Positions 1 to 64,000 of a DNA stretch of 64,000 nucleotides are shown piece by piece. The stretch spans positions 45,585-109,584 of the forward strand of contig NZ_JAASHM010000002.1 in NCBI RefSeq assembly GCF_019734195.1, given 5' to 3'. The position numbers were made by a program, and so were the translations under genes. The notes under the pieces were generated by a model. It did not search any database. It saw only the letters and a program-made list of their open reading frames with translations, and was not told the origin of the DNA. The stretch is from Clostridium sp. K13. Lineage in GTDB: Bacteria > Bacillota > Clostridia > Clostridiales > Clostridiaceae. Every line of letters begins with the position of its first letter. Within the stretch, counting starts at the first letter, position 1.

Positions 1-2465
<2,465 letters not shown>

Positions 2466-2514
2466 TTATAAAAATAATTCATATGCAATTTTCAGAGAAC
2501 AAATTCTCTAATAA

Positions 2515-2589
2515 TCCGCGATAGCTCAATGGTGGAGCACTCGGCTGTTAACCGATAGGCTGGAGGTTCGAGTCCTCTTCGCGGAGCCA
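2515..2589 (+). tRNA. tRNA-Asn (anticodon GTT), CCA encoded
   Basis: A 75-nt cloverleaf is visible: the 7-bp acceptor stem TCCGCGA pairs with TCGCGGA, the anticodon loop carries GTT after U33, a GGTTCGAGTCC T-arm is present and the CCA end is encoded. It lies directly downstream of the 23S gene and is probably co-transcribed with the rRNA operon, since terminators follow only after the tRNA. Confidence 0.97.
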
Positions 2590-2592
2590 AGT

Positions 2593-2672
2593 AAAGCTAG
2601 AAGTTAATTCTAGCTTTTTTAGTTTTATAAATAAAATTTATAAAGTCAGCTTAGGCTGACTTTATTTTTTTA
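2593..2672 (+). terminator. Two successive terminator-like hairpins ending the rRNA-tRNA operon
   Basis: The first hairpin pairs AAAGCTAGAA (2593-2602) with TTCTAGCTTT (2608-2617) and runs into T residues. A second, AAAGTCAGC with GCTGACTTT (2642-2663), is followed by a T-run. Tandem terminators fit the end of a strongly transcribed rRNA operon. Confidence 0.85.
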
Positions 2673-2792
2673 TAATTATTAATTAGTCAAATATAAATTT
2701 ATAGTAAATAATAGAAGATATGATATATAATAAAATATAATAAAAAGTAGTCTAGGTAAATTTATTCTAGACATGAAAAGGAGGAAGAATTT

Positions 2793-4172
2793 ATGTTATC
2801 TCGTGAAATAGCAGAAAAAGTGCTGGGGAGATGTTTAATAACTGGAGGGGATTTTGCAGAAATATTTGAAGAAGATACTTTAAATAATTCAATTAGTATA
2901 TTAAATGGAAAAGTAGAAAATTCTGTAGGAGGTAGAACCTATGGAATTGGTATTAGAATATTTAAGGGATTAAAAAGTGTATATGCTTATACAAATAATA
3001 ATAGTCTAACTTCTCTTTTGAATGTAGCACATAAAGCAGCACTTGCATTAGGTGAGTTAAAGGAGGAAAAAATGATAGTTCTTAATGAAAGAGATACTAT
3101 TAACTTTAATCCAATAATACTTGCTCCATCATCTATTGAAATTAATAAAAAAATAGGGGTTATGAAAGTAGCTTATGACGCTGCAAAGAATTATCATAAT
3201 GAAATAGTTCAAGTAGGTGTAGGCTATGTTGATAAAGAGCAAAATATATTAATTGCTAATACAGAAGGGTTATATACTGGAGATAAGAGAGTTAGAACAA
3301 GGCTTACTGTAAATGCTATAGCTTCTATTAATGGTGAAAATCAAACAGGATTTGAAGGTCCTGGTAGACATATGGGATTTGAAATGTTTAAAGAAATAGA
3401 TCCAGAATATTACGGAAGAGAAGCTGCAAAACAAGCATATACAATGTTACATGCAAAGAATTGTCCAGCGGGTAGAATGACAGTAGCCATTGATAATGGA
3501 TTTGGTGGTGTTATATTCCATGAAGCGTGTGGACATTCGTTAGAAGCAACAGCTGTTGCAAAAGGAAATTCAGTATTTACAGGAAAGTTAGGAGAGCAAA
3601 TAGCATCAACTAAAGTTACAGCTATTGATGATGGTACTATTCCTAATGCTTGGGGCTCATTAAATATAGATGATGAAGGAAATAAGACACAAAAAAATGT
3701 TCTTATAGAAAATGGAATATTAAAATCTTATATGATTGATAAATTGAATGGTCGTAGAATGGGAATGGCGCCAACAGGAAGCGGAAGAAGACAAAGCTAT
3801 AAGTTTGCACCAACATCCAGAATGACTAATACTTATATAGCTAATGGAAATGATAATCCAGAAGATATAATTAAATCTATTAGTAATGGATTATATGCTA
3901 AGAAAATGGGAGGAGGTTCTGTTAATCCAGTTACTGGTGAATTTAATTTTGCTGTTTCAGAAGGGTATTTAGTAAAAGATGGAGTTATTCAAGAACCTGT
4001 TAGAGGAGCTAGTTTAATAGGAAAAGGTAGCGAAATATTAATGGATATAGATATGGTTGGAAATAATATGACACAAGGTCAAGGAATGTGTGGATCATCA
4101 TCAGGAAGTATTGCCACTAATGTAGGGCAACCAATGATTAGAGTAAAAGAAATAACTGTAGGTGGAAGATAG
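2793..4172 (+). CDS. tldD: TldD-family metalloprotease subunit
   Basis: This 459-residue protein matches the TldD half of the TldD/TldE heterodimer, a zinc protease that in other bacteria cuts unfolded peptides and matures ribosomal peptides. The family HExxxH zinc motif is visible as HEACGH near residue 248, and the C-terminal glycine-rich region (GMCGSSSGS) is typical. The ATG follows a strong AAGGAGG site. The downstream tldE partner starts 10 bp after its stop, so the two are clearly co-expressed. A small inverted repeat (GTCTAG/CTAGAC, about 2748-2772) lies in the leader. No peptide substrate gene is visible nearby, so the native substrate is unknown. Confidence 0.93.
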   Translation: MLSREIAEKVLGRCLITGGDFAEIFEEDTLNNSISILNGKVENSVGGRTYGIGIRIFKGLKSVYAYTNNNSLTSLLNVAHKAALALGELKEEKMIVLNERDTINFNPIILAPSSIEINKKIGVMKVAYDAAKNYHNEIVQVGVGYVDKEQNILIANTEGLYTGDKRVRTRLTVNAIASINGENQTGFEGPGRHMGFEMFKEIDPEYYGREAAKQAYTMLHAKNCPAGRMTVAIDNGFGGVIFHEACGHSLEATAVAKGNSVFTGKLGEQIASTKVTAIDDGTIPNAWGSLNIDDEGNKTQKNVLIENGILKSYMIDKLNGRRMGMAPTGSGRRQSYKFAPTSRMTNTYIANGNDNPEDIIKSISNGLYAKKMGGGSVNPVTGEFNFAVSEGYLVKDGVIQEPVRGASLIGKGSEILMDIDMVGNNMTQGQGMCGSSSGSIATNVGQPMIRVKEITVGGR

Positions 4173-4182
4173 GAGGGGTAAT

Positions 4183-5541
4183 ATGGAATTAGATTTATTC
4201 GTAAAGAGTTTATTCAAGAAGGCAAAGGAAGCTGGATTTTCAGAATATGAAGTTTATTATGTTGATAGAGAAAGTTTAAGTATAAGTGTATATAAGAGTG
4301 AAGTAGAAAAATATAACGTTAATAATTCGGCTGGTTTATCTTTTAGAGGTAAGCTAGGAGATAAAATAGGATATTCTTATACGGAAATATTAGATGAAGA
4401 TGCTATAGAAATGCTTGTAAAAAAAGCTAAAGAAAATGTTTTAGCAATTGAAAATAATGATGTTCAATTTATTTATGATGGAGATAAAGAGTATAAGAAT
4501 ATTAATACCTATTATAAAGCTTTAGAGAATATTTCAGCTGATAAATTAATAAAGATTGCTTTAGATATGGAATCAGAGGCGAAGAAATACTGTGATAAAG
4601 TAGAAAGCTTTAGTGGATGTGCAGTATCTTATAGTTCTGGAAAATATGGAATAATAAATTCTAAGGGATTAAATTTACACAATAAATCAAATATATTAAC
4701 ATCATATGTTGTTCCAATTGTTAAAGATGGGGATAATATGTATGATGGCTTTGGATATGTTGTTGCAAAATCATTAGATGAGGTTAATCCATATGAAATT
4801 GCTAAAATGGGAGTAGATGAAGCTTTAAGTAAAATAGGAGGGAAATCAATACCATCAGGTAATTATAAAGTAATAATAAATAATGATGCAATGGTATCTC
4901 TTATTTCTACGTTTTCAGGTGTATTTAGTGGTGATGCAGTTCAAAAAGGATTAAGCCTTTTAAAAGGAAAAGAAGGAGAAGTTATTGCAGCGGATATAGT
5001 TAACTTAGTAGATAATCCACACTTAGAGAATGGATTAGCATCAGTTGGATTTGATGATGAAGGAGTAGCTACAACTAAAACATATTTAATAAAAGATGGA
5101 AAGTTAGAAAGCTTACTTCATAATTTAAAGACTTCTAATAAAGCTGGGGTTAAATCTACAGGAAATGGATTTAAATCTTCATATGCTTCACCTATTTCAG
5201 TATCACCAACAAACTTTTATATAGAACCTGGAACAAATTCATTAGAAGAAATTATCAAAAAAATAAATAAAGGGTTGATAATTACTGATTTTGCAGGTTT
5301 ACATTCAGGAGCAAACTCAATAACTGGAGATTTTTCTTTAGCAGCAAAAGGATTTTATATAGAAAATGGAACTAAAACTAAACCTGTAGAACAAATAACA
5401 GTAGCTGGAAATTTCTTTGCTTTATTAAAGGATGTTGAAGAAATAGGAAATGACTTAAAATTCCCTATGAGTAGTGTTGGTAGTCCAAGTATTTTAATAA
5501 AGGAACTTTCCATTGCTGGAGAGGGGTCAGATAATGAATAA
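4183..5541 (+). CDS. tldE: TldE/PmbA-family metalloprotease subunit
   Basis: This is the second subunit of the TldD/TldE protease, 452 residues. It resembles TldD in overall fold and C-terminal glycine-rich strands but lacks the HExxxH zinc motif, as is normal for TldE/PmbA, which shapes the chamber while TldD holds the metal. I chose the ATG at 4183 over the in-frame GTG at 4162 because AGGAGGGG (4171-4178) sits just upstream and the GTG overlaps tldD. Its 3' end overlaps the next gene by 8 bp, indicating translational coupling. Confidence 0.9.
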   Translation: MELDLFVKSLFKKAKEAGFSEYEVYYVDRESLSISVYKSEVEKYNVNNSAGLSFRGKLGDKIGYSYTEILDEDAIEMLVKKAKENVLAIENNDVQFIYDGDKEYKNINTYYKALENISADKLIKIALDMESEAKKYCDKVESFSGCAVSYSSGKYGIINSKGLNLHNKSNILTSYVVPIVKDGDNMYDGFGYVVAKSLDEVNPYEIAKMGVDEALSKIGGKSIPSGNYKVIINNDAMVSLISTFSGVFSGDAVQKGLSLLKGKEGEVIAADIVNLVDNPHLENGLASVGFDDEGVATTKTYLIKDGKLESLLHNLKTSNKAGVKSTGNGFKSSYASPISVSPTNFYIEPGTNSLEEIIKKINKGLIITDFAGLHSGANSITGDFSLAAKGFYIENGTKTKPVEQITVAGNFFALLKDVEEIGNDLKFPMSSVGSPSILIKELSIAGEGSDNE

Positions 5542-6466
5542 ATATGACTTAGTTATAATTGGATCAGGAGCTTCAGGACTTTCAGCTGGAGTTTCTGCTC
5601 TTAAATCTGGAGTTAAAAATGTTTTAATTTTAGAAAAAGAGGATTTATTAGGTGGGAATTTAAATTTATTTATAGATAATGGATTTGGGGAATATTATTT
5701 AAATAATGTTGTTACTGGTCCAGAGCTTGGTAGTATCTTGATAAAAGATTATAAAGAACTAGGTGGAGAATATAAAATAAATACTAGAGTTTTAGAAATA
5801 AATAGGGATAAGGTTATAACCTATGTTAATCCATTAGAAGGAATACAAGAAATATCCGCTAAATCTATAGTCTTAGCTGCAGGATGTAGGGAAAAATATA
5901 CAGGTAATATTATGATACCTATTAATAAATTTACAGGAGTATTTACTACAGGTTCAGCACATAGATTAGTTAATTACAGCGGATACTTACCAGGAAAAGA
6001 GATTATAATTATAGGAGATAATATTTGGACTCTTATTTTAGCAAGAAGGTTAGTAATTGAAGGTGCTAATGTAAAAGGCATAGTTACTGAAAGAAAGAGT
6101 TTTAATAGAGATGAACTAGATATTATTAACGGATTTAATATTCCTATAATTTATACAAGTGAAGTAATTGAAATTGAAGGTGAAGAAAGAGTAAATTTAG
6201 CTAGAATTAATAATGTTGAAACTGAAGAAATAACTTCTATTGAATGCGACTCATTAATATTATCTGTAGGATACTTACCAGATAATGACTTCATGAAAAA
6301 AATGAGCATAATAATGGATGGAGATATAGTTCGTAGTGAAAATAATCATACTTCTGTGGAAGGTGTATTTATAACAGGTACTATGGAAGGTGGAATAGAT
6401 TTACTTTTTAATAGTGGAGAAAATGGATTTAAGGTTGGAAAACAAGTAGCAGAATACTTGAAATAA
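5534..6466 (+). CDS. FAD/NAD(P)-dependent oxidoreductase
   Basis: The protein (310 residues) begins with a Rossmann dinucleotide-binding motif, GSGASGLSAG at about residues 10-19, followed by an acidic strand end (LILEKE) typical of FAD binding. A second nucleotide-binding region (IIIGDN, about residue 160) and the late motif (GVFITGT) fit the pyridine-nucleotide disulphide oxidoreductase/GlpB-like superfamily. No redox-active CxxC pair is evident, so a thioredoxin-reductase role is unlikely. It overlaps tldE by 8 bp and is probably in that operon. Its stop codon lies within the first bases of the downstream hairpin repeat (6463 onward), so that repeat may have set the C-terminus. The substrate is unknown. 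Confidence 0.8.
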   Translation: MNKYDLVIIGSGASGLSAGVSALKSGVKNVLILEKEDLLGGNLNLFIDNGFGEYYLNNVVTGPELGSILIKDYKELGGEYKINTRVLEINRDKVITYVNPLEGIQEISAKSIVLAAGCREKYTGNIMIPINKFTGVFTTGSAHRLVNYSGYLPGKEIIIIGDNIWTLILARRLVIEGANVKGIVTERKSFNRDELDIINGFNIPIIYTSEVIEIEGEERVNLARINNVETEEITSIECDSLILSVGYLPDNDFMKKMSIIMDGDIVRSENNHTSVEGVFITGTMEGGIDLLFNSGENGFKVGKQVAEYLK

Positions 6467-6606
6467 ATTGCGAAGCAATTTATTTAGTGAAGAGTGAAGA
6501 AGTAAGAGTGAAAAGTTAAGGAAATAATTCAGCTAAGCCGAATTAAAAAATATATATTTTAAGAAACTGCCATAGCAGTTTCAACCTTCACTCTTCACTC
6601 TTACCT
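6463..6606. repeat. Hairpin repeat element, copy A (divergent, with 7-nt tandem repeats)
   Basis: The first 26 bp (6463-6488) are identical to the left end of copy D at 57690, including the AAATTGCGAAGCAATTT hairpin. The rest differs: five 7-nt units of the GTGAAGA type run from 6487 to 6521, and the inverse units (CTTCACT) occur at the right end near 6586-6605, making a long imperfect inverted repeat. A small hairpin (GAAACTGC/GCAGTTTC) lies at 6563-6582. It sits between convergent genes and could also act as a terminator for both. It has no open reading frame. Confidence 0.8.
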
Positions 6607-7175
6607 TAAATAAAAGTGTGTTTAGCTGTTTCAAATAATAGGTCTTGTCCTAATGGATTAAAGTGTATTCCATCAAGATATAGGTTTGAGATTCCTTTAG
6701 TATCTTCTGTTGCTGAATAAAAGTCTATGTATTTTAATGAATATTTAGTACAAAGATTTAAAATTTCTTTTCTTAGTAAAGCTAAATTTTCTTTACAATA
6801 ATCATAAGTATCACATCTCATAAAAAGAGTATTAGCCATTTCAGGAATAATATTAGGTGGAATACCTATTAATACTTTAATATTATTTGATAATGCATCT
6901 TTAATCATTAATTCAATATTATCAATAATAGAAGATACATTTCTATTAGAAAGTAAATCATTTGTTCCTGCCATTAAAAATAAAGTGTTAGGTAATGAAT
7001 CAAGAACATCTCTTTGAAATCTAACTAGCATATCAGTTGATGTACTACCATTAATTCCTTTATTAGATACATTTAAGTTGTAAGTTGTTTTAAGTTTATT
7101 AACCCAATTATCTTTAGGTTTAACGCCATATCCATATATTAAGCTATCCCCTAAGAATACATATTTATTACTCAT
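6606..7175 (-). CDS. SGNH/GDSL-family hydrolase
   Basis: This 189-residue protein shows the SGNH hydrolase blocks in order: block I GDSLIYGYG with the nucleophile Ser at residue 10, block II Gly in NKGINGSTS, block III GTNDL with the catalytic-site Asn, and block V DGIHFN with the Asp-His pair. Such enzymes are esterases or lipases of the lysophospholipase/TesA-like type; there is no signal peptide, so it probably acts in the cytoplasm. The ATG follows an AAGGAG site. The RusA-like gene lies 14 bp upstream on the same strand, suggesting a two-gene operon. The substrate cannot be told from sequence. Confidence 0.85.
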   Translation of the reverse strand: MSNKYVFLGDSLIYGYGVKPKDNWVNKLKTTYNLNVSNKGINGSTSTDMLVRFQRDVLDSLPNTLFLMAGTNDLLSNRNVSSIIDNIELMIKDALSNNIKVLIGIPPNIIPEMANTLFMRCDTYDYCKENLALLRKEILNLCTKYSLKYIDFYSATEDTKGISNLYLDGIHFNPLGQDLLFETAKHTFI

Positions 7176-7189
7176 AATTTAAAATCTCC

Positions 7190-7831
7190 TTAAAATAATT
7201 TATTAAAGCAAGTTTTACAAATAAGAGTTTTGCCCTTATCTGCCTTTATATAATTATTATCTTTTAAAATATTATTGCAAATAGAGCATTTATTTATTGA
7301 AGATACTGTATTATCAGATTTTTCTTTTAAAACTTTTGTTTTTGATGATTTTACAGGAGAATTTATAGATTTATGTAATGATGAATAAAGTCTTTTTTCG
7401 TTTTTAATTTCTCTTTCATTAATAGAATATGAAACTGAGAATTCACTTTCACCAAACAGCTCTAGTTCGAATCTTGGATTTTCTTTATCATAAAATTCTT
7501 CTACTATTATTCTTCGAATTTGTGCATCATTTACAATTAGACCGCTTTTTTCAATACCATCAAATATGCTTTTAGTTATATTAGCTGTATCTGGATGTCT
7601 TTTTTCACTTTTATAATAAACCTTTAATACAGCAATAAGAGATTCATGAAATACTATATCAGGGTTTTGACTTCTGGCATGATAGGCTATTTCTTCCTCG
7701 TATAATGCATACTTATCATGTGATTTTCCTGTATTGTAAGGTAATATGGCTTTTCCATCTTTATTATGTAATTTAAAATTTGACTTAGTTATAGGTGATC
7801 CTAAAACTATTACTTTTGCATAAGGTTTCAT
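7190..7831 (-). CDS. RusA-like Holliday-junction resolvase with C-terminal zinc ribbon
   Basis: The first ~125 of 213 residues resemble the phage/Gram-positive RusA endonuclease family, with the core pattern HPDTANITKSIFDGI followed by NDAQI. By remembered alignment to Escherichia coli RusA, the first catalytic Asp, the Lys and the later Asp are kept, but the second acidic residue of the DxD pair is Ala here. The C-terminus adds a basic linker and a CxxC...CxxC zinc-ribbon-like tail (CSIC and CKTC). I chose the ATG at 7831 because an AGGGAG site precedes it; an upstream in-frame ATG at 7879 has no such site. No prophage genes are nearby. Activity is uncertain. Confidence 0.7.
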   Translation of the reverse strand: MKPYAKVIVLGSPITKSNFKLHNKDGKAILPYNTGKSHDKYALYEEEIAYHARSQNPDIVFHESLIAVLKVYYKSEKRHPDTANITKSIFDGIEKSGLIVNDAQIRRIIVEEFYDKENPRFELELFGESEFSVSYSINEREIKNEKRLYSSLHKSINSPVKSSKTKVLKEKSDNTVSSINKCSICNNILKDNNYIKADKGKTLICKTCFNKLF

Positions 7832-8011
7832 ATATTTTCTCCCTAAAAAATAAAAATAAAACGACATAATATTTAACAATAATGTTAATAATTATTATGG
7901 TAAGGATTAAATTAATACATAATTATTAAGAAATCCTTAAAAATCCATAAAATGAAATAAAAAATAGTGAATAATAATTTTTAAAAGTATATAATCTAAA
8001 TAAGAATTTTA

Positions 8012-8028
8012 GTATAGTTAAACTATAC
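8012..8028. other. 17-bp palindrome upstream of tsaD
   Basis: GTATAGTT-A-AACTATAC is a perfect odd-centred palindrome about 30 bp upstream of the predicted tsaD -35 box. It could be a protein binding site; a related but imperfect sequence occurs upstream of the gene at 19796. The rest of the 7832-8127 gap holds promoters and AT-rich sequence only. Confidence 0.4.
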
Positions 8029-8058
8029 ATTAGCAAATTTATATTAACAAGTAATAAT

Positions 8059-8087
8059 TTGATTATGTTTTATGATTACGTTATAAT
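8059..8087 (+). promoter_or_regulatory. Predicted sigma-A promoter for tsaD
   Basis: TTGATT (8059-8064) and TATAAT (8082-8087) are separated by 17 bp, about 40 bp upstream of the tsaD start. Confidence 0.65.
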
Positions 8088-8127
8088 ACAGTTTGGTGTT
8101 ATATAGTAAAAAGAAGAGGTAAAATAA

Positions 8128-9144
8128 ATGGAAGATAAGTATATTTTAGCAATAGAATCAAGTTGTGATGAGACTTCAGCAGCAGTTGTTGTTAATGGAA
8201 GAGAGGTATTATCTAATGTAATTGCTTCTCAAATAGATACACATAAAAAGTATGGAGGAGTAGTGCCTGAAGTAGCTTCAAGAATGCATATTGAAGCTAT
8301 TAATGGAGTAGTAGAAGAAGCTCTTGAAGAGGCAAATATTACTTTAGATAAAATTGATGCTATAGGTGTTACATATGGTCCAGGGTTAGTAGGAGCTTTA
8401 CTAGTTGGATTACAGTTTGCAAAGGGATTAGCATTTGCAACTAAGAAACCTTTAATAGGAGTAAATCATATTGAAGGACATATTTGTGCAAATTATATAC
8501 AACATAAAGAATTAAAGCCACCATTCGTATCATTAGTAGTATCTGGAGGGCATACTTTTATAGTACATGTTAAAAATTATGGTGAGTATGAGGTAATTGG
8601 TCAAACTAGGGATGACGCAGCGGGAGAAGCTTATGATAAGGTTGCAAGAGCGTTAGGACTTGGATATCCAGGTGGTCCTAAAATAGATAAGTTAGCAAAG
8701 GAAGGAAATCCTAAAGCTATAGCATTCCCAAAGGCTAATTTTCATGAGGAAACTTTAGATTTTTCATTTAGTGGTGTAAAATCGGCGGTTCTTAATTATT
8801 TAAATAAGTGTAAAATGCAAAATATTGAAGTGAATAATGCTGATGTTGCAGCTTCATTCCAATATGCAGTTATAGATGTATTGAAAGAAAATGTTTTATT
8901 AACTTGTAAAAAGAAAAATGTTAAGACAATTGCAATAGCAGGTGGAGTAGCATCTAATTCAAGCTTAAGAGAAACTCTTATTAAAGAAGCTTCTAAAAGA
9001 GGGATAGAAGTATTATTCCCAGCTCCAATTTTATGTACTGATAATGCAGCTATGATTGGAAGTGCAGCTTATTTCAATTTTATTAATGAAAAAATTAGTG
9101 ATTTAAACTTAAATGCAAAGCCTAATTTAAAGCTAAATAATTAA
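8128..9144 (+). CDS. tsaD: tRNA N6-adenosine threonylcarbamoyltransferase TsaD
   Basis: TsaD transfers the threonylcarbamoyl group from its AMP ester to A37 of ANN-decoding tRNAs, working with TsaB and TsaE. The 338-residue length, the N-terminal [16 protein letters not shown] signature and the metal-binding HIEGHI motif (about residues 111-116) are diagnostic of the TsaD/Kae1 family, as is the ASHK-fold segment around [10 protein letters not shown]. The partner that makes its substrate, tsaC, is encoded at 36948 in this window. The ATG has an AAGAGG site, and the gene appears to be transcribed alone from its own promoter. Confidence 0.97.
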
Positions 9145-9222
9145 AACTAAATAGATATAATTTCAAAATCTTAAGTATAAAAATATTTATTGTATATAAG
9201 AAAGTATGGGGAGAGAAATAAA

Positions 9223-10233
9223 ATGAAGTTTTTACCGTATTCAAATGGAGTACGCACAGTAAGTATGAAAAAGCAAAGAAGTCCTAAAGACAAATTTAAA
9301 ATAATATTTGGGATAATTGTTATTATAATAGTTATTGGAGTTGTTACTCAAAATGTAGTTGACTTTATTGATGGCGAAAGATTAAGAAAAAGGGTAAATT
9401 ATACTACAGTAGATGATCTAAGGCTAGATTATAGAATAGAAGGGGAAGGTAGCTACACTATTATCTTTGATGGTGATATGGGAGCTACTTTAGAGGAGTG
9501 GACTCCTATTGTAGAAGAACTAAAGAAAAATGATAATGTAAAAACTTTCGTTTACAATAGACAGGGATACGGATATAGTGATATATCTTCAGGAAGAACA
9601 CCTAAGGAACAAGCTAGAGATTTGAAAATATTATTAAGAAAAGCAGGCTTATCAGGACCTTATATAATTGTTGGAGAAGGATATGGCTCTCTTGTACTAA
9701 CAAGTTTTGCAGAACAATTTAAGGATTCTGTTGCAGCAGCCATCATGATTGATCCGATTAATGAACAGGAAGTTCATACAAAAGAATATCAAAATAGTCA
9801 ATTTATAACTAAGTTTAGAAGAGGACTTGAAAGAATTGGATCAAAGTGTGGACTTACAATGCTACTGGACAAGCTGGATTTAGATGTAAATTTGAAGGAC
9901 TATGAATCAGGACTTTTAGAAAGTAATTTAGATGAATTTTTAACTTTAAGAACTAAATCAAACTATACAACGGCAGTATACCATGAGTTGAATAACGTTC
10001 TTAATGGGCAAAGTAATAGTCAGACTGAAGGAATGTTTAGTGATATTCCGTATTATTTACTTACTAAAAATCAAGATGATCCTTTAAAGAAATTAGGTAG
10101 TGAGGATTTAACAACTGTATATGTAACTAAATCTGATAAAGATTTTTTAGCTTTAAATGATAAGGAGAATGTTTTAAATGCTATAAGACAAACTGTTAAA
10201 AGGTTACAGGATATAGCTGAACAAAAAAAATAA
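9223..10233 (+). CDS. Membrane-anchored alpha/beta-hydrolase-fold protein, nucleophile missing
   Basis: The 336-residue protein has one N-terminal transmembrane segment (about residues 25-45) with a basic cytoplasmic tail, and then an extracellular alpha/beta-hydrolase fold: YNRQGYGYSD is the usual strand-4 motif, and IIVGEGYGS occupies the place of the nucleophile elbow. That elbow normally reads GHSxG; here the Ser position is Gly (residue 153), and no convincing catalytic His follows near the C-terminus. It is therefore probably not a classical serine hydrolase. I used the ATG at 9223 behind GGGGAGAG rather than the upstream TTG at 9190. A role in binding or envelope sensing is only a guess. 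Confidence 0.75.
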   Translation: MKFLPYSNGVRTVSMKKQRSPKDKFKIIFGIIVIIIVIGVVTQNVVDFIDGERLRKRVNYTTVDDLRLDYRIEGEGSYTIIFDGDMGATLEEWTPIVEELKKNDNVKTFVYNRQGYGYSDISSGRTPKEQARDLKILLRKAGLSGPYIIVGEGYGSLVLTSFAEQFKDSVAAAIMIDPINEQEVHTKEYQNSQFITKFRRGLERIGSKCGLTMLLDKLDLDVNLKDYESGLLESNLDEFLTLRTKSNYTTAVYHELNNVLNGQSNSQTEGMFSDIPYYLLTKNQDDPLKKLGSEDLTTVYVTKSDKDFLALNDKENVLNAIRQTVKRLQDIAEQKK

Positions 10234-10240
10234 TAATGAG

Positions 10241-10273
10241 TAGGCATCAAAAAATGGTGCCTGTTTTTTTTTA
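10241..10273 (+). terminator. Intrinsic terminator after the hydrolase-fold gene
   Basis: A short hairpin (AGGCATC with GGTGCCT, one mismatch) is followed by a run of at least nine T residues. Confidence 0.8.
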
Positions 10274-10284
10274 TTGTCATATAT

Positions 10285-10312
10285 TTGACACATTGAGTGG
10301 TTATATTATAAG
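10285..10312 (+). promoter_or_regulatory. Predicted sigma-A promoter for htrA
   Basis: TTGACA (10285-10290) is followed after 16 bp by TATAAG (10307-10312). The htrA start is about 38 bp further on. Confidence 0.6.
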
Positions 10313-10349
10313 TATGAAATAAATAAAAACGAAAAAGGAGTTAGTATAT

Positions 10350-11555
10350 ATGGATAATGAGAATATTTATGATGCAGCTTATAGCGAAACAGAAGTAAGT
10401 GAAGAGGGAGAAGTAAAACATACTTTTAATGAAGAGCCAAATAAAGATAAAAAAAAGAAGAAGAAAAATAGGAATGGAAATGGAATTGCTAAGTATATAG
10501 CCCTTGCACTTATATGTTCTTTATGTGGTGGGGTAATTGGTTCAGGAGTTACTTATTTTATAACAGATGGAAATAGAAATAATAATTCAGGTAATACTGT
10601 AACGGTAGATCCAGTTTCATTTGCTACTGATAATATGGCATTATCAGCAGCAGATATATATAAGAAAGTGGCTCCAGCAGTAGTTATGGTATCAACTAAA
10701 TCAATACAAAGTGTAAATGGCTGGTTCCAACAAGAAACGGAAGGTATGGGATCAGGATTCATAATAAATAATGATGGATATATTTTAACAAATTATCATG
10801 TTATAGATGGAGCTAAGGAAGTAACTGTAACATTAAGTGATAACAGAGAAGTAAAGGCATCTGTAGTAAACTATGATGCAGATCAAGACGTAGCTATGAT
10901 AAAAATTAATGATGATATAGAAGTTCCTGGAGTTGTTGAGTTAGGGGATTCTGATGCATTACAACCAGGTGAAGAAGTATTAGCTATTGGAAATCCGTTA
11001 TCTAAGGAATTATCATCTACATTAACTAAAGGTATAGTAAGTGCATTAAATAGAAGTGTTGAGACACAAACGGGAGTTAGCACTAATTTAATACAAACAG
11101 ATACAGCTATTAATTCAGGGAATAGTGGTGGACCATTAATTAATACAAAAGGGCAAGTTATTGGTATTAATACATTAAAGGCAAGTGACGGCGCTGAAGG
11201 TATTGGATTTGCAATTCCTATTAATGATGTAAAAGATAAAATTGAATCATTATCTAAGCCGATATTAAACTTAGGTGTATCAATAAGAGCTATAGATGAG
11301 AGCATGGCTAAGCAATTAAATATGGAAGAAGGACTTTACATCGTTGAAGTTAATGAGTTTTCACCAGCAGAAAAAGCAGGATTAAAAGCTGGAGATTTAA
11401 TAGTTAAGGCTGATGGAAATAGAGTTAAAACTTTTGATGAATTACAAGCGGTTAAAAATTCTAAAGAAGAGGGAGATAGTATTAATATTGAGTTTATAAG
11501 AGATGGAAAAACTCAAAATACTACTATAACACTAACTTCAAATACAACAAATTAA
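10350..11555 (+). CDS. htrA: HtrA/DegP-like serine protease with PDZ domain
   Basis: A membrane-anchored quality-control protease of the S1C family, 401 residues. A Lys/Asn-rich cytoplasmic N-terminus precedes a transmembrane helix (about residues 47-72). The trypsin-like domain carries the full catalytic triad: His150 in TNYHVID, Asp180 in DQDVAM and Ser259 in NSGNSGGPL. One PDZ domain (about residues 300-395) contains the GLYIVEVNEFSPAEKAG binding-loop region. The usual single-PDZ Gram-positive layout is complete. It is predicted to degrade misfolded proteins outside the membrane. It has its own promoter and terminator. Confidence 0.94.
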   Translation: MDNENIYDAAYSETEVSEEGEVKHTFNEEPNKDKKKKKKNRNGNGIAKYIALALICSLCGGVIGSGVTYFITDGNRNNNSGNTVTVDPVSFATDNMALSAADIYKKVAPAVVMVSTKSIQSVNGWFQQETEGMGSGFIINNDGYILTNYHVIDGAKEVTVTLSDNREVKASVVNYDADQDVAMIKINDDIEVPGVVELGDSDALQPGEEVLAIGNPLSKELSSTLTKGIVSALNRSVETQTGVSTNLIQTDTAINSGNSGGPLINTKGQVIGINTLKASDGAEGIGFAIPINDVKDKIESLSKPILNLGVSIRAIDESMAKQLNMEEGLYIVEVNEFSPAEKAGLKAGDLIVKADGNRVKTFDELQAVKNSKEEGDSINIEFIRDGKTQNTTITLTSNTTN

Positions 11556-11561
11556 ATAATA

Positions 11562-11596
11562 TAGAGACTATGAATTTTTCATAGTCTCTATTTTTT
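11562..11596. terminator. Bidirectional terminator between htrA and a glycosyltransferase
   Basis: TAGAGACTATGA (11562-11573) pairs with TCATAGTCTCTA (11579-11590), with T-runs on the plus side and A-rich sequence before it, so it can serve both convergent genes. Confidence 0.85.
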
Positions 11597-12725
11597 AATT
11601 TTCTTTACTTTGAAAGACACTTTCATAGGCTTTTAAGGTGGAAATTGCTGTGTTTTTCCAAGTGAATTTTAAGCTATTATTATATCCTTTTTGGCCATAC
11701 TCTTGTAATAATGAATCTGAATTTAATAAATCAATAATTGATAAAGAAAGTTCATCGTTATATAAAGGATTTATTAAAACAGCACAATTATTGGTTACTT
11801 CCGGAATTGAGGTCAAGTTAGATGTAATTACAGGAGTAGAACAACTCATAGCTTCAAGAGGTGGTAGACCAAAGCCCTCATATAATGATGGATAAACAAA
11901 AAGTTCAGCAGCGTTATAAAATATAGGTAAATCATCATCAGGTATAAAACCTGTAAATATAATTTTATCATCTATTAAAAGCTCTTTGCATAGTTCTTGA
12001 AGTTTAATTCCCTCATCTCGTATAGAGCCACATAAAACTAATTTATAGTCCTTTTTTAATGATTTTTGAATTTTACTAAAAGCAATGATAAGTTCTTTTA
12101 CATTTTTTCTTGTACTAAATCCACCTATATATAATATAAAAGGATAATCAATACTATATTTATTTTTAAGGTAATCGATACAGTTAAATTTGTTTAATGG
12201 TTTGTAATTTTTATTGGCAGCTAGGGGAGTAACAAATATTTTATCTGGATTTACTGAAGGGAAAAACTTTATTATATCATTTTTAGAGTATTCAGAAACT
12301 GTTAATATTGCCTTAGAGTTATTAACTATAAAAGGCATATCCCTTAAAAATCTTTCAAGATATCCTCTACCGACAGTCTCAGGTAAAATATAAGGAATTA
12401 GATCGTGAATAGTTACTATAGCTGAAGATGTATATAGTTCATTTAATCCAATACCGTTTTGAGGTATATGATGTAAATCTATGTTATTTTCTTTAATGTA
12501 ATTTGGATAATAATAATTTTCATAAAACCCACCATGTTTTTTTGACGTAAAAATTATTTTGGAATTATATTTTTTATAATTTTCATAATTATCTCCAGCC
12601 CAAAAAATAGAATAATTATTTTTATTATCTATATTAAGAAGTTCTATAAGAAGATTTTCAGTATAGGTACCTATACCAGATCCCTTGTATAAATTAATTC
12701 CTCTAGCATCTATTGAAACTTTCAA
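11595..12725 (-). CDS. GT4-family glycosyltransferase (spore-coat locus, copy 1)
   Basis: The 376-residue protein has the GT-B fold of family GT4: an N-terminal acceptor domain with GSGIGTYT, a linker, and a C-terminal donor domain containing the EX7E-type motif YEGFGLPPLEAM near residue 285. It transfers sugars from nucleotide donors. Start is a TTG behind AGGAGG. A paralogue with the same motifs lies at 15720, and cotS-family genes are divergently placed on either side, which suggests glycosylation of a spore coat or exosporium component. The sugar and acceptor are unknown. No signal peptide is visible, so it acts in the cytoplasm, plausibly of the mother cell. Confidence 0.88.
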   Translation of the reverse strand: MKVSIDARGINLYKGSGIGTYTENLLIELLNIDNKNNYSIFWAGDNYENYKKYNSKIIFTSKKHGGFYENYYYPNYIKENNIDLHHIPQNGIGLNELYTSSAIVTIHDLIPYILPETVGRGYLERFLRDMPFIVNNSKAILTVSEYSKNDIIKFFPSVNPDKIFVTPLAANKNYKPLNKFNCIDYLKNKYSIDYPFILYIGGFSTRKNVKELIIAFSKIQKSLKKDYKLVLCGSIRDEGIKLQELCKELLIDDKIIFTGFIPDDDLPIFYNAAELFVYPSLYEGFGLPPLEAMSCSTPVITSNLTSIPEVTNNCAVLINPLYNDELSLSIIDLLNSDSLLQEYGQKGYNNSLKFTWKNTAISTLKAYESVFQSKEN

Positions 12726-12792
12726 AGTATAACGCCTCCTAAAAAACCTATAATATTATAAATATTATAAATAAGTAATTTATGTGATAGTA

Positions 12793-12823
12793 AACACAAT
12801 GAAATATGTAATTTCATATAATA
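12793..12823 (+). promoter_or_regulatory. Possible sigma-K-type promoter for the first cotS gene
   Basis: CATATAATA (12815-12823) fits the CATAnnnTA -10 pattern of the late mother-cell sigma factor, with an AACAC -35-like element 17 bp upstream. The match is suggestive only, as the region is AT-rich. Confidence 0.3.
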
Positions 12824-12850
12824 AATAGAATAAAACTTTAGGAGTTTGCT

Positions 12851-13846
12851 ATGGATACAGAAAATCTAAAAAAATCTATAGAATCTAATTATTCAATAAA
12901 TGTAAAATCACTTGAAAAAGTTAAAAATAGCTATAAATTAGAAAGTGATAATTCAACCTATGCAATAAAAATAATTAAATATGATTTTGGACATTTCTAT
13001 TTTATTTTATCTGCAATTAAGCATTTACAAAAAAGGAGCTTTAGTAAAATTCCCATTATATTAAAAAATAAAAATAATGGTGATTATATACAGATTGAAA
13101 ATCAGTATGCGTATTTAACAGAATGGATTCCATCTAGAGTTAGTAATTATAATAATCCCATAGAATTGGGTTTAGTAGCTAAAAAATTAGGTGAGCTTCA
13201 TACATGCAGTACTGGATTTACTTTAAATAGAAGTATGAATCCAAGAATAGGCTGGTATTCATGGATAAAAGTTTTTGAAACACGATGTAATGAAATGTTA
13301 GATTTTAAAAACAGAATATATCAAAAAGCATATAAATCTAAATTTGATTATATATATTTAGATAATTTAGAAAGTGAAATAGAAAGAGGAAAAATGGTGG
13401 TTAAGTCATTGCAAGAAAGCAATTATATTGAACTGATGGATAAGGAAGTAATGAAGAGCGGATTTTGTCATCATGACTTTGCACATCATAATATTTTAGT
13501 TGATGAGAATGGAGAATTTAATGTAATAGATTTTGACTACTGTATTTTAGATACTCATTTACATGATTTATCTTCATTATTGATTAGATCAATGAAAGGT
13601 GGTAAATGGAGTAAAGAAAAAGCTAATTTAATTTTAAATAATTATTGCAAAAGTAATAATGTTTATGATGAGGAATTAAAATTAATAAAGGAATTTATTA
13701 GATTTCCACAAGTATTTTGGCAAGTTGGGATTCAATATTATTGGGAACAACAACCTTGGGGAGAGGAATTTTTTATAGAAAAGATAAAAAAATATTTAGA
13801 AGACATTGAATATAGAGAAGAATTTTTAGAAGAGTATTTCAATTAA
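12851..13846 (+). CDS. CotS-family spore coat kinase-like protein (copy 1)
   Basis: The 331-residue protein belongs to the aminoglycoside-phosphotransferase-like CotS/YutH/YsxE group of spore coat proteins. The kinase catalytic loop is intact, HHDFAHHN with Asp209 and Asn214, and the metal-binding DFD follows in VIDFDYC. An N-lobe lysine (AIKIIKY) and the C-terminal FPQVFW segment are typical of this group. Catalytic residues are complete, so small-molecule or sugar phosphorylation is possible, though for CotS itself a structural role in the coat is what is known. It is the first of three plus-strand genes and is divergent from a GT4 glycosyltransferase. Confidence 0.87.
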   Translation: MDTENLKKSIESNYSINVKSLEKVKNSYKLESDNSTYAIKIIKYDFGHFYFILSAIKHLQKRSFSKIPIILKNKNNGDYIQIENQYAYLTEWIPSRVSNYNNPIELGLVAKKLGELHTCSTGFTLNRSMNPRIGWYSWIKVFETRCNEMLDFKNRIYQKAYKSKFDYIYLDNLESEIERGKMVVKSLQESNYIELMDKEVMKSGFCHHDFAHHNILVDENGEFNVIDFDYCILDTHLHDLSSLLIRSMKGGKWSKEKANLILNNYCKSNNVYDEELKLIKEFIRFPQVFWQVGIQYYWEQQPWGEEFFIEKIKKYLEDIEYREEFLEEYFN

Positions 13847-13859
13847 GGAGCGATGCTGT

Positions 13860-14600
13860 TTGGATATAATAGAGTTTTTAAATAGTAATGGAATAATTGT
13901 TGGAGAAGAGAATTTTCCTAAAGGAATGAAGAAAAAATATGTTTGGGATACAGACAAGCAGATATCTCTGATAATTGAAGTACAAAAAATTTTAAAAGGA
14001 AAGAAAATAAATATAATTCCTAGAATTGAAAGTTCAATAGGTAGGGAAATGGAGTCATTTATGGTTCAAAGAAAAAAAATATTAAAAATGGTGAAATCAT
14101 TTGAAGAAAAATATAATAAAAGTGATTTTGATTTTTTTATTATTGAAGAGGGAAATAAAATTTTAAATAGAGCTAATAAATCATTAAATACATTAGATGA
14201 AGAAGCGTACTTAAAAATAATAATAAGGAGTATGAATAATTATGATATATGCCTAGGAAGAGTAGATGAAGGAAATCTAAAGAAAGATGGTTTAGCCATA
14301 AGTATAAGAACTACAAGATATATTTCTTATAATATGATTGAGCATGATTGTTATAATTATATAAAAAGGTTAAGGAAAAGGGGTTATAAAGGAGACATTA
14401 TTAATTTAATAAATGATTTTGCATATAAAGCAAATTTAAATAGTGCTAGTATAAATTATATGACTATATTAGCTAATTATCCTTTAGAATCAATTAAAGA
14501 ACTACTGAAGTTAAAAGAAGATAGAGAAAGATTTAGTGATGAAGAATGGATAAAGGAGATTGGTATTGCTCAAAAGATAGATGGTATTGAACTTTTATGA
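13860..14600 (+). CDS. Degenerate CotS-like protein, probable pseudokinase
   Basis: I do not recognise this 246-residue protein by a named family, but its C-terminal half lines up by eye with the neighbouring CotS proteins: the segment from HDCYNYIKRLRK through ILANYP parallels the helices following the DFD motif in the gene at 12851. The catalytic HxDxxxxN loop is replaced by GRVDEGNL and the DFD motif is absent; the N-lobe is also shorter. It is probably a CotS paralogue without kinase activity. The TTG start has an AAGGAG site at a 9-base spacing. It lies 13 bp after one cotS gene and 13 bp before another, so it is surely in that operon. Confidence 0.6.
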   Translation: MDIIEFLNSNGIIVGEENFPKGMKKKYVWDTDKQISLIIEVQKILKGKKINIIPRIESSIGREMESFMVQRKKILKMVKSFEEKYNKSDFDFFIIEEGNKILNRANKSLNTLDEEAYLKIIIRSMNNYDICLGRVDEGNLKKDGLAISIRTTRYISYNMIEHDCYNYIKRLRKRGYKGDIINLINDFAYKANLNSASINYMTILANYPLESIKELLKLKEDRERFSDEEWIKEIGIAQKIDGIELL

Positions 14601-14613
14601 ATGGAGGAACAAA

Positions 14614-15648
14614 ATGAATAAGTTTAGATATATAGATAAAAGGATATTATGTAGCTATGATTTAAGCGAGGAGTTTTTTTATAAACTAGGCGTAAAGGTT
14701 TATGATATTATTCCATTAAGAAAAGTATTTATTTTATTTACAGATAAGGGAAAGAAGATATTAAAAATAATTAGTTCATCACAAGATAGGATAAAATTTA
14801 TAGATAAAGCTTTAAATATAATTAAGGAAAATGATAGATATATACTTCAATATTGTACAAACTCTAATGGAGATATAATTACAGAGTGGAAAGGGAAGTC
14901 ATATGTATTATTAGATATGATAGAGGGACGAGAAGCAACCTTTACAAATCCAATTGAAGTAGAATGGTGTACTAAAGCTTTAGCAAATTTTCATAATGCA
15001 TCGAAGAATATAATTAATAATTTTACAAATGAAGATATAAGATTAAATAAATCTAAAAACTTAATATATGAATTTTTGAATGATTTATGCTTTATTACAG
15101 AAGCAGAAAGGGTCATAGGTAAGTTTAGTTATAAAAATGAATTTGATATATTATTTTTAGATAATGTATCAAAAGCAAAAAATGATTTAAATAAAAGTAT
15201 AAATCTATTAACTAATAGTTCTTATAATGAACTTTATGCAGATGAAAAAAATATGATTTTATGTCATTTAGATTTAGCACATCATAATTTTATAATTGAT
15301 GAAGATGAAGTTAATATGATAGATTTTGATTATTGTAAAATTGATATTAGATCTATGGATATATATAATCTTATAATAAAAGTAATTAAGAATTATCTTT
15401 ATGATAAAGAAGTAATTAGTAAAATAATAAAGGATTATAGTAGTGTATCTGAAGTTTTAGATGAAGAGAAGGAAGTAATTTATGCAATGCTAAACTATCC
15501 AAGAGATTTTATTAATATTTCTAAGGATTACTATTTGAAACAGAAGTCTTGGGATTATGAAGTATTTTTAAGTAGGTTAAAGGATAAAATTGAAATTGAT
15601 ACTTTTAGAAGTGATTTGTTAAGAAATATAAATGAAAATTTAGAATAA
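14614..15648 (+). CDS. CotS-family spore coat kinase-like protein (copy 2)
   Basis: A second CotS-family protein, 344 residues, with the catalytic loop CHLDLAHHN (Asp220) and IDFDYC intact. The N-lobe lysine is in ILKIIS. I used the ATG at 14614 because TGGAGGAAC precedes it; an in-frame ATG at 14581 overlaps the previous gene. It ends the three-gene plus-strand operon, closed by a perfect palindromic terminator. Divergence from copy 1 is considerable, which argues for old paralogy rather than a recent duplication. The likely place is the spore coat, made in the mother cell. Confidence 0.85.
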   Translation: MNKFRYIDKRILCSYDLSEEFFYKLGVKVYDIIPLRKVFILFTDKGKKILKIISSSQDRIKFIDKALNIIKENDRYILQYCTNSNGDIITEWKGKSYVLLDMIEGREATFTNPIEVEWCTKALANFHNASKNIINNFTNEDIRLNKSKNLIYEFLNDLCFITEAERVIGKFSYKNEFDILFLDNVSKAKNDLNKSINLLTNSSYNELYADEKNMILCHLDLAHHNFIIDEDEVNMIDFDYCKIDIRSMDIYNLIIKVIKNYLYDKEVISKIIKDYSSVSEVLDEEKEVIYAMLNYPRDFINISKDYYLKQKSWDYEVFLSRLKDKIEIDTFRSDLLRNINENLE

Positions 15649-15651
15649 AAT

Positions 15652-15683
15652 AATAAGGGTTATGCATATGCATAACCCTTATT
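15652..15683. terminator. Perfect 32-bp palindromic bidirectional terminator
   Basis: The two 16-bp arms (AATAAGGGTTATGCAT and its complement) form a perfect inverted repeat between the convergent cotS copy 2 and the second glycosyltransferase. Confidence 0.8.
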
Positions 15684-15719
15684 AAATTTAGATAAAAATA
15701 ATTTTTAATATAGTAAAAT

Positions 15720-16838
15720 TTAAAAGTCAATTATATTTTTATAAGCATCTATAGTATTTAAGGCAGTATTTTTCCAAGAATATTTATTACTAGTACTTAA
15801 ACCACGTTCAATCATTGTTAGTTTTAAAAAGCTATCTGTTAATACTCTTTCCATTGAATATGATAGTTCATCAACATCATGTGGATTAACTAAAATTGCT
15901 GAGTTCTGACATACTTCTGGAACTGATGTAACATTAGATGCAATTACAGGTGTGCCACAAGCCATTGCTTCTAGCGGTGGAAGACCAAACCCTTCGTAAA
16001 ATGATGGATAAATTAAAAATTCACAAGCATTATAAAATAAAGGTAAATCTTCTAATGGAATAAAATCAGTAAAAATAACAGAGTCAGTAATACCTAATTC
16101 TATAGCTCGATTTTTATATCTCTCATATGAAAGTCCCTTTTTACCGGTAATTACAATTTTTAAGTCTTTTTTAATGGTGTTTCTTAATAGAGAAAATGCT
16201 TCCATAATACCAATAATATTTTTTCTAGGACTATATCCACCAACATATAATATAAAATTATTATTGATACGATATTTATCTTTAATTACATTTTTACAAT
16301 AGGATCGATTTATAGGTCTATAAATATCTTCAGCGGCTAAAGGAGTAACAAATATTTTTTCAAGAGGAAAATTAAATTCATTAGCTATATCTAATTTAGA
16401 AAACTCAGAAACAGTAATTATTCCATCGCAATTATTTAGTATTTGTGGTATTTCCTCATTAAATATTTTTAAATATCTATTACTTACAGTTTCAGGCATT
16501 CTTAGTGGAATTATATCATGTAAGGTAATGGTCTTACGACAATTAATGTTGTCTGAAAGGCCTACACCATTTTGAGGAACGTGATATAGCTCCATATTAA
16601 AGTTATCTAATAAATTAGGAACTTTTATATTATCCCAAAAGTTATTGTTAGATGAGTCTATTGTGTATTCTATAGAAAAGTTATCTTCAAGCTTTAAATC
16701 AGAATCTTCAGGAATGAAAGTAAGATACTGATTTGAATTATCATATTTACTTAAGTTAGTAATTAATTGATAAGTGTAGGTTCCTATGCCAGTTCCCCTA
16801 TACCATTTTGCGGCTCTTCCATCAATACCAATCTTCAT
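15720..16838 (-). CDS. GT4-family glycosyltransferase (spore-coat locus, copy 2)
   Basis: A 372-residue paralogue of the enzyme at 11595, with the same GTGIGTYTYQL N-terminal loop and the donor-site motif YEGFGLPPLEAMACGTPVI. It begins with ATG. As with copy 1, it is convergent with one cotS gene and divergent from another (16943), so the locus repeats the pattern GT4 followed by divergent CotS twice. This arrangement suggests matched glycosyltransferase/CotS pairs. The sugar transferred is unknown. Confidence 0.88.
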   Translation of the reverse strand: MKIGIDGRAAKWYRGTGIGTYTYQLITNLSKYDNSNQYLTFIPEDSDLKLEDNFSIEYTIDSSNNNFWDNIKVPNLLDNFNMELYHVPQNGVGLSDNINCRKTITLHDIIPLRMPETVSNRYLKIFNEEIPQILNNCDGIITVSEFSKLDIANEFNFPLEKIFVTPLAAEDIYRPINRSYCKNVIKDKYRINNNFILYVGGYSPRKNIIGIMEAFSLLRNTIKKDLKIVITGKKGLSYERYKNRAIELGITDSVIFTDFIPLEDLPLFYNACEFLIYPSFYEGFGLPPLEAMACGTPVIASNVTSVPEVCQNSAILVNPHDVDELSYSMERVLTDSFLKLTMIERGLSTSNKYSWKNTALNTIDAYKNIIDF

Positions 16839-16942
16839 GATTTAATCCTTTCAAAATAGTTATAATTTATTATATTATAATAAATAAAAAATGTTAATAA
16901 AAGAGATGGTATACACATATAAATATAGAGGGGGTGAGGAAT

Positions 16943-17944
16943 ATGATGAGAGAATTTGAAATAGAAAGACAGTTTCAAATAAAAATAGATATAATAAAAG
17001 CTAATAAGGGTATCTATTATTTAAAAACTAATAAAGGTGAGAGATGTCTTAAAAAGATAAATTATGGGCCACAAAAACTTTTGTTTGTTTATGGTGCTAA
17101 GGAACATTTAATAAATAATGGTTTTAATACTGTAGACAGATATTTTTTAAACATAGATGGTGAACCATATGCGTTAGTAAATGAAGATTTATATACTCTA
17201 TCTGAATGGTTAGAAGGGAGAGAGTGTGATTTTCATAACATAGATGAAGTAAAAATAGCTGCAGCAACATTAGCTAAGTTACATGAAGCATCTAAGGGGT
17301 ATGATCCACCAGAAAACTCTAAATTAAAGAGTGATTTAGGAAGATGGCCAAGTCTTATGGAGAAAAGAATAAAATCCCTTGATAAAATGAGAGATATGAT
17401 AAGAAAAAAGAATAGAAAAAGTGATTTTGATTTATTATATTTAAAATCAATGGAGTTCTATAAGGAAATAGGAAAAAAGGCTTTAAATACATTAAGAACA
17501 TCAGAATATGATAAATTATGTGAAAAGGCTGAAATTGAGAAAGGCTTCTGTCACCATGATTATACTTATCATAATATTATACTAGGAAAAGACAATTCTG
17601 TTAGTGTAATAGATTTTGATTATTGTAAAAGAGAAATAAGAACATTTGATATATCAAACTTTATGATAAAAGTATTGAAGCGAAATAAATGGAATATGGA
17701 ATTTGCTAAAGCTATAATAGAGGCTTATAATGAGGTTTCTAGGTTAGAAGAATGTGAATATAATGTATTATATGCCTATTTGCAGTTCCCACAAAGATAT
17801 TGGAGATTAGCTAATAGATATTACTATAATGAGGTTAACTGGGGACAAAATACTTTTGATAGTAAATTAGAAAGTATAATAAATGAAAAGGATGAATATC
17901 TTAAGTTTTTAGATGAGTTTAAAAATGAATATAATACAATTTAA
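16943..17944 (+). CDS. CotS-family spore coat kinase-like protein (copy 3)
   Basis: A third CotS-family protein, 333 residues, with catalytic loop CHHDYTYHN (Asp206), VIDFDYC and the C-terminal FPQRYWR segment. I prefer the ATG at 16943 behind a GAGGGGGTGAGG site; a GTG at 16934 is inside that site. It is transcribed alone, divergently from the GT4 gene at 15720, and ends at a strong hairpin. It resembles copy 1 more than copy 2. Confidence 0.86.
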   Translation: MMREFEIERQFQIKIDIIKANKGIYYLKTNKGERCLKKINYGPQKLLFVYGAKEHLINNGFNTVDRYFLNIDGEPYALVNEDLYTLSEWLEGRECDFHNIDEVKIAAATLAKLHEASKGYDPPENSKLKSDLGRWPSLMEKRIKSLDKMRDMIRKKNRKSDFDLLYLKSMEFYKEIGKKALNTLRTSEYDKLCEKAEIEKGFCHHDYTYHNIILGKDNSVSVIDFDYCKREIRTFDISNFMIKVLKRNKWNMEFAKAIIEAYNEVSRLEECEYNVLYAYLQFPQRYWRLANRYYYNEVNWGQNTFDSKLESIINEKDEYLKFLDEFKNEYNTI

Positions 17945-17970
17945 AAGTCGGCTTTTTAAGCCGACTTTTA
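17943..17970. terminator. Bidirectional terminator between cotS copy 3 and yabG
   Basis: AAAAGTCGGCTT pairs with AAGCCGACTTTT, with T-rich and A-rich flanks on the respective 3' sides. Confidence 0.85.
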
Positions 17971-17982
17971 AATTATATTAAT

Positions 17983-18882
17983 TTATATAAATGGAGATTT
18001 CGGATAACCTTCTCTATACTTACCGCGAGTTTGTAATCCACCAATACCTTTTATACCTGTTATAGTATTTTCAACAATATTAGTTATTGATACAACTGAA
18101 TCAATAGTTGTATAAGCAATTTTTTCACATACGAATACAGGATCAAGACAATGGATTAAAACACGACTTGGAGAACTAGCAAAGTTAGCGCCTGCATCTA
18201 ATAAACATTCATAGCATGATTGACAAGCTCCAGCAAAAATAACTAACTCATCATAGCTTGAATTATAATTTCTAAGAGCTTTAACAGCATCTATATAGTA
18301 TTTTGAATTTCTATAGTTATTTAAGTCTAAGTAATCATTACTTTCTTTTAAAACGCTATCATGTCCTGTTAATACTACTATATCAGGTTTAATTTCCTTA
18401 ACTAAATCTACAACATGACCAGCTTGCTCTCTTTCAGATATAGCACGACCAACAGCATCTAATGAAAGTTGTTTATATACTTTTAAACATGTTTCTAAAT
18501 AATCTCTATCACCATCAATGTGAAGTATTTTTCCAGGGCGGCCAAACATTAAGTCTTTATTTGGAGTATTTTTTTGACTTTTACTTCCTCGAGACAATAA
18601 AATTGGCCCATTTTTACAGTTGTTTTTAGAAGAGTTTTCAGAACGAGTATTAACAGCTTTTTTTATAGCATCATTAACACGGCTATTTAATATTTTTTCT
18701 TTTTCACCAACAAAGTCAACATCAACTGGTTCTAAATCAGTTTCAGGAGAATCAGCTATTATTCTAATGCTAATTCCCTTAAGAATATATACTAGTTTGC
18801 CATCTACTTCTTTTATATCTATTATTTTAAAAGTTATATCTTTATCGTATGATTTTCTAACTACAGTATCACCTATTACCAT
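17983..18882 (-). CDS. yabG: Sporulation-specific protease YabG
   Basis: YabG is a mother-cell protease that processes coat proteins during spore maturation and, in Clostridioides difficile, germination proteins. The 299-residue length, the N-terminal beta-barrel-like start (GDTVVRKSYD), the central HIDGD segment and the cysteine-rich stretch FAGACQSCYECLLDAG are typical. Conserved Cys and His residues there are candidates for the active site. Its position just before veg matches the conserved yabG-veg order in Firmicutes. It begins with ATG after a GGAG site. Regulation by late mother-cell sigma factors is expected but not visible to me with certainty. Confidence 0.93.
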   Translation of the reverse strand: MVIGDTVVRKSYDKDITFKIIDIKEVDGKLVYILKGISIRIIADSPETDLEPVDVDFVGEKEKILNSRVNDAIKKAVNTRSENSSKNNCKNGPILLSRGSKSQKNTPNKDLMFGRPGKILHIDGDRDYLETCLKVYKQLSLDAVGRAISEREQAGHVVDLVKEIKPDIVVLTGHDSVLKESNDYLDLNNYRNSKYYIDAVKALRNYNSSYDELVIFAGACQSCYECLLDAGANFASSPSRVLIHCLDPVFVCEKIAYTTIDSVVSITNIVENTITGIKGIGGLQTRGKYREGYPKSPFI

Positions 18883-19037
18883 TTTTTCTCCTAATAATTA
18901 CATTATTACAGTTTATAGTATGTTTTTTTATTAAGCTTTGCCCCAATATAGATATTATAAATGAATAAAAAATAATAAAAAATGCAATAATAATTAATAG
19001 ATGCTATAAATGGTTTAAAAAAAAGAAAAAGTTTACA

Positions 19038-19066
19038 TTGACAATACTACTGGAAAGTGATAAAAT
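19038..19066 (+). promoter_or_regulatory. Upstream veg promoter (P1)
   Basis: TTGACA (19038-19043), a 17-bp spacer and TAAAAT (19061-19066) make a good sigma-A promoter, located 41 bp upstream of a second one. Confidence 0.65.
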
Positions 19067-19078
19067 ATTTGGATTTAA

Positions 19079-19107
19079 TTGACAAAAATGCTAAAAAGCT
19101 TTATAAT
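19079..19107 (+). promoter_or_regulatory. Consensus veg promoter (P2)
   Basis: TTGACA (19079-19084) and TATAAT (19102-19107) are both perfect consensus hexamers at 17 bp. The veg promoter is a well-known strong vegetative promoter in Bacillus subtilis, so the tandem arrangement here fits. Confidence 0.85.
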
Positions 19108-19130
19108 ATAAATAGAAAGATGGTGGTCAT

Positions 19131-19367
19131 GTGGAAAAGAATAGAACCTTAGCCAACATACGAAAAGATATAGAAAACCATGTAGGCGAAAAGGTAACAC
19201 TAAAAGCAAATGGTGGAAGAAAGAAGATACTTGTAAATGATGGAGTAATTGAAAGTGTTCATCCTAGTATTTTTGTTGTAAGATTGGAAAGTGACACCCA
19301 AAGAACAGTAACTTATAGTTATTCAGATGTTTTAACTAAAACTGTATTATTATATTATGCAGTATAA
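19131..19367 (+). CDS. veg: Veg protein
   Basis: A 78-residue protein that matches Veg, a small abundant protein which in Bacillus subtilis stimulates biofilm formation through the SinR pathway and may influence germination. The pattern LANIRKDIENHVGEKVTLKA and the lysine/arginine-rich GGRKKI are characteristic of the family. Start is GTG with a weak GGTGG-type site. Two consensus promoters lie directly upstream and a strong terminator follows, so it is a monocistronic, strongly expressed gene. The molecular activity of the family is not established. Confidence 0.93.
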   Translation: MEKNRTLANIRKDIENHVGEKVTLKANGGRKKILVNDGVIESVHPSIFVVRLESDTQRTVTYSYSDVLTKTVLLYYAV

Positions 19368-19402
19368 ATAAGAGCTTCGAAATTTTCGAAGCTCTTATTT
19401 AT
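19367..19402 (+). terminator. Terminator of veg
   Basis: AATAAGAGCTTCGAAA and its complement form a long hairpin ending in a T-rich run. Confidence 0.85.
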
Positions 19403-19470
19403 TTTATTTAAAAATATTTAAAAGTTATTTCTAAAATTTAACTTTTAATAATATATATTTATAAAGAAAT

Positions 19471-19558
19471 AAAAAAAAGAAAGATGGCGGGTATCCATCT
19501 TTCAACTATGGTATAAAAGGGTATTGAGAATTTATGAGAGGTTATATGGTCAATAACC
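19471..19558 (-). ncRNA. Predicted small RNA, minus strand, with own promoter and terminator
   Basis: On the minus strand a consensus promoter (19565-19593) is followed after about 55 bases by a perfect 9-bp hairpin (GAAAGATGG/CCATCTTTC, 19479-19503) and eight T residues (19471-19478 as A on the plus strand). This would give an RNA of about 85-90 nt with a small 5' hairpin (TGGT/ACCA, 19547-19559). A 33-codon frame can be drawn through it but runs through the terminator, so a non-coding RNA is more likely. No gene on the minus strand needs this terminator. I know of no named family it belongs to. Confidence 0.5.
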
Positions 19559-19564
19559 ATCTTT

Positions 19565-19593
19565 ATAATATGACATATTTATAATAAAGTCAA
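19565..19593 (-). promoter_or_regulatory. Minus-strand sigma-A promoter of the predicted small RNA
   Basis: Reading the minus strand, TTGACT (19593-19588) and TATTAT (19570-19565) are separated by exactly 17 bp. Confidence 0.6.
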
Positions 19594-19795
19594 CAATTTA
19601 TTTAAAAAAAAATAAAATTTTTTTAAAAGAAGCAAAAATTCGACAAAATAATGTAATTAAATGGAATAAATAAGGGTATTATAAAAATTTTGTTGAATAT
19701 ATTATATAAAAATTTGTAAACAGTTGATGCAGATTAGAATAAATATATATTTAGAGAATATAAATTATAGTAGTTAAACTATAGGGGGGGATATG

Positions 19796-21364
19796 ATGTC
19801 TCAGATAGATGTTATTAAAGAAAGTATTCAAAATGAACAATTACTAAGAGAAAGTTCCACCAATAATGTACTAAAGGGTGAATATTTAATAAAAGACTCT
19901 CATCCAGATGTGTATCAAATATTAGGAATAGAAGCAAAAGCGACTATTACTAATAAAGAAACATTAGCAGATAAGATAATGATAGAAGGTCAAATTAATT
20001 ATTCTGTTATGTACTTATCAGAGGACGAAAGTAAAGTAACTAGTATAAACTCTGTTTGTTTATCAGAAAAGTTTGCAGACTATCTTGATCTTAATAATGA
20101 AGAACATAAAGTGATTTGTGAAGTCGAGTGTGTAATAGAACATATTCAAGCTAGTATTATGAATGAACGTAAGATTGCTATTGATGGTATAAGAACAACT
20201 AGGTGGCAACTTTATAAAATTGAAGAATTTGAATTTGTTAAAGAAATTGATGGTAGAGATGATATACAAGTTAAAAGAAAAAGTGAAGAGATAAATCAAA
20301 TAAAATGTGAAAAAGATATTGAACTAATGGGAAAATCTATGATTAAGGTAACAATGGATAAACCGGAAATTGATGAGATATTAAAATGCAGCATGAATTT
20401 ACACAAGAAAGAGGTTAAACTTGGTGATGGAAAAATATACTTTGGATGTTATTGTAAAATTGAAGTCTTATGTAAGGGTAAGGATGAAAATGATGTATTC
20501 TTACTACAAGATGATATCTATTTGTCAAAGGAAGAAGAGGCTATTGGTGTAAATAGTGAAATGATGACATCAAATCAAATAGATATAGTGAATGCAGATA
20601 GCATAATAACAGCAGATGATTTAGGTGAAAATAGAGTTATTAATGTTGAATTTATGATTAAGGGAAGCATTAAGGTAATATCTAAAGATGTTATTGATGT
20701 AATTAAAGATGCATATTCTCCAAGTAAATCAATAGAGCTAACTAAAAAGAAGTATGAAATTGGCTTAGTTGGTGGAATAGTTACATCAGAATTAATAATA
20801 AAGGATAATTTATATCCTAAGGATGAAAATGATAAAATAGGATGTATAATATGTGCTACAGGATGTCCTGTTATAACAGATAAGACAGTAGAAGAAGATA
20901 AAGTAAAGGTTGAGGGCGTAATAAAAGTTTCAGTACTATACAAAACAACTGATGATGATTGTAAAATAGATATGTGTAATGGGGAAATTCCATTTACTTC
21001 AGTAATTGACTTAAAAGGAACAAAACCAGATATGGTTGCTTTATGTAAGGTTCATTTAGAAAATTTAGATGCGACTATTGAAGCTAACACAATCGGAGTA
21101 CGAGCAACATTATCTGTTTTAGTAAAAGTATGTTATAAGGTTAATAAAGAGTGGATAGTTGATATTGTTGAAGGTGAAGAAGAAAAAGAGTGTAAAAAGG
21201 CTTCAGTTACAATATATGTCGTTAATATAGGAGATACACTTTGGGATTTAGCTAAAAAATATAATACTACAATGGATTCATTAATAGAAATTAATGAATT
21301 AGAGGGTGCAGAATCATTAACTCAAGGGAAAAAAATAATAATACCAGGAAAATGTAAATTTTAA
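19796..21364 (+). CDS. SPOCS (DUF3794) and LysM-domain spore-coat type protein
   Basis: The 522-residue protein contains repeated SPOCS/DUF3794 beta-rich segments over most of its length and a single C-terminal LysM domain (about residues 468-518: VVNIGDTLWDLAKKYNTTMDSL). LysM binds peptidoglycan or chitin-like glycans, so the protein probably tethers coat layers to the spore cortex, in a manner comparable to SafA or SpoVID. An ATG two codons in (19796) has the better spacing from the GGGGGGG site than the ATG at 19793. It has no signal peptide, as expected for a mother-cell coat protein. An inverted-repeat terminator follows. Confidence 0.85.
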   Translation: MSQIDVIKESIQNEQLLRESSTNNVLKGEYLIKDSHPDVYQILGIEAKATITNKETLADKIMIEGQINYSVMYLSEDESKVTSINSVCLSEKFADYLDLNNEEHKVICEVECVIEHIQASIMNERKIAIDGIRTTRWQLYKIEEFEFVKEIDGRDDIQVKRKSEEINQIKCEKDIELMGKSMIKVTMDKPEIDEILKCSMNLHKKEVKLGDGKIYFGCYCKIEVLCKGKDENDVFLLQDDIYLSKEEEAIGVNSEMMTSNQIDIVNADSIITADDLGENRVINVEFMIKGSIKVISKDVIDVIKDAYSPSKSIELTKKKYEIGLVGGIVTSELIIKDNLYPKDENDKIGCIICATGCPVITDKTVEEDKVKVEGVIKVSVLYKTTDDDCKIDMCNGEIPFTSVIDLKGTKPDMVALCKVHLENLDATIEANTIGVRATLSVLVKVCYKVNKEWIVDIVEGEEEKECKKASVTIYVVNIGDTLWDLAKKYNTTMDSLIEINELEGAESLTQGKKIIIPGKCKF

Positions 21365-21378
21365 ATATTATTAGGGTT

Positions 21379-21418
21379 AAAAGGCTATTGTACGAGATGT
21401 ACAGTAGCCTTTTATTAT
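21379..21418 (+). terminator. Terminator after the SPOCS/LysM gene
   Basis: AAAGGCTATTGTAC pairs with GTACAGTAGCCTTT (one wobble) and is followed by TTTATTATTT. Confidence 0.8.
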
Positions 21419-21477
21419 TTGTGAATATATTTTAATGTATTGGATAAAATAAAAAATATGTGATTTGAGGTGATAAA

Positions 21478-22311
21478 TTGAGCGAAAAAGTAAGTGGTAA
21501 TCTAATAATAATTGGAGGAGCTGAAGATAAAAAGGGTGATAAAGATATATTAAGAAGAGTAGCAAAATATATAGACCCTGAAAAAGAAAGATTAATAATA
21601 GCAACTATAGCAACACAATATCCAGAACAAAGTTATCAAAACTATAAAGAGGTATTTACTAAATTAGGTATTAAAAATATAGCTAAGCTTGATATTAGTA
21701 CACGTGATGATGCGTTTAATAAGGAAAATATTAAGTTAATAAATACTGCAAATTTATTGTTTTTTACTGGTGGAGATCAATTAAGAATTACTAGTATGAT
21801 AGGGGGAACCCCAATATATAATGCCATAAAAGAGCTTTGTGATAATGGCGGACTAATTGCAGGAACATCAGCAGGAGCATCTGTTATGAGCGATACCATG
21901 ATAGTTCAAGGAGAAGATGATGAGTCACCACATAAATGTACTTTAAAGATGTCACCTGGATTAGGATTAGTAAATAATATAATAATTGATCAACATTTTG
22001 CTCAAAGGGGAAGGATAGGAAGATTATTAACTGCTATAGCTCAAAATCCAGAAGTATTGGGTATTGGAATAGACGAAGATACAGCAATAGTGGTAAGTGA
22101 TAAAGGAACAGCAGAAGTGATTGGGTCTGGAGCGGTATATTTTATTGATGGAAGTTCCATTGATTATAGTAATGTGTCAGAGCAATATAGCGAAGAGGTA
22201 TTGAGCATGTTTAATGTAAAACTTCATGTGTTAAAAGAAGGCAATAGATTTAATTTAATAGATAAGGTACCGTTTGAGGAGGATAAGAATTTTTATGAGA
22301 ATCATAAATAG
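21478..22311 (+). CDS. cphB: Cyanophycinase
   Basis: CphB is a serine exopeptidase of family S51 that cuts cyanophycin (multi-L-arginyl-poly-aspartate) into beta-Asp-Arg dipeptides. The 277-residue protein has the expected length, the nucleophile elbow GTSAGAS with Ser131, the FTGGDQLR motif and a conserved DQHFAQRGR segment. Start is a TTG behind GAGGTGA. Its 3' end overlaps cphA by 17 bp, so synthesis and breakdown enzymes are translated together. The dipeptidase that would finish degradation is not in this window. Confidence 0.93.
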   Translation: MSEKVSGNLIIIGGAEDKKGDKDILRRVAKYIDPEKERLIIATIATQYPEQSYQNYKEVFTKLGIKNIAKLDISTRDDAFNKENIKLINTANLLFFTGGDQLRITSMIGGTPIYNAIKELCDNGGLIAGTSAGASVMSDTMIVQGEDDESPHKCTLKMSPGLGLVNNIIIDQHFAQRGRIGRLLTAIAQNPEVLGIGIDEDTAIVVSDKGTAEVIGSGAVYFIDGSSIDYSNVSEQYSEEVLSMFNVKLHVLKEGNRFNLIDKVPFEEDKNFYENHK

Positions 22312-24910
22312 TACTGTTTATGCTGGAAGAAATATTTATTCACATAAAAAGTGCATAAAATTAGATGTTGATTTAGAAGGATATTCCGAAATACCTAGCA
22401 AAGATATAAAAGACTTTAATAATAAATTAGTAGAAATACTTCCAATTCTTTATACTCATAGATGTGGAATTGATGAGGAGGGTGGATTTGTAAAGAGGCT
22501 AAATGAAGGAACTTATTTAGCTCATATTTGTGAGCATATAATTATTGCTATACAAAATATTTTAGGAATAGATGTAGCCTATGGAAAAGCTAGAGAAATT
22601 GAAGGCGATAGGTATATAGTTGTATATCAATACGAGTATCCAAGGGTAGGAGTTGAAGTTGCAAAATTAGCAGTGGATATTATAAATGCACTTATAGAAA
22701 ACAAAAGTATTAGTTTTAATAATAGAGTAGACATAATAAAAGCTATACTGAATGAAGAGCTTATAGGACCAAGTGCTTTAGAAATTTGTAATGCAGCTAA
22801 GAATGTTGGATTACCAGTACTTAAAATTGGAAATAGTGGCTTTTACCAAATTGGTTATGGAAAGCAAGGAAGAATAATAGAGTCAGCAATTACTAATGTT
22901 ACAAGTTGTGTATCAGCTGATATTTCATGTGATAAGTTATTAACAAAGGAATTATTAGAAATTCAAAATTTGCCTGTTTCAAAAGGTGAAAAGGTTAATA
23001 ATGTTATTGATTTGTTAAGAACTGCGGATGAAATAGGATATCCTGTTGTTTTAAAACCAGAGTTTGGAAGTAAAGGACGAGGAGTAATATTAAAAATATG
23101 TAGTGAAAAGGAATTATTAAATCACTATCAAAAATTAAAGGATAAGTTTAAGGATATAATAATAGAAAAGTATTATGAAGGTGATGATTACAGAGTTTGT
23201 GTAGTTGGATATAAGGTTGTAGCAGTTTCAAAACGAATTCCACCATTTATAATTGGAAATGGAGAAAAAAGTATAAAAGAGCTTATTGATGAACTAAATA
23301 ATGATGAGCTAAGGGGAGAAGATCATGAAAAACCATTAACTAAGGTTAAGGTTGATGATGAATTATTAAGAAATTTAAGCAATAACAATTATAATTTAGA
23401 TTCAATATTAAAAAATAAAGAAAAATTATTTTTAAGAAAAAATTCAAATCTATCTACTGGTGGAATAGCTATAGATTACACAGATTTTATTTCTGAAGAA
23501 AATAAGGAAATATGCGAAAGGGCAGCTAAAACTATAGGATTAGATATATGTGGTGTAGATATTTGTACAAATGATATTAGTAAATCATTAATGGAAGAGG
23601 GCGCAATACTTGAAGTTAATGCAGCACCAGGATTGAGGATGCATTCATATCCAGCAGAAGGAGTCAGTAGGAATATTGGAAGTAATATTATTAGTATGAT
23701 GTATAATAATAATCCTCAAAATATACCGGTTATAGCTATTACAGGAACAAATGGTAAAACAACAACAACTAGAATAATAAATAGTACTTTATCTAGAATG
23801 GGATATTGCGTTGGAATGACAAGTACTGATGGTATATATATCGATGGAAAGTGTATTGATAATGGAGATGACACAGGATTTGAGAGTGCTAAGTGTATAT
23901 TATACAATAAGGAAGTAGATATTGCTGTATTAGAAACAGCAAGGGGAGGAATTATAAGAAAAGGATTAGCTTATGATTTAGCAGATGTTGCAGTAATAAC
24001 TAATATTACAGATGATCATTTAGGAGTAGATAATATAAATACAATGGAAGAGCTTTGTAAGGTAAAGTCATTAGTTGCAGAAGCAGTAAAGAAAGATGGA
24101 AATGTAGTAATTAATGCTGATGATAAGTGGAGTAAAGAAATTATAAATAGAATAAGTTCAAATATTATTTATTACTCTTCTGATTGTGATAATGACCTAG
24201 TTAGAGAAAATATAAATAAAAAAGGTATTTCAGTATATAGAAAAGATGATTATATCTGTGTAAATAATAGAGGAATAGAGTATAAAATAATAAGTGTTAA
24301 AGATATTCCAATAACATTGAATGGTACATTAGAATTTAATATTGAAAATGCAATGGCTGCTTGTGCAGCATTAGTTGCTATGGAAATTGATTATAGTATG
24401 ATAAGAATAGGATTAGAGAACTTTAACTCTAATGATAATTTAGGTAGATTTAATGTTTTTGATTACAATGGTATAAAAGTTATATTAGATTATGGTCATA
24501 ATATAGAAGGATATAAAAGTGTGCTTCCAACATTAAAGCATATAAGTATTGGGAATATTACCGGTGTAATAGGAGTTCCAGGAGATAGAAGTAATTATGT
24601 AGCAAAAGAAATTGGGAAAATAAGTGCTGAATATCTTGATAAAATAATAATTAAAGAAGATAAGGATAGAAGAGGAAGAGAGGTAGGAGAAGTTCCTAGT
24701 TTAATTAGAGAAGGAATATTACTGTCAAAAGAAAATGCTAATGTAAAGATAGTGTTGGATGAAGTTGAGGCTTTACAATTAGCACTAGACGAATCAGTAA
24801 GAGGAGATACTATAATTGTATTTTTTGAAGAATTAAGTCCATTAGTAAATTTAATAAAATCCAATCAAGAGAATGATGAAAATTTAGGGAATGTTGTTAA
24901 TTCAAATTAA
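22295..24910 (+). CDS. cphA: Cyanophycin synthetase
   Basis: CphA polymerises aspartate and arginine into the nitrogen reserve cyanophycin using ATP. The 871-residue length matches the family. An N-terminal domain is followed by an ATP-grasp domain (about residues 210-470, adding arginine, with the PVVLKPEFGSKGRGV phosphate-binding strand) and a Mur-ligase-like domain (from about residue 480, with P-loop GTNGKTTTTR). I chose the ATG at 22295 behind GAGGAGG. Placement between a spore-coat protein gene and ispE/spoIIR suggests that it was inserted into the conserved yabG-veg-ispE region; a link to nitrogen storage in sporulating cells is an inference. Confidence 0.95.
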   Translation: MRIINSTVYAGRNIYSHKKCIKLDVDLEGYSEIPSKDIKDFNNKLVEILPILYTHRCGIDEEGGFVKRLNEGTYLAHICEHIIIAIQNILGIDVAYGKAREIEGDRYIVVYQYEYPRVGVEVAKLAVDIINALIENKSISFNNRVDIIKAILNEELIGPSALEICNAAKNVGLPVLKIGNSGFYQIGYGKQGRIIESAITNVTSCVSADISCDKLLTKELLEIQNLPVSKGEKVNNVIDLLRTADEIGYPVVLKPEFGSKGRGVILKICSEKELLNHYQKLKDKFKDIIIEKYYEGDDYRVCVVGYKVVAVSKRIPPFIIGNGEKSIKELIDELNNDELRGEDHEKPLTKVKVDDELLRNLSNNNYNLDSILKNKEKLFLRKNSNLSTGGIAIDYTDFISEENKEICERAAKTIGLDICGVDICTNDISKSLMEEGAILEVNAAPGLRMHSYPAEGVSRNIGSNIISMMYNNNPQNIPVIAITGTNGKTTTTRIINSTLSRMGYCVGMTSTDGIYIDGKCIDNGDDTGFESAKCILYNKEVDIAVLETARGGIIRKGLAYDLADVAVITNITDDHLGVDNINTMEELCKVKSLVAEAVKKDGNVVINADDKWSKEIINRISSNIIYYSSDCDNDLVRENINKKGISVYRKDDYICVNNRGIEYKIISVKDIPITLNGTLEFNIENAMAACAALVAMEIDYSMIRIGLENFNSNDNLGRFNVFDYNGIKVILDYGHNIEGYKSVLPTLKHISIGNITGVIGVPGDRSNYVAKEIGKISAEYLDKIIIKEDKDRRGREVGEVPSLIREGILLSKENANVKIVLDEVEALQLALDESVRGDTIIVFFEELSPLVNLIKSNQENDENLGNVVNSN

Positions 24911-24967
24911 AGAATACAACAATGACATATTTACTAGAAGAAAAATAATATATATAATATTATTTAT

Positions 24968-24996
24968 AAAGTTCAGGGTTTATACTCTGAACTTTA
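24968..24996 (+). terminator. Hairpin after cphA
   Basis: AAAGTTCAGGGT pairs with ACTCTGAACTTT (12 bp, with one wobble). The T-tract is short, so termination may be partial. Confidence 0.6.
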
Positions 24997-25036
24997 ATTT
25001 AGAAATATGCACTTTCCATTGAAAGGATTTGAATAT

Positions 25037-25882
25037 ATGAAAATAAAGGCCTATGCAAAAATTAATATTTCTTTAGATATAGTAGGAAAAAGAGAATGTG
25101 ATGGTTATCATTTATTAAGAATGATAATGCAAAATATAGATTTATATGATGAGATATCTATAGTAAAACAAAAAGAAGGTATAACATTAAGTTGCAATAA
25201 AAGTTATGTTCCAACGGATTCAAGAAATTTAGCGTATAAAGCAGCAATGTTGTTTAAAGAAAAATATGATATTAAAGATGGAGTACATATTGATATTGTA
25301 AAAAATATTCCTGTATCAGCTGGGTTAGCTGGGGGAAGCACTGATGCGGCTGCTGTTTTAAAACTTATGAATAAGATTTTTGAAATAAATGCATCTGATG
25401 AAGAATTAATGGATATGGGATTAAAACTAGGAGCAGATATTCCGTATTGTATTAATGGGGGAACAGCCCTATGTGAAGGTATTGGAGAAAAAATAACAAC
25501 TTTATCACCTTTTAAGGATAAAATATTAGTTTTAGTAAAGCCTGGATTTGGAGTTTCAACCAAAGAAGTATATAAAGCTTTTAGTTTAGATAGAGTTAGG
25601 ATACATCCTAAAACAGAAAGTTTAATAGAAGCTATTAAAAATGATGATTTGTATTATGTATCAAATAATATGAAAAATTTACTAGAAAATGTTACATTAA
25701 GAAAGCATAATATATTAATTAAAATAAAAGAAGATATGAATAGATGTGGTGCAGTAGGAAGTATGATGAGTGGAAGTGGACCAAGTGTATTTGCCTTCTT
25801 TGATGATATGTTAAAGGCTCAAAAATGTTATGAAAAAATGAAAGAAAATCATAGAGAAGTATTTTTAACTAGAACTATTTAA
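25037..25882 (+). CDS. ispE: 4-diphosphocytidyl-2-C-methyl-D-erythritol kinase
   Basis: IspE phosphorylates CDP-methylerythritol in the non-mevalonate isoprenoid pathway. The 281-residue protein shows the GHMP-kinase signatures: KAYAKINISLDI at the start, the ATP loop PVSAGLAGGSTDAAA and the C-terminal GSMMSGSGPSVFA. The ATG at 25037 follows GAAAGGA; an earlier ATG at 25007 lies too close to the upstream hairpin. Its place between the veg region and spoIIR is conserved among clostridia to my knowledge. Confidence 0.96.
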   Translation: MKIKAYAKINISLDIVGKRECDGYHLLRMIMQNIDLYDEISIVKQKEGITLSCNKSYVPTDSRNLAYKAAMLFKEKYDIKDGVHIDIVKNIPVSAGLAGGSTDAAAVLKLMNKIFEINASDEELMDMGLKLGADIPYCINGGTALCEGIGEKITTLSPFKDKILVLVKPGFGVSTKEVYKAFSLDRVRIHPKTESLIEAIKNDDLYYVSNNMKNLLENVTLRKHNILIKIKEDMNRCGAVGSMMSGSGPSVFAFFDDMLKAQKCYEKMKENHREVFLTRTI

Positions 25883-25903
25883 AAATAAAAATTAAATATA
25901 AAT

Positions 25904-25932
25904 GAATAAACCCCTTTATAATGTCAATACTT
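25904..25932 (+). promoter_or_regulatory. Possible sigma-F promoter of spoIIR
   Basis: GAATA (25904-25908) and GTCAATACTT (from 25923) are spaced 14 bp and resemble the forespore sigma-F pattern. A similar pair precedes spoIIQ. spoIIR is a known sigma-F target in Bacillus; the site here is inferred from sequence only. Confidence 0.35.
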
Positions 25933-25955
25933 AAAACTAGGAAGGGGTTATGTTT

Positions 25956-26636
25956 ATGAAAAAGTATATTTATTTTATAATACCTATGGTTTTAATAGTT
26001 TTATTTTTAAATGGTTGTCAAAGTATTGAAAATATTACTAAAGAAAGTAGTTTAGAGTTAACAGAATTAAATTATAATGATATAAAGGACAAGCTTATAA
26101 GGTTTCATGTTATAGCAAACAGTGATACAGAAGAAGATCAGAATCTAAAATTAAAAGTAAGAGATAAGGTAGTGGAAGCTCTTAGTGAAAAGTTGAATGG
26201 CATAACATCACTAGATGAGGCAGAGAATGTATTAAAGCAAAATATTAATTATGTTAATGAAATTGCAAAAGAGGTTATTGAAGAAAATAACTATACTTAT
26301 GAAGTAAATACAATGTTATCTTATGAAAACTTTCCAGATAAGGTATATGGAGATTATGTATTTCCACAAGGAAATTATGAGGCATTTAGAGTTATAATTG
26401 GAGAGGGAAAAGGCCAAAATTGGTGGTGTGTTATGTTTCCATCACTATGCTTTGTTGATGAAAGTAAAAATGAAGTAGATTCTAGTGAGTTAAAAGATGA
26501 AATTGAAAATATAGAACCTAAAAATAGTAATATAACAAATGAAGATCAACAAAAAAATAATGAATCAAGTAATGTTAATAATGGTATTAAGTTTAAATTT
26601 AAAATAGTAGAAGTTATAAAAGACATTCTTGATTAA
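25956..26636 (+). CDS. spoIIR: Stage II sporulation protein R
   Basis: SpoIIR is the forespore-made signal that crosses to the intermembrane space and triggers SpoIIGA to activate sigma-E in the mother cell. The 226-residue protein has an N-terminal hydrophobic signal (about residues 5-19) ending LFLNGC, which could be a lipobox, and the family core LIRFHVIANSDTEEDQNLKL..VRD and GQNWWCVMFPSLCF. The C-terminus has an Asn/Glu-rich linker and a short basic end. I chose the ATG at 25956 over 25950 for spacing from AGGAAGGGG. That site lies in a hairpin arm (25942-25949) that can pair with 25909-25916. Confidence 0.93.
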   Translation: MKKYIYFIIPMVLIVLFLNGCQSIENITKESSLELTELNYNDIKDKLIRFHVIANSDTEEDQNLKLKVRDKVVEALSEKLNGITSLDEAENVLKQNINYVNEIAKEVIEENNYTYEVNTMLSYENFPDKVYGDYVFPQGNYEAFRVIIGEGKGQNWWCVMFPSLCFVDESKNEVDSSELKDEIENIEPKNSNITNEDQQKNNESSNVNNGIKFKFKIVEVIKDILD

Positions 26637-26651
26637 TAGGAGGAAAACAAT

Positions 26652-27641
26652 ATGGCAAAAGCGTTAGCTATGATTTCAGGAGGGCTAGATAGTATTTTAG
26701 CTGCAAAATTAATAAAAGAACAAGGTATAGAAGTATTAGGAATTTGTTTTAGGTCATATTTCTTTAGTGAGGAAAGTGCTATAAAAATGACAAAGCAAAT
26801 AGATATACCATTGTTGGTAGTAGATTTTTCACCAGAACATTTAGAATTAGTAAAGAATCCTAAGCATGGTAGAGGAAAAAATATGAATCCGTGCATAGAT
26901 TGTCATGCTATGATGATGAATTATGCAGGAAAATTATTAGAAGAACATAATGCAGATTTTATTATTACTGGTGAAGTACTAAATCAAAGACCTATGTCTC
27001 AAAATAGACAGGCTTTAAATATAGTAAAAAAAGAATCAGGATTTGCTAATAAAATTTTAAGACCTTTATGTGCTAAAAATATGGATCCAACAGAGATGGA
27101 ACTAAGTGGAATGGTTGATAGAGAGAAGTTATTAAACATAACAGGAAGAAGTAGAAAGCCTCAAATGGAATTAGCTTCAAAATGGGGAATAACTGAATAT
27201 CCATCACCAGCTGGAGGTTGTAAGTTAACAGAACCAAATTATGCATTAAGATTAAAAGATCTTTTAACTTTCAAAGATGAAGTTGAAGAGGATGAATTAA
27301 GTCTCTTAAGATACGGAAGACATTTTAGAACAGAAGATAATAATAAAATAATAGTTGCAAGAACTCAAGAGGAAGGCGAAGCTATAAAATCACTTATACA
27401 TAAAGAGTATTATTCTTTCCATACAACTAATTTTTCAGGAGCACTTGTATTATTAGAAGGTAAAGGAACTGAGAAAGATATACATTTAGCAGCTAGAATG
27501 GCAGCTAGATATAGTAAAGGTAGAGAAGAAGCAAGTTTAAATGTTAAATATGGTATATATGGACAAACTTTAGAAAATCATATAGTGGTAGAACCTATAA
27601 GTGATAAAGAATTAGAACAATATATGATTTCTATAAAATAG
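26652..27641 (+). CDS. PP-loop ATPase, tRNA sulfurtransferase-like (ThiI/MnmA-like)
   Basis: The 329-residue protein begins with the PP-loop SGGLDS (residues 9-14) that binds ATP in adenylating enzymes. A CxxC pair follows (PCIDCH, about residue 79) and a conserved GEVLNQRPMSQ segment, as in the ThiI/MnmA-related group of putative tRNA thiolases. A central Cys in GGCKL (about residue 190) may carry sulfur. The THUMP domain of true ThiI is absent, so the usual 4-thiouridine role should not be assumed. It starts 15 bp after spoIIR behind AGGAGG and is probably followed in the same operon by the DUF1934 gene. Confidence 0.75.
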   Translation: MAKALAMISGGLDSILAAKLIKEQGIEVLGICFRSYFFSEESAIKMTKQIDIPLLVVDFSPEHLELVKNPKHGRGKNMNPCIDCHAMMMNYAGKLLEEHNADFIITGEVLNQRPMSQNRQALNIVKKESGFANKILRPLCAKNMDPTEMELSGMVDREKLLNITGRSRKPQMELASKWGITEYPSPAGGCKLTEPNYALRLKDLLTFKDEVEEDELSLLRYGRHFRTEDNNKIIVARTQEEGEAIKSLIHKEYYSFHTTNFSGALVLLEGKGTEKDIHLAARMAARYSKGREEASLNVKYGIYGQTLENHIVVEPISDKELEQYMISIK

Positions 27642-27650
27642 GGGGATAAA

Positions 27651-28067
27651 ATGGAAAAAAGAGCGATTATATCTGTAAAAAGTACATCAAATTTAGATCC
27701 TAATGAAGTGATTGAAGTGGTAACTCCAGGTAAGTTTATTATTAATGAATCTGGATTTAAGGCAATATATGAAGAATCGGAAATATCAGGAATGGACGGT
27801 ACAACTACTACTTTAAATATACAAGATAATATTATGGTATTAGAAAGAGTTGGATCTACAACTACAAATATGGAATTCAAAGAGGGGTCTATGGCTGTTT
27901 CTTTGTATAACACTCCATATGGGGTATTAGATTTAAATGTTGATACTGAAAAATTAAATATAAACATCGATGAAAATGGTGGAGATATTTATTCAAGATA
28001 TACATTAGGACTTGATGGACAAGAAGGAATAACTACAGAATTAAATATAAAAATTAAGGTAAACTAA
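27651..28067 (+). CDS. DUF1934 family beta-barrel protein
   Basis: This 138-residue protein fits the DUF1934/YwiB family, small calycin-like beta-barrels of unknown function. It is almost entirely beta-strand with alternating hydrophobic residues and the segment NTPYGVLDLNV typical of the family. It has no signal peptide or membrane segment. It starts 9 bp after the PP-loop gene behind GGGG, so is co-transcribed, and a good terminator follows. Confidence 0.75.
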   Translation: MEKRAIISVKSTSNLDPNEVIEVVTPGKFIINESGFKAIYEESEISGMDGTTTTLNIQDNIMVLERVGSTTTNMEFKEGSMAVSLYNTPYGVLDLNVDTEKLNINIDENGGDIYSRYTLGLDGQEGITTELNIKIKVN

Positions 28068-28072
28068 ATTTT

Positions 28073-28112
28073 AAGCTTTTATGAAATTAAAAATTCATAG
28101 AAGCTTTTTTTT
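28073..28112 (+). terminator. Terminator after the DUF1934 gene
   Basis: AAGCTTTTATGAA pairs with TTCATAGAAGCTT and runs into eight T residues. Confidence 0.85.
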
Positions 28113-28167
28113 ATGAATAAAAAACACACATAAAGGAAATACTTACAGAAAATAACATAAAAGAGGA

Positions 28168-28470
28168 GTGGGAAATATAAATAATTATGAAATCGTAATA
28201 TTAATTTTATGTAAGTATTACGGAATAAACTATGAAGAATTTAAAAAGGGATTGAAAAAAAAGGATAAGTTATATTTAACTCTATTACTTATGAAAAAAT
28301 TTAGATGTTTAAATGAAGAAGTAATTGAAGAAAAGTTAGGAATTGTAAGTAATAGAATGCTATGTTATAGAATGAAAAAAGCCGAAGAAAAGATATTAAT
28401 AAATAAGAAATTTAGAGATGAATACTTTGAATTAGAAGATAAAATAAAAGAAAATTTTAAAAATGCATAA
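28168..28470 (+). CDS. Small protein resembling a helix-turn-helix (DnaA domain IV-like)
   Basis: I do not recognise this 100-residue, strongly basic, all-helical protein with certainty. The pattern ILCKYYGINYEEFKKG...KDKLYLTLLLMKKF followed by a second helix pair looks like the C-terminal DNA-binding domain of DnaA, but the DnaA signature itself is not evident. The only usual in-frame start is GTG at 28168, which sits inside the ribosome-binding-like AGAGGAG; an ATA codon at 28177 has ideal spacing, so the true start is unclear. It precedes pyrG by about 150 bp. Confidence 0.55.
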   Translation: MGNINNYEIVILILCKYYGINYEEFKKGLKKKDKLYLTLLLMKKFRCLNEEVIEEKLGIVSNRMLCYRMKKAEEKILINKKFRDEYFELEDKIKENFKNA

Positions 28471-28552
28471 AAAACACTAGCTTAATTTAAACTAATGTGA
28501 TACTATAATATCTATGATTATTTCTCTTTTGGCAATAAGAGAGGTAATTTAA

Positions 28553-30220
<1,668 letters not shown>

Positions 30221-30253
30221 AAAATGTGAAGGCTTTCGTCTTCACATTTTTTT
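30221..30253 (+). terminator. Terminator of pyrG
   Basis: AAAATGTGAAG pairs with CTTCACATTTT followed by T residues. Confidence 0.88.
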
Positions 30254-30465
30254 ATATGTTATAAAATTATTGATATTGGATAAGCTTATAATATAATTTT
30301 CTATTGAATTTTAAAGTTTATTAGTTCATAATTATATATAAATTTAAGTATATACTATTAATGCATATTTTATTTTAGTAATATTATATTTCATTTCAAA
30401 TATATCAAACCTTAGGTTTAATCTATTATTATCCCAAATTAAGAAAAACTATTGGAGGTGTCAAT

Positions 30466-31905
30466 TTGACCAGAGAGACATACGCTGAGATGACTTTAGT
30501 TGATTTAAAAAATAAAGCTAAAGAACTTGGAATAAAAAACATAAGTAAAATGAAAAAAAATGAAATAATTGATGAATTAGTAAAGGTTACGCCTAATACT
30601 ATAGAGAAGAATGGAGTAATCTTAAGGGAGAAAATAGCTCCAAAAGCAAAAGAACAAGTAAATGTTACTAATAATTATTCTAATAATCATGAAAATAGAG
30701 ACAATTACTCTATGACAGAGGAAGAGAAAGAAGAGAAAGAAGAGAAAAAAGAAAGACTAAAGGTTATGATAAATGAATCAGGTTCTTCTAAAGGGGTATT
30801 AGAGGTTCAAGAAAATAATAATTTTGGATTCTTAAGATGCAATAATTATTTAACTGGAGAAAATGATATATATGTATCACCATCACAAATAAGAAGATTT
30901 AATTTAAGAACAGGTGATGAGGTTCAAGGTAAGGTTAGAGAAGCTAAGGATGGAGAAAAGTTCAAGGCGTTATTATTTGTAGAAAAAGTAAATGGTGATA
31001 ATCCGGAAAAGGCTATAGGAAGAAAGAATTTTGAAACGTTAACTCCTATATATCCTAATGAAAGATTACATCTAGAAACTAGTAATGAAAAAGATTTATC
31101 ATCTAGATTAATGGATATTATTTGTCCTATAGGAAAAGGACAGAGAGGAATTATCGTTGCACCACCAAAAGCTGGTAAAACAACTTTACTAAAAAAGGTT
31201 GCACAAAATATTACTAAAAACCATCCTGATGTTAAGCTTATAGTTCTATTAATAGATGAAAGACCAGAAGAAGTTACTGATATGAAAAGATCTATAAATG
31301 GAGATGTTATTTATTCAACATTTGATGAAGAGCCACAAAACCATGCAAAGGTAGCTCAAATGGTATTAGAAAGAGCTAAGAGAATGGTAGAGCAAGGGAA
31401 AGATGTTGTTATATTATTAGATAGTATAACTAGATTATCTAGAGCATATAACTTAACAATAACTCCTACAGGTAGAACTTTATCGGGGGGATTAGATCCT
31501 GGTGCTTTAATAATGCCAAAAAAGTTTTTTGGAGCAGCAAGAAATATAGAAGAAGGCGGAAGCTTAACAATTCTTGCAACTGCATTAGTTGAAACTGGAT
31601 CAAGAATGGATGATATGATTTTTGAAGAGTTTAAGGGAACTGGTAACATGGAAGTTCATTTAGATAGAAGACTTCAAGAAAGAAGAATATTCCCTGCAAT
31701 TGATATTTATAAATCTGGAACTAGAAAAGAAGATTTATTATTATCAGAAGAAGAAAAAGAAGTAGCCTTTGCTATTAGAAAGGTCATGTATAGAGATGGT
31801 AATATTGAAAATATTACAGAGAATTTAATAAATATGTTATCTAAAACTAAAAATAATAAGGAATTCATTCAAGTTTTTCCGAAAAATGATACATTTAAAA
31901 AGTAA
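30466..31905 (+). CDS. rho: Transcription termination factor Rho
   Basis: Rho is a hexameric RNA helicase that ends transcription. The 479-residue protein has an N-terminal SAP-like helical domain ([15 protein letters not shown]), a charged Glu/Lys/Asn-rich linker (about residues 60-100) longer than in Escherichia coli, the cold-shock-like RNA-binding domain ([15 protein letters not shown]) and the RecA-like motor with Walker A PPKAGKTT and Walker [15 protein letters not shown]. Start is TTG behind GGAGGTG. A 245-bp leader separates it from pyrG and contains a small palindrome (AAACC-TT-AGGTTT, about 30407). The order rho-rpmE is conserved. Confidence 0.97.
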
Positions 31906-31916
31906 AATTAATATTT

Positions 31917-32004
31917 AAAGAGGCGTACTTTTAATAAGATTTAATCAAAAAATTTTAGAGTATTTTTGATTAAATTCATATTAAAGAAAGTAGCCTCTTT
32001 CTAT
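31917..32004 (+). terminator. Unusually long hairpin after rho
   Basis: AAAGAGGC (31917-31924) pairs with GCCTCTTT (31993-32000), and an inner 13-bp stem, ATTTAATCAAAAA with TTTTTGATTAAAT, closes a small loop. The whole structure spans over 80 nt with a T-rich 3' edge. It separates rho from the convergent rpmE. Confidence 0.75.
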
Positions 32005-32028
32005 TTAAAATTCTATAAAAGAAAAAAT

Positions 32029-32053
32029 GAGAAAGAATATAATTCTTTCTCAT
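32029..32053 (-). terminator. Terminator of rpmE
   Basis: Read on the minus strand, GAGAAAGAAT and ATTCTTTCTC form a hairpin followed by ATTTTTTC. Confidence 0.8.
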
Positions 32054-32069
32054 AAATTCTAACTTAATC

Positions 32070-32276
32070 TTATTTGTTAAGACCGAACTTCTTATTGAAC
32101 TTGTCAACTCTACCGCCGATATCAACGATTTTTTGCTTACCAGTGAAGAATGGGTGGCATTTAGCACATATATCAACTTTTAACTCTTCTTTAACTGAAC
32201 CAGTTGTGAAAGTGTTTCCACATGCGCACTTAACCACAGCATCGTGATGGTATTCTGGATGTATGCCTTGTTTCAT
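32070..32276 (-). CDS. rpmE: 50S ribosomal protein L31, zinc-binding form
   Basis: The 68-residue protein is L31 type A with all four zinc ligands: Cys17 and Cys19 (CAC) and Cys37 and Cys40 (CAKC). This is the C+ form, which binds zinc, in contrast to the cysteine-free C- paralogue that is induced under zinc starvation in some bacteria. The start MKQGIHPEY at 32276 has a GAGGTG site; an upstream in-frame ATG at 32318 lacks one and would lie in the 5' hairpin. It is encoded opposite its neighbours rho and tdk. Confidence 0.97.
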
Positions 32277-32302
32277 TTGATTCACCTCTTTCAAAAATAC
32301 AT

Positions 32303-32358
32303 TCATTGAATTAATCAATGACCAAAAAAATTATAACATACGCAATAAATACAGTCAA
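32303..32358 (-). promoter_or_regulatory. rpmE promoter and 5'-end hairpin
   Basis: On the minus strand TTGACT (32358-32353), 17 bp and TATAAT (32335-32330) form a strong sigma-A promoter. The predicted transcript begins about 32323 and starts with the hairpin TCATTGA/TCAATGA (32303-32321). Ribosomal protein leaders that bind their own product are known for L31 in Firmicutes; whether this short hairpin is one is an open inference. Confidence 0.6.
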
Positions 32359-32443
32359 TATAACAAGGAAATAAAAACATCTTTATTAAGTATATATTAA
32401 AATGCTATAATCGAAATAGACCAAAATTAGAAGGAGAGACGTT

Positions 32444-33031
32444 ATGAGTAAATTATATTTTAGATATGGTGCAATGAATTCAGGAAAATCAACAAATCTT
32501 ATGCAGGTTGCACATAATTATGAAGAACGTGGAATGAAGGTTTTATTAATTAAGCCATCTACAGATAAAAAGGGTGGAGATAAGCTAGTATCTAGATTAG
32601 GTGTTGAACGTAAGGTTGATTTATTAATTAATGACGAGCAAAATGTATATGAAGAAGTTAAACAATGGCAAGAAGTTAAATATAAAATAGATTGTATATT
32701 GGTAGATGAAGTACAATTCTTAAAATCACACCAAATAGATGAGCTTTTTGAAATAGCTGTTTGTTTAGATATACCTGTAATTTGTTATGGTCTTAGAACA
32801 GACTTTAGAATGCAAGGTTTTGAGGGAAGCACAAGATTATTATTATTAGCTCATAGTATAGAAGAATTAAAAACTATATGTAAATGTGGAAGAAAGGCAG
32901 TTTTAAATGGAAGAAAAATAAATGGTAAATTTGTTTTTGAAGGCCAACAGGTTGCTATAGATAATGTAGACAATGTAGAATATGAATCTTTATGTGGACA
33001 TTGTTATTTTAAATTTAAAAATGAAAAATAA
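32444..33031 (+). CDS. tdk: Thymidine kinase
   Basis: Tdk phosphorylates thymidine in the pyrimidine salvage pathway. The 195-residue protein has the P-loop GAMNSGKST (residues 9-17), the DEVQFL Walker-B-like motif at about residue 87, and the lasso-domain zinc ligands CKCG and CGHC towards the C-terminus. It starts with ATG behind AAGGAGA and is followed 17 bp later by the yqhQ-prmC gene, with which it probably forms an operon. Confidence 0.97.
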   Translation: MSKLYFRYGAMNSGKSTNLMQVAHNYEERGMKVLLIKPSTDKKGGDKLVSRLGVERKVDLLINDEQNVYEEVKQWQEVKYKIDCILVDEVQFLKSHQIDELFEIAVCLDIPVICYGLRTDFRMQGFEGSTRLLLLAHSIEELKTICKCGRKAVLNGRKINGKFVFEGQQVAIDNVDNVEYESLCGHCYFKFKNEK

Positions 33032-33048
33032 AGTGAAAGAGTGATGAT

Positions 33049-34803
33049 ATGAGAAAATGTGATGTTGGGGGTCAAGCCATAATTGAGGGAGTTATGATGC
33101 GTGGATCTAAAGGATTAGCAACTGCAGTAAGAACTCCAAGTGGAAAAATAGAAGTTAAAGTAAAAAAGACAAAACCAATAACAAAGAAGTATAAGTTTTT
33201 AAATATTCCTATTATTAGAGGAGCTGCTATACTAGTAGATTCATTAATAGTTGGAATTAAAACATTAAATTATTCAGCTAGTTTTTTTGAAGAAGATGAG
33301 GAAGAATCAAAATTTGATATTTGGCTTAAAAAGAAATTAGGTGATAAGGGTGCTAATGATTTACTTGTTACAATAACAATGATGATATCACTTTTAGTTG
33401 CTGCAGGATTATTTCTAGGTATACCTACTGCTATTGCATCAGTATTTAAGAATGTTGGATTATCTCCAGTAGTATTAAATTTAATAGAAGCAGCTATAAG
33501 AATCGCAATATTAATATCGTATATGTACTTAATTAGTAAGTTAGATGATATATATAGGGTATTTCAATATCATGGAGCAGAACATAAAACTATATTTTGT
33601 TATGAGGCTGAAGAAAAATTAACAGTTGAGAATGTAAGAAAATTTGGAAGATTACATCCAAGATGTGGAACAAATTTCTTGTTTTTAACTATGTTTGTTA
33701 GTATTGCTTTATTTACTTTAACTGGTTGGGGTGGATTTTGGCAAAGACTTATATTAAGAATAGTATTAATGCCAATAGTAGCTGGAATTACTTATGAATT
33801 AATAAAATGGCTTGGAAGGACTGAAAGTAAATTGGGAAAAGTTATTGCATATCCAGGTTTAAAGTTACAAGAGCTAACTACTAAAGAACCTGATGATGAA
33901 CAATTAGAGGTTGCTATAAAATCTTTAATGGCAGCAGAAGGAATTGAATATAAGAAGACTATTGGGGAATTATTAATAGATGGAAATAAAATATTAAAAG
34001 AAGCTGATATAGAAACTTATATTTTAGATACTCAATTATTATTAGGAAAAGTTCTTGGAAAAGATAAACTTTACTTAATTATGAATAAAGAAGAGGAAGT
34101 TAGTAAGTTTAAAGAAAGAGAATTTTATAGATTAATAAATAAAAGAAAAGAAAAAATGCCTATTAAATATATATTGAAAATCGCTGAATTTATGGGGTTA
34201 GATTTTCATGTTGAAGAAGGTGTGCTTATTCCAAGAGGTGATACAGAAATATTAGTAGAAGAAACTCTTAAAATTATAGACAATGATAAAGAGTATAATA
34301 TTTGTGATTTATGTTGTGGAAGTGGAGCAATAGGTATATCTATAGCACATTTAAGAGAAAATACTAAGGTAGATTTAATTGATTACTATGATGTTCCAGA
34401 AAAGGTAACTAAGAGAAACATAACAAAGCACCATTTAGCTTCTAGAGCAACATTTATAAAAAGTGATTTATTAAATGAAGTTATAAATCAAGAAAAGAAG
34501 TATGATGTATTAGTTTCTAATCCACCATATATAAAGGAAGAAGTTATAGATACCTTAATGGATGATGTAAAAAAATATGAACCTCATACAGCTTTAAGTG
34601 GTGGAGATGATGGACTTTATTTTTATAAAAAAATAGTTGATGATAGTGATAAGATATTAAAAGAAAATGGTGTATTAGCCTTTGAGATTGGTCATGATCA
34701 AGGAAAAGAGGTTAGTGATTTAATGATTGAAAAGGGCTATAAAAATGTAAGAGTTGTTAAGGACTTAGCAGGACACGATAGAGTAGTCGTTGGAGAACTT
34801 TAG
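33049..34803 (+). CDS. prmC: Fusion of YqhQ-type DUF1385 membrane protein and PrmC methyltransferase
   Basis: The 584-residue protein joins two normally separate proteins. Residues 1 to about 300 are a DUF1385/YqhQ domain (VGGQAIIEGVMMRG start, at least three membrane segments, and the EHKTIFCYE and HPRCGTNF motifs that suggest metal binding). Residues from about 305 to the end are PrmC, the S-adenosylmethionine methyltransferase that modifies the GGQ glutamine of release factors, with the SAM loop CDLCCGSGAIG and the NPPY motif at Asn491. I see no stop, frameshift or internal ribosome site between the halves. Its substrate RF1 is encoded next (35201). The YqhQ function is unknown. Confidence 0.92.
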   Translation: MRKCDVGGQAIIEGVMMRGSKGLATAVRTPSGKIEVKVKKTKPITKKYKFLNIPIIRGAAILVDSLIVGIKTLNYSASFFEEDEEESKFDIWLKKKLGDKGANDLLVTITMMISLLVAAGLFLGIPTAIASVFKNVGLSPVVLNLIEAAIRIAILISYMYLISKLDDIYRVFQYHGAEHKTIFCYEAEEKLTVENVRKFGRLHPRCGTNFLFLTMFVSIALFTLTGWGGFWQRLILRIVLMPIVAGITYELIKWLGRTESKLGKVIAYPGLKLQELTTKEPDDEQLEVAIKSLMAAEGIEYKKTIGELLIDGNKILKEADIETYILDTQLLLGKVLGKDKLYLIMNKEEEVSKFKEREFYRLINKRKEKMPIKYILKIAEFMGLDFHVEEGVLIPRGDTEILVEETLKIIDNDKEYNICDLCCGSGAIGISIAHLRENTKVDLIDYYDVPEKVTKRNITKHHLASRATFIKSDLLNEVINQEKKYDVLVSNPPYIKEEVIDTLMDDVKKYEPHTALSGGDDGLYFYKKIVDDSDKILKENGVLAFEIGHDQGKEVSDLMIEKGYKNVRVVKDLAGHDRVVVGEL

Positions 34804-34805
34804 AA

Positions 34806-35110
34806 ATATAGTGCGAAGGAAAATAAAAATTAAGGGCCTAGCGGCCAAGTTAAATTTGTTAATATAGCTTACGCTCATTAACCATAGGTAAGGGTTTGCT
34901 AACGCAAACGTTAAAAAGTTAAGGAGGAAATTACTTCGTAATTTCTTTAAATATATATTTTAGAAACTTATTATGAAGTTTCCTCCTTAACTAGCCAAAA
35001 GGCTTTTAACGTTGGCGTAGCCAACTTTTACCTTTTTGAACTAGGGAGCGCTGTTCAAAAAACTTAACCAGCTGAAGGCCCTTAACTAAATAAATTGCTT
35101 CGCAATTTAT
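34806..35110. repeat. Hairpin repeat element, copy B (full length, inverse of copy D)
   Basis: This 305-bp element is the reverse complement of copy D at 57690-57995 with about 90% identity by eye. It is made of consecutive small hairpins: AAATTGC/GCAATTT, TTGAAC/GTTCAA, GTTGGC/GCCAAC, AGCC/GGCT, AAATTAC/GTAATTT and GTTTGC/GCAAAC, several with GAA or TTCG loops. The two ends form an imperfect inverted repeat of about 50 bp. It carries no open reading frame and occupies nearly all of the gap between prmC and prfA. Confidence 0.9.
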
Positions 35111-35200
35111 TAATATTATGAGTTTGATTTTAGGTTGATAAATATATAGGCATTATGTTATAATATTTCAATATGAAAAAATATAGTACGGAGTGATAGT

Positions 35201-36286
35201 ATGTTATTAGATAAATTAGCATTTACGGAAAATAAATACGAAGAACTATCAGTTAAAATATCTGATCCTTCAATAATGGCTAACCAAAAAGAATGGAGAA
35301 AGCTATGTAAGGAGCATGCTGACTTAGAAATAATAGTAACAGCATATAGAGAATATAAAAAGGTAGTTGAAGATTTAGAAGCTAACAAAGAAATGTTAGA
35401 AGAAGAAACAGATAAAGAAATGAAAGAAATGTTATCTGAAGAGATTTCAAGTCTTAAAGATCAAGAAGAAGAATTAGAAAAGAAAATTCAAATTTTATTA
35501 TTACCAAAGGATCCTAATGATGATAAGAACGTATTTGTTGAAATCAGAGGTGGAGCTGGTGGAGATGAAGCAGCATTATTTGCAGCAAATCTTTTCAGAA
35601 TGTATACAAGATATGCAGAATCACAAAGATGGGCAGTTGAAATGATGAGTTCAAATGAAAATGATCTTGGTGGATTTAAAGAAGTTGTATTCATGATTAA
35701 AGGTAATGGAGCTTATTCAAAACTTAAGTACGAAAGTGGAGTACATAGAGTACAAAGAGTACCAGATACAGAAAGTTCAGGTAGAATACATACTTCTACA
35801 GCTACTGTTGCAGTTTTACCGGAAGTTGATGATGTTGAAATAGAAATCAATGATAAAGACTTAAGAATTGATGTTTATAGATCTTCAGGTAACGGAGGAC
35901 AATGCGTTAATACAACAGATTCAGCTGTTAGAATCACACATATACCAACAGGCACAGTTGTTGCATGTCAAGATGAAAAGTCACAGCTTAAGAATAAAGA
36001 AAAGGCTATGAAAGTATTAAGAGCTAGACTATTTGAAGTAGCAGAAGCTGAAAGACTTGCAGGAATTGCAGAAGATAGAAAGAGCCAAGTTGGTACAGGG
36101 GATAGAAGTGAAAGAATAAGAACTTATAATTATCCTCAAGGAAGAGTAACAGATCATAGAATTGGATTAACATTATATAAATTAGATAGTTTTATGAATG
36201 GAGATATTGAAGAGGTTATAAATGCATTAATTACTGCAGACCAAGCAGAAAAAATGCAAGCAATGGGTAACACTGATTCAATATAG
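35201..36286 (+). CDS. prfA: Peptide chain release factor 1
   Basis: RF1 reads UAA and UAG stop codons and triggers release. The 361-residue protein has the catalytic GGQ loop ([11 protein letters not shown]) and the codon-recognition region [12 protein letters not shown], where the usual PxT tripeptide reads PDT. Its start ATG has a GGAGTG site. It lies after a 397-bp gap filled mainly by repeat copy B, which separates it from prmC, the gene for the enzyme that methylates its GGQ glutamine; transcription may thus cross the repeat. Confidence 0.97.
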
Positions 36287-36292
36287 TAAGTT

Positions 36293-36326
36293 TAAAAGCC
36301 TTGCATTGTTTAATGTAAGGCTTTTA
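36293..36326 (+). terminator. Hairpin after prfA
   Basis: TAAAAGCCTTGCATT and AATGTAAGGCTTTTA form a 15-bp stem with one wobble. The T-tract is part of the stem, so it may be a weak or partial terminator. Confidence 0.65.
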
Positions 36327-36340
36327 AAATAGGTGATGAT

Positions 36341-36928
36341 ATGAAAATTGATAAGGCTTTAAAGAAACAAAAAAGAAGCAATAAGATATTTATTATTTCT
36401 ATGTTTTTTTTAGCAATATTCCTTCCAATTATAACTTACTTATCATATGTTAATACTTTTATAATAATAGTATTTTTATTTTTTATAGAGTTTCTTATTT
36501 TTATAGCCATTATGGGAAAAATAAATAGTTGTACATTAAAATTTGTTTGTGGTAATAATAGATTAAAGTTTAGTACAGGATTATTTTTACCATATATATA
36601 TATTCAATGTGATAAAGTAGCAATTGTACATACTAACAAAAATAATGAAAATATGGAAATTATAATTGTTACAAAGGGAAAGATTAAAAATAAAAAAATG
36701 AAGCCTATAAATAAAGGATTTTTAAAAACATATAAAGAAGTTGCGGATGAATATATAAGGTTAAAAAGAATAAATTCAAATTCAATTTATTATTTTAAAG
36801 TTATTAAAAATGGTGAATTGAATAAGTATATATTATTAGATAGCATATATAGAAATTGTGTCAATGCTACATATACAACATCAGCTATAGAAAATATAAA
36901 GATAGCAAGGGGACAAAAAGAAATTTAA
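36341..36928 (+). CDS. Conserved-looking membrane protein of unknown function
   Basis: I do not recognise this 195-residue protein. A basic N-terminus is followed by two adjacent transmembrane helices (about residues 17-36 and 38-58). The remainder is hydrophilic, beta-rich and lysine-rich, with a KGKIKNKKMKPINKG stretch, and probably lies in the cytoplasm; this resembles bacterial PH-like membrane proteins, but the match is weak. It starts behind AGGTGAT, 54 bp after prfA, and ends 19 bp before tsaC, so it is co-transcribed with tsaC. Confidence 0.7.
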   Translation: MKIDKALKKQKRSNKIFIISMFFLAIFLPIITYLSYVNTFIIIVFLFFIEFLIFIAIMGKINSCTLKFVCGNNRLKFSTGLFLPYIYIQCDKVAIVHTNKNNENMEIIIVTKGKIKNKKMKPINKGFLKTYKEVADEYIRLKRINSNSIYYFKVIKNGELNKYILLDSIYRNCVNATYTTSAIENIKIARGQKEI

Positions 36929-36947
36929 GGAAAGAAGGTAAGTCCTT

Positions 36948-37997
36948 ATGGAAACTAAGGTTGCTATAATTAAAGATATTAATAAAGATATTAAATTTAT
37001 AGAAGAGGCTGCTAGGGTAATAAAAAGTGGTGGAATTGTAGCCTTTCCAACAGAAACGGTATATGGGTTAGGTGCAAATGCTTTAGAGGAAGAGGCTGTA
37101 AAGAAAATATTTATAGCTAAAGGCAGACCACAAGATAATCCGTTAATTGTACATGTTTGTTCTAAGGATATTTCTAATTTAGTAAAAAAAGTTCCAAAAG
37201 TTGCTCAAGAATTAATTAATAAATTTTGGCCAGGTCCATTAACTATAATTTTAGAAAAAAAAGATATTATACCAAATATGACTAGTGCTGATCTTGATAC
37301 AATAGGAATACGAATGCCAAATTCAGAAATTGCACTTAAGCTTATAGAGCTTTCAGATAGACCAATTGCTGCACCATCTGCTAATATATCAGGAAGACCA
37401 AGTCCAACTGAAGTAGAAAGATGTATAGATGATTTAGATGGAAGAGTTGATTATATAATCGGTGGAGAAAGTAGTGATATTGGAGTTGAATCTACTATAA
37501 TTGATTGTACGGTTAATCCACCACTTATATTAAGACCGGGCGGAATAACATTAGAAATGCTTAGGGAAATAGATTCTAATATTGATATAGATAAAGCTTT
37601 AAAGTCAAAACCAAGTGCTGATTTAAAGCCAAAGGCACCAGGGATGAAGTATAGGCATTATGCTCCAAAAGCGCATTTGAAAATAATTAGAGGTAAAAAT
37701 GAAAAAACTATTGAAATTATTAGAGAAATGTTAGAAAATTATATAGAAAAAAATAGCGAGGTGGCTGTATTAACTACAGATGAAAATTTAAATAGATTTG
37801 ATAAAGGTAATATAATATCTTTAGGAAGTGAAAAAGATTTAAATCAAATTGCTAAAAACCTTTTTGAAGCTTTAAGAAAATGTGATGACTTAGGTGTACA
37901 ATATATTTTATGTCAGGGCTTTGAAGAAAAAGGCGTTGGAGTTGCAATAATGAATAGATTAAGTAAAGCTGCTGGATATGATATTATAGATGTGTAA
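36948..37997 (+). CDS. tsaC: Threonylcarbamoyl-AMP synthase (Sua5/YwlC type)
   Basis: This enzyme makes threonylcarbamoyl-AMP from threonine, bicarbonate and ATP, the substrate for TsaD (8128 in this window). The 349-residue length shows the Sua5 form: an N-terminal YrdC domain (residues about 15-205, with PTETVYGLG and SAN-type IAAPSANISGRPSPT) and a C-terminal Sua5 domain. The Sua5 linker PGMKYRHYAP at about residue 225 is conserved. It starts with ATG behind GAAGG. The Bacillus name is ywlC. Confidence 0.96.
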   Translation: METKVAIIKDINKDIKFIEEAARVIKSGGIVAFPTETVYGLGANALEEEAVKKIFIAKGRPQDNPLIVHVCSKDISNLVKKVPKVAQELINKFWPGPLTIILEKKDIIPNMTSADLDTIGIRMPNSEIALKLIELSDRPIAAPSANISGRPSPTEVERCIDDLDGRVDYIIGGESSDIGVESTIIDCTVNPPLILRPGGITLEMLREIDSNIDIDKALKSKPSADLKPKAPGMKYRHYAPKAHLKIIRGKNEKTIEIIREMLENYIEKNSEVAVLTTDENLNRFDKGNIISLGSEKDLNQIAKNLFEALRKCDDLGVQYILCQGFEEKGVGVAIMNRLSKAAGYDIIDV

Positions 37998-38092
37998 ATA
38001 AGGAGGATGGGGGAACCTATTCTTCTTTTTTTATAAATATGAAATTACAATAAATAATTATTGTATATTAAATAATAGAAAGGTTGATTTTT

Positions 38093-38542
38093 ATGAAGAT
38101 TGCGTTAGGTTGTGACCACGGTGGATTAAATTTAAAAGATGAGATTGCTAAGTATTTACAAGGGCAAAATATTGAATTTAAAGATTTTGGAACTTATACT
38201 GAAGAATCATGTGATTATGCTGATATAGCTTTGCCTGTTGCTGAAGCTGTAGTAGCTAAAGAATTTGATTTTGGTATATTAATTTGTGGTACAGGAATTG
38301 GTATAGGAATAGCAGCAAATAAGGTTCCAGGAATAAGAGCAGCACTTTGCTCAGATACATTTAGTGCACATGCAACTAGAGAACATAATGATGCTAACAT
38401 ACTAACTATGGGAGAAAGAGTTGTTGGTAAAGGATTAGCTATAGATATAGTTAAGGCATTCTTAGGAGCAGAGTTTGAAGGCGATAGACACGCAAGAAGA
38501 ATTAATAAAATAACTGAAATTGAAAAAAAATATTCTAAATAA
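38093..38542 (+). CDS. rpiB: Ribose-5-phosphate isomerase B
   Basis: RpiB interconverts ribose 5-phosphate and ribulose 5-phosphate. The 149-residue protein begins with KIALGCDHGG and has the catalytic Cys in LICGTGIGIGIAANK (about residue 65) and the HNDANIL substrate motif. I chose the ATG at 38093 over an upstream TTG because of spacing from AAAGG. It is followed 32 bp later by upp, an arrangement seen in other clostridia and bacilli. Confidence 0.95.
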   Translation: MKIALGCDHGGLNLKDEIAKYLQGQNIEFKDFGTYTEESCDYADIALPVAEAVVAKEFDFGILICGTGIGIGIAANKVPGIRAALCSDTFSAHATREHNDANILTMGERVVGKGLAIDIVKAFLGAEFEGDRHARRINKITEIEKKYSK

Positions 38543-38574
38543 TATATTAAGGTTTTATTGGGAGGAACAAGAGT

Positions 38575-39204
38575 ATGAGTAAAGTAACAGAAATGAAACA
38601 TCCTTTAATATCACATAAGTTAGCATACATAAGAAGTAAAGATACAGGTTCAAAATATTTTAGAGAGTTAGTAGAAGAAGTATCTATGCTAATGGCATAC
38701 GAAGTAACTAGGGACTTAGAAACTGAAGAAGTTGAAGTAGAAACTCCAATATGCACAACTAAATGTCAAATGTTAGCTGGTAAAAAGATGGCTATAGTAC
38801 CAATATTAAGAGCTGGACTTGGAATGGTAGATGGAATATTAAACTTAATTCCAGCAGCTAAGGTTGGACATATAGGATTATATAGAGATGAAGAAACTCT
38901 TCAACCAGTAGAATATTTCTGTAAACTTCCACAAGATATAGCAGAAAGAGATGTAATTGTAGTTGATCCAATGTTAGCGACTGGTGGATCAGCAGCTGAT
39001 GCAATAACTTTATTAAAACAAAGAGGAGCTAAAAAAATAAGATTAATGTGTTTAATTTCTTCTCCAGAAGGAATTAAATTAGTTCAAGAGCAACATCCAG
39101 ATGTAGATATATATGTTGCTTCTATAGATGAAAAATTAAATGAAAAAGGATATATTGTACCAGGTCTTGGAGATGCTGGAGATAGACTTTTCGGAACTAA
39201 ATAA
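38575..39204 (+). CDS. upp: Uracil phosphoribosyltransferase
   Basis: Upp salvages uracil to UMP using PRPP. The 209-residue protein contains the PRPP-binding loop [10 protein letters not shown] (about residues 130-139) and the uracil-contact segment [15 protein letters not shown] at the C-terminus, both diagnostic. Start is ATG behind GGAGG. A strong terminator follows immediately and, in turn, repeat copy C. Confidence 0.98.
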
Positions 39205-39205
39205 T

Positions 39206-39236
39206 AAAAAGCGAAGACCTCGGTCTTCGCTTTTTA
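39206..39236 (+). terminator. Terminator of upp
   Basis: AAAAAGCGAAGAC pairs with GTCTTCGCTTTTT around a short loop. Confidence 0.9.
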
Positions 39237-39237
39237 A

Positions 39238-39383
39238 ATAAATTGTGAAGCAATTTATAGTTAAGGGCCTTCGGCCAGGTAAGTTTTTTTAACGGCGCTT
39301 CGCTAGTTCAAAAAGGTAAAAGGTGACTACGCCAACGGTAAAAGCCTTTCGGCTCTTAACTTTTATTTTCCTTCGCAATTTAT
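39238..39383. repeat. Hairpin repeat element, copy C (internal deletion)
   Basis: This 146-bp copy matches the left 115 bp or so of copy D, then jumps directly to its right 30 bp (CTTAACTTTTATTTTCCTTC followed by GCAATTTAT). The missing middle is about 160 bp. Its ends carry the inverted repeat ATAAATTG..CAATTTAT and its hairpins include GGCCTTCGGCC and AGCCTTTCGGCT. It fills the space between the upp terminator and the dCMP deaminase promoter region. Confidence 0.88.
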
Positions 39384-39455
39384 TTCAATTGTATTATAAT
39401 TGACACAATAGTAGTGTATTATAAAAATAATATTATAGTAGGGAGGCTGAATATT

Positions 39456-39953
39456 TTGGGAAAAAGAGAAGGATATTTATCTTGGGATGATTATTTTATG
39501 TCTGTAGCATTATTATCAGGAAAGAGAAGTAAGGACCCAAGTACGCAGGTTGGAGCATGTATAGTAAACAAGAATAACATAATTGAAAGTATAGGTTATA
39601 ATGGGCTTCCAAAGGGATGTTCAGATGATGAATTTCCATGGGATAAGGAAGGAGACACTTTAAATACAAAGTACCCATTTGTAGTTCATGCGGAATTAAA
39701 TTCAATTTTAAATGCTAAAGGAAAAGATTTATCTGGATGTAAAATATATGTTGCACTTTTTCCTTGTAATGAATGTGCAAAAGCAATTATACAATCTGGA
39801 ATAAGTGAGGTTATATATTTAAGTGATAAATATGCGGATACAGATTCCGTAAAAGCATCGAAGCTTATGTTTAAATGTGCTGACGTGAAATTAAAACAGT
39901 TAGAACCAACTCATGGAAAAATAGAATTATCATTAGATGTTAATGATATTTAA
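39456..39953 (+). CDS. Deoxycytidylate (dCMP) deaminase
   Basis: The 165-residue zinc enzyme converts dCMP to dUMP for thymidylate synthesis. It has the cytidine deaminase signature: HAE (VVHAELNSIL, about residue 78) and PCxxC (FPCNECAKAII), preceded by STQVGACIV. Length and motifs fit the ComEB/dCMP deaminase family rather than free cytidine deaminase. The TTG at 39456 has a GGGAGG site and is preferred to an upstream start at 39414. It is probably monocistronic. Confidence 0.92.
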   Translation: MGKREGYLSWDDYFMSVALLSGKRSKDPSTQVGACIVNKNNIIESIGYNGLPKGCSDDEFPWDKEGDTLNTKYPFVVHAELNSILNAKGKDLSGCKIYVALFPCNECAKAIIQSGISEVIYLSDKYADTDSVKASKLMFKCADVKLKQLEPTHGKIELSLDVNDI

Positions 39954-40140
39954 GTTTTATATTTGATAAAAGAATAACATTAGGATATGGAAAATGCATA
40001 AATTAATTTTAAAATAAGATATATTTTATTTAATATACATATATATTTAGTGTCATATGAAAAGCTATAAGTATAAATAAAAACAAAATAAGGTAAAAAA
40101 TAAAAAAATATAACAAAAGGTAAAATATTTTTAAAATTAG

Positions 40141-40170
40141 TTGATATTGGAAAAAGTAGAGTGGTATAAT
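40141..40170 (+). promoter_or_regulatory. thlA promoter
   Basis: TTGATA (40141-40146), 18 bp and TATAAT (40165-40170). The -35 TTGATA and -10 TATAAT are the same hexamers as I recall for the strong thl promoter of Clostridium acetobutylicum. Confidence 0.75.
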
Positions 40171-40214
40171 AATAGTGTTAATTGTTTAACAATTTAAACA
40201 ATTAACACTATTAT
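40169..40214. promoter_or_regulatory. 46-bp palindrome over the thlA -10/start region
   Basis: Two perfect 19-bp arms (left 40169-40187, right 40196-40214) flank an 8-bp centre, AACAATTT. The left arm overlaps the last bases of the -10 box, and the whole covers the expected transcription start. The central part, TTGTTTAA-CAAT-TTAAACAA, resembles the Rex redox-repressor operator (TTGTTAA-N4-TTAACAA), and thlA is a reported Rex target in another clostridium. It could instead form a 5' mRNA hairpin. Confidence 0.6.
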
Positions 40215-40247
40215 GAGTTTATTGGGAAAGTAATGGGAGGAATTTTT

Positions 40248-41429
40248 ATGAGAGAAGTAGTAATAGTTAGTGCAGTAAGAACTGCAATAGGTTCATTTGG
40301 AGGAGCATTAAAGGATGTTCCAGCAGCAGAATTAGGGTCAATAGTAATTAAAGAAGCTGTAAATAGAGCTGGAATTAAACCAGAGTTAGTTGAAGAAGTA
40401 GTTATGGGAAATGTTATTCAAGCAGGACAAGGACAAAATGTAGCTAGACAATCAGCTGTAAAAGCTGGATTACCAGTAGAAGTTCCTGCAATGACAATAA
40501 ATAAGGTTTGTGGATCAGGTTTAAGATGTGTTGCTTTAGCAGCTCAAATGATTAAAGCAGGTGACTGTGATGTAGTTGTTGCTGGAGGTATGGAAAATAT
40601 GTCAGCTGCACCATATACTATTCCAGGAACTAGATGGGGCCAAAGAATGGGCGATGGAAAAGTTGTTGATACAATGATAAAGGATGCTTTATGGGATGCA
40701 TTTAATGATTATCATATGGGTGTTACAGCTGAAAACATAGCAAAAGAATGGAATTTAACAAGAGAAATGCAAGATGAGTTTGCATTAAGTTCTCAATTAA
40801 AAGCAGAAAGAGCAATTAAAGAAGGTAAATTTGTAGATGAAATAGTACCAGTGGTTATTCCTCAAAGAAAAGGAGAACCAAAAGTATTTGATCAAGATGA
40901 ATTCCCAAGATTCGGAGCGACTATTGAAGGAATGGCTAAGTTAAGACCTGCATTTATTAAAGATGGTACTGTAACTGCAGCTAATGCATCAGGAATTAAT
41001 GATGGAGCAGCAGCATTTGTAGTTATGAGTGCAGAAAAAGCAGAGCAATTAGGATTAAAGCCAATGGCTAAGATACTTTCTTATGGAAGTAAGGGATTAG
41101 AACCATCAATAATGGGATATGGACCTTTCCATGCAACAAAAAAAGCATTAGAAGTAGCTGGATTAACAGTTGAAGATATGGATTTAATAGAGGCAAATGA
41201 AGCATTTGCAGCTCAAAGTTTAGCCGTAGCTAAAGATTTAAACTTTGATATGGAAAAAGTTAATGTAAATGGTGGAGCTATTGCACTTGGACATCCAGTA
41301 GGTGCTTCAGGAGCTAGAATATTAGTTACATTACTTCATGAAATGGAAAAGAGAGATGCTAAAAAAGGATTAGCTACTTTATGTATTGGTGGAGGAATGG
41401 GAACAGCTTTAGTTGTTGAAAGAGTTTAA
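40248..41429 (+). CDS. thlA: Acetyl-CoA acetyltransferase (thiolase)
   Basis: Thiolase condenses two acetyl-CoA to acetoacetyl-CoA, the first step of the butyrate/butanol pathway. The 393-residue protein has the acyl-enzyme Cys in NKVCGSGLR (about residue 88), the NEAFA motif and the C-terminal catalytic [10 protein letters not shown] used ATG 40248 behind GGGAGGAA; the ATG at 40233 lies upstream of that site. It stands alone with its own promoter and terminator, which is the usual clostridial arrangement. A butyrate-type fermentation for this organism is an inference. Confidence 0.96.
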
Positions 41430-41462
41430 TTTTCTTTAATAAAGAAAACAAAAACTATAGAA

Positions 41463-41490
41463 AAAAGGAGCTTTTTAGAGGCTCCTTTTA
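41463..41490 (+). terminator. Terminator of thlA
   Basis: AAAAGGAGC pairs with GCTCCTTTT. Confidence 0.85.
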
Positions 41491-41920
41491 TAATTTAACT
41501 CTATATAGGAAATTCTTATGATAACTATTAAAATAAAAAATAATAAATTTGAAAAAAATAATGAATAAAGTGTAAAAAAATTATTCAAAAATAGTAAAAA
41601 AAATATACAATATATTGGCAATAATGCTTTCAAAGTGATAAAAAAAGCTCTAAAAATCTAAAAAATAATAATATAATTTAAAAAAAATGACATAATAAAA
41701 TTCTGAAACGTTATCAAAAAAAATAATGCAAAGAAGAGTGAATATTATGAAAATTTAAATAAATGCAAGAATAAAAAGAAAATTGCAAAAAAAAACTAAA
41801 AGTCGCAAAAATGGGATTTTGGTTGAGTATTTCAGCAATATTATCTAAAAACGAGCGATTTTAACGATAAATTGTAAAAAATAACTAAAAACTGAGTTTT
41901 TATTAATTTCAAAGTAGGTA
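41491..41920. other. AT-rich gap between thlA terminator and the atp leader
   Basis: About 430 bp of very AT-rich sequence with many A-runs. I see no gene, convincing RNA or repeat element in it. Curved DNA upstream of the atp promoter is possible. Confidence 0.5.
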
Positions 41921-42093
41921 TATAATTAGCTACTGTCAATAGGGATAGCGAGATACTAACAAATTAATAGTATTCCTATATAAGAGCTCTTTTATACATA
42001 AAATACATATCAAACTATAGAGATAGTTAGTTTTTATATAGGAATAAGGTAAAATCACTATGTCCCAAATAAGTTATTTACTAGGAGAATAAA
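41921..42093 (+). promoter_or_regulatory. atp operon promoter (-10) and structured leader
   Basis: A TATAAT at 41921-41926 is the likely -10 (its -35 is weak). The leader of about 160 nt contains a perfect 12-bp long-range stem, TATTCCTATATA (41971-41982) with TATATAGGAATA (42035-42046), enclosing the palindrome AAGAGCTCTT (41982-41991) and the hairpin AACTAT-AGAG-ATAGTT (42013-42028). This looks like a folded multi-branch RNA rather than a random spacer. No terminator hairpin follows it, so any control would act on stability or translation. Confidence 0.45.
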
Positions 42094-42465
42094 ATGGCTA
42101 AAGATTTAAATGAAATAGTAAAATCTGTAGCAAAAAATGATTTAATAATAGGAATTATTTTAGTTTTAATATTAGTATTATTAGGGCAATATAATATTGG
42201 AGTTATATTGTTAATTGGATTAATAGTTTCAATGATAAACTTTATTATTTCTGCTATTATTACTAATAAATTTATGAGTAAACCTAAAAAAAATAAAGCA
42301 TTTTTGTTTCCACTAAGTTATTTAATAAGAATAATAAGTGTAGTTTCTATAGCAGTAGTTTTTTCTAATAAGATAAGCAATTTATTAGCTTTTCTAATAG
42401 GATTTTTTATACATTATATAATACTAGTAATAACTACTATAAAAGTACAGAAGGGAAGTGAATAG
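42094..42465 (+). CDS. atpI: ATP synthase subunit I
   Basis: AtpI is a small membrane protein that helps assemble the c-ring of the F-type ATP synthase. The 123-residue protein has four predicted transmembrane helices (about residues 16-32, 34-54, 70-90 and 93-113) and basic loops. Assignment rests on its position as first gene of the atp operon and on this layout, since sequence conservation is low. Its stop codon abuts the atpB start. Confidence 0.85.
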   Translation: MAKDLNEIVKSVAKNDLIIGIILVLILVLLGQYNIGVILLIGLIVSMINFIISAIITNKFMSKPKKNKAFLFPLSYLIRIISVVSIAVVFSNKISNLLAFLIGFFIHYIILVITTIKVQKGSE

Positions 42466-43149
42466 ATGGAACCATCAAAAGCGATATTTTCTTTTTACTT
42501 AGGTAATATAGCAATTGATATAAAACCAGAAGCAATAGTGCAATTAGTTATTGTTTTGTTAATCTTAGCATTAGCATGGTGGTCTACAAGAAATATGCAA
42601 ATAAGGCCTACTAAAAAACAAACTATAGTTGAATGGATTTACAATATGCTAAATAATGTTGTAACAAGTAATGTTGGAGAAAGCTTTTTAGATATAGTTC
42701 CGTTTGTAGGAGCATTAGGTGTATTCATTGTAGTAATGAATTTAACTGGATTAGTAGGAATATCACCTCCAACCAAAAGCTTTAGCGTTACATTAACCTT
42801 AGCATTAATATCTTTTGTTATGGTGCAAGGGTATGCAATAAAAAGAAATGGTATTGGGGGGTATTTTAAAGGATATTTAGAACCAGTATCATTTATATTA
42901 CCTATTACGATATTAGAAAGAGTAATGTTACCAGTGTCATTATCTTTAAGACTTTTTGGTAATATGTTAGCAGCTACTTTTATAGTAGAACTTGTTTATG
43001 AAAGTTTAGAAAAAGTAGCATGGTTTGCACAACTGATTATACCGATTCCGTTACATTTATATTTCGATATATTTGATGGTGGAATTCAAGCAGTAATTTT
43101 TATAATGTTAACAATGATAAATATAAAAATAGTATCTGAGCATAATTAA
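42466..43149 (+). CDS. atpB: ATP synthase subunit a
   Basis: Subunit a forms the two ion half-channels next to the c-ring. The 227-residue polytopic protein contains the essential Arg in the helix SLRLFGNMLA (about residue 164). The C-terminal helices AVIFIMLTMINIKIVSEHN are in the expected position. It directly follows atpI with no gap. Confidence 0.96.
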   Translation: MEPSKAIFSFYLGNIAIDIKPEAIVQLVIVLLILALAWWSTRNMQIRPTKKQTIVEWIYNMLNNVVTSNVGESFLDIVPFVGALGVFIVVMNLTGLVGISPPTKSFSVTLTLALISFVMVQGYAIKRNGIGGYFKGYLEPVSFILPITILERVMLPVSLSLRLFGNMLAATFIVELVYESLEKVAWFAQLIIPIPLHLYFDIFDGGIQAVIFIMLTMINIKIVSEHN

Positions 43150-43164
43150 GAGGAGGAAATTAAA

Positions 43165-43398
43165 ATGAATGAAGTAGGAATGAGAGCATTAGGAGCAGCT
43201 ATTGCAGTATTAGTAGGATTAGGAGCAGGTATTGGTATTGGGAATGCTACAGGAAAAGCAGTTGAGGGTGTAGCTAGAAATCCAGAAGCATCAGGAAAGA
43301 TTACAACAACATTAGTTATAGGTTCTGCTTTTGCAGAAGCAACAGCTATTTATGGATTATTAGTATCAATCTTATTAATATTTGTTGGAGTAGCATAA
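43165..43398 (+). CDS. atpE: ATP synthase subunit c
   Basis: The 77-residue proteolipid forms two membrane helices joined by the polar loop RNPE. The ion-carrying Glu is in FAEATAIYG (about residue 59). In the known sodium-type rings, a Gln in helix 1 and a Ser after the Glu are needed; here those positions are Ile (GIGIGNATG) and Ala, so a proton-coupled ring is predicted. The start has GAGGAGG, a strong site fitting the high copy number of this subunit. Confidence 0.97.
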
Positions 43399-43433
43399 TA
43401 TTTTAATAACTCCAGAAGGGGGTAGAAAAAGTA

Positions 43434-43913
43434 ATGGAATTTAATCTAGGTGTTATATTAGCAACTGTAGTAAATTTTTTAATTCTATTATTTGGATTAA
43501 AATATTTCTTTTTTGAAAAAGTTAAGTTAATAGTTGAAGCACGAGAACATGAAATAATGAACAAATTAGATAGTGCGGATGAAGAGCTTGAAAAAGCTAG
43601 AACTCTTGCTATTAATAATGAAAGAGAATTAAAAAGAGCTAGAGAAGAAGGTAAGGCTATTACAGAAAGACATAAGAAAAAGGCTGAAAAAGTATATGAT
43701 GAAATTGTTGAAGAAGCAAAATCAGAAGCAAGTTTAATTATAGAAAGAGCTAAGATTGAAATAGAAAGAGAAAAAGAAAAAGCTGAGTATTCATTAAAGA
43801 AAGAAGCTATAGATTTAGCTTTAGACCTTTCTAGAAAAGTAATAGAAAAAAATATTGATGAAGAAAAAAATAGACAACTAATAGATGAGTTTATTTCTGA
43901 GGTGGGTAATTAA
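43434..43913 (+). CDS. atpF: ATP synthase subunit b
   Basis: Subunit b is the peripheral stalk. The 159-residue protein has one N-terminal membrane helix (about residues 5-25) and then a long charged coiled coil rich in Glu, Lys and Arg, as usual. It starts behind a GAAGGGGG site, 35 bp after atpE, and ends 2 bp before atpH. Confidence 0.95.
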
Positions 43914-43915
43914 AT

Positions 43916-45997
<2,082 letters not shown>

Positions 45998-46017
45998 ATT
46001 CTTTAGGAGGTAAAACA

Positions 46018-46863
46018 GTGGGCGCAGCGGGACTTATAGAAATAAAAAGAAGAATAAAGTCAGTTGAAAGTACTAGAAAAATAACTAAAGCTATGGGACT
46101 TGTTGCCACTTCTAAACTCAGAAAGGCAAGAAAGGAACTTGTAGCTAACGAACAATATAATAATTTATGTAGAGAAGTTATTAAAGAAGTTGTCTCTAGT
46201 ATGCCAGAAGATTTTGACTCAATTTATTATAAAAGCTTTGAAGGAGATAAACTCTATATTGTATTAACTTCAGACACTGGGTTATGTGCAGGTTATAATA
46301 ATAATGTGGCTATGTATTTAAACAGTTTAGTTGAAAAGAGTAGCGGAGCAAAAGTTGTAGTTGTAGGTAGTAAAGGAATTTCATATGTTTCTAGATATGG
46401 AATAAGTACATATGCTGAATATGTAGATTTGCCAGATATACCTGCTACTAAGGATGTTAATAAAATATATAACGATGCTATATATTTATATGAAAAGGGC
46501 GAAGTTTCTGAGGTAAATATAGTATATACAGAGTTTATTTCACCTGTTAAGCAAGAAGTAAAAAGTGTTAAAATATTACCTGTAGATAAAAAGTCTGGTA
46601 AAGAAGGACAATATATAATTGAACCCAATGAAGATGCGGTGTTTAAAAATGCAATGGATATGTATTTAAAAAGTCAGCTTAAGTCATGTATGCTTAGCGC
46701 AAAAGCTAGCGAACATAGTGCTAGAATGACAGCGATGGATGGAGCTACTGAAAATGCAGATGACATATTACAAAATCTTCATATTAAGTTTAATAGAATT
46801 AGACAAGGTATTATAACACAAGAAATTTCAGAAATTGTTGGGGGAGCCGAAGCTCAAAAGTAG
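46018..46863 (+). CDS. atpG: ATP synthase subunit gamma
   Basis: Gamma is the central rotor shaft. The 281-residue protein has the N-terminal helix IKRRIKSVESTRKITKAM and the C-terminal helix NRIRQGIITQEISEIVGGAEA, both conserved. It starts with GTG behind TAGGAGG. Residues in between follow the typical Rossmann-like fold with GSKG at about residue 117. Confidence 0.97.
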   Translation: MGAAGLIEIKRRIKSVESTRKITKAMGLVATSKLRKARKELVANEQYNNLCREVIKEVVSSMPEDFDSIYYKSFEGDKLYIVLTSDTGLCAGYNNNVAMYLNSLVEKSSGAKVVVVGSKGISYVSRYGISTYAEYVDLPDIPATKDVNKIYNDAIYLYEKGEVSEVNIVYTEFISPVKQEVKSVKILPVDKKSGKEGQYIIEPNEDAVFKNAMDMYLKSQLKSCMLSAKASEHSARMTAMDGATENADDILQNLHIKFNRIRQGIITQEISEIVGGAEAQK

Positions 46864-48273
<1,410 letters not shown>

Positions 48274-48285
48274 GAGATATGATTT

Positions 48286-48687
48286 ATGGGAAAATTAATA
48301 AAACTTAATATTGTAGCTCCAGGGCGTGAAATACTAACAGAGGAAATAGTTAGTTTAGCAACAACTGCAAATGATGGTAAAATAGAAATCTTAGCAAATT
48401 ATGCACCAACTATAATAGCTACTATACCAGCGGTAACTACGTATACTAATATAGATGGAAATAAGAAAAAAGTATTTACTTCATCAGGGATTATTTATAT
48501 TAAGGATAATATAATTAACTTTTGTTGTGATTCTTTTAATTTTCCAGAAGAGATTGATAAAGAGCGTGCAGAGAAGTCTTTTAAGAGAGCTCAAGATAGA
48601 TTAAATAATAAAGAAAAAAATAATATTGATATTGAAAGAGCCAAGAAAGCAGAGGCTAGAGCCAAAGCTAGATTGGAATTGAAATAA
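48286..48687 (+). CDS. atpC: ATP synthase subunit epsilon
   Basis: Epsilon couples rotor and F1 and can inhibit hydrolysis. The 133-residue protein has the N-terminal beta-sandwich (LNIVAPGREILTEEIV, then ANYAPTIIATIPA) and the C-terminal two-helix domain (ERAEKSFKRAQDRL and KAEARAKARL). It is the last gene of the atp operon; a terminator follows immediately. Confidence 0.95.
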   Translation: MGKLIKLNIVAPGREILTEEIVSLATTANDGKIEILANYAPTIIATIPAVTTYTNIDGNKKKVFTSSGIIYIKDNIINFCCDSFNFPEEIDKERAEKSFKRAQDRLNNKEKNNIDIERAKKAEARAKARLELK

Positions 48688-48723
48688 AGAAGTCGCTAAA
48701 TAAGTGGCTTCTTTATTTTTTTT
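48686..48723 (+). terminator. Terminator of the atp operon
   Basis: AAAGAAGTCGC pairs with GTGGCTTCTTT, with a T-rich tail of over eight residues. Confidence 0.88.
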
Positions 48724-48907
48724 GAATATTATAAAGGATATAGTTAAATTTAAAATACTCTGTTGTATATAGACGAATATAGTTGATATTTATAAAAATT
48801 TAAGATGAAAGCGAACTATTCTAAGGGATCTATAATATATATATATTATAGTGTATAAAAAAAATAGTTTGGACAATAATTTTAGAGGAAGGGCAGGGGA
48901 TTACAAT

Positions 48908-49552
48908 ATGAAAAAAGTATTTTTTGTATTTCTTTTAATCTTTTCTCTATTATTAATTATTAATGGAAAAGAGTATGAGTGTGAAGCAAAGAAAGATTTA
49001 TTTAATGATGTTGAAAGATATATATTAAATGAATATGAATTTATTGAAAATGGTATTAAATTAGAATATATAGTAAAGGCAGATATTAATTATGAATTCA
49101 AAAGAATAAATGAAATTTTTAAAAGCAAAAATGATTTAATAGTAACAACAAGTGAATTGTGTATATCAGCAAAAGGTAAAAATATTAACTATAATGTTAA
49201 TATTTACAATTATAATGGATTAACAAAAGTTGAAGTAATAGCAATAAATAAGGATAAGACTTTATCACAAAAAAATTTAGAATTATTAGTTCAAGAAATT
49301 AGAAATAGTAATTTCATAGATGAGAGGTATTTTTCATTTATAAAGGGAAAGATAGAAACAGAAGAAAAAAATATATTTGAAGATGTGGAAAATAAATTGA
49401 AAATTAAAATTAATGAAAAATTAGATATAAGTAATGGTAGTGTAGCAAAGGCAACAATGATAGATAGTACTAATATAAACATTGGACAAATTACTTACGA
49501 TACAGGTTCATATTTAATTATAGGAACACCGATAATTTTCGTAACATACTAA
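48908..49552 (+). CDS. YwmB-like (TATA-box-binding-fold) secreted protein
   Basis: The 214-residue protein fits the YwmB family of unknown function. It has a signal peptide or N-terminal anchor (KKVFFVFLLIFSLLLIING) and then two alpha/beta halves as in the YwmB fold. Position between the atp operon and murA is the conserved place of ywmB in bacilli and clostridia. I used the ATG at 48908 at the start of the hydrophobic segment, with a GCAGGGGA site. It is 20 bp ahead of murA and probably co-transcribed with it. Confidence 0.8.
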   Translation: MKKVFFVFLLIFSLLLIINGKEYECEAKKDLFNDVERYILNEYEFIENGIKLEYIVKADINYEFKRINEIFKSKNDLIVTTSELCISAKGKNINYNVNIYNYNGLTKVEVIAINKDKTLSQKNLELLVQEIRNSNFIDERYFSFIKGKIETEEKNIFEDVENKLKIKINEKLDISNGSVAKATMIDSTNINIGQITYDTGSYLIIGTPIIFVTY

Positions 49553-49572
49553 CAATAAATATGGAGGATAAT

Positions 49573-50835
49573 ATGGAAAAAATTATAGTTAGAGGTGGAA
49601 AAAAACTTCAAGGAGAAGTTGATATAAGTGTTGCAAAAAATGCAGTATTACCTATAATAGTTGCAACTATTTTAAATCCAACAGAAATAGTTTTAAAAAA
49701 AGTACCTATGTTAGAAGATGTAACAGTTTTAATAAATTTATTAAGAGAATTAAATTGTGAAGTTAAATTTTCACCTATAACAGGAGACTTAAAGATAAAT
49801 ACTTTAGAACTAAAGGAAATAGAAGCAAATAATGAATTAATACGCAAGATGAGAGCTTCATTTTTAGTAATGGGGCCTATGTTAGCTAGATTTGGTAGAT
49901 GTAAAATATCAATGCCGGGAGGATGTAATATTGGAAGTAGGCCAGTAGACCTTCATTTGAAAGGGTTTAAGGCATTAGGAATAGATTCTGAAATAGGATA
50001 TGGATATGTTGAAGCTAAAATTAATAAACTACATGGAAATAGAATATATTTAGATTTTCCATCTGTAGGTGCTACAGAAAATATAATGATGACTTCTGTT
50101 TTTGCACCAGGAGTTACAGTTATTGAAAATGCAGCTGAAGAACCAGAAATATGGGATTTAGCAAGATTTTTAAATAGTATGGGAGCAAAAATAGAGGGGG
50201 CTGGATATGGAAAAATAACTATACATGGTGTATCAGAATTAAAACAGCCTGAACCATTTACACCTATTTTTGATAGAATTGAAGCTGGAACATTTATGGT
50301 TGCAGCTGGAATAACAAATAGTAAAATAACTATAAATGGTGTTAATGAAGAACACTTAATGCCAACAATTGAAAAATTAAAAGAATGTGGAGTCTACTGT
50401 AAGGTGGATGGAGAAAAAATGATAGTAGATGGAACAGGTGAAAAGAGGGCAGTAGATATAAAAACAATGCCTTATCCAGGATTTCCAACAGATATGCAAG
50501 CACAGATGATGGCATTATTATCAGTTACTAAAGGAGTAAGTGTAATAACAGAAACTGTATTTGAAAATAGGTTCATGCATGTTGGAGAACTAGGTAGAAT
50601 GGGTGCTAATATTAAAATTGATGGAAGAATTGCTATTGTTGAAGGTGTAGATAACCTTACTGGATGCCAAGTAAAGGCTACTGACTTAAGAGCTGGAGCA
50701 GCTATGATTTTAGCTGGATTAGTTGCTAGTGGCCAAACAGAAATAGGTGAGATATATCATATAGATAGAGGATATACTAATATAGAAGATAAATTTAAAA
50801 AACTTGGTGCAGATATATATAGGGCATATAAATAA
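49573..50835 (+). CDS. murA: UDP-N-acetylglucosamine 1-carboxyvinyltransferase
   Basis: MurA transfers enolpyruvate from PEP to UDP-GlcNAc, the first committed step of peptidoglycan synthesis. The 420-residue protein carries the catalytic Cys118 in MPGGCNIGSRPVDLH, the residue that fosfomycin alkylates in other bacteria, and the conserved DLRAGAAMI. I chose ATG 49573 since TGGAGG lies between it and the alternative ATG at 49561. It ends with a terminator hairpin. Confidence 0.96.
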   Translation: MEKIIVRGGKKLQGEVDISVAKNAVLPIIVATILNPTEIVLKKVPMLEDVTVLINLLRELNCEVKFSPITGDLKINTLELKEIEANNELIRKMRASFLVMGPMLARFGRCKISMPGGCNIGSRPVDLHLKGFKALGIDSEIGYGYVEAKINKLHGNRIYLDFPSVGATENIMMTSVFAPGVTVIENAAEEPEIWDLARFLNSMGAKIEGAGYGKITIHGVSELKQPEPFTPIFDRIEAGTFMVAAGITNSKITINGVNEEHLMPTIEKLKECGVYCKVDGEKMIVDGTGEKRAVDIKTMPYPGFPTDMQAQMMALLSVTKGVSVITETVFENRFMHVGELGRMGANIKIDGRIAIVEGVDNLTGCQVKATDLRAGAAMILAGLVASGQTEIGEIYHIDRGYTNIEDKFKKLGADIYRAYK

Positions 50836-50838
50836 TAC

Positions 50839-50870
50839 TTAGGAGTCTTTTAAGACTCCTAATTTCTTTT
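50839..50870 (+). terminator. Terminator of murA
   Basis: TTAGGAGTCTT pairs with AAGACTCCTAA, followed by TTTCTTTTG. Confidence 0.85.
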
Positions 50871-50967
50871 GTCTTTAAAAGTGCATAAGTTTATGGTTTG
50901 AAAATAAGAGGTATTGTTTTACAGATTAAAACATATATATAGATGTAATAGAGTAATAGGAGGGGCT

Positions 50968-52023
50968 ATGAAAAAAATAAATTGTGGTGGTATAAGTAAG
51001 ATAAAACTGATATTATATACAACTATATTAATAATTTTATTTATGATAATTATTCCAATGTTATCTATAAAAACTACAAATATTAAAGATAATAAACAAC
51101 CTATTAAAAATGAGGACACAACTAAGGAAACATTAGCAGAGATAAGTAATGAAATATATATAGATGGTGATGATACAGTAAGGGTTTATAGAACATTAAA
51201 GGAAACTGTGGAGGAAATAAATATCGAAGATTATATATGTGGAGTAGTTGCTAATGAAATGCAAGTGAATTTTGAAGAAGAGGCATTAAAAGCACAAGCT
51301 ATAGCAAGTAGAACTTACTTAGCAAGTAGAAAAATGAATAATTGTTCAATTCATAATGGAACGGATATATGTGATTCTATGCATTGTCAGGTTTATTCCT
51401 CTAAGGATGAATTAATTAATAAATGGGGAGAAGAAAATGGTGAAAAATATTGGAATAAGATACAGGCTGCAGTAGAGGCTACTAAGGGAATGATCTTAAC
51501 ATATAATGGAGAACTAGTTTTATATCCTTTATTTTTTTCTACTAGCTCAGGAAATACTGAATCGGCATCTGATTTATCATTTGGAGATATACCATATCTT
51601 ATATCAGTTGAAAGTTTAGGAGAAGAGTCATCTCCTAAATTCACAAGTACAAAGGAGATGACATTAAGTGATTTGTCTTTAGCAATAAATGCTAAGTATC
51701 CAAATTCAGGCGTAAATATAGAAAATTTAAGTTCGAAATTACAGATAGGTAAGAGAAGTGATGCTGGTGGTGTTGTTACAGTTGTTATTGGAAATGATAA
51801 GATAGATGGGGCTGAATTTAGAGCTATAGCAGGATTAAATTCAACTAATTTTACATATTCAATAAAGGATAAGACAATCATATTTGAATGTAAGGGGTAT
51901 GGGCATGGAGTTGGTATGAGTCAATGGGGAGCTAATATTATGGCTAAAGAAGGTAATGGATATGAGGAAATTTTGAAACATTATTATACTGGAATTAATA
52001 TAGGGTATTTAAAATTTAGTTAA
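50968..52023 (+). CDS. spoIID: Stage II sporulation protein D
   Basis: SpoIID is a lytic transglycosylase that, with SpoIIM and SpoIIP, drives engulfment of the forespore by degrading septal peptidoglycan. The 351-residue protein has an N-terminal membrane helix (about residues 12-32) and the SpoIID domain, including the catalytic Glu in VVANEMQVNFEEEALKAQAIASRTY and the late motif GYGHGVGMSQWGA. A Cys/His-containing stretch (CSIHNGTDICDSMHCQVY) is typical of clostridial forms. Start ATG behind AGGAGGGG. The order murA-spoIID-spoIIQ-spoIIID is conserved. Confidence 0.95.
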   Translation: MKKINCGGISKIKLILYTTILIILFMIIIPMLSIKTTNIKDNKQPIKNEDTTKETLAEISNEIYIDGDDTVRVYRTLKETVEEINIEDYICGVVANEMQVNFEEEALKAQAIASRTYLASRKMNNCSIHNGTDICDSMHCQVYSSKDELINKWGEENGEKYWNKIQAAVEATKGMILTYNGELVLYPLFFSTSSGNTESASDLSFGDIPYLISVESLGEESSPKFTSTKEMTLSDLSLAINAKYPNSGVNIENLSSKLQIGKRSDAGGVVTVVIGNDKIDGAEFRAIAGLNSTNFTYSIKDKTIIFECKGYGHGVGMSQWGANIMAKEGNGYEEILKHYYTGINIGYLKFS

Positions 52024-52042
52024 TATATAAATTTAATAAGTG

Positions 52043-52090
52043 AAAGACAAGAAGGGTTTTATTAAATAAAAATTCTTCTTGTCTTTTTTT
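52043..52090 (+). terminator. Terminator of spoIID
   Basis: AAAGACAAGAAG pairs with CTTCTTGTCTTT and runs into T residues. Confidence 0.85.
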
Positions 52091-52103
52091 GTATAAATTT
52101 GAC

Positions 52104-52133
52104 GTATAAAACTTCAGTTTAAAGTGAATTAAT
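52104..52133 (+). promoter_or_regulatory. Possible sigma-F promoter of spoIIQ
   Basis: GTATA (52104-52108) and GTGAATTAAT (52124-52133) are separated by 15 bp. This resembles the forespore sigma-F pattern and the candidate upstream of spoIIR. spoIIQ is a sigma-F gene in Bacillus and clostridia. Confidence 0.4.
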
Positions 52134-52173
52134 TTATCTTTACGGGCAAGAATACAAGACAGGAGGTGTTGAA

Positions 52174-53007
52174 ATGGACCAAAATAAAAAAAATAAAGTA
52201 AAGGACTTTTTCAGAAAGGAGGGCTTTTACTTAGTATTATTTGTTTGTCTATGTATTGTTGCAACAGTAGCTGCATTTACAATTAGAAAGAATTCTGTTG
52301 CTAAAGAAGAAAATAAGGTAAATAACGAATTATCTTTAAATGAGGTGGAGGATAATACTTCTTCAGAGACTGATTCTAACTTTAATAAGCAAAATGCTGA
52401 AAGAGTAGAAAATAATGATGAGTTAGCTAATAATAGTGAGGAAATTTTATCAGAGCCTGAAGTTGCAGATGCAGAAGAACAAGTAGCAGATAATACTCAA
52501 GAGGAAGTTGCTGAAAATCAAGTTACAGAATCTACACAAGAAGAAACAGCTGATGTTTCTGCAGGTAATGATACTCAAATAGTTTTATCATTACCTATAG
52601 ATGGAAATGTGGCTATTTCAAGAGAATTTGGAAAGATGATTAGAACTTACTCAGATGAAACAAGAAGTGAAGATACATCAAGAAGAGGTATTGACATTAA
52701 TGCTGCAGTAGGAACTATTGTTAAAGCAGCTGCAGAAGGAAAAGTTGAAGAAGTATCAAGTAATACTACAGATGGTACTTATATTATCATTACACATACA
52801 AATGGATTAAAGACAAAATACACTAACTTAAGTGAAGAAGTTAAAGTAGCAGCAGGAGATGTTGTTAGTGCTGGAACTGAAATAGGAACAGTTGGTAATA
52901 CTTCAGGTATATTTACATCAAAAGTTTGCGGAGATGTATTAAATGTTCAAGTACAAGATGCAAATGGAAATGATGTTGATCCTAGTGCATACTTTGATTT
53001 AAAGTAA
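52174..53007 (+). CDS. spoIIQ: Stage II sporulation protein Q, degenerate LytM domain
   Basis: SpoIIQ is the forespore membrane protein that pairs with SpoIIIAH across the intermembrane space. The 277-residue protein has an N-terminal membrane helix (about residues 16-37), an Asn/Glu/Gln-rich linker to about residue 135 and an M23/LytM domain. The zinc ligands are lost: the HxxxD motif reads RRGID and the HxH motif reads VLN. It is therefore predicted not to be a peptidase, like Bacillus SpoIIQ and unlike the metal-binding form of Clostridioides difficile. Start ATG behind AGGAGG. A palindromic terminator follows. Confidence 0.9.
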   Translation: MDQNKKNKVKDFFRKEGFYLVLFVCLCIVATVAAFTIRKNSVAKEENKVNNELSLNEVEDNTSSETDSNFNKQNAERVENNDELANNSEEILSEPEVADAEEQVADNTQEEVAENQVTESTQEETADVSAGNDTQIVLSLPIDGNVAISREFGKMIRTYSDETRSEDTSRRGIDINAAVGTIVKAAAEGKVEEVSSNTTDGTYIIITHTNGLKTKYTNLSEEVKVAAGDVVSAGTEIGTVGNTSGIFTSKVCGDVLNVQVQDANGNDVDPSAYFDLK

Positions 53008-53013
53008 TTGTTT

Positions 53014-53052
53014 TTAAGTATCAACCATATTATGGTTGATACTTAAAAAATA
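53014..53052 (+). terminator. Terminator of spoIIQ
   Basis: TTAAGTATCAACCATA and its complement form a nearly perfect 33-bp palindrome. Confidence 0.8.
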
Positions 53053-53130
53053 TTTAATATTATTTATATAAATTGTATGAATTTTTTTTATAGGAAGTAA
53101 ATAATAAATAGAGGTTAAGGAGGTAGAATC

Positions 53131-53385
53131 TTGAAAGATTATATTGAAGAAAGAGTTTTAGAAGTTGCACAATATATAATTGACTCTAAGGCTACAATAA
53201 GAAAAACAGCAAAAGTATTTGGTGTAAGTAAGAGTACTATTCATAAGGATATGACTGAGAGATTGCCTAAAATTAATCCAGCAATAGCAGAACAAACACA
53301 TTTAATATTAGAACTAAATAAGTCTGAAAGACATATAAGAGGTGGAAAAGCTACAAAAATGAAATATAAGGCAAATGAATTATAA
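53131..53385 (+). CDS. spoIIID: Sporulation transcriptional regulator SpoIIID
   Basis: SpoIIID is a small mother-cell DNA-binding protein that switches gene expression between the sigma-E and sigma-K stages. The 84-residue protein has the DEIHR-like N-terminus DYIEERVLEVAQYI and the helix-turn-helix TIRKTAKVFGVSKSTIHKDMTERLP, almost as in Bacillus subtilis, and a basic C-terminal tail. Start is TTG behind AAGGAGG. It is 110 bp ahead of mbl. Confidence 0.97.
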   Translation: MKDYIEERVLEVAQYIIDSKATIRKTAKVFGVSKSTIHKDMTERLPKINPAIAEQTHLILELNKSERHIRGGKATKMKYKANEL

Positions 53386-53495
53386 TAGCTATAAAATCAT
53401 TGAATGATAAATTCATTACATATATAATAAAGTAGGGATAAATTTGTAGAAAAAACAATTATTTTGAAATTATTATATATTTAGGAGTGAATTAA

Positions 53496-54530
53496 ATGTG
53501 GTTTTGGAGAAGTGGTAGTGATCTAGGAATAGATTTAGGTACAGCTACTGTACTTGTATATGTTAAAGGAAAAGGGATTTTATTAAAAGAACCTTCAGTT
53601 GTAGCAATTAATAAAAATAATAATAAGGTTTTAGCTGTTGGAGAAGAGGCAAGGAAAATGATAGGAAGAACACCTGGAAATATAGTGGCTGTTCGTCCGT
53701 TAAGAGATGGTGTTATTTCAGATTATAATGTAACAGAAAAAATGCTTAAGGCATTTATAAAAAAGGTTTGTGGAAAGGGACGTGTTATAGCACCAAAAGT
53801 AATGGTGTGTATACCTTCGCAGGCAACAGAAGTAGAAAAGAGGGCAGTTGTAGATGCTACAATGAATTCAGGCGCAAAAAAGGTACATCTTATAGAGGAA
53901 CCATTAGCAGCTGCAATTGGTGCAGGATTAGATATAACTAAACCAGATGGACATATGATAGTTGATATTGGTGGTGGAACAACTGATATAGCTGTAATTT
54001 CATTAGGTGGGATAGTTATAAGGGAGTCAATTAAAATAGCTGGTGATAAATTTGATGAGGCAATTACAAGATATGTTAGAAATAAATATAAAATTTTAAT
54101 TGGAGAGAAGACATCTGAAGATTTAAAGGTATCAATTGGATCAGTCTTCCAAGGGTCTAGAAATTTAACAACAACAATGAAGGGCAGAAATTTAATCACA
54201 GGTTTACCTGATGAAATAGTTATTTCTACTGAAGAATTAAGAGGAGCATTAATGGAACCAGTATCATTAATAGTTGAGACTGTAAAATCGGTATTAGAAA
54301 AAACTCCACCAGAGTTATCTGCAGATATAATAGAAAAAGGAATATTAATGACTGGTGGTGGTGCATTAATTGATGGTTTAGATAAGCTTATTGAGGCTAA
54401 TACAGGTATAACAGTTAGAGTAGCAGAGAATTCAGTGGAAGCTGTTGCTATAGGAACTGGTGAAGTTCTAAATTATGTTAGCAAATTGGACAACGATTTT
54501 TCAAGTAGAGAGATACAATTAATAAATTAA
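53496..54530 (+). CDS. mbl: MreB/Mbl-type rod-shape protein
   Basis: This actin homologue polymerises under the membrane to guide cell-wall synthesis. The 344-residue protein has the phosphate-binding LGIDLGTATVLVYVKGKG, the IVDIGGGTTDIAVISLGG and the C-terminal GILMTGGGALIDGL motifs. Its position next to spoIIID is that of mbl in bacilli and clostridia. A C-terminal tail of about 20 residues (DNDFSSREIQLIN) follows the conserved fold. The ATG follows TTAGGAG. Confidence 0.94.
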   Translation: MWFWRSGSDLGIDLGTATVLVYVKGKGILLKEPSVVAINKNNNKVLAVGEEARKMIGRTPGNIVAVRPLRDGVISDYNVTEKMLKAFIKKVCGKGRVIAPKVMVCIPSQATEVEKRAVVDATMNSGAKKVHLIEEPLAAAIGAGLDITKPDGHMIVDIGGGTTDIAVISLGGIVIRESIKIAGDKFDEAITRYVRNKYKILIGEKTSEDLKVSIGSVFQGSRNLTTTMKGRNLITGLPDEIVISTEELRGALMEPVSLIVETVKSVLEKTPPELSADIIEKGILMTGGGALIDGLDKLIEANTGITVRVAENSVEAVAIGTGEVLNYVSKLDNDFSSREIQLIN

Positions 54531-54553
54531 TTATTATGAAATTTTTTTGATAA

Positions 54554-54592
54554 TAAGCAAAGCTAGAAGTTATTAACTTCTAGCTTTGCTTA
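54554..54592. terminator. Bidirectional terminator between mbl and yyaC
   Basis: TAAGCAAAGCTAGAAGTTA and its exact complement form a 19-bp stem. It overlaps the last codons of yyaC on the minus strand. Confidence 0.88.
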
Positions 54593-55119
54593 TTAATTAT
54601 AGTATTTAAATAATATGCATGGATTAATCCATGTGAAATAACTTTTGCCATTTCAAATACCAAATGAAGTCGTATGCTCCTAGAAGTAAAGAATTCAGCT
54701 GTATCGCTTGAATCAATTATTCCTATTATTGAGGCAGTGCCAACATCAGGAAGAGATTTTCCTACACCTTTTCCAGGATGGATTGGATAATCACGAGTAT
54801 GAATTTCGCCTATTGATGTTGTATCACCTAAACATGCATCAATGCCTATTATAGATGAATTAGGATGTAATTTATTTATTTCTGTCAACTTTTTATCAAG
54901 ATTTAGAGCATGAATAGGGTCTTTTAATGTGCCGTAAACAGGTAAGGGAAAATTATGTTCTTCAAGGAAAGTTCCAACTAATGGACCTAAACAATCACCA
55001 ACGCATTTATCAGTGCCTATACAGACTATTATAGTATTAGAATTAATATACTTTCTCATGAATTCAGCAATTTCATAATATGCCAAATTAGATTTATAGT
55101 TAAATTTTCGTTTTATCAA
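54580..55119 (-). CDS. yyaC: Spore protease YyaC
   Basis: YyaC is a germination-protease-like protein of spores, related in fold to the Gpr/HybD peptidases. The protein (179 residues from the start I chose) has IVCIGTDKCVGDCLGPLVG, PIHALNL, GIDACLGD and the GVGKSLPDVGTASIIGI segment typical of the family. Two starts are possible: GTG at 55128, which overlaps its own AGGGGTG site, or TTG at 55119 with six-base spacing, which I prefer. It is convergent with mbl. A forespore sigma factor would be expected to drive it. Confidence 0.9.
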   Translation of the reverse strand: MIKRKFNYKSNLAYYEIAEFMRKYINSNTIIVCIGTDKCVGDCLGPLVGTFLEEHNFPLPVYGTLKDPIHALNLDKKLTEINKLHPNSSIIGIDACLGDTTSIGEIHTRDYPIHPGKGVGKSLPDVGTASIIGIIDSSDTAEFFTSRSIRLHLVFEMAKVISHGLIHAYYLNTIINKQS

Positions 55120-55128
55120 ATAATTCAC

Positions 55129-55426
55129 CCCTATCGTTATAATAGATGAAAGAATATCATATATAAAATATATGATTAGAAATTTGATAATATAAGCATG
55201 TTAATGAAATAATAAAAAATTTAAAATTAACTTTCCATATTAAAGTAGTGATTCACTTATAATATATTTTTATTGAGAAATATATGTTACTAAAATTGAG
55301 AAAAACATTTGAAATGTTTTTAATAATACATATAATAAAAAAAGTTAATAATGTATTAAAATGAAGAAAAAGATAGTAAATTAAAGAAAATACAATATAA
55401 TTAGCTTAAAAAGGCCAAAATGAAGG
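55129..55426. other. AT-rich gap upstream of the tRNA cluster
   Basis: About 300 bp with no gene I can support. It holds the divergent upstream regions of yyaC and the tRNA cluster and otherwise shows only AT-rich sequence. Confidence 0.5.
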
Positions 55427-55455
55427 TTGATTTATTTAGGCATTAATTATATACT
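55427..55455 (+). promoter_or_regulatory. Promoter of the tRNA cluster
   Basis: TTGATT (55427-55432), 17 bp and TATACT (55450-55455). The RNA would start about 50 bp ahead of the first tRNA and includes a short hairpin, GTTCG/CGAAC, at 55467-55489. Confidence 0.65.
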
Positions 55456-55513
55456 AATCCTTGTCAGTTCGGAAGTAACAAAACGAACGGCACAAAGTTA
55501 TTAAGTTGTTCAT

Positions 55514-55598
55514 GGGGGAGTTCCCGAGTGGCCAAAGGGGGCAGACTGTAAATCTGTTGCGTTTCGCTTCGATGGTTCGAATCCGTCCTCCCCCACCA
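55514..55598 (+). tRNA. tRNA-Tyr (GTA), copy 1
   Basis: An 85-nt class II tRNA with acceptor stem GGGGGAG/CTCCCCC, anticodon GTA in ACTGTAAATC, a long variable arm and an encoded CCA. It is identical to two later copies. Confidence 0.97.
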
Positions 55599-55636
55599 TT
55601 AATAACTAAAAAAAGAATAAAATTAAATTGGAATAT

Positions 55637-55711
55637 GCTTCATTGGCTCAATGGCAGAGCAGCTGACTTGTAATCAGCAGGTTGTTGGTTCGACTCCGAC
55701 ATGAAGCTCCA
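55637..55711 (+). tRNA. tRNA-Thr (TGT), copy 1
   Basis: A 75-nt tRNA with acceptor stem GCTTCAT/ATGAAGC, anticodon TGT in ACTTGTAATC and encoded CCA. Confidence 0.97.
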
Positions 55712-55714
55712 AAT

Positions 55715-55799
55715 GGGGGAGTTCCCGAGTGGCCAAAGGGGGCAGACTGTAAATCTGTTGCGTTTCGCTTCGATGGTTCGAATCCGTCCTCCCCCACCA
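55715..55799 (+). tRNA. tRNA-Tyr (GTA), copy 2
   Basis: Identical in sequence to copy 1 and 3 bp after tRNA-Thr copy 1. Open frames drawn across this region are accidental. Confidence 0.97.
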
Positions 55800-55827
55800 T
55801 TTAAATTTAATTTTATTAAAAAGATAT

Positions 55828-55903
55828 GGAAGCATAGCTCAGCTGGGAGAGCATCTGCCTTACAAGCAGAGGGTCACAGGTTCGATCCCTGTTGTTTCCA
55901 CCA
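55828..55903 (+). tRNA. tRNA-Val (TAC)
   Basis: A 76-nt tRNA with acceptor stem GGAAGCA/TGTTTCC (one G-U pair), anticodon TAC in CCTTACAAG and encoded CCA. Confidence 0.97.
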
Positions 55904-55908
55904 AATAA

Positions 55909-55983
55909 GCTTCATTGGCTCAATGGCAGAGCAGCTGACTTGTAATCAGCAGGTTGTTGGTTCGACTCCGACATGAAGCTCCA
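55909..55983 (+). tRNA. tRNA-Thr (TGT), copy 2
   Basis: Identical to tRNA-Thr copy 1, 5 bp after tRNA-Val. Confidence 0.97.
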
Positions 55984-55988
55984 AATAT

Positions 55989-56073
55989 GGGGGAGTTCCC
56001 GAGTGGCCAAAGGGGGCAGACTGTAAATCTGTTGCGTTTCGCTTCGATGGTTCGAATCCGTCCTCCCCCACCA
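55989..56073 (+). tRNA. tRNA-Tyr (GTA), copy 3
   Basis: Identical to the other two tRNA-Tyr copies. A terminator follows directly. Confidence 0.97.
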
Positions 56074-56105
56074 AAGCATGGTTAATACCATGCTTTTATT
56101 TTTTT
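56073..56105 (+). terminator. Terminator of the tRNA cluster
   Basis: AAAGCATGGT pairs with ACCATGCTTT, followed by a T-run of TTTATTTTTTT type. Confidence 0.88.
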
Positions 56106-56139
56106 GAAAAATTATTAAAAATAATGTATATAATTACTA

Positions 56140-56168
56140 TTGACATAGTATAAATATATTGTTAAAAT
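56140..56168 (+). promoter_or_regulatory. Promoter of the metK riboswitch transcript
   Basis: TTGACA (56140-56145), 17 bp and TAAAAT (56163-56168), about 25 bp upstream of the riboswitch. Confidence 0.7.
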
Positions 56169-56191
56169 GTGTTAGAAATAAAATTTGATAT

Positions 56192-56383
56192 TAGTTCTTA
56201 TCCAGAGAGGTGGAGGGATAAAGGCCCTGTGAAACCCTGCAACCTGTTTAGCAGTGATAAATGACAAATAACAAGTTAGTGAAAATTCCAAAGGAATTTT
56301 TACATATTTAACTTGTAACTTGAAACTTATAACTTGCGAAGCGTGGTGCAAATTCCTGCATAAATTATTTTTGCAAGATAAGA
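56192..56383 (+). promoter_or_regulatory. SAM-I (S-box) riboswitch aptamer with enlarged P3 arm
   Basis: The core shows the S-box consensus: CTTATCCAGAGAGGTGGAGG followed by GGCCCTGTGAAACCC and GCAACC, and later GGTGCAAATTCCTGC. P1 is TTCTTATC with GATAAGAA. The usual aptamer is about 105-120 nt; this one is about 190 nt because an extra segment of roughly 80 nt (about 56260-56342) sits where the P3 arm normally ends. That segment forms a long hairpin (56269-56289 with 56293-56317), carries four 7-nt TAACTTG-type repeats (56309-56336) and a GCGAAGC. SAM binding should shut off metK. Confidence 0.93.
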
Positions 56384-56401
56384 AAGACCTTAGATAATTA
56401 C

Positions 56402-56431
56402 AGTCTCTTCTTTCTTGAAGAGGCTTTTTTT
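56402..56431 (+). terminator. Riboswitch-controlled terminator before metK
   Basis: AGTCTCTTC pairs with GAAGAGGCT, followed by seven T residues. The P1 3' strand region (GATAAGAAAGA) can compete by pairing with TCTTTCTT, giving a transcription-termination switch. Confidence 0.85.
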
Positions 56432-56475
56432 ATTGCTTAGAATTAATATCAAAAAGTTGAAAGGAGCTAAGCAAA

Positions 56476-57651
56476 ATGAGAAGATTATTTACTTCAGAAT
56501 CAGTAACAGAAGGGCATCCTGATAAAATATGTGACCAAATATCAGATGCAGTTTTAGACAATATACTAGAGAAAGATCCTATGGCAAGAGTTGCTTGCGA
56601 AACAGCAGTAACAACTGGAATGGTATTAGTAATGGGGGAAATATCAACATCTTGTTATGTAGATATTCCTAAAGTTGTTAGAAATACAATAAGAGAAATT
56701 GGATATGATAGAGCAAAGTATGGATTTGATTGCGATACATGTTCTGTATTAACATCTATTGATGAACAATCAAGTGATATCGCTATGGGTGTTGATGAAG
56801 CTTTAGAATCTAGATCTGGTGAAAAAGATGATGTTGAAGCTGTTGGAGCTGGGGATCAAGGTATGATGTTTGGTTTTGCTACTAATGAAACACCAGAATA
56901 TATGCCTTCACCAATTGCTATGGCGCATAGATTATCTAGAAGATTAACAGAAGTAAGAAAGAATGGAACATTACCTTACTTAAGACCAGATGGAAAGACT
57001 CAAGTAACGGTAGAATATGATGATAACAGAGTTGTTAGAATTGATGCTATAGTAATTTCTACTCAACATGATGATCATGTTAGCCAAGAGCAAATAAGAG
57101 AAGATTTAATGGAACATGTAATAAAGGCTGTTATTCCAGCTGAATTATTAGATGAGTCAACTAAATATTATATAAATCCAACAGGAAGATTTGTTGTTGG
57201 AGGACCACAAGGTGATAGTGGATTAACTGGTAGAAAGATTATAGTTGATACTTATGGAGGATATGGAAGACACGGTGGTGGTGCATTCTCAGGAAAAGAT
57301 CCAACAAAGGTAGATAGATCAGCAGCATATGCAGCAAGATGGGTTGCTAAAAACTTAGTTGCAGCAGGGGTTGCAGATAAGTTAGAAATACAATTAGCAT
57401 ATGCAATAGGTGTTGCAAAGCCAGTTTCTATTGAAGTAGAAACTTTTGGAACAGGTAAAATATCAGATCAAGAGATAACAAATATTGTTGAAAAGGTATT
57501 TGATTTAAGACCAGGAGCTATAATAAATAACCTTGAATTAAGAAGACCTTTATACAGACAAACAGCTGCTTATGGTCATTTTGGAAGAAATGATTTAAGC
57601 CTTCCATGGGAAGAATTAAATAAGGTAGAAGAAATTAAGAAATACTTATAA
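56476..57651 (+). CDS. metK: S-adenosylmethionine synthetase
   Basis: MetK makes SAM from methionine and ATP. The 391-residue protein has the ATP and methionine motifs in order: [34 protein letters not shown], the phosphate loop [22 protein letters not shown] and the C-terminal YGHFGR. Start ATG behind AAAGGAG. Expression is controlled by the SAM-I riboswitch directly upstream, a feedback loop. A terminator and repeat copy D follow. Confidence 0.98.
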
Positions 57652-57660
57652 TATGGAAAG

Positions 57661-57689
57661 CGAGATACAATTTTGTATCTCGTTTTTTT
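57661..57689 (+). terminator. Terminator of metK
   Basis: CGAGATACAA pairs with TTGTATCTCG, followed by seven T residues that abut repeat copy D. Confidence 0.9.
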
Positions 57690-57995
57690 ATAAATTGCGA
57701 AGCAATTTATTTAGTTAAGGGCCTTCAGCCGGTTAAGTTTTTTGAACAGCGCTCCGCTAGTTCAAATAGGTAAAAGTTGACTACGCCAATGGTAAAAGCC
57801 TTTTGGCTAGTTAAGGAGGAAACTTCATAAGAAGTTTCTAAAATATATATTTAAAGAAATTACGAAGTAATTTCCGCCTTAACTTTTTACCGTTTGCTTT
57901 AGCAAACCCTTACCTATAATTAATTGGCGCGAGCTATATTAATCACTTTACCTTAGCCGTTAGGCCCTTAACTTTTATTTTCCTTCGAAATTTAT
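57690..57995. repeat. Hairpin repeat element, copy D (full length)
   Basis: This 306-bp element is the reference copy: it matches copy B inverted (about 90%), copy C over both ends and copy A over the first 26 bp. From left to right it holds hairpins AAATTGC/GCAATTT, TTGAAC/GTTCAA, AGCC-TTTT-GGCT, AAACTT/AAGTTT, AAATTAC/GTAATTT and GTTTGC/GCAAAC, linked by GTTAAGG or GGTAAAAG units. The ends are an imperfect inverted repeat of about 50 bp. It fills the space between convergent metK and nagA and has no open reading frame. Confidence 0.9.
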
Positions 57996-58001
57996 TTTAA
58001 A

Positions 58002-59141
58002 TTAAAGGTTATTATAAACAATCTTCCCACCAACTATTGTCATTTTAACATCAATATTTTCATCAAAAATAACTAAGTCAGCATCGAAGTTTTCTTTGAT
58101 TTGACCTTTTCTATCGTCAACTCTACAATACTTAGCACCGTTATAAGAAGCCATTTTAACAACTTCATATAATGGGTAATCTGTATTGTCATATATATTT
58201 TTAACAGCTTTATTTAAAGTTAAGATTGAACCAGCTAAGGCACCATTTTCTAGTCTAGCAGCACCATTTTTAACTATTACAGGCTGTCCACCTAAAGCGT
58301 AAGTTCCATCAGGCATTCCACAAGCGCACATAGCATCTGTAACAAGTAAAGTTTTATCTGTTCCTTTTTGTTTGTAAGCAACTCTTAATGATGGATATGA
58401 TATATGTATACCATCAGAGATAGTTTCAGTAGTTATATCTGAATCGAATGTTGCTCCAACTACACCAGGTTCTCTGTGAGTAAATCCAGTCATAGCATTA
58501 AATAAATGAGTTGAGTGACAGAAACCACATTTTATACCTTCAATAGCTTCTTCGTAACTTGCTTTAGTATGCCCCATAGAACAACGGATACCTCTAGCAG
58601 TTAATTCTGTAGCTAATTCTTTTGCACCAGAAACCTCAGGAGCCATAGTAATAGAAACAACAGCATCTATAGCATCGCCAGTCATTGATTTAAAGTTTTC
58701 AAATGAAGGTGCTATTAGGTAATTTGGATTTTGCGCACCTATTGCACTTGGGCTTATAAAAGGACCTTCTAAGTGGGCTCCTAAAACAATAGAACCATCT
58801 GTACCTTCAAGTTTTGCTTTTTTTATAGCCTTCATAGATTTTAGTATATCATCAGCAGACATAGTCATTGTTGTTGGTGTAAATGAAGTTGTCCCATATT
58901 TGCAAATAGTTTTAGCTATTTCATTAATTGCTTCAAAAGTTCCATCCATTGTATCATGTCCACCAGCACCGTGTATATGAACATCAACAAAACCAGGAGA
59001 AACATATAAACCTTTACAATCAATACATTCTAAATCCTTAGTTTCTAATGGGTTAATTTCCTTTATAACATCGTTTTCAATTAATAGTGAGCCTTTTTCG
59101 ATTCTATCTAAAAAGACTATATTACAATTTTGTAATAACAT
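58002..59141 (-). CDS. nagA: N-acetylglucosamine-6-phosphate deacetylase
   Basis: NagA removes acetyl from GlcNAc-6-phosphate in amino-sugar catabolism and cell-wall recycling. The 379-residue amidohydrolase has HIHGAGGHDTMDG (HxH metal motif), the metal Glu in HLEGPFISPSAIGAQNP, the His motifs MGHTKAS and HSTHLFNAMTGF and the catalytic Asp in VTDAMCACG. The start ATG is preceded by a GGAGG site read on the minus strand. nagB is not adjacent here. Confidence 0.96.
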   Translation of the reverse strand: MLLQNCNIVFLDRIEKGSLLIENDVIKEINPLETKDLECIDCKGLYVSPGFVDVHIHGAGGHDTMDGTFEAINEIAKTICKYGTTSFTPTTMTMSADDILKSMKAIKKAKLEGTDGSIVLGAHLEGPFISPSAIGAQNPNYLIAPSFENFKSMTGDAIDAVVSITMAPEVSGAKELATELTARGIRCSMGHTKASYEEAIEGIKCGFCHSTHLFNAMTGFTHREPGVVGATFDSDITTETISDGIHISYPSLRVAYKQKGTDKTLLVTDAMCACGMPDGTYALGGQPVIVKNGAARLENGALAGSILTLNKAVKNIYDNTDYPLYEVVKMASYNGAKYCRVDDRKGQIKENFDADLVIFDENIDVKMTIVGGKIVYNNL

Positions 59142-59298
59142 TTAAATACCTCCAGTTTAATGTTTAACTAATTAATAATAAGTTAATAGTATTAATAAGT
59201 AAAATATAAATCTATTATTTAAAATAATCAATGAAAATTTTACTTATGATATAATTATATAATATTAATGAGTAAAATAAAATGTTTGGAGCGATAAT

Positions 59299-61530
59299 AT
59301 GGAAATATTAGAAGGCTTAGTAGAGGCAATAATATTTAAAAGTGATGATAGTGGATATATAGTAGCAAAAGTTACAGCTAATAAAGAGGTAATAACTATT
59401 GTTGGAATAATGCCTTTAATTAAAGAAGGTCAACAAATAGAGATAAAAGGAAATTGGATAAATCATAAACAATTTGGAAGGCAATTTAGTGTAGAAGAGT
59501 ATAAAGAGCTATTACCAACTTCGGCTAAGGAAATAGAGAAATATCTTAGCACAGGAATAATACATGGTATAGGGCCTGTTACTGCTAAAAAAATAGTAAA
59601 GGCATTTGGCGTAGAAACATTAGATATATTAGATAATAATATTGAGAGATTAAAAGAGGTTGAGGGAATAGGAGAAAAGAAATTTAATATAATATATGAA
59701 TCATATCTTGAAAGTAAAGAGTTGAAAGATATTATAATGTTTTTTCAAAAACATGGAGTTACAATAAATCAATGTTTAAAAATTTATAAAAAATTTGGGC
59801 CTGATTCTATAGATATAGTTTCAAAAAATCCATATGTATTGAATGATGAAATATCAGGAATTGGATTTTTAACATCAGATAGAATAGCAAAAAGTCTAGG
59901 AATTGAACCACAGTCTGATTTTAGGGTTCAAAGTGGAATAAGATATGTTTTAAATAATTTTTCTGGTCTTGGAAATACATATATGCCTAAAGAGAAACTT
60001 ATTGCAGAGTGTCAAAAGGTTCTTGTGGTTGATAAAGAACTAATAGAGGTTAATATATATAACAGTGTCTTAGAAGGAAAGATAAAAGTTGAAAAAATTA
60101 ATGATATTGAAGCTGTATATTCACTTCCATATTATTTTTGTGAATTAGGAGTTACAAATAAAATTATTACCTTAAGTATAGAAAATTTTCAGACTATAAA
60201 TTCAGATATTTCTTTTGAAATATCTAGTTTTGAGAGCAAAAATAATATTAAATTTGCGGATTCCCAAAAGGATGCAATAATTGGTGCTTTTGAAAATGGA
60301 ATAGAAATAATAACTGGTGGTCCGGGTACTGGAAAAACAACTATAATTAAATGTATAATAGAAATATATGAAAATAATGGGATGAAAGTGCTTTTAGCAG
60401 CACCTACTGGAAGAGCAGCCAAAAGAATGACGGAGTCAACTGGGAGAGAAGCTAAAACTATACATAGATTATTAGAAATGGGTGTTAGTGATGATGAAAA
60501 TTCATTTTTTGGAAAGGGGGAAGGAGAACCTTTAGAGGGAGATGTTATTATAATTGATGAAGCATCTATGATTGATATAATGCTAATGAATAGCCTTTTA
60601 AAGGCTATTAAATTAGGAACTAGAGTTATTATAGTTGGAGATGTGGATCAATTGCCATCTGTAGGTCCTGGAAATGTTTTAAGGGATTTAATAAATAGTG
60701 AATTTATTAAAGTAGTAAGATTAAATGAAATCTTTAGACAAGGAAAAGAGAGCATGATAATTTTAAATGCTCATAAAATTAATAATGGAGAACTACCATA
60801 CTTAAATAAAAAGGGTGGAGATTTCTTTTTTGATAATAGAGAAAATAATGAAGATATTCTAAGCACTATATTAGACTTAGTGAATAGAAGATTGCCAACA
60901 TTTAATTCTAAGTGGAATAAAGTTAAGGATATTCAAATACTATCACCTACAAGAAAGGGTATTTTAGGAGTAGATAATTTAAATAATGAGCTTCAAGCCA
61001 TTTTAAATCCACCAGATAAGTATAAAAAAGAAAAGAAAATTAAAGAAGTTATTTTTAGAGTTGGAGATAAGGTAATGCAAACTAAAAACAATTATTCTTT
61101 AAAATGGAATAGAATAGGTGGATATGGTGATAATGAAGGTGTAGGTGTATTTAATGGAGATATGGGATTTATAGAAGCTATTGATGAAGAGAATAGAACA
61201 GTTACTGTTATTTTTGATGATGAAAGAAGAATTGTATATGACAATGTATATGTTGAAGAATTAGAGTTAGCATATGCTATAACAATACATAAAAGTCAAG
61301 GGAGTGAGTTTAAAGTAGTAATTACTCCAGCTTTTATGGGATCAGCATTTTTAATGAATAGAAATATATTATATACTGGAATAACAAGAGCAAAAGAACT
61401 TGTTGTAGTTGTTGGAAATCAAAAAGCACTAAAATACATGGTAGATAATACAAATAGTATGGAGAGATATTCATCATTGAAAGAGAGAATTTTAGAAATT
61501 GTATCTGATGATAAAATAAGTGAAGAATAG
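59299..61530 (+). CDS. recD2: RecD2-type ATP-dependent DNA helicase
   Basis: RecD2 is a 5'-3' superfamily 1B helicase found in bacteria without RecBCD partners. The 743-residue protein has an N-terminal OB-like extension, helix-hairpin-helix segments (HGIGPVTAKKIVKAFG and EGIGEKKF, about residues 90-130), Walker A GGPGTGKTT (about residues 339-347), Walker B IIDEASM, and the C-terminal UvrD-like motif ITRAKELVVVVG. Length is normal for the family. It starts an operon with the two com genes. Confidence 0.96.
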   Translation: MEILEGLVEAIIFKSDDSGYIVAKVTANKEVITIVGIMPLIKEGQQIEIKGNWINHKQFGRQFSVEEYKELLPTSAKEIEKYLSTGIIHGIGPVTAKKIVKAFGVETLDILDNNIERLKEVEGIGEKKFNIIYESYLESKELKDIIMFFQKHGVTINQCLKIYKKFGPDSIDIVSKNPYVLNDEISGIGFLTSDRIAKSLGIEPQSDFRVQSGIRYVLNNFSGLGNTYMPKEKLIAECQKVLVVDKELIEVNIYNSVLEGKIKVEKINDIEAVYSLPYYFCELGVTNKIITLSIENFQTINSDISFEISSFESKNNIKFADSQKDAIIGAFENGIEIITGGPGTGKTTIIKCIIEIYENNGMKVLLAAPTGRAAKRMTESTGREAKTIHRLLEMGVSDDENSFFGKGEGEPLEGDVIIIDEASMIDIMLMNSLLKAIKLGTRVIIVGDVDQLPSVGPGNVLRDLINSEFIKVVRLNEIFRQGKESMIILNAHKINNGELPYLNKKGGDFFFDNRENNEDILSTILDLVNRRLPTFNSKWNKVKDIQILSPTRKGILGVDNLNNELQAILNPPDKYKKEKKIKEVIFRVGDKVMQTKNNYSLKWNRIGGYGDNEGVGVFNGDMGFIEAIDEENRTVTVIFDDERRIVYDNVYVEELELAYAITIHKSQGSEFKVVITPAFMGSAFLMNRNILYTGITRAKELVVVVGNQKALKYMVDNTNSMERYSSLKERILEIVSDDKISEE

Positions 61531-61548
61531 ATAAATGGAGTCGATACT

Positions 61549-62541
61549 ATGAATTATAAGGAATTGAGTAATATTTTTAAAAAAATAAATAAGTGGTATG
61601 GAAAAAAAACAAAAGTGTTATCTGTAAAAACAAGACCATTTAATACTATAGAGGTTTTTTCTAATATAATAAATAAGACTTTATACGAAAATAAAAATAT
61701 ATTATATGTTTTTTGTAGTGAAGAGAGGGATTATGTAAATGAAAAGAAAAGTAGTTTACGTGAATTGATTGATGAAGCTATAAGTGATAAACAAATAGAA
61801 AATAATTTACAATGTATAGTTATAAGTGAGATAAATAACATAGATATGTTATATGATTTAGTTATATTTGATGATATCACTTTATTTTCAAAGGTAAGTA
61901 ATGAGTATGTTAGAGAGGCTATAGAGAATATATATTGGAAGAGTAACAAAGTTATAATTTATTCTAGTGAATTTATTTTTCCTATAGGAGAAAAGATTGA
62001 AATTCCATATATGTTATCAGAAGAGCCAATGATAGAACCACGATTAATGAGCACAAGAATACGATTAGAAGAAAATATTCCGTTATCATTATTTGAATAT
62101 TTTAAATGGTTTAAGGAAAATAAAAGAATAGTATTGATTGTTGTACCGTCTGAAGAAAAATTAAATAAAGTTTATAATCACTATTATGAAGTTTTGAGGA
62201 AGTTAGGTATTAGGGTTGTTAGATATAATAAGAATCAAAATTTTAGTTTTGTAAAAGAAATAATGGATGGATATAGTGATTCATTATTTATAATTACTAA
62301 TAATTGTGGTCAATACATGAATAATATTCCCAATGTAAATATAATAGTATTATTTGCTGATGATATTTACTATTCCTATAAAAAGATAGTTTATATGTGT
62401 GGTTCAATTAATAGTATAAGTGAGATTCAATCAGAATTAATCCTTGTATCAAAAGAAATTTCAGAGGATATAGATAATGCAAAAAATATTACTAGAGAAT
62501 TTAATAAAGTATTATGGGAAAAACAATATTTAAGATCATAA
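61549..62541 (+). CDS. Degenerate ComFA-like helicase protein
   Basis: The 330-residue protein has the outline of ComFA, the ATPase of DNA uptake, but not its motifs. Its C-terminal half follows the helicase domain 2 pattern, including IPNVNIIVLFADD where ComFA has IPNVNV-V-LGADH, and the motif VI position reads YMCGSINS instead of a QIAGRVGR-type sequence. No Walker A P-loop is present and the Walker B-like site reads VIFDDI. Thus ATP hydrolysis is unlikely. It sits between recD2 and comFC, the place where comFA would be, and overlaps comFC. Confidence 0.65.
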   Translation: MNYKELSNIFKKINKWYGKKTKVLSVKTRPFNTIEVFSNIINKTLYENKNILYVFCSEERDYVNEKKSSLRELIDEAISDKQIENNLQCIVISEINNIDMLYDLVIFDDITLFSKVSNEYVREAIENIYWKSNKVIIYSSEFIFPIGEKIEIPYMLSEEPMIEPRLMSTRIRLEENIPLSLFEYFKWFKENKRIVLIVVPSEEKLNKVYNHYYEVLRKLGIRVVRYNKNQNFSFVKEIMDGYSDSLFIITNNCGQYMNNIPNVNIIVLFADDIYYSYKKIVYMCGSINSISEIQSELILVSKEISEDIDNAKNITREFNKVLWEKQYLRS

Positions 62542-63230
62542 GGAAGATTAAAAGTTCCAATTCAATTAATAATAGTTATAAGTTATATGGTAAAATCTTG
62601 TATTATATGTTGAAAGTATATAATGAAATTTTAGATATAATATATCCACTAGAGGATAAATGTATAATTTGTAATAATGATGGATTTATAGGAATATGTC
62701 CATGTTGCAAGGGAAGTATTAATAGAGCAATGTTTGAAAATGATAATTTATCCTATGGTTTTTATGGCGGTATATTAAAAAGGTTAATTTTAGAGTTTAA
62801 GTATGAAAGTAATTATACCGCAGGTTATTTATTAGCAAACTTTTTGATGGAAATAATAAAAGAAAATAACATAAATGCAGATGTTATTTGTTATGTTCCT
62901 ATGACAAAAAAAGCTGAAAAAAAGAGGGGTTTTAATCAGTGTAAGTTAATTGCAAAGATTATAAGTAATAATATGAATATACCGGTGAGTAATTGCATTA
63001 AAAAGATAAAAAACACTAAAGAACAAAAGACATTGAGTAAAGAAGAACGAATTAAAAATCTAAAGGGCGTTTTTAAAGTTAATGACAGTGATTATATAAA
63101 TAATAAAAATATTATATTAATTGATGATGTAATTACTACAGGAGCTACTATTAGTGAATGTAAAAATATATTAAAAAAATCAGGAGCAAAAAAAATTATA
63201 GTATTGACAATTGCTAAAAGCAATATATAA
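62514..63230 (+). CDS. comFC: ComFC-type phosphoribosyltransferase-fold protein
   Basis: ComFC is needed for natural transformation in other Firmicutes. The protein has a four-Cys zinc-finger-like N-terminal region (CIICNN and CPCCKG), the YGGILKRLILEFKY signature and the PRPP-binding motif IILIDDVITTGATISECKNIL near the end. ATG 62514 overlaps the preceding gene by 28 bp and gives 238 residues; an alternative ATG at 62607 would give 207 and fit the family N-terminus better, but neither has a good ribosome site. Its end contains the promoter of the raiA-motif RNA. Confidence 0.88.
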   Translation: MGKTIFKIIRKIKSSNSINNSYKLYGKILYYMLKVYNEILDIIYPLEDKCIICNNDGFIGICPCCKGSINRAMFENDNLSYGFYGGILKRLILEFKYESNYTAGYLLANFLMEIIKENNINADVICYVPMTKKAEKKRGFNQCKLIAKIISNNMNIPVSNCIKKIKNTKEQKTLSKEERIKNLKGVFKVNDSDYINNKNIILIDDVITTGATISECKNILKKSGAKKIIVLTIAKSNI

Positions 63231-63231
63231 T
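63204..63231 (+). promoter_or_regulatory. Promoter of the raiA-motif RNA
   Basis: TTGACA (63204-63209), 16 bp and TATAAT (63226-63231) overlap the last codons and stop of comFC. Confidence 0.7.
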
Positions 63232-63238
63232 AGTAATG

Positions 63239-63445
63239 TAAAGTTAGGTCTGTGGATGAAAGTCGATGCCAGTCGCAGGCAAAACGATCCACGTAAGTTA
63301 AACAAAGTTTTAATGAGCATGGTGCGGTATAGAGGTAAGTCCTGCCAGTAGAGATACTGAGAGTGTTAGTAGTGAGAGGTTAATTCCGGGTAGCAAAAGC
63401 TCCAGCAGGCGAGTGTGGGGTCAAAATCCAGGTCAGCTAACTTTA
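63239..63445 (+). ncRNA. raiA-motif structured RNA
   Basis: A GC-richer, clearly structured segment of about 205 nt lies between comFC and hpf (raiA). Its ends pair (AAAGTTAG with CTAACTTT), and internal segments such as GTGGAT/ATCCAC and the ATTCCGGGTAGCAAAAGCTC stretch look like a conserved RNA. This position directly upstream of hpf/raiA and downstream of comF is that of the raiA motif RNA described in Firmicutes and linked to sporulation and aggregation in clostridia. Recognition is by position and general look, not by a covariance search. Confidence 0.8.
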
Positions 63446-63450
63446 TAAAA

Positions 63451-63484
63451 AAACATCAATTCTTATGAATTGATGTTTTTTTAT
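63451..63484 (+). terminator. Terminator after the raiA-motif RNA
   Basis: AAACATCAATTC pairs with GAATTGATGTTT and runs into T residues. It separates the RNA from hpf. Confidence 0.9.
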
Positions 63485-63667
63485 TTTTAATAATGAGATA
63501 AATGAAGATAGGACGAGTTATGTAGAGTAAATAAGTTTAAATTTTCTGTAAATTCAGAAAACGGTCTTTGAGGAATAATATTTAAGATGGTAAAATATAT
63601 ATATAAAACAAATATATATTGAAATCTTAAATAGTATAATTATAACTTAAAGAGAGGGGCTGACCTT

Positions 63668-64000
63668 ATGAGAGTAACAGTAATAGGAAAGAACATTGAC
63701 GTGACACCAGCATTAAAGGAGATAGTAGAAAGAAAGATTTCAAAATTAGACAGATATTTTTCACCAGAAGTAGCGGCAAGAGCCACATTAACTGTTCAAA
63801 AGAATAGCCAAATTTTTGAGGTAACAATACCGTTTAATGGTGTAATTTTAAGATGTGAAGAATCAACAGATGATATGTACAAGTCTATTGATTTAGTAGA
63901 AACAAAATTAGAGAGACAAATAAGAAAGCAAAGAACTAAGTTACAAAGAAGAAATAATGAATCTTTAAGATTTAATAGTTTTGATGAAGTTGCATTTGAA
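63668..64000 (+). CDS. hpf: Ribosome hibernation promoting factor, 3' end cut by the window
   Basis: HPF binds the ribosome and, in its long form, joins 70S particles into inactive 100S dimers in stationary cells. The visible 111 residues contain the N-terminal domain: MRVTVIGKNIDVTPALKEIV, the LDRYF and CEESTDDMYKSIDLVETKLERQIRK segments. The reading frame is still open at the window edge beyond the length of a short HPF domain, which fits the long form. Start ATG behind GAGAGGGG. A TATAAT at 63635-63640 may be its -10. Confidence 0.96.
   Translation, partial: MRVTVIGKNIDVTPALKEIVERKISKLDRYFSPEVAARATLTVQKNSQIFEVTIPFNGVILRCEESTDDMYKSIDLVETKLERQIRKQRTKLQRRNNESLRFNSFDEVAFE

Follow-up and report, generated by a model that had tools for sequence, protein, structure and literature searches.

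Directly behind metK and its intrinsic terminator, the latter being host DNA outside the repeat, a 64,000-nucleotide stretch of the Clostridium sp. K13 genome (the window) carries a multi-hairpin repeat of about 300 bp (copy D), and this locus raises the question of whether such a repeat is a functional RNA, a palindrome that grows in place or a piece of mobile DNA. The first-pass annotation, made from the letters alone, had proposed a MITE-like, transposase-free element present in many copies, and this reading is borne out by dispersed copies, empty sites in sister species and inverted tips. We hold with reasonable confidence that the elements are non-autonomous, MITE-like mobile DNA of Clostridium with a branched hairpin shape, presumably moved in trans; they form a real set of structured elements across the genus, and these are probably mobile. 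Such elements stand behind genes in many Clostridium genomes, and most of the large length differences between the window and its closest relatives fall at intergenic sites of this kind.

Copies in the window and in the genome

Copies D and B are inverse copies of each other, 280 of 306 alignment columns being identical, in agreement with the roughly 90% that had been estimated by eye; a repeat search returned them as 241 nt at 90% and a further 69 nt at 97%. Copy D is itself a weak palindrome, its own inverse matching at 67% over 187-195 query bases, and the imperfect inverted repeat described for its 50-bp ends is recovered, with 37 of 54 columns matching over the outer ~50 bases and 12 of the 13 outermost bases. 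No ORF of 80 aa or more is listed within B or D. The hairpin AAATTGC-GAA-GCAATTT, which had been put forward as typical of the whole chain, is present at the left end but there only, the remaining hairpins being different; the apex hairpin of D, GAAATTACGAAGTAATTTC, is similar to it. Similarly, the proposed four copies in 64 kb include two full ones, B and D, whereas C is internally deleted and A has another interior, having in common with D some 30 bp at the end and the architecture of the apex (Table 1). An ORF at 5513-6466 terminates inside the tip of copy A.

Table 1. Elements of the window and their parts (window coordinates).
Feature	Position	Strand	Remarks
Copy D, full family-1 element	57690..57995	+	Based on sequence, 17 near-full genome copies, fold z, empty sister sites
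Left-end mini-hairpin ATAAATTGC-GAA-GCAATTTAT with tip	57690..57710	+	Also found solo and ending other interiors
Apex module of D, with closing stem	57809..57884	+	Based on sequence; partly source of model R1
Apex module of D, hairpin	57819-57838		
Apex module of D, A/T centre	57839-57855		
Apex module of D, hairpin	57856-57874		
Right tip of D	57983..57995	-	Reads ATAAATTTCGAAG inward; 12/13 bases equal to left tip
Intrinsic terminator 3' of metK (ORF 56476-57651)	57660..57689	+	-12.9 kcal/mol; host sequence
Copy B, full family-1 element, inverse of D	34806..35110	-	Between prmC and prfA (named by eye)
Copy C, family 1, large internal deletion (L021)	39238..39383	+	146 bp remaining
Copy A, family 2	6463..6605	+	Left end as family 1, other arms (GTGAAGAG), similar apex; right end uncertain by several bases
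Apex module of A	6514..6594	+	R1 match of 85.3 bits; R1 training sequence

An Rfam scan of the window at the gathering threshold gave 10 matches, none of them on A-D. A SAM riboswitch before metK (56195-56384) and a raiA RNA (63239-63445), both above the Rfam gathering score, are ordinary features. Beside copy B, a 584-aa ORF (33049-34803) appears, from names assigned by eye to its translation, to fuse PrmC to an N-terminal part that is DUF1385-like.

In the genome from which the window is taken (G000, a 4.02-Mb draft in 92 contigs), a BLAST search with D gave 57 matches, a figure that includes fragments and matches on both strands, and 17 near-full family-1 copies of about 305 bp, two of which (L009 and L017) have a deletion of ~35-40 bases; the high copy count per genome that had been predicted is therefore real. 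The copies are dispersed over unrelated loci. Pairwise identity among the 17 aligned copies is 74-96% (median 83%) and none are identical, so that no recent movement is visible for family 1. Shortened forms of ~215 bp (L010), 146 bp (L021) and less than 70 bp (L052, L059) also occur, as does the end hairpin by itself (L049, L050), and in one G000 copy (L018) the interior is turned relative to its own ends.

Fold, base-pair changes and position among genes

The two strands of D have folding energies of -105.1 and -108.0 kcal/mol (z -10.5 and -11.0), and on either strand none of 100 dinucleotide shuffles folded as well. GCGAAGC is known to form an unusually stable mini-hairpin in DNA. The RNAalifold consensus of the 17 copies comprises an outer stem, inner stems and seven hairpins, with 109 pairs in which 91.7% of 1821 cells are paired. 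Cells changed on both sides number 25, compared with 10.2 (sd 3.3) in shuffles, none of 500 being as high, and two further covariation measures were equalled by 11 and 35 of 500 shuffles; the counted structure is derived from the same 17-copy alignment on which it was tested. The covariation envisaged in the first-pass annotation, assessed here as this pair count, thus takes the form of a modest excess of double changes, but a control structure shifted by two columns gave 13 double-change pairs where the true structure gave 12. Covariation across the 17 copies is present, but modest.

The kinds of change are informative as to which molecule folds. Of the one-sided departures from the consensus Watson-Crick pairs, 42 types (52 cells) give G.T and 37 types (57 cells) give A.C, and compensatory change types number 10 in the short hairpins and 4 in the arms. 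Selection on the RNA of one strand should favour either G.T or A.C; as the two are about equal, RNA selection was rejected and a DNA-level or strand-neutral explanation is favoured. The suggestion that the modules act as folded RNA thus finds no support in the substitutions, which carry no RNA-strand signature, while the companion suggestion, that they act as folded DNA, is compatible with the data.

Gene context was counted for 30 elements (L001-L021, L049-L055, L057 and L059; L022-L029, L056 and L058 were left out), using ORFs called by script as genes. The flanking genes are convergent at 11 elements and tandem at 19, with none divergent and no element inside an ORF, compared with a split of 15 convergent, 70 tandem and 15 divergent among the gaps of 20 bp or more along 161 kb of the same contig (convergent excess, binomial P 0.003, Fisher 0.017; lack of divergent, 0.008). 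The 3' end of a gene is no more than 40 bp away for 26 of the 30, the exceptions being L012, L020, L049 and L059, and in 6 of 21 family-1 entries (L002, L003, L007, L013, L014, L018) a flanking ORF ends inside the element. In G000, D and C alone have a terminator of -5 kcal/mol or better at their left end (2/20), and no right end has one (0/20).

Tips, target sites and sister species

A common short tip, about NTAAATTGCGAA, ends at least three different interiors in G000, and the element ends read, from the outside inwards, roughly GAAYAMTTKAA-AT-AAATTGCGAA. The families that share this tip are family 1, with TTAAGGGCC arms, family 2, with GTGAAGAG arms (A, L055, L075 and L092), and family X, a group of long-hairpin elements in the same genome (L304, L305, L306, L303 and L026), some of them shortened or composite. 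Family X has inverted tips of 14-15 bp, starting with ATAAATTGCGAACTA and ending with a near-inverse of this start, and between its 356-bp copies, which stand at three loci, 338, 333 and 330 of 356 positions are the same (93-95%). This degree of agreement points to a fairly recent spread, and among the elements of G000 family X is a good candidate for the latest to have moved. The exact string TTGAAWWAAATTGCG occurs seven times in G000 and three times in a sister genome, G031, with 0 control matches in each; elsewhere among the 68 genomes of the genus five have one match each, against nine control matches in nine genomes, which places the string at chance level outside these two.

Across the 56 flanks of 28 elements, position -10 is T in 42 and -9 is T in 36, -6 is A in 49, -4 is T in 44 and -3 is A in 54, and the preference is seen at both element ends. 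A site-specific palindromic target was rejected, since flanks are as alike between elements as within them (6.96 and 6.93 matches, permutation P 0.58; 29 pairs, without L013, L016 and L020). Over 28 of these elements (without L075, whose right tip had been placed wrongly) and 648 length/offset combinations, no target duplication is detectable (best z 2.45); the comparison of filled and empty sites, from which the first-pass annotation had hoped to read such duplications, involves sister sites too diverged for single-base resolution. At site A, G000 and G062 have equal codons in front of the tip (GAATACTTGAA) despite their differing inserts, which suggests that TTGAA at this site is part of the target and not of the element; in G062 the reading frame continues beyond the tip.

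Judged by prfA, the genomes closest to G000 among the 68 are G062 (96%) and G031 (95%), both colinear with the window. Site D is filled in G000 and empty in both sisters, presence and absence being compared here between species. Two further G000 insertions, at 78.6k and 100.4k (window-continued coordinates), likewise correspond to empty sites in both, and a 71-bp hairpin insertion at about 145.87k (L281, G000:C12 about 191.46k) is absent from G031, the sole genome compared. Other junctions are occupied by something else. Sites A and B hold a different, X-like element in G062 (its kind judged by eye), while site B has a third kind in G031 (by eye) and small elements in G076 and G070, the cores of which are mutually inverted (by eye). 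Site C has an unrelated element of ~350 bp in G031, small apex elements in G076 and G070 and a short stretch only in G062. Another element stands at the L018 site in G031, and at the L305 site G000 and G031 both have elements, with different interiors. The presence of different elements at equal junctions implies that junctions are re-used, which could reflect either a preferred target or replacement in place.

Two neighbouring observations concern other repeats. The L281 insertion stands behind an apparent tRNA gene end and has the motif CTAAATC-AAGATTTAGAG in common with units found at the junction at window position 48850. At that junction, G062, G031, G076 and G070 have ~90-250 bp extra, missing from the window, and in G031 a 74-base unit with CTAAATCAAAGATTTAGAG stands in about three tandem copies.

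The apex across the genus, mobilisation and known systems

The apex module, composed of a hairpin, an A/T centre and a second hairpin, was modelled from 13 sequences of eight genomes (model R1; 11 of 14 hand-picked modules, with L042, L066 and L032 left out, together with those of A and D). At E 0.01, R1 matches are found in at least 47 of the 68 genus genomes; the training sequences match by construction, and match counts include both strands of near-palindromes, with up to 67 candidates scored per genome in the genus and up to 31 in the order-wide draw, and so are not element counts. In an order-wide draw at least 38 of 147 genomes have matches, at least 10 of these outside the genus; at least nine of the latter belong to the same family, and a single weak match (E 0.0025) lies further out. 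Where elements of other species were read, the arms are different, simple-repeat-like and largely complementary, e.g. CAATTGACAGTTGACAATG (L040) and GAATTAATGATGAATAATTAATG (L034). Some of the matches to D itself in relatives (e.g. L030, L035, L045 and L046) look as if they arose by chance within coding regions. In all, the 22-base end hairpin was found in 13 stretches, from C. tertium, C. sartagoforme, C. celatum, C. bovifaecis, a Clostridium MAG and one 'Patescibacteria' MAG, and the C. bovifaecis elements have GCGAAGC end hairpins with arms that are different again. One viral contig has the 21-base end hairpin with no surrounding element by eye; this contig and the 'Patescibacteria' MAG, in which the hairpin also lacks an element around it, indicate that a solo hairpin can arise by chance.

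A relative with this apex, and of more recent spread, is found in G080 as a 240-bp element in seven copies of 80-100% identity, four of which cover at least 228 of the 240 bases, with shorter and older copies besides. Its ends are unlike the G000 tip, eight right ends being intact, and a single enzyme therefore cannot account for the whole set. A terminator pointing at the element and directly adjoining it was found by script at L214, L216, L217, L219 and L220 and by eye beside L215 and L225, with none beside L218 (L218 and L220 have common left flanks and are thus incompletely independent); random positions in the G080 loci have a terminator in 89 of 3600 cases. Since terminators stand beside most G080 copies but at only 2 of 20 in G000, the target habits of the two differ.

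Searches for Y1 transposases and reverse transcriptases, together with the loci read, revealed no mobilising enzyme or autonomous partner, and no autonomous parent with matching ends was seen among those loci. A reverse transcriptase was rejected as mobiliser, being present in 23 of 33 apex-rich and 22 of 35 apex-poor genomes (P 0.61, no association), as was carriage by plasmids or phages, the plasmid and phage collections giving no match at E 1e-5. Y1 matches occur in 25 of the 33 genomes with at least five apex matches compared with 18 of the 35 with fewer (P = 0.047), a weak association with clear exceptions, and a Y1 or RAYT protein was rejected on these grounds. G000 has four Y1_Tnp loci, none of which (0/4) has the family-1 end hairpin on both sides. 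At one, L070 (G000:C34, match 65408-65743), a 312-aa Y1 transposase-like ORF, which from its size we take to be RAYT-like, is flanked on either side by TTTTTCCCCTGAGGC repeats in inverted orientation, with another TTTTTCCCCTGAGGC copy downstream, and resembles a separate small REP/REPIN system. Another, L069 (G000:C34, match 61957-62313), is an interrupted IS200-like tnpA that runs on its 3' side into AAATAAATTGCTTCG; the partial likeness of this sequence to the element tip, on one side, could be due to chance, nesting or common origin.

On the mobile-DNA reading, both ends of an element would carry a tip of about ATAAATTGCGAA, and between them would lie complementary arms, bearing side hairpins, and a two-hairpin apex with an A/T centre. 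An enzyme supplied in trans would recognise the tip, or the tip and the end hairpin, and would weakly favour insertion at sites resembling GAAYAMTTKAA, often in the final codons of a gene or past a terminator. Insertion might do little harm, as the TAA of the tip can close a reading frame, and because the interior seems to need its fold more than its sequence, arms could drift or be exchanged while fold and tip stay. Copies would then shrink through internal deletion, down to a solo end hairpin, and no host function need be assumed. A wider reading, which we put forward tentatively, is that a class of mobile DNA is set by shape over sequence: the branched Clostridiaceae fold, with its tip, complementary arms of any sequence, two-hairpin apex and AAATATATATTT-like centre, would be the substrate of the enzyme, interiors being replaced and junctions re-occupied.

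Of the alternatives, the one that assigns the elements a cellular role takes them for a functional RNA or terminator, a hairpin tree kept to end or protect transcripts at gene 3' ends, perhaps bidirectionally, as in bidirectional terminators or BIMEs. Both strands fold strongly, 26 of 30 elements are no more than 40 bp from where a gene ends, 11 of 30 stand between convergent genes, and the paired cells (91.7%) and double changes (25 versus 10.2, 0/500 shuffles) fit a kept structure. That structure, however, was taken from the same alignment and fares no better than one slid control (12 versus 13 double-change pairs), G.T and A.C departures are equally frequent, the sites are empty or otherwise occupied in close relatives and D already lies behind a strong terminator, all of which makes this role unlikely. 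Immobile palindromes, growing and shrinking in place at gene ends via template switching on hairpins and homogenised by recombination inside each genome, would explain the size series from ~305 bp to a solo hairpin, the simple-repeat-like arms of other species, the occupation of the same junctions in sister species, the turned interior of L018 and the site-B core inverted between G076 and G070 (by eye). They sit poorly with long, closely similar and sharp-ended copies at unrelated loci, chiefly those of family X and the G080 element, and with the absence of D and two other insertions from both sisters, and we consider them quite improbable.

A different mode of movement, that of REPINs or IS200-type elements, would have a Y1 transposase or RAYT-like protein move single-stranded DNA bounded by REP-like end hairpins. 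The terminal hairpin, the solo hairpins and paired-end forms, the lack of a target duplication, the four Y1_Tnp loci and the weak genus-wide association (P = 0.047) all accord with it. IS200/IS605 targets are one-sided, whereas the site preference here is seen at both ends; moreover, the 312-aa Y1 gene is flanked by its own repeat, and G076 and G064 are rich in apex matches (at least 57 and at least 34, respectively) with no Y1 match, so that this mechanism appears very doubtful. R1, the tip and family X offer handles in the search for the enzyme.

REP/REPIN sequences with their RAYT proteins are likewise palindromic end units with solo and paired forms, but the sole RAYT-like gene with visible flanking repeats, L070, has a different repeat. 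The G080 relative is like group IIC introns in adjoining intrinsic terminators in one orientation; unlike these introns, the elements are only 240-305 bp long and show no association with reverse transcriptases, and the window scan at the Rfam gathering threshold gave no group II intron match at A-D. As regards named families, the sequences match none in Rfam (gathering threshold) or in the plasmid and phage collections (E 1e-5), and the copies are many, with kept hairpins, contrary to the two outcomes that the first-pass annotation had named as fatal to its proposal. In the titles and abstract openings covered, a literature with subscription papers mostly outside its scope, the family is nowhere named in Clostridium.

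Among structured repeats described in this genus, the stem-loop families Clop-1 of C. perfringens (93 bp, 44 copies) and Clot-1 of C. tetani (74 bp, 19 copies) are by description the closest relatives in print; they are likewise intergenic and repeated and, as far as their published descriptions allow comparison, much shorter than 305 bp (PMC2267715). BOX, RUP and the terminator-like SPRITE of Streptococcus pneumoniae are, by description, similarly small structured intergenic repeats that form clusters and nest, in another genus (PMC10969869). Bacterial MITEs are short and non-coding, with inverted tips, many intergenic copies and no transposase (PMC10969869), and the elements are like them in size class, inverted tips, non-coding nature, copy number and the lack of a transposase inside. 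They differ from MITEs in that no target duplication was detected and no autonomous parent was seen among the loci read, in their interiors, which are exchangeable behind one tip, and in a strongly branched fold kept genus-wide. MITE-like is nonetheless the best class for them, inverted tips, non-coding sequence, dispersed copies and empty sites all being present. Constant tip, exchangeable interior, kept fold and re-used junctions together make it testable whether bacterial transposition reads DNA shape. The families are thus new and their MITE-like kind is known, the nearest published repeats having been compared by description, and it is the mix of a constant tip, an exchangeable interior and a kept fold that is unusual.
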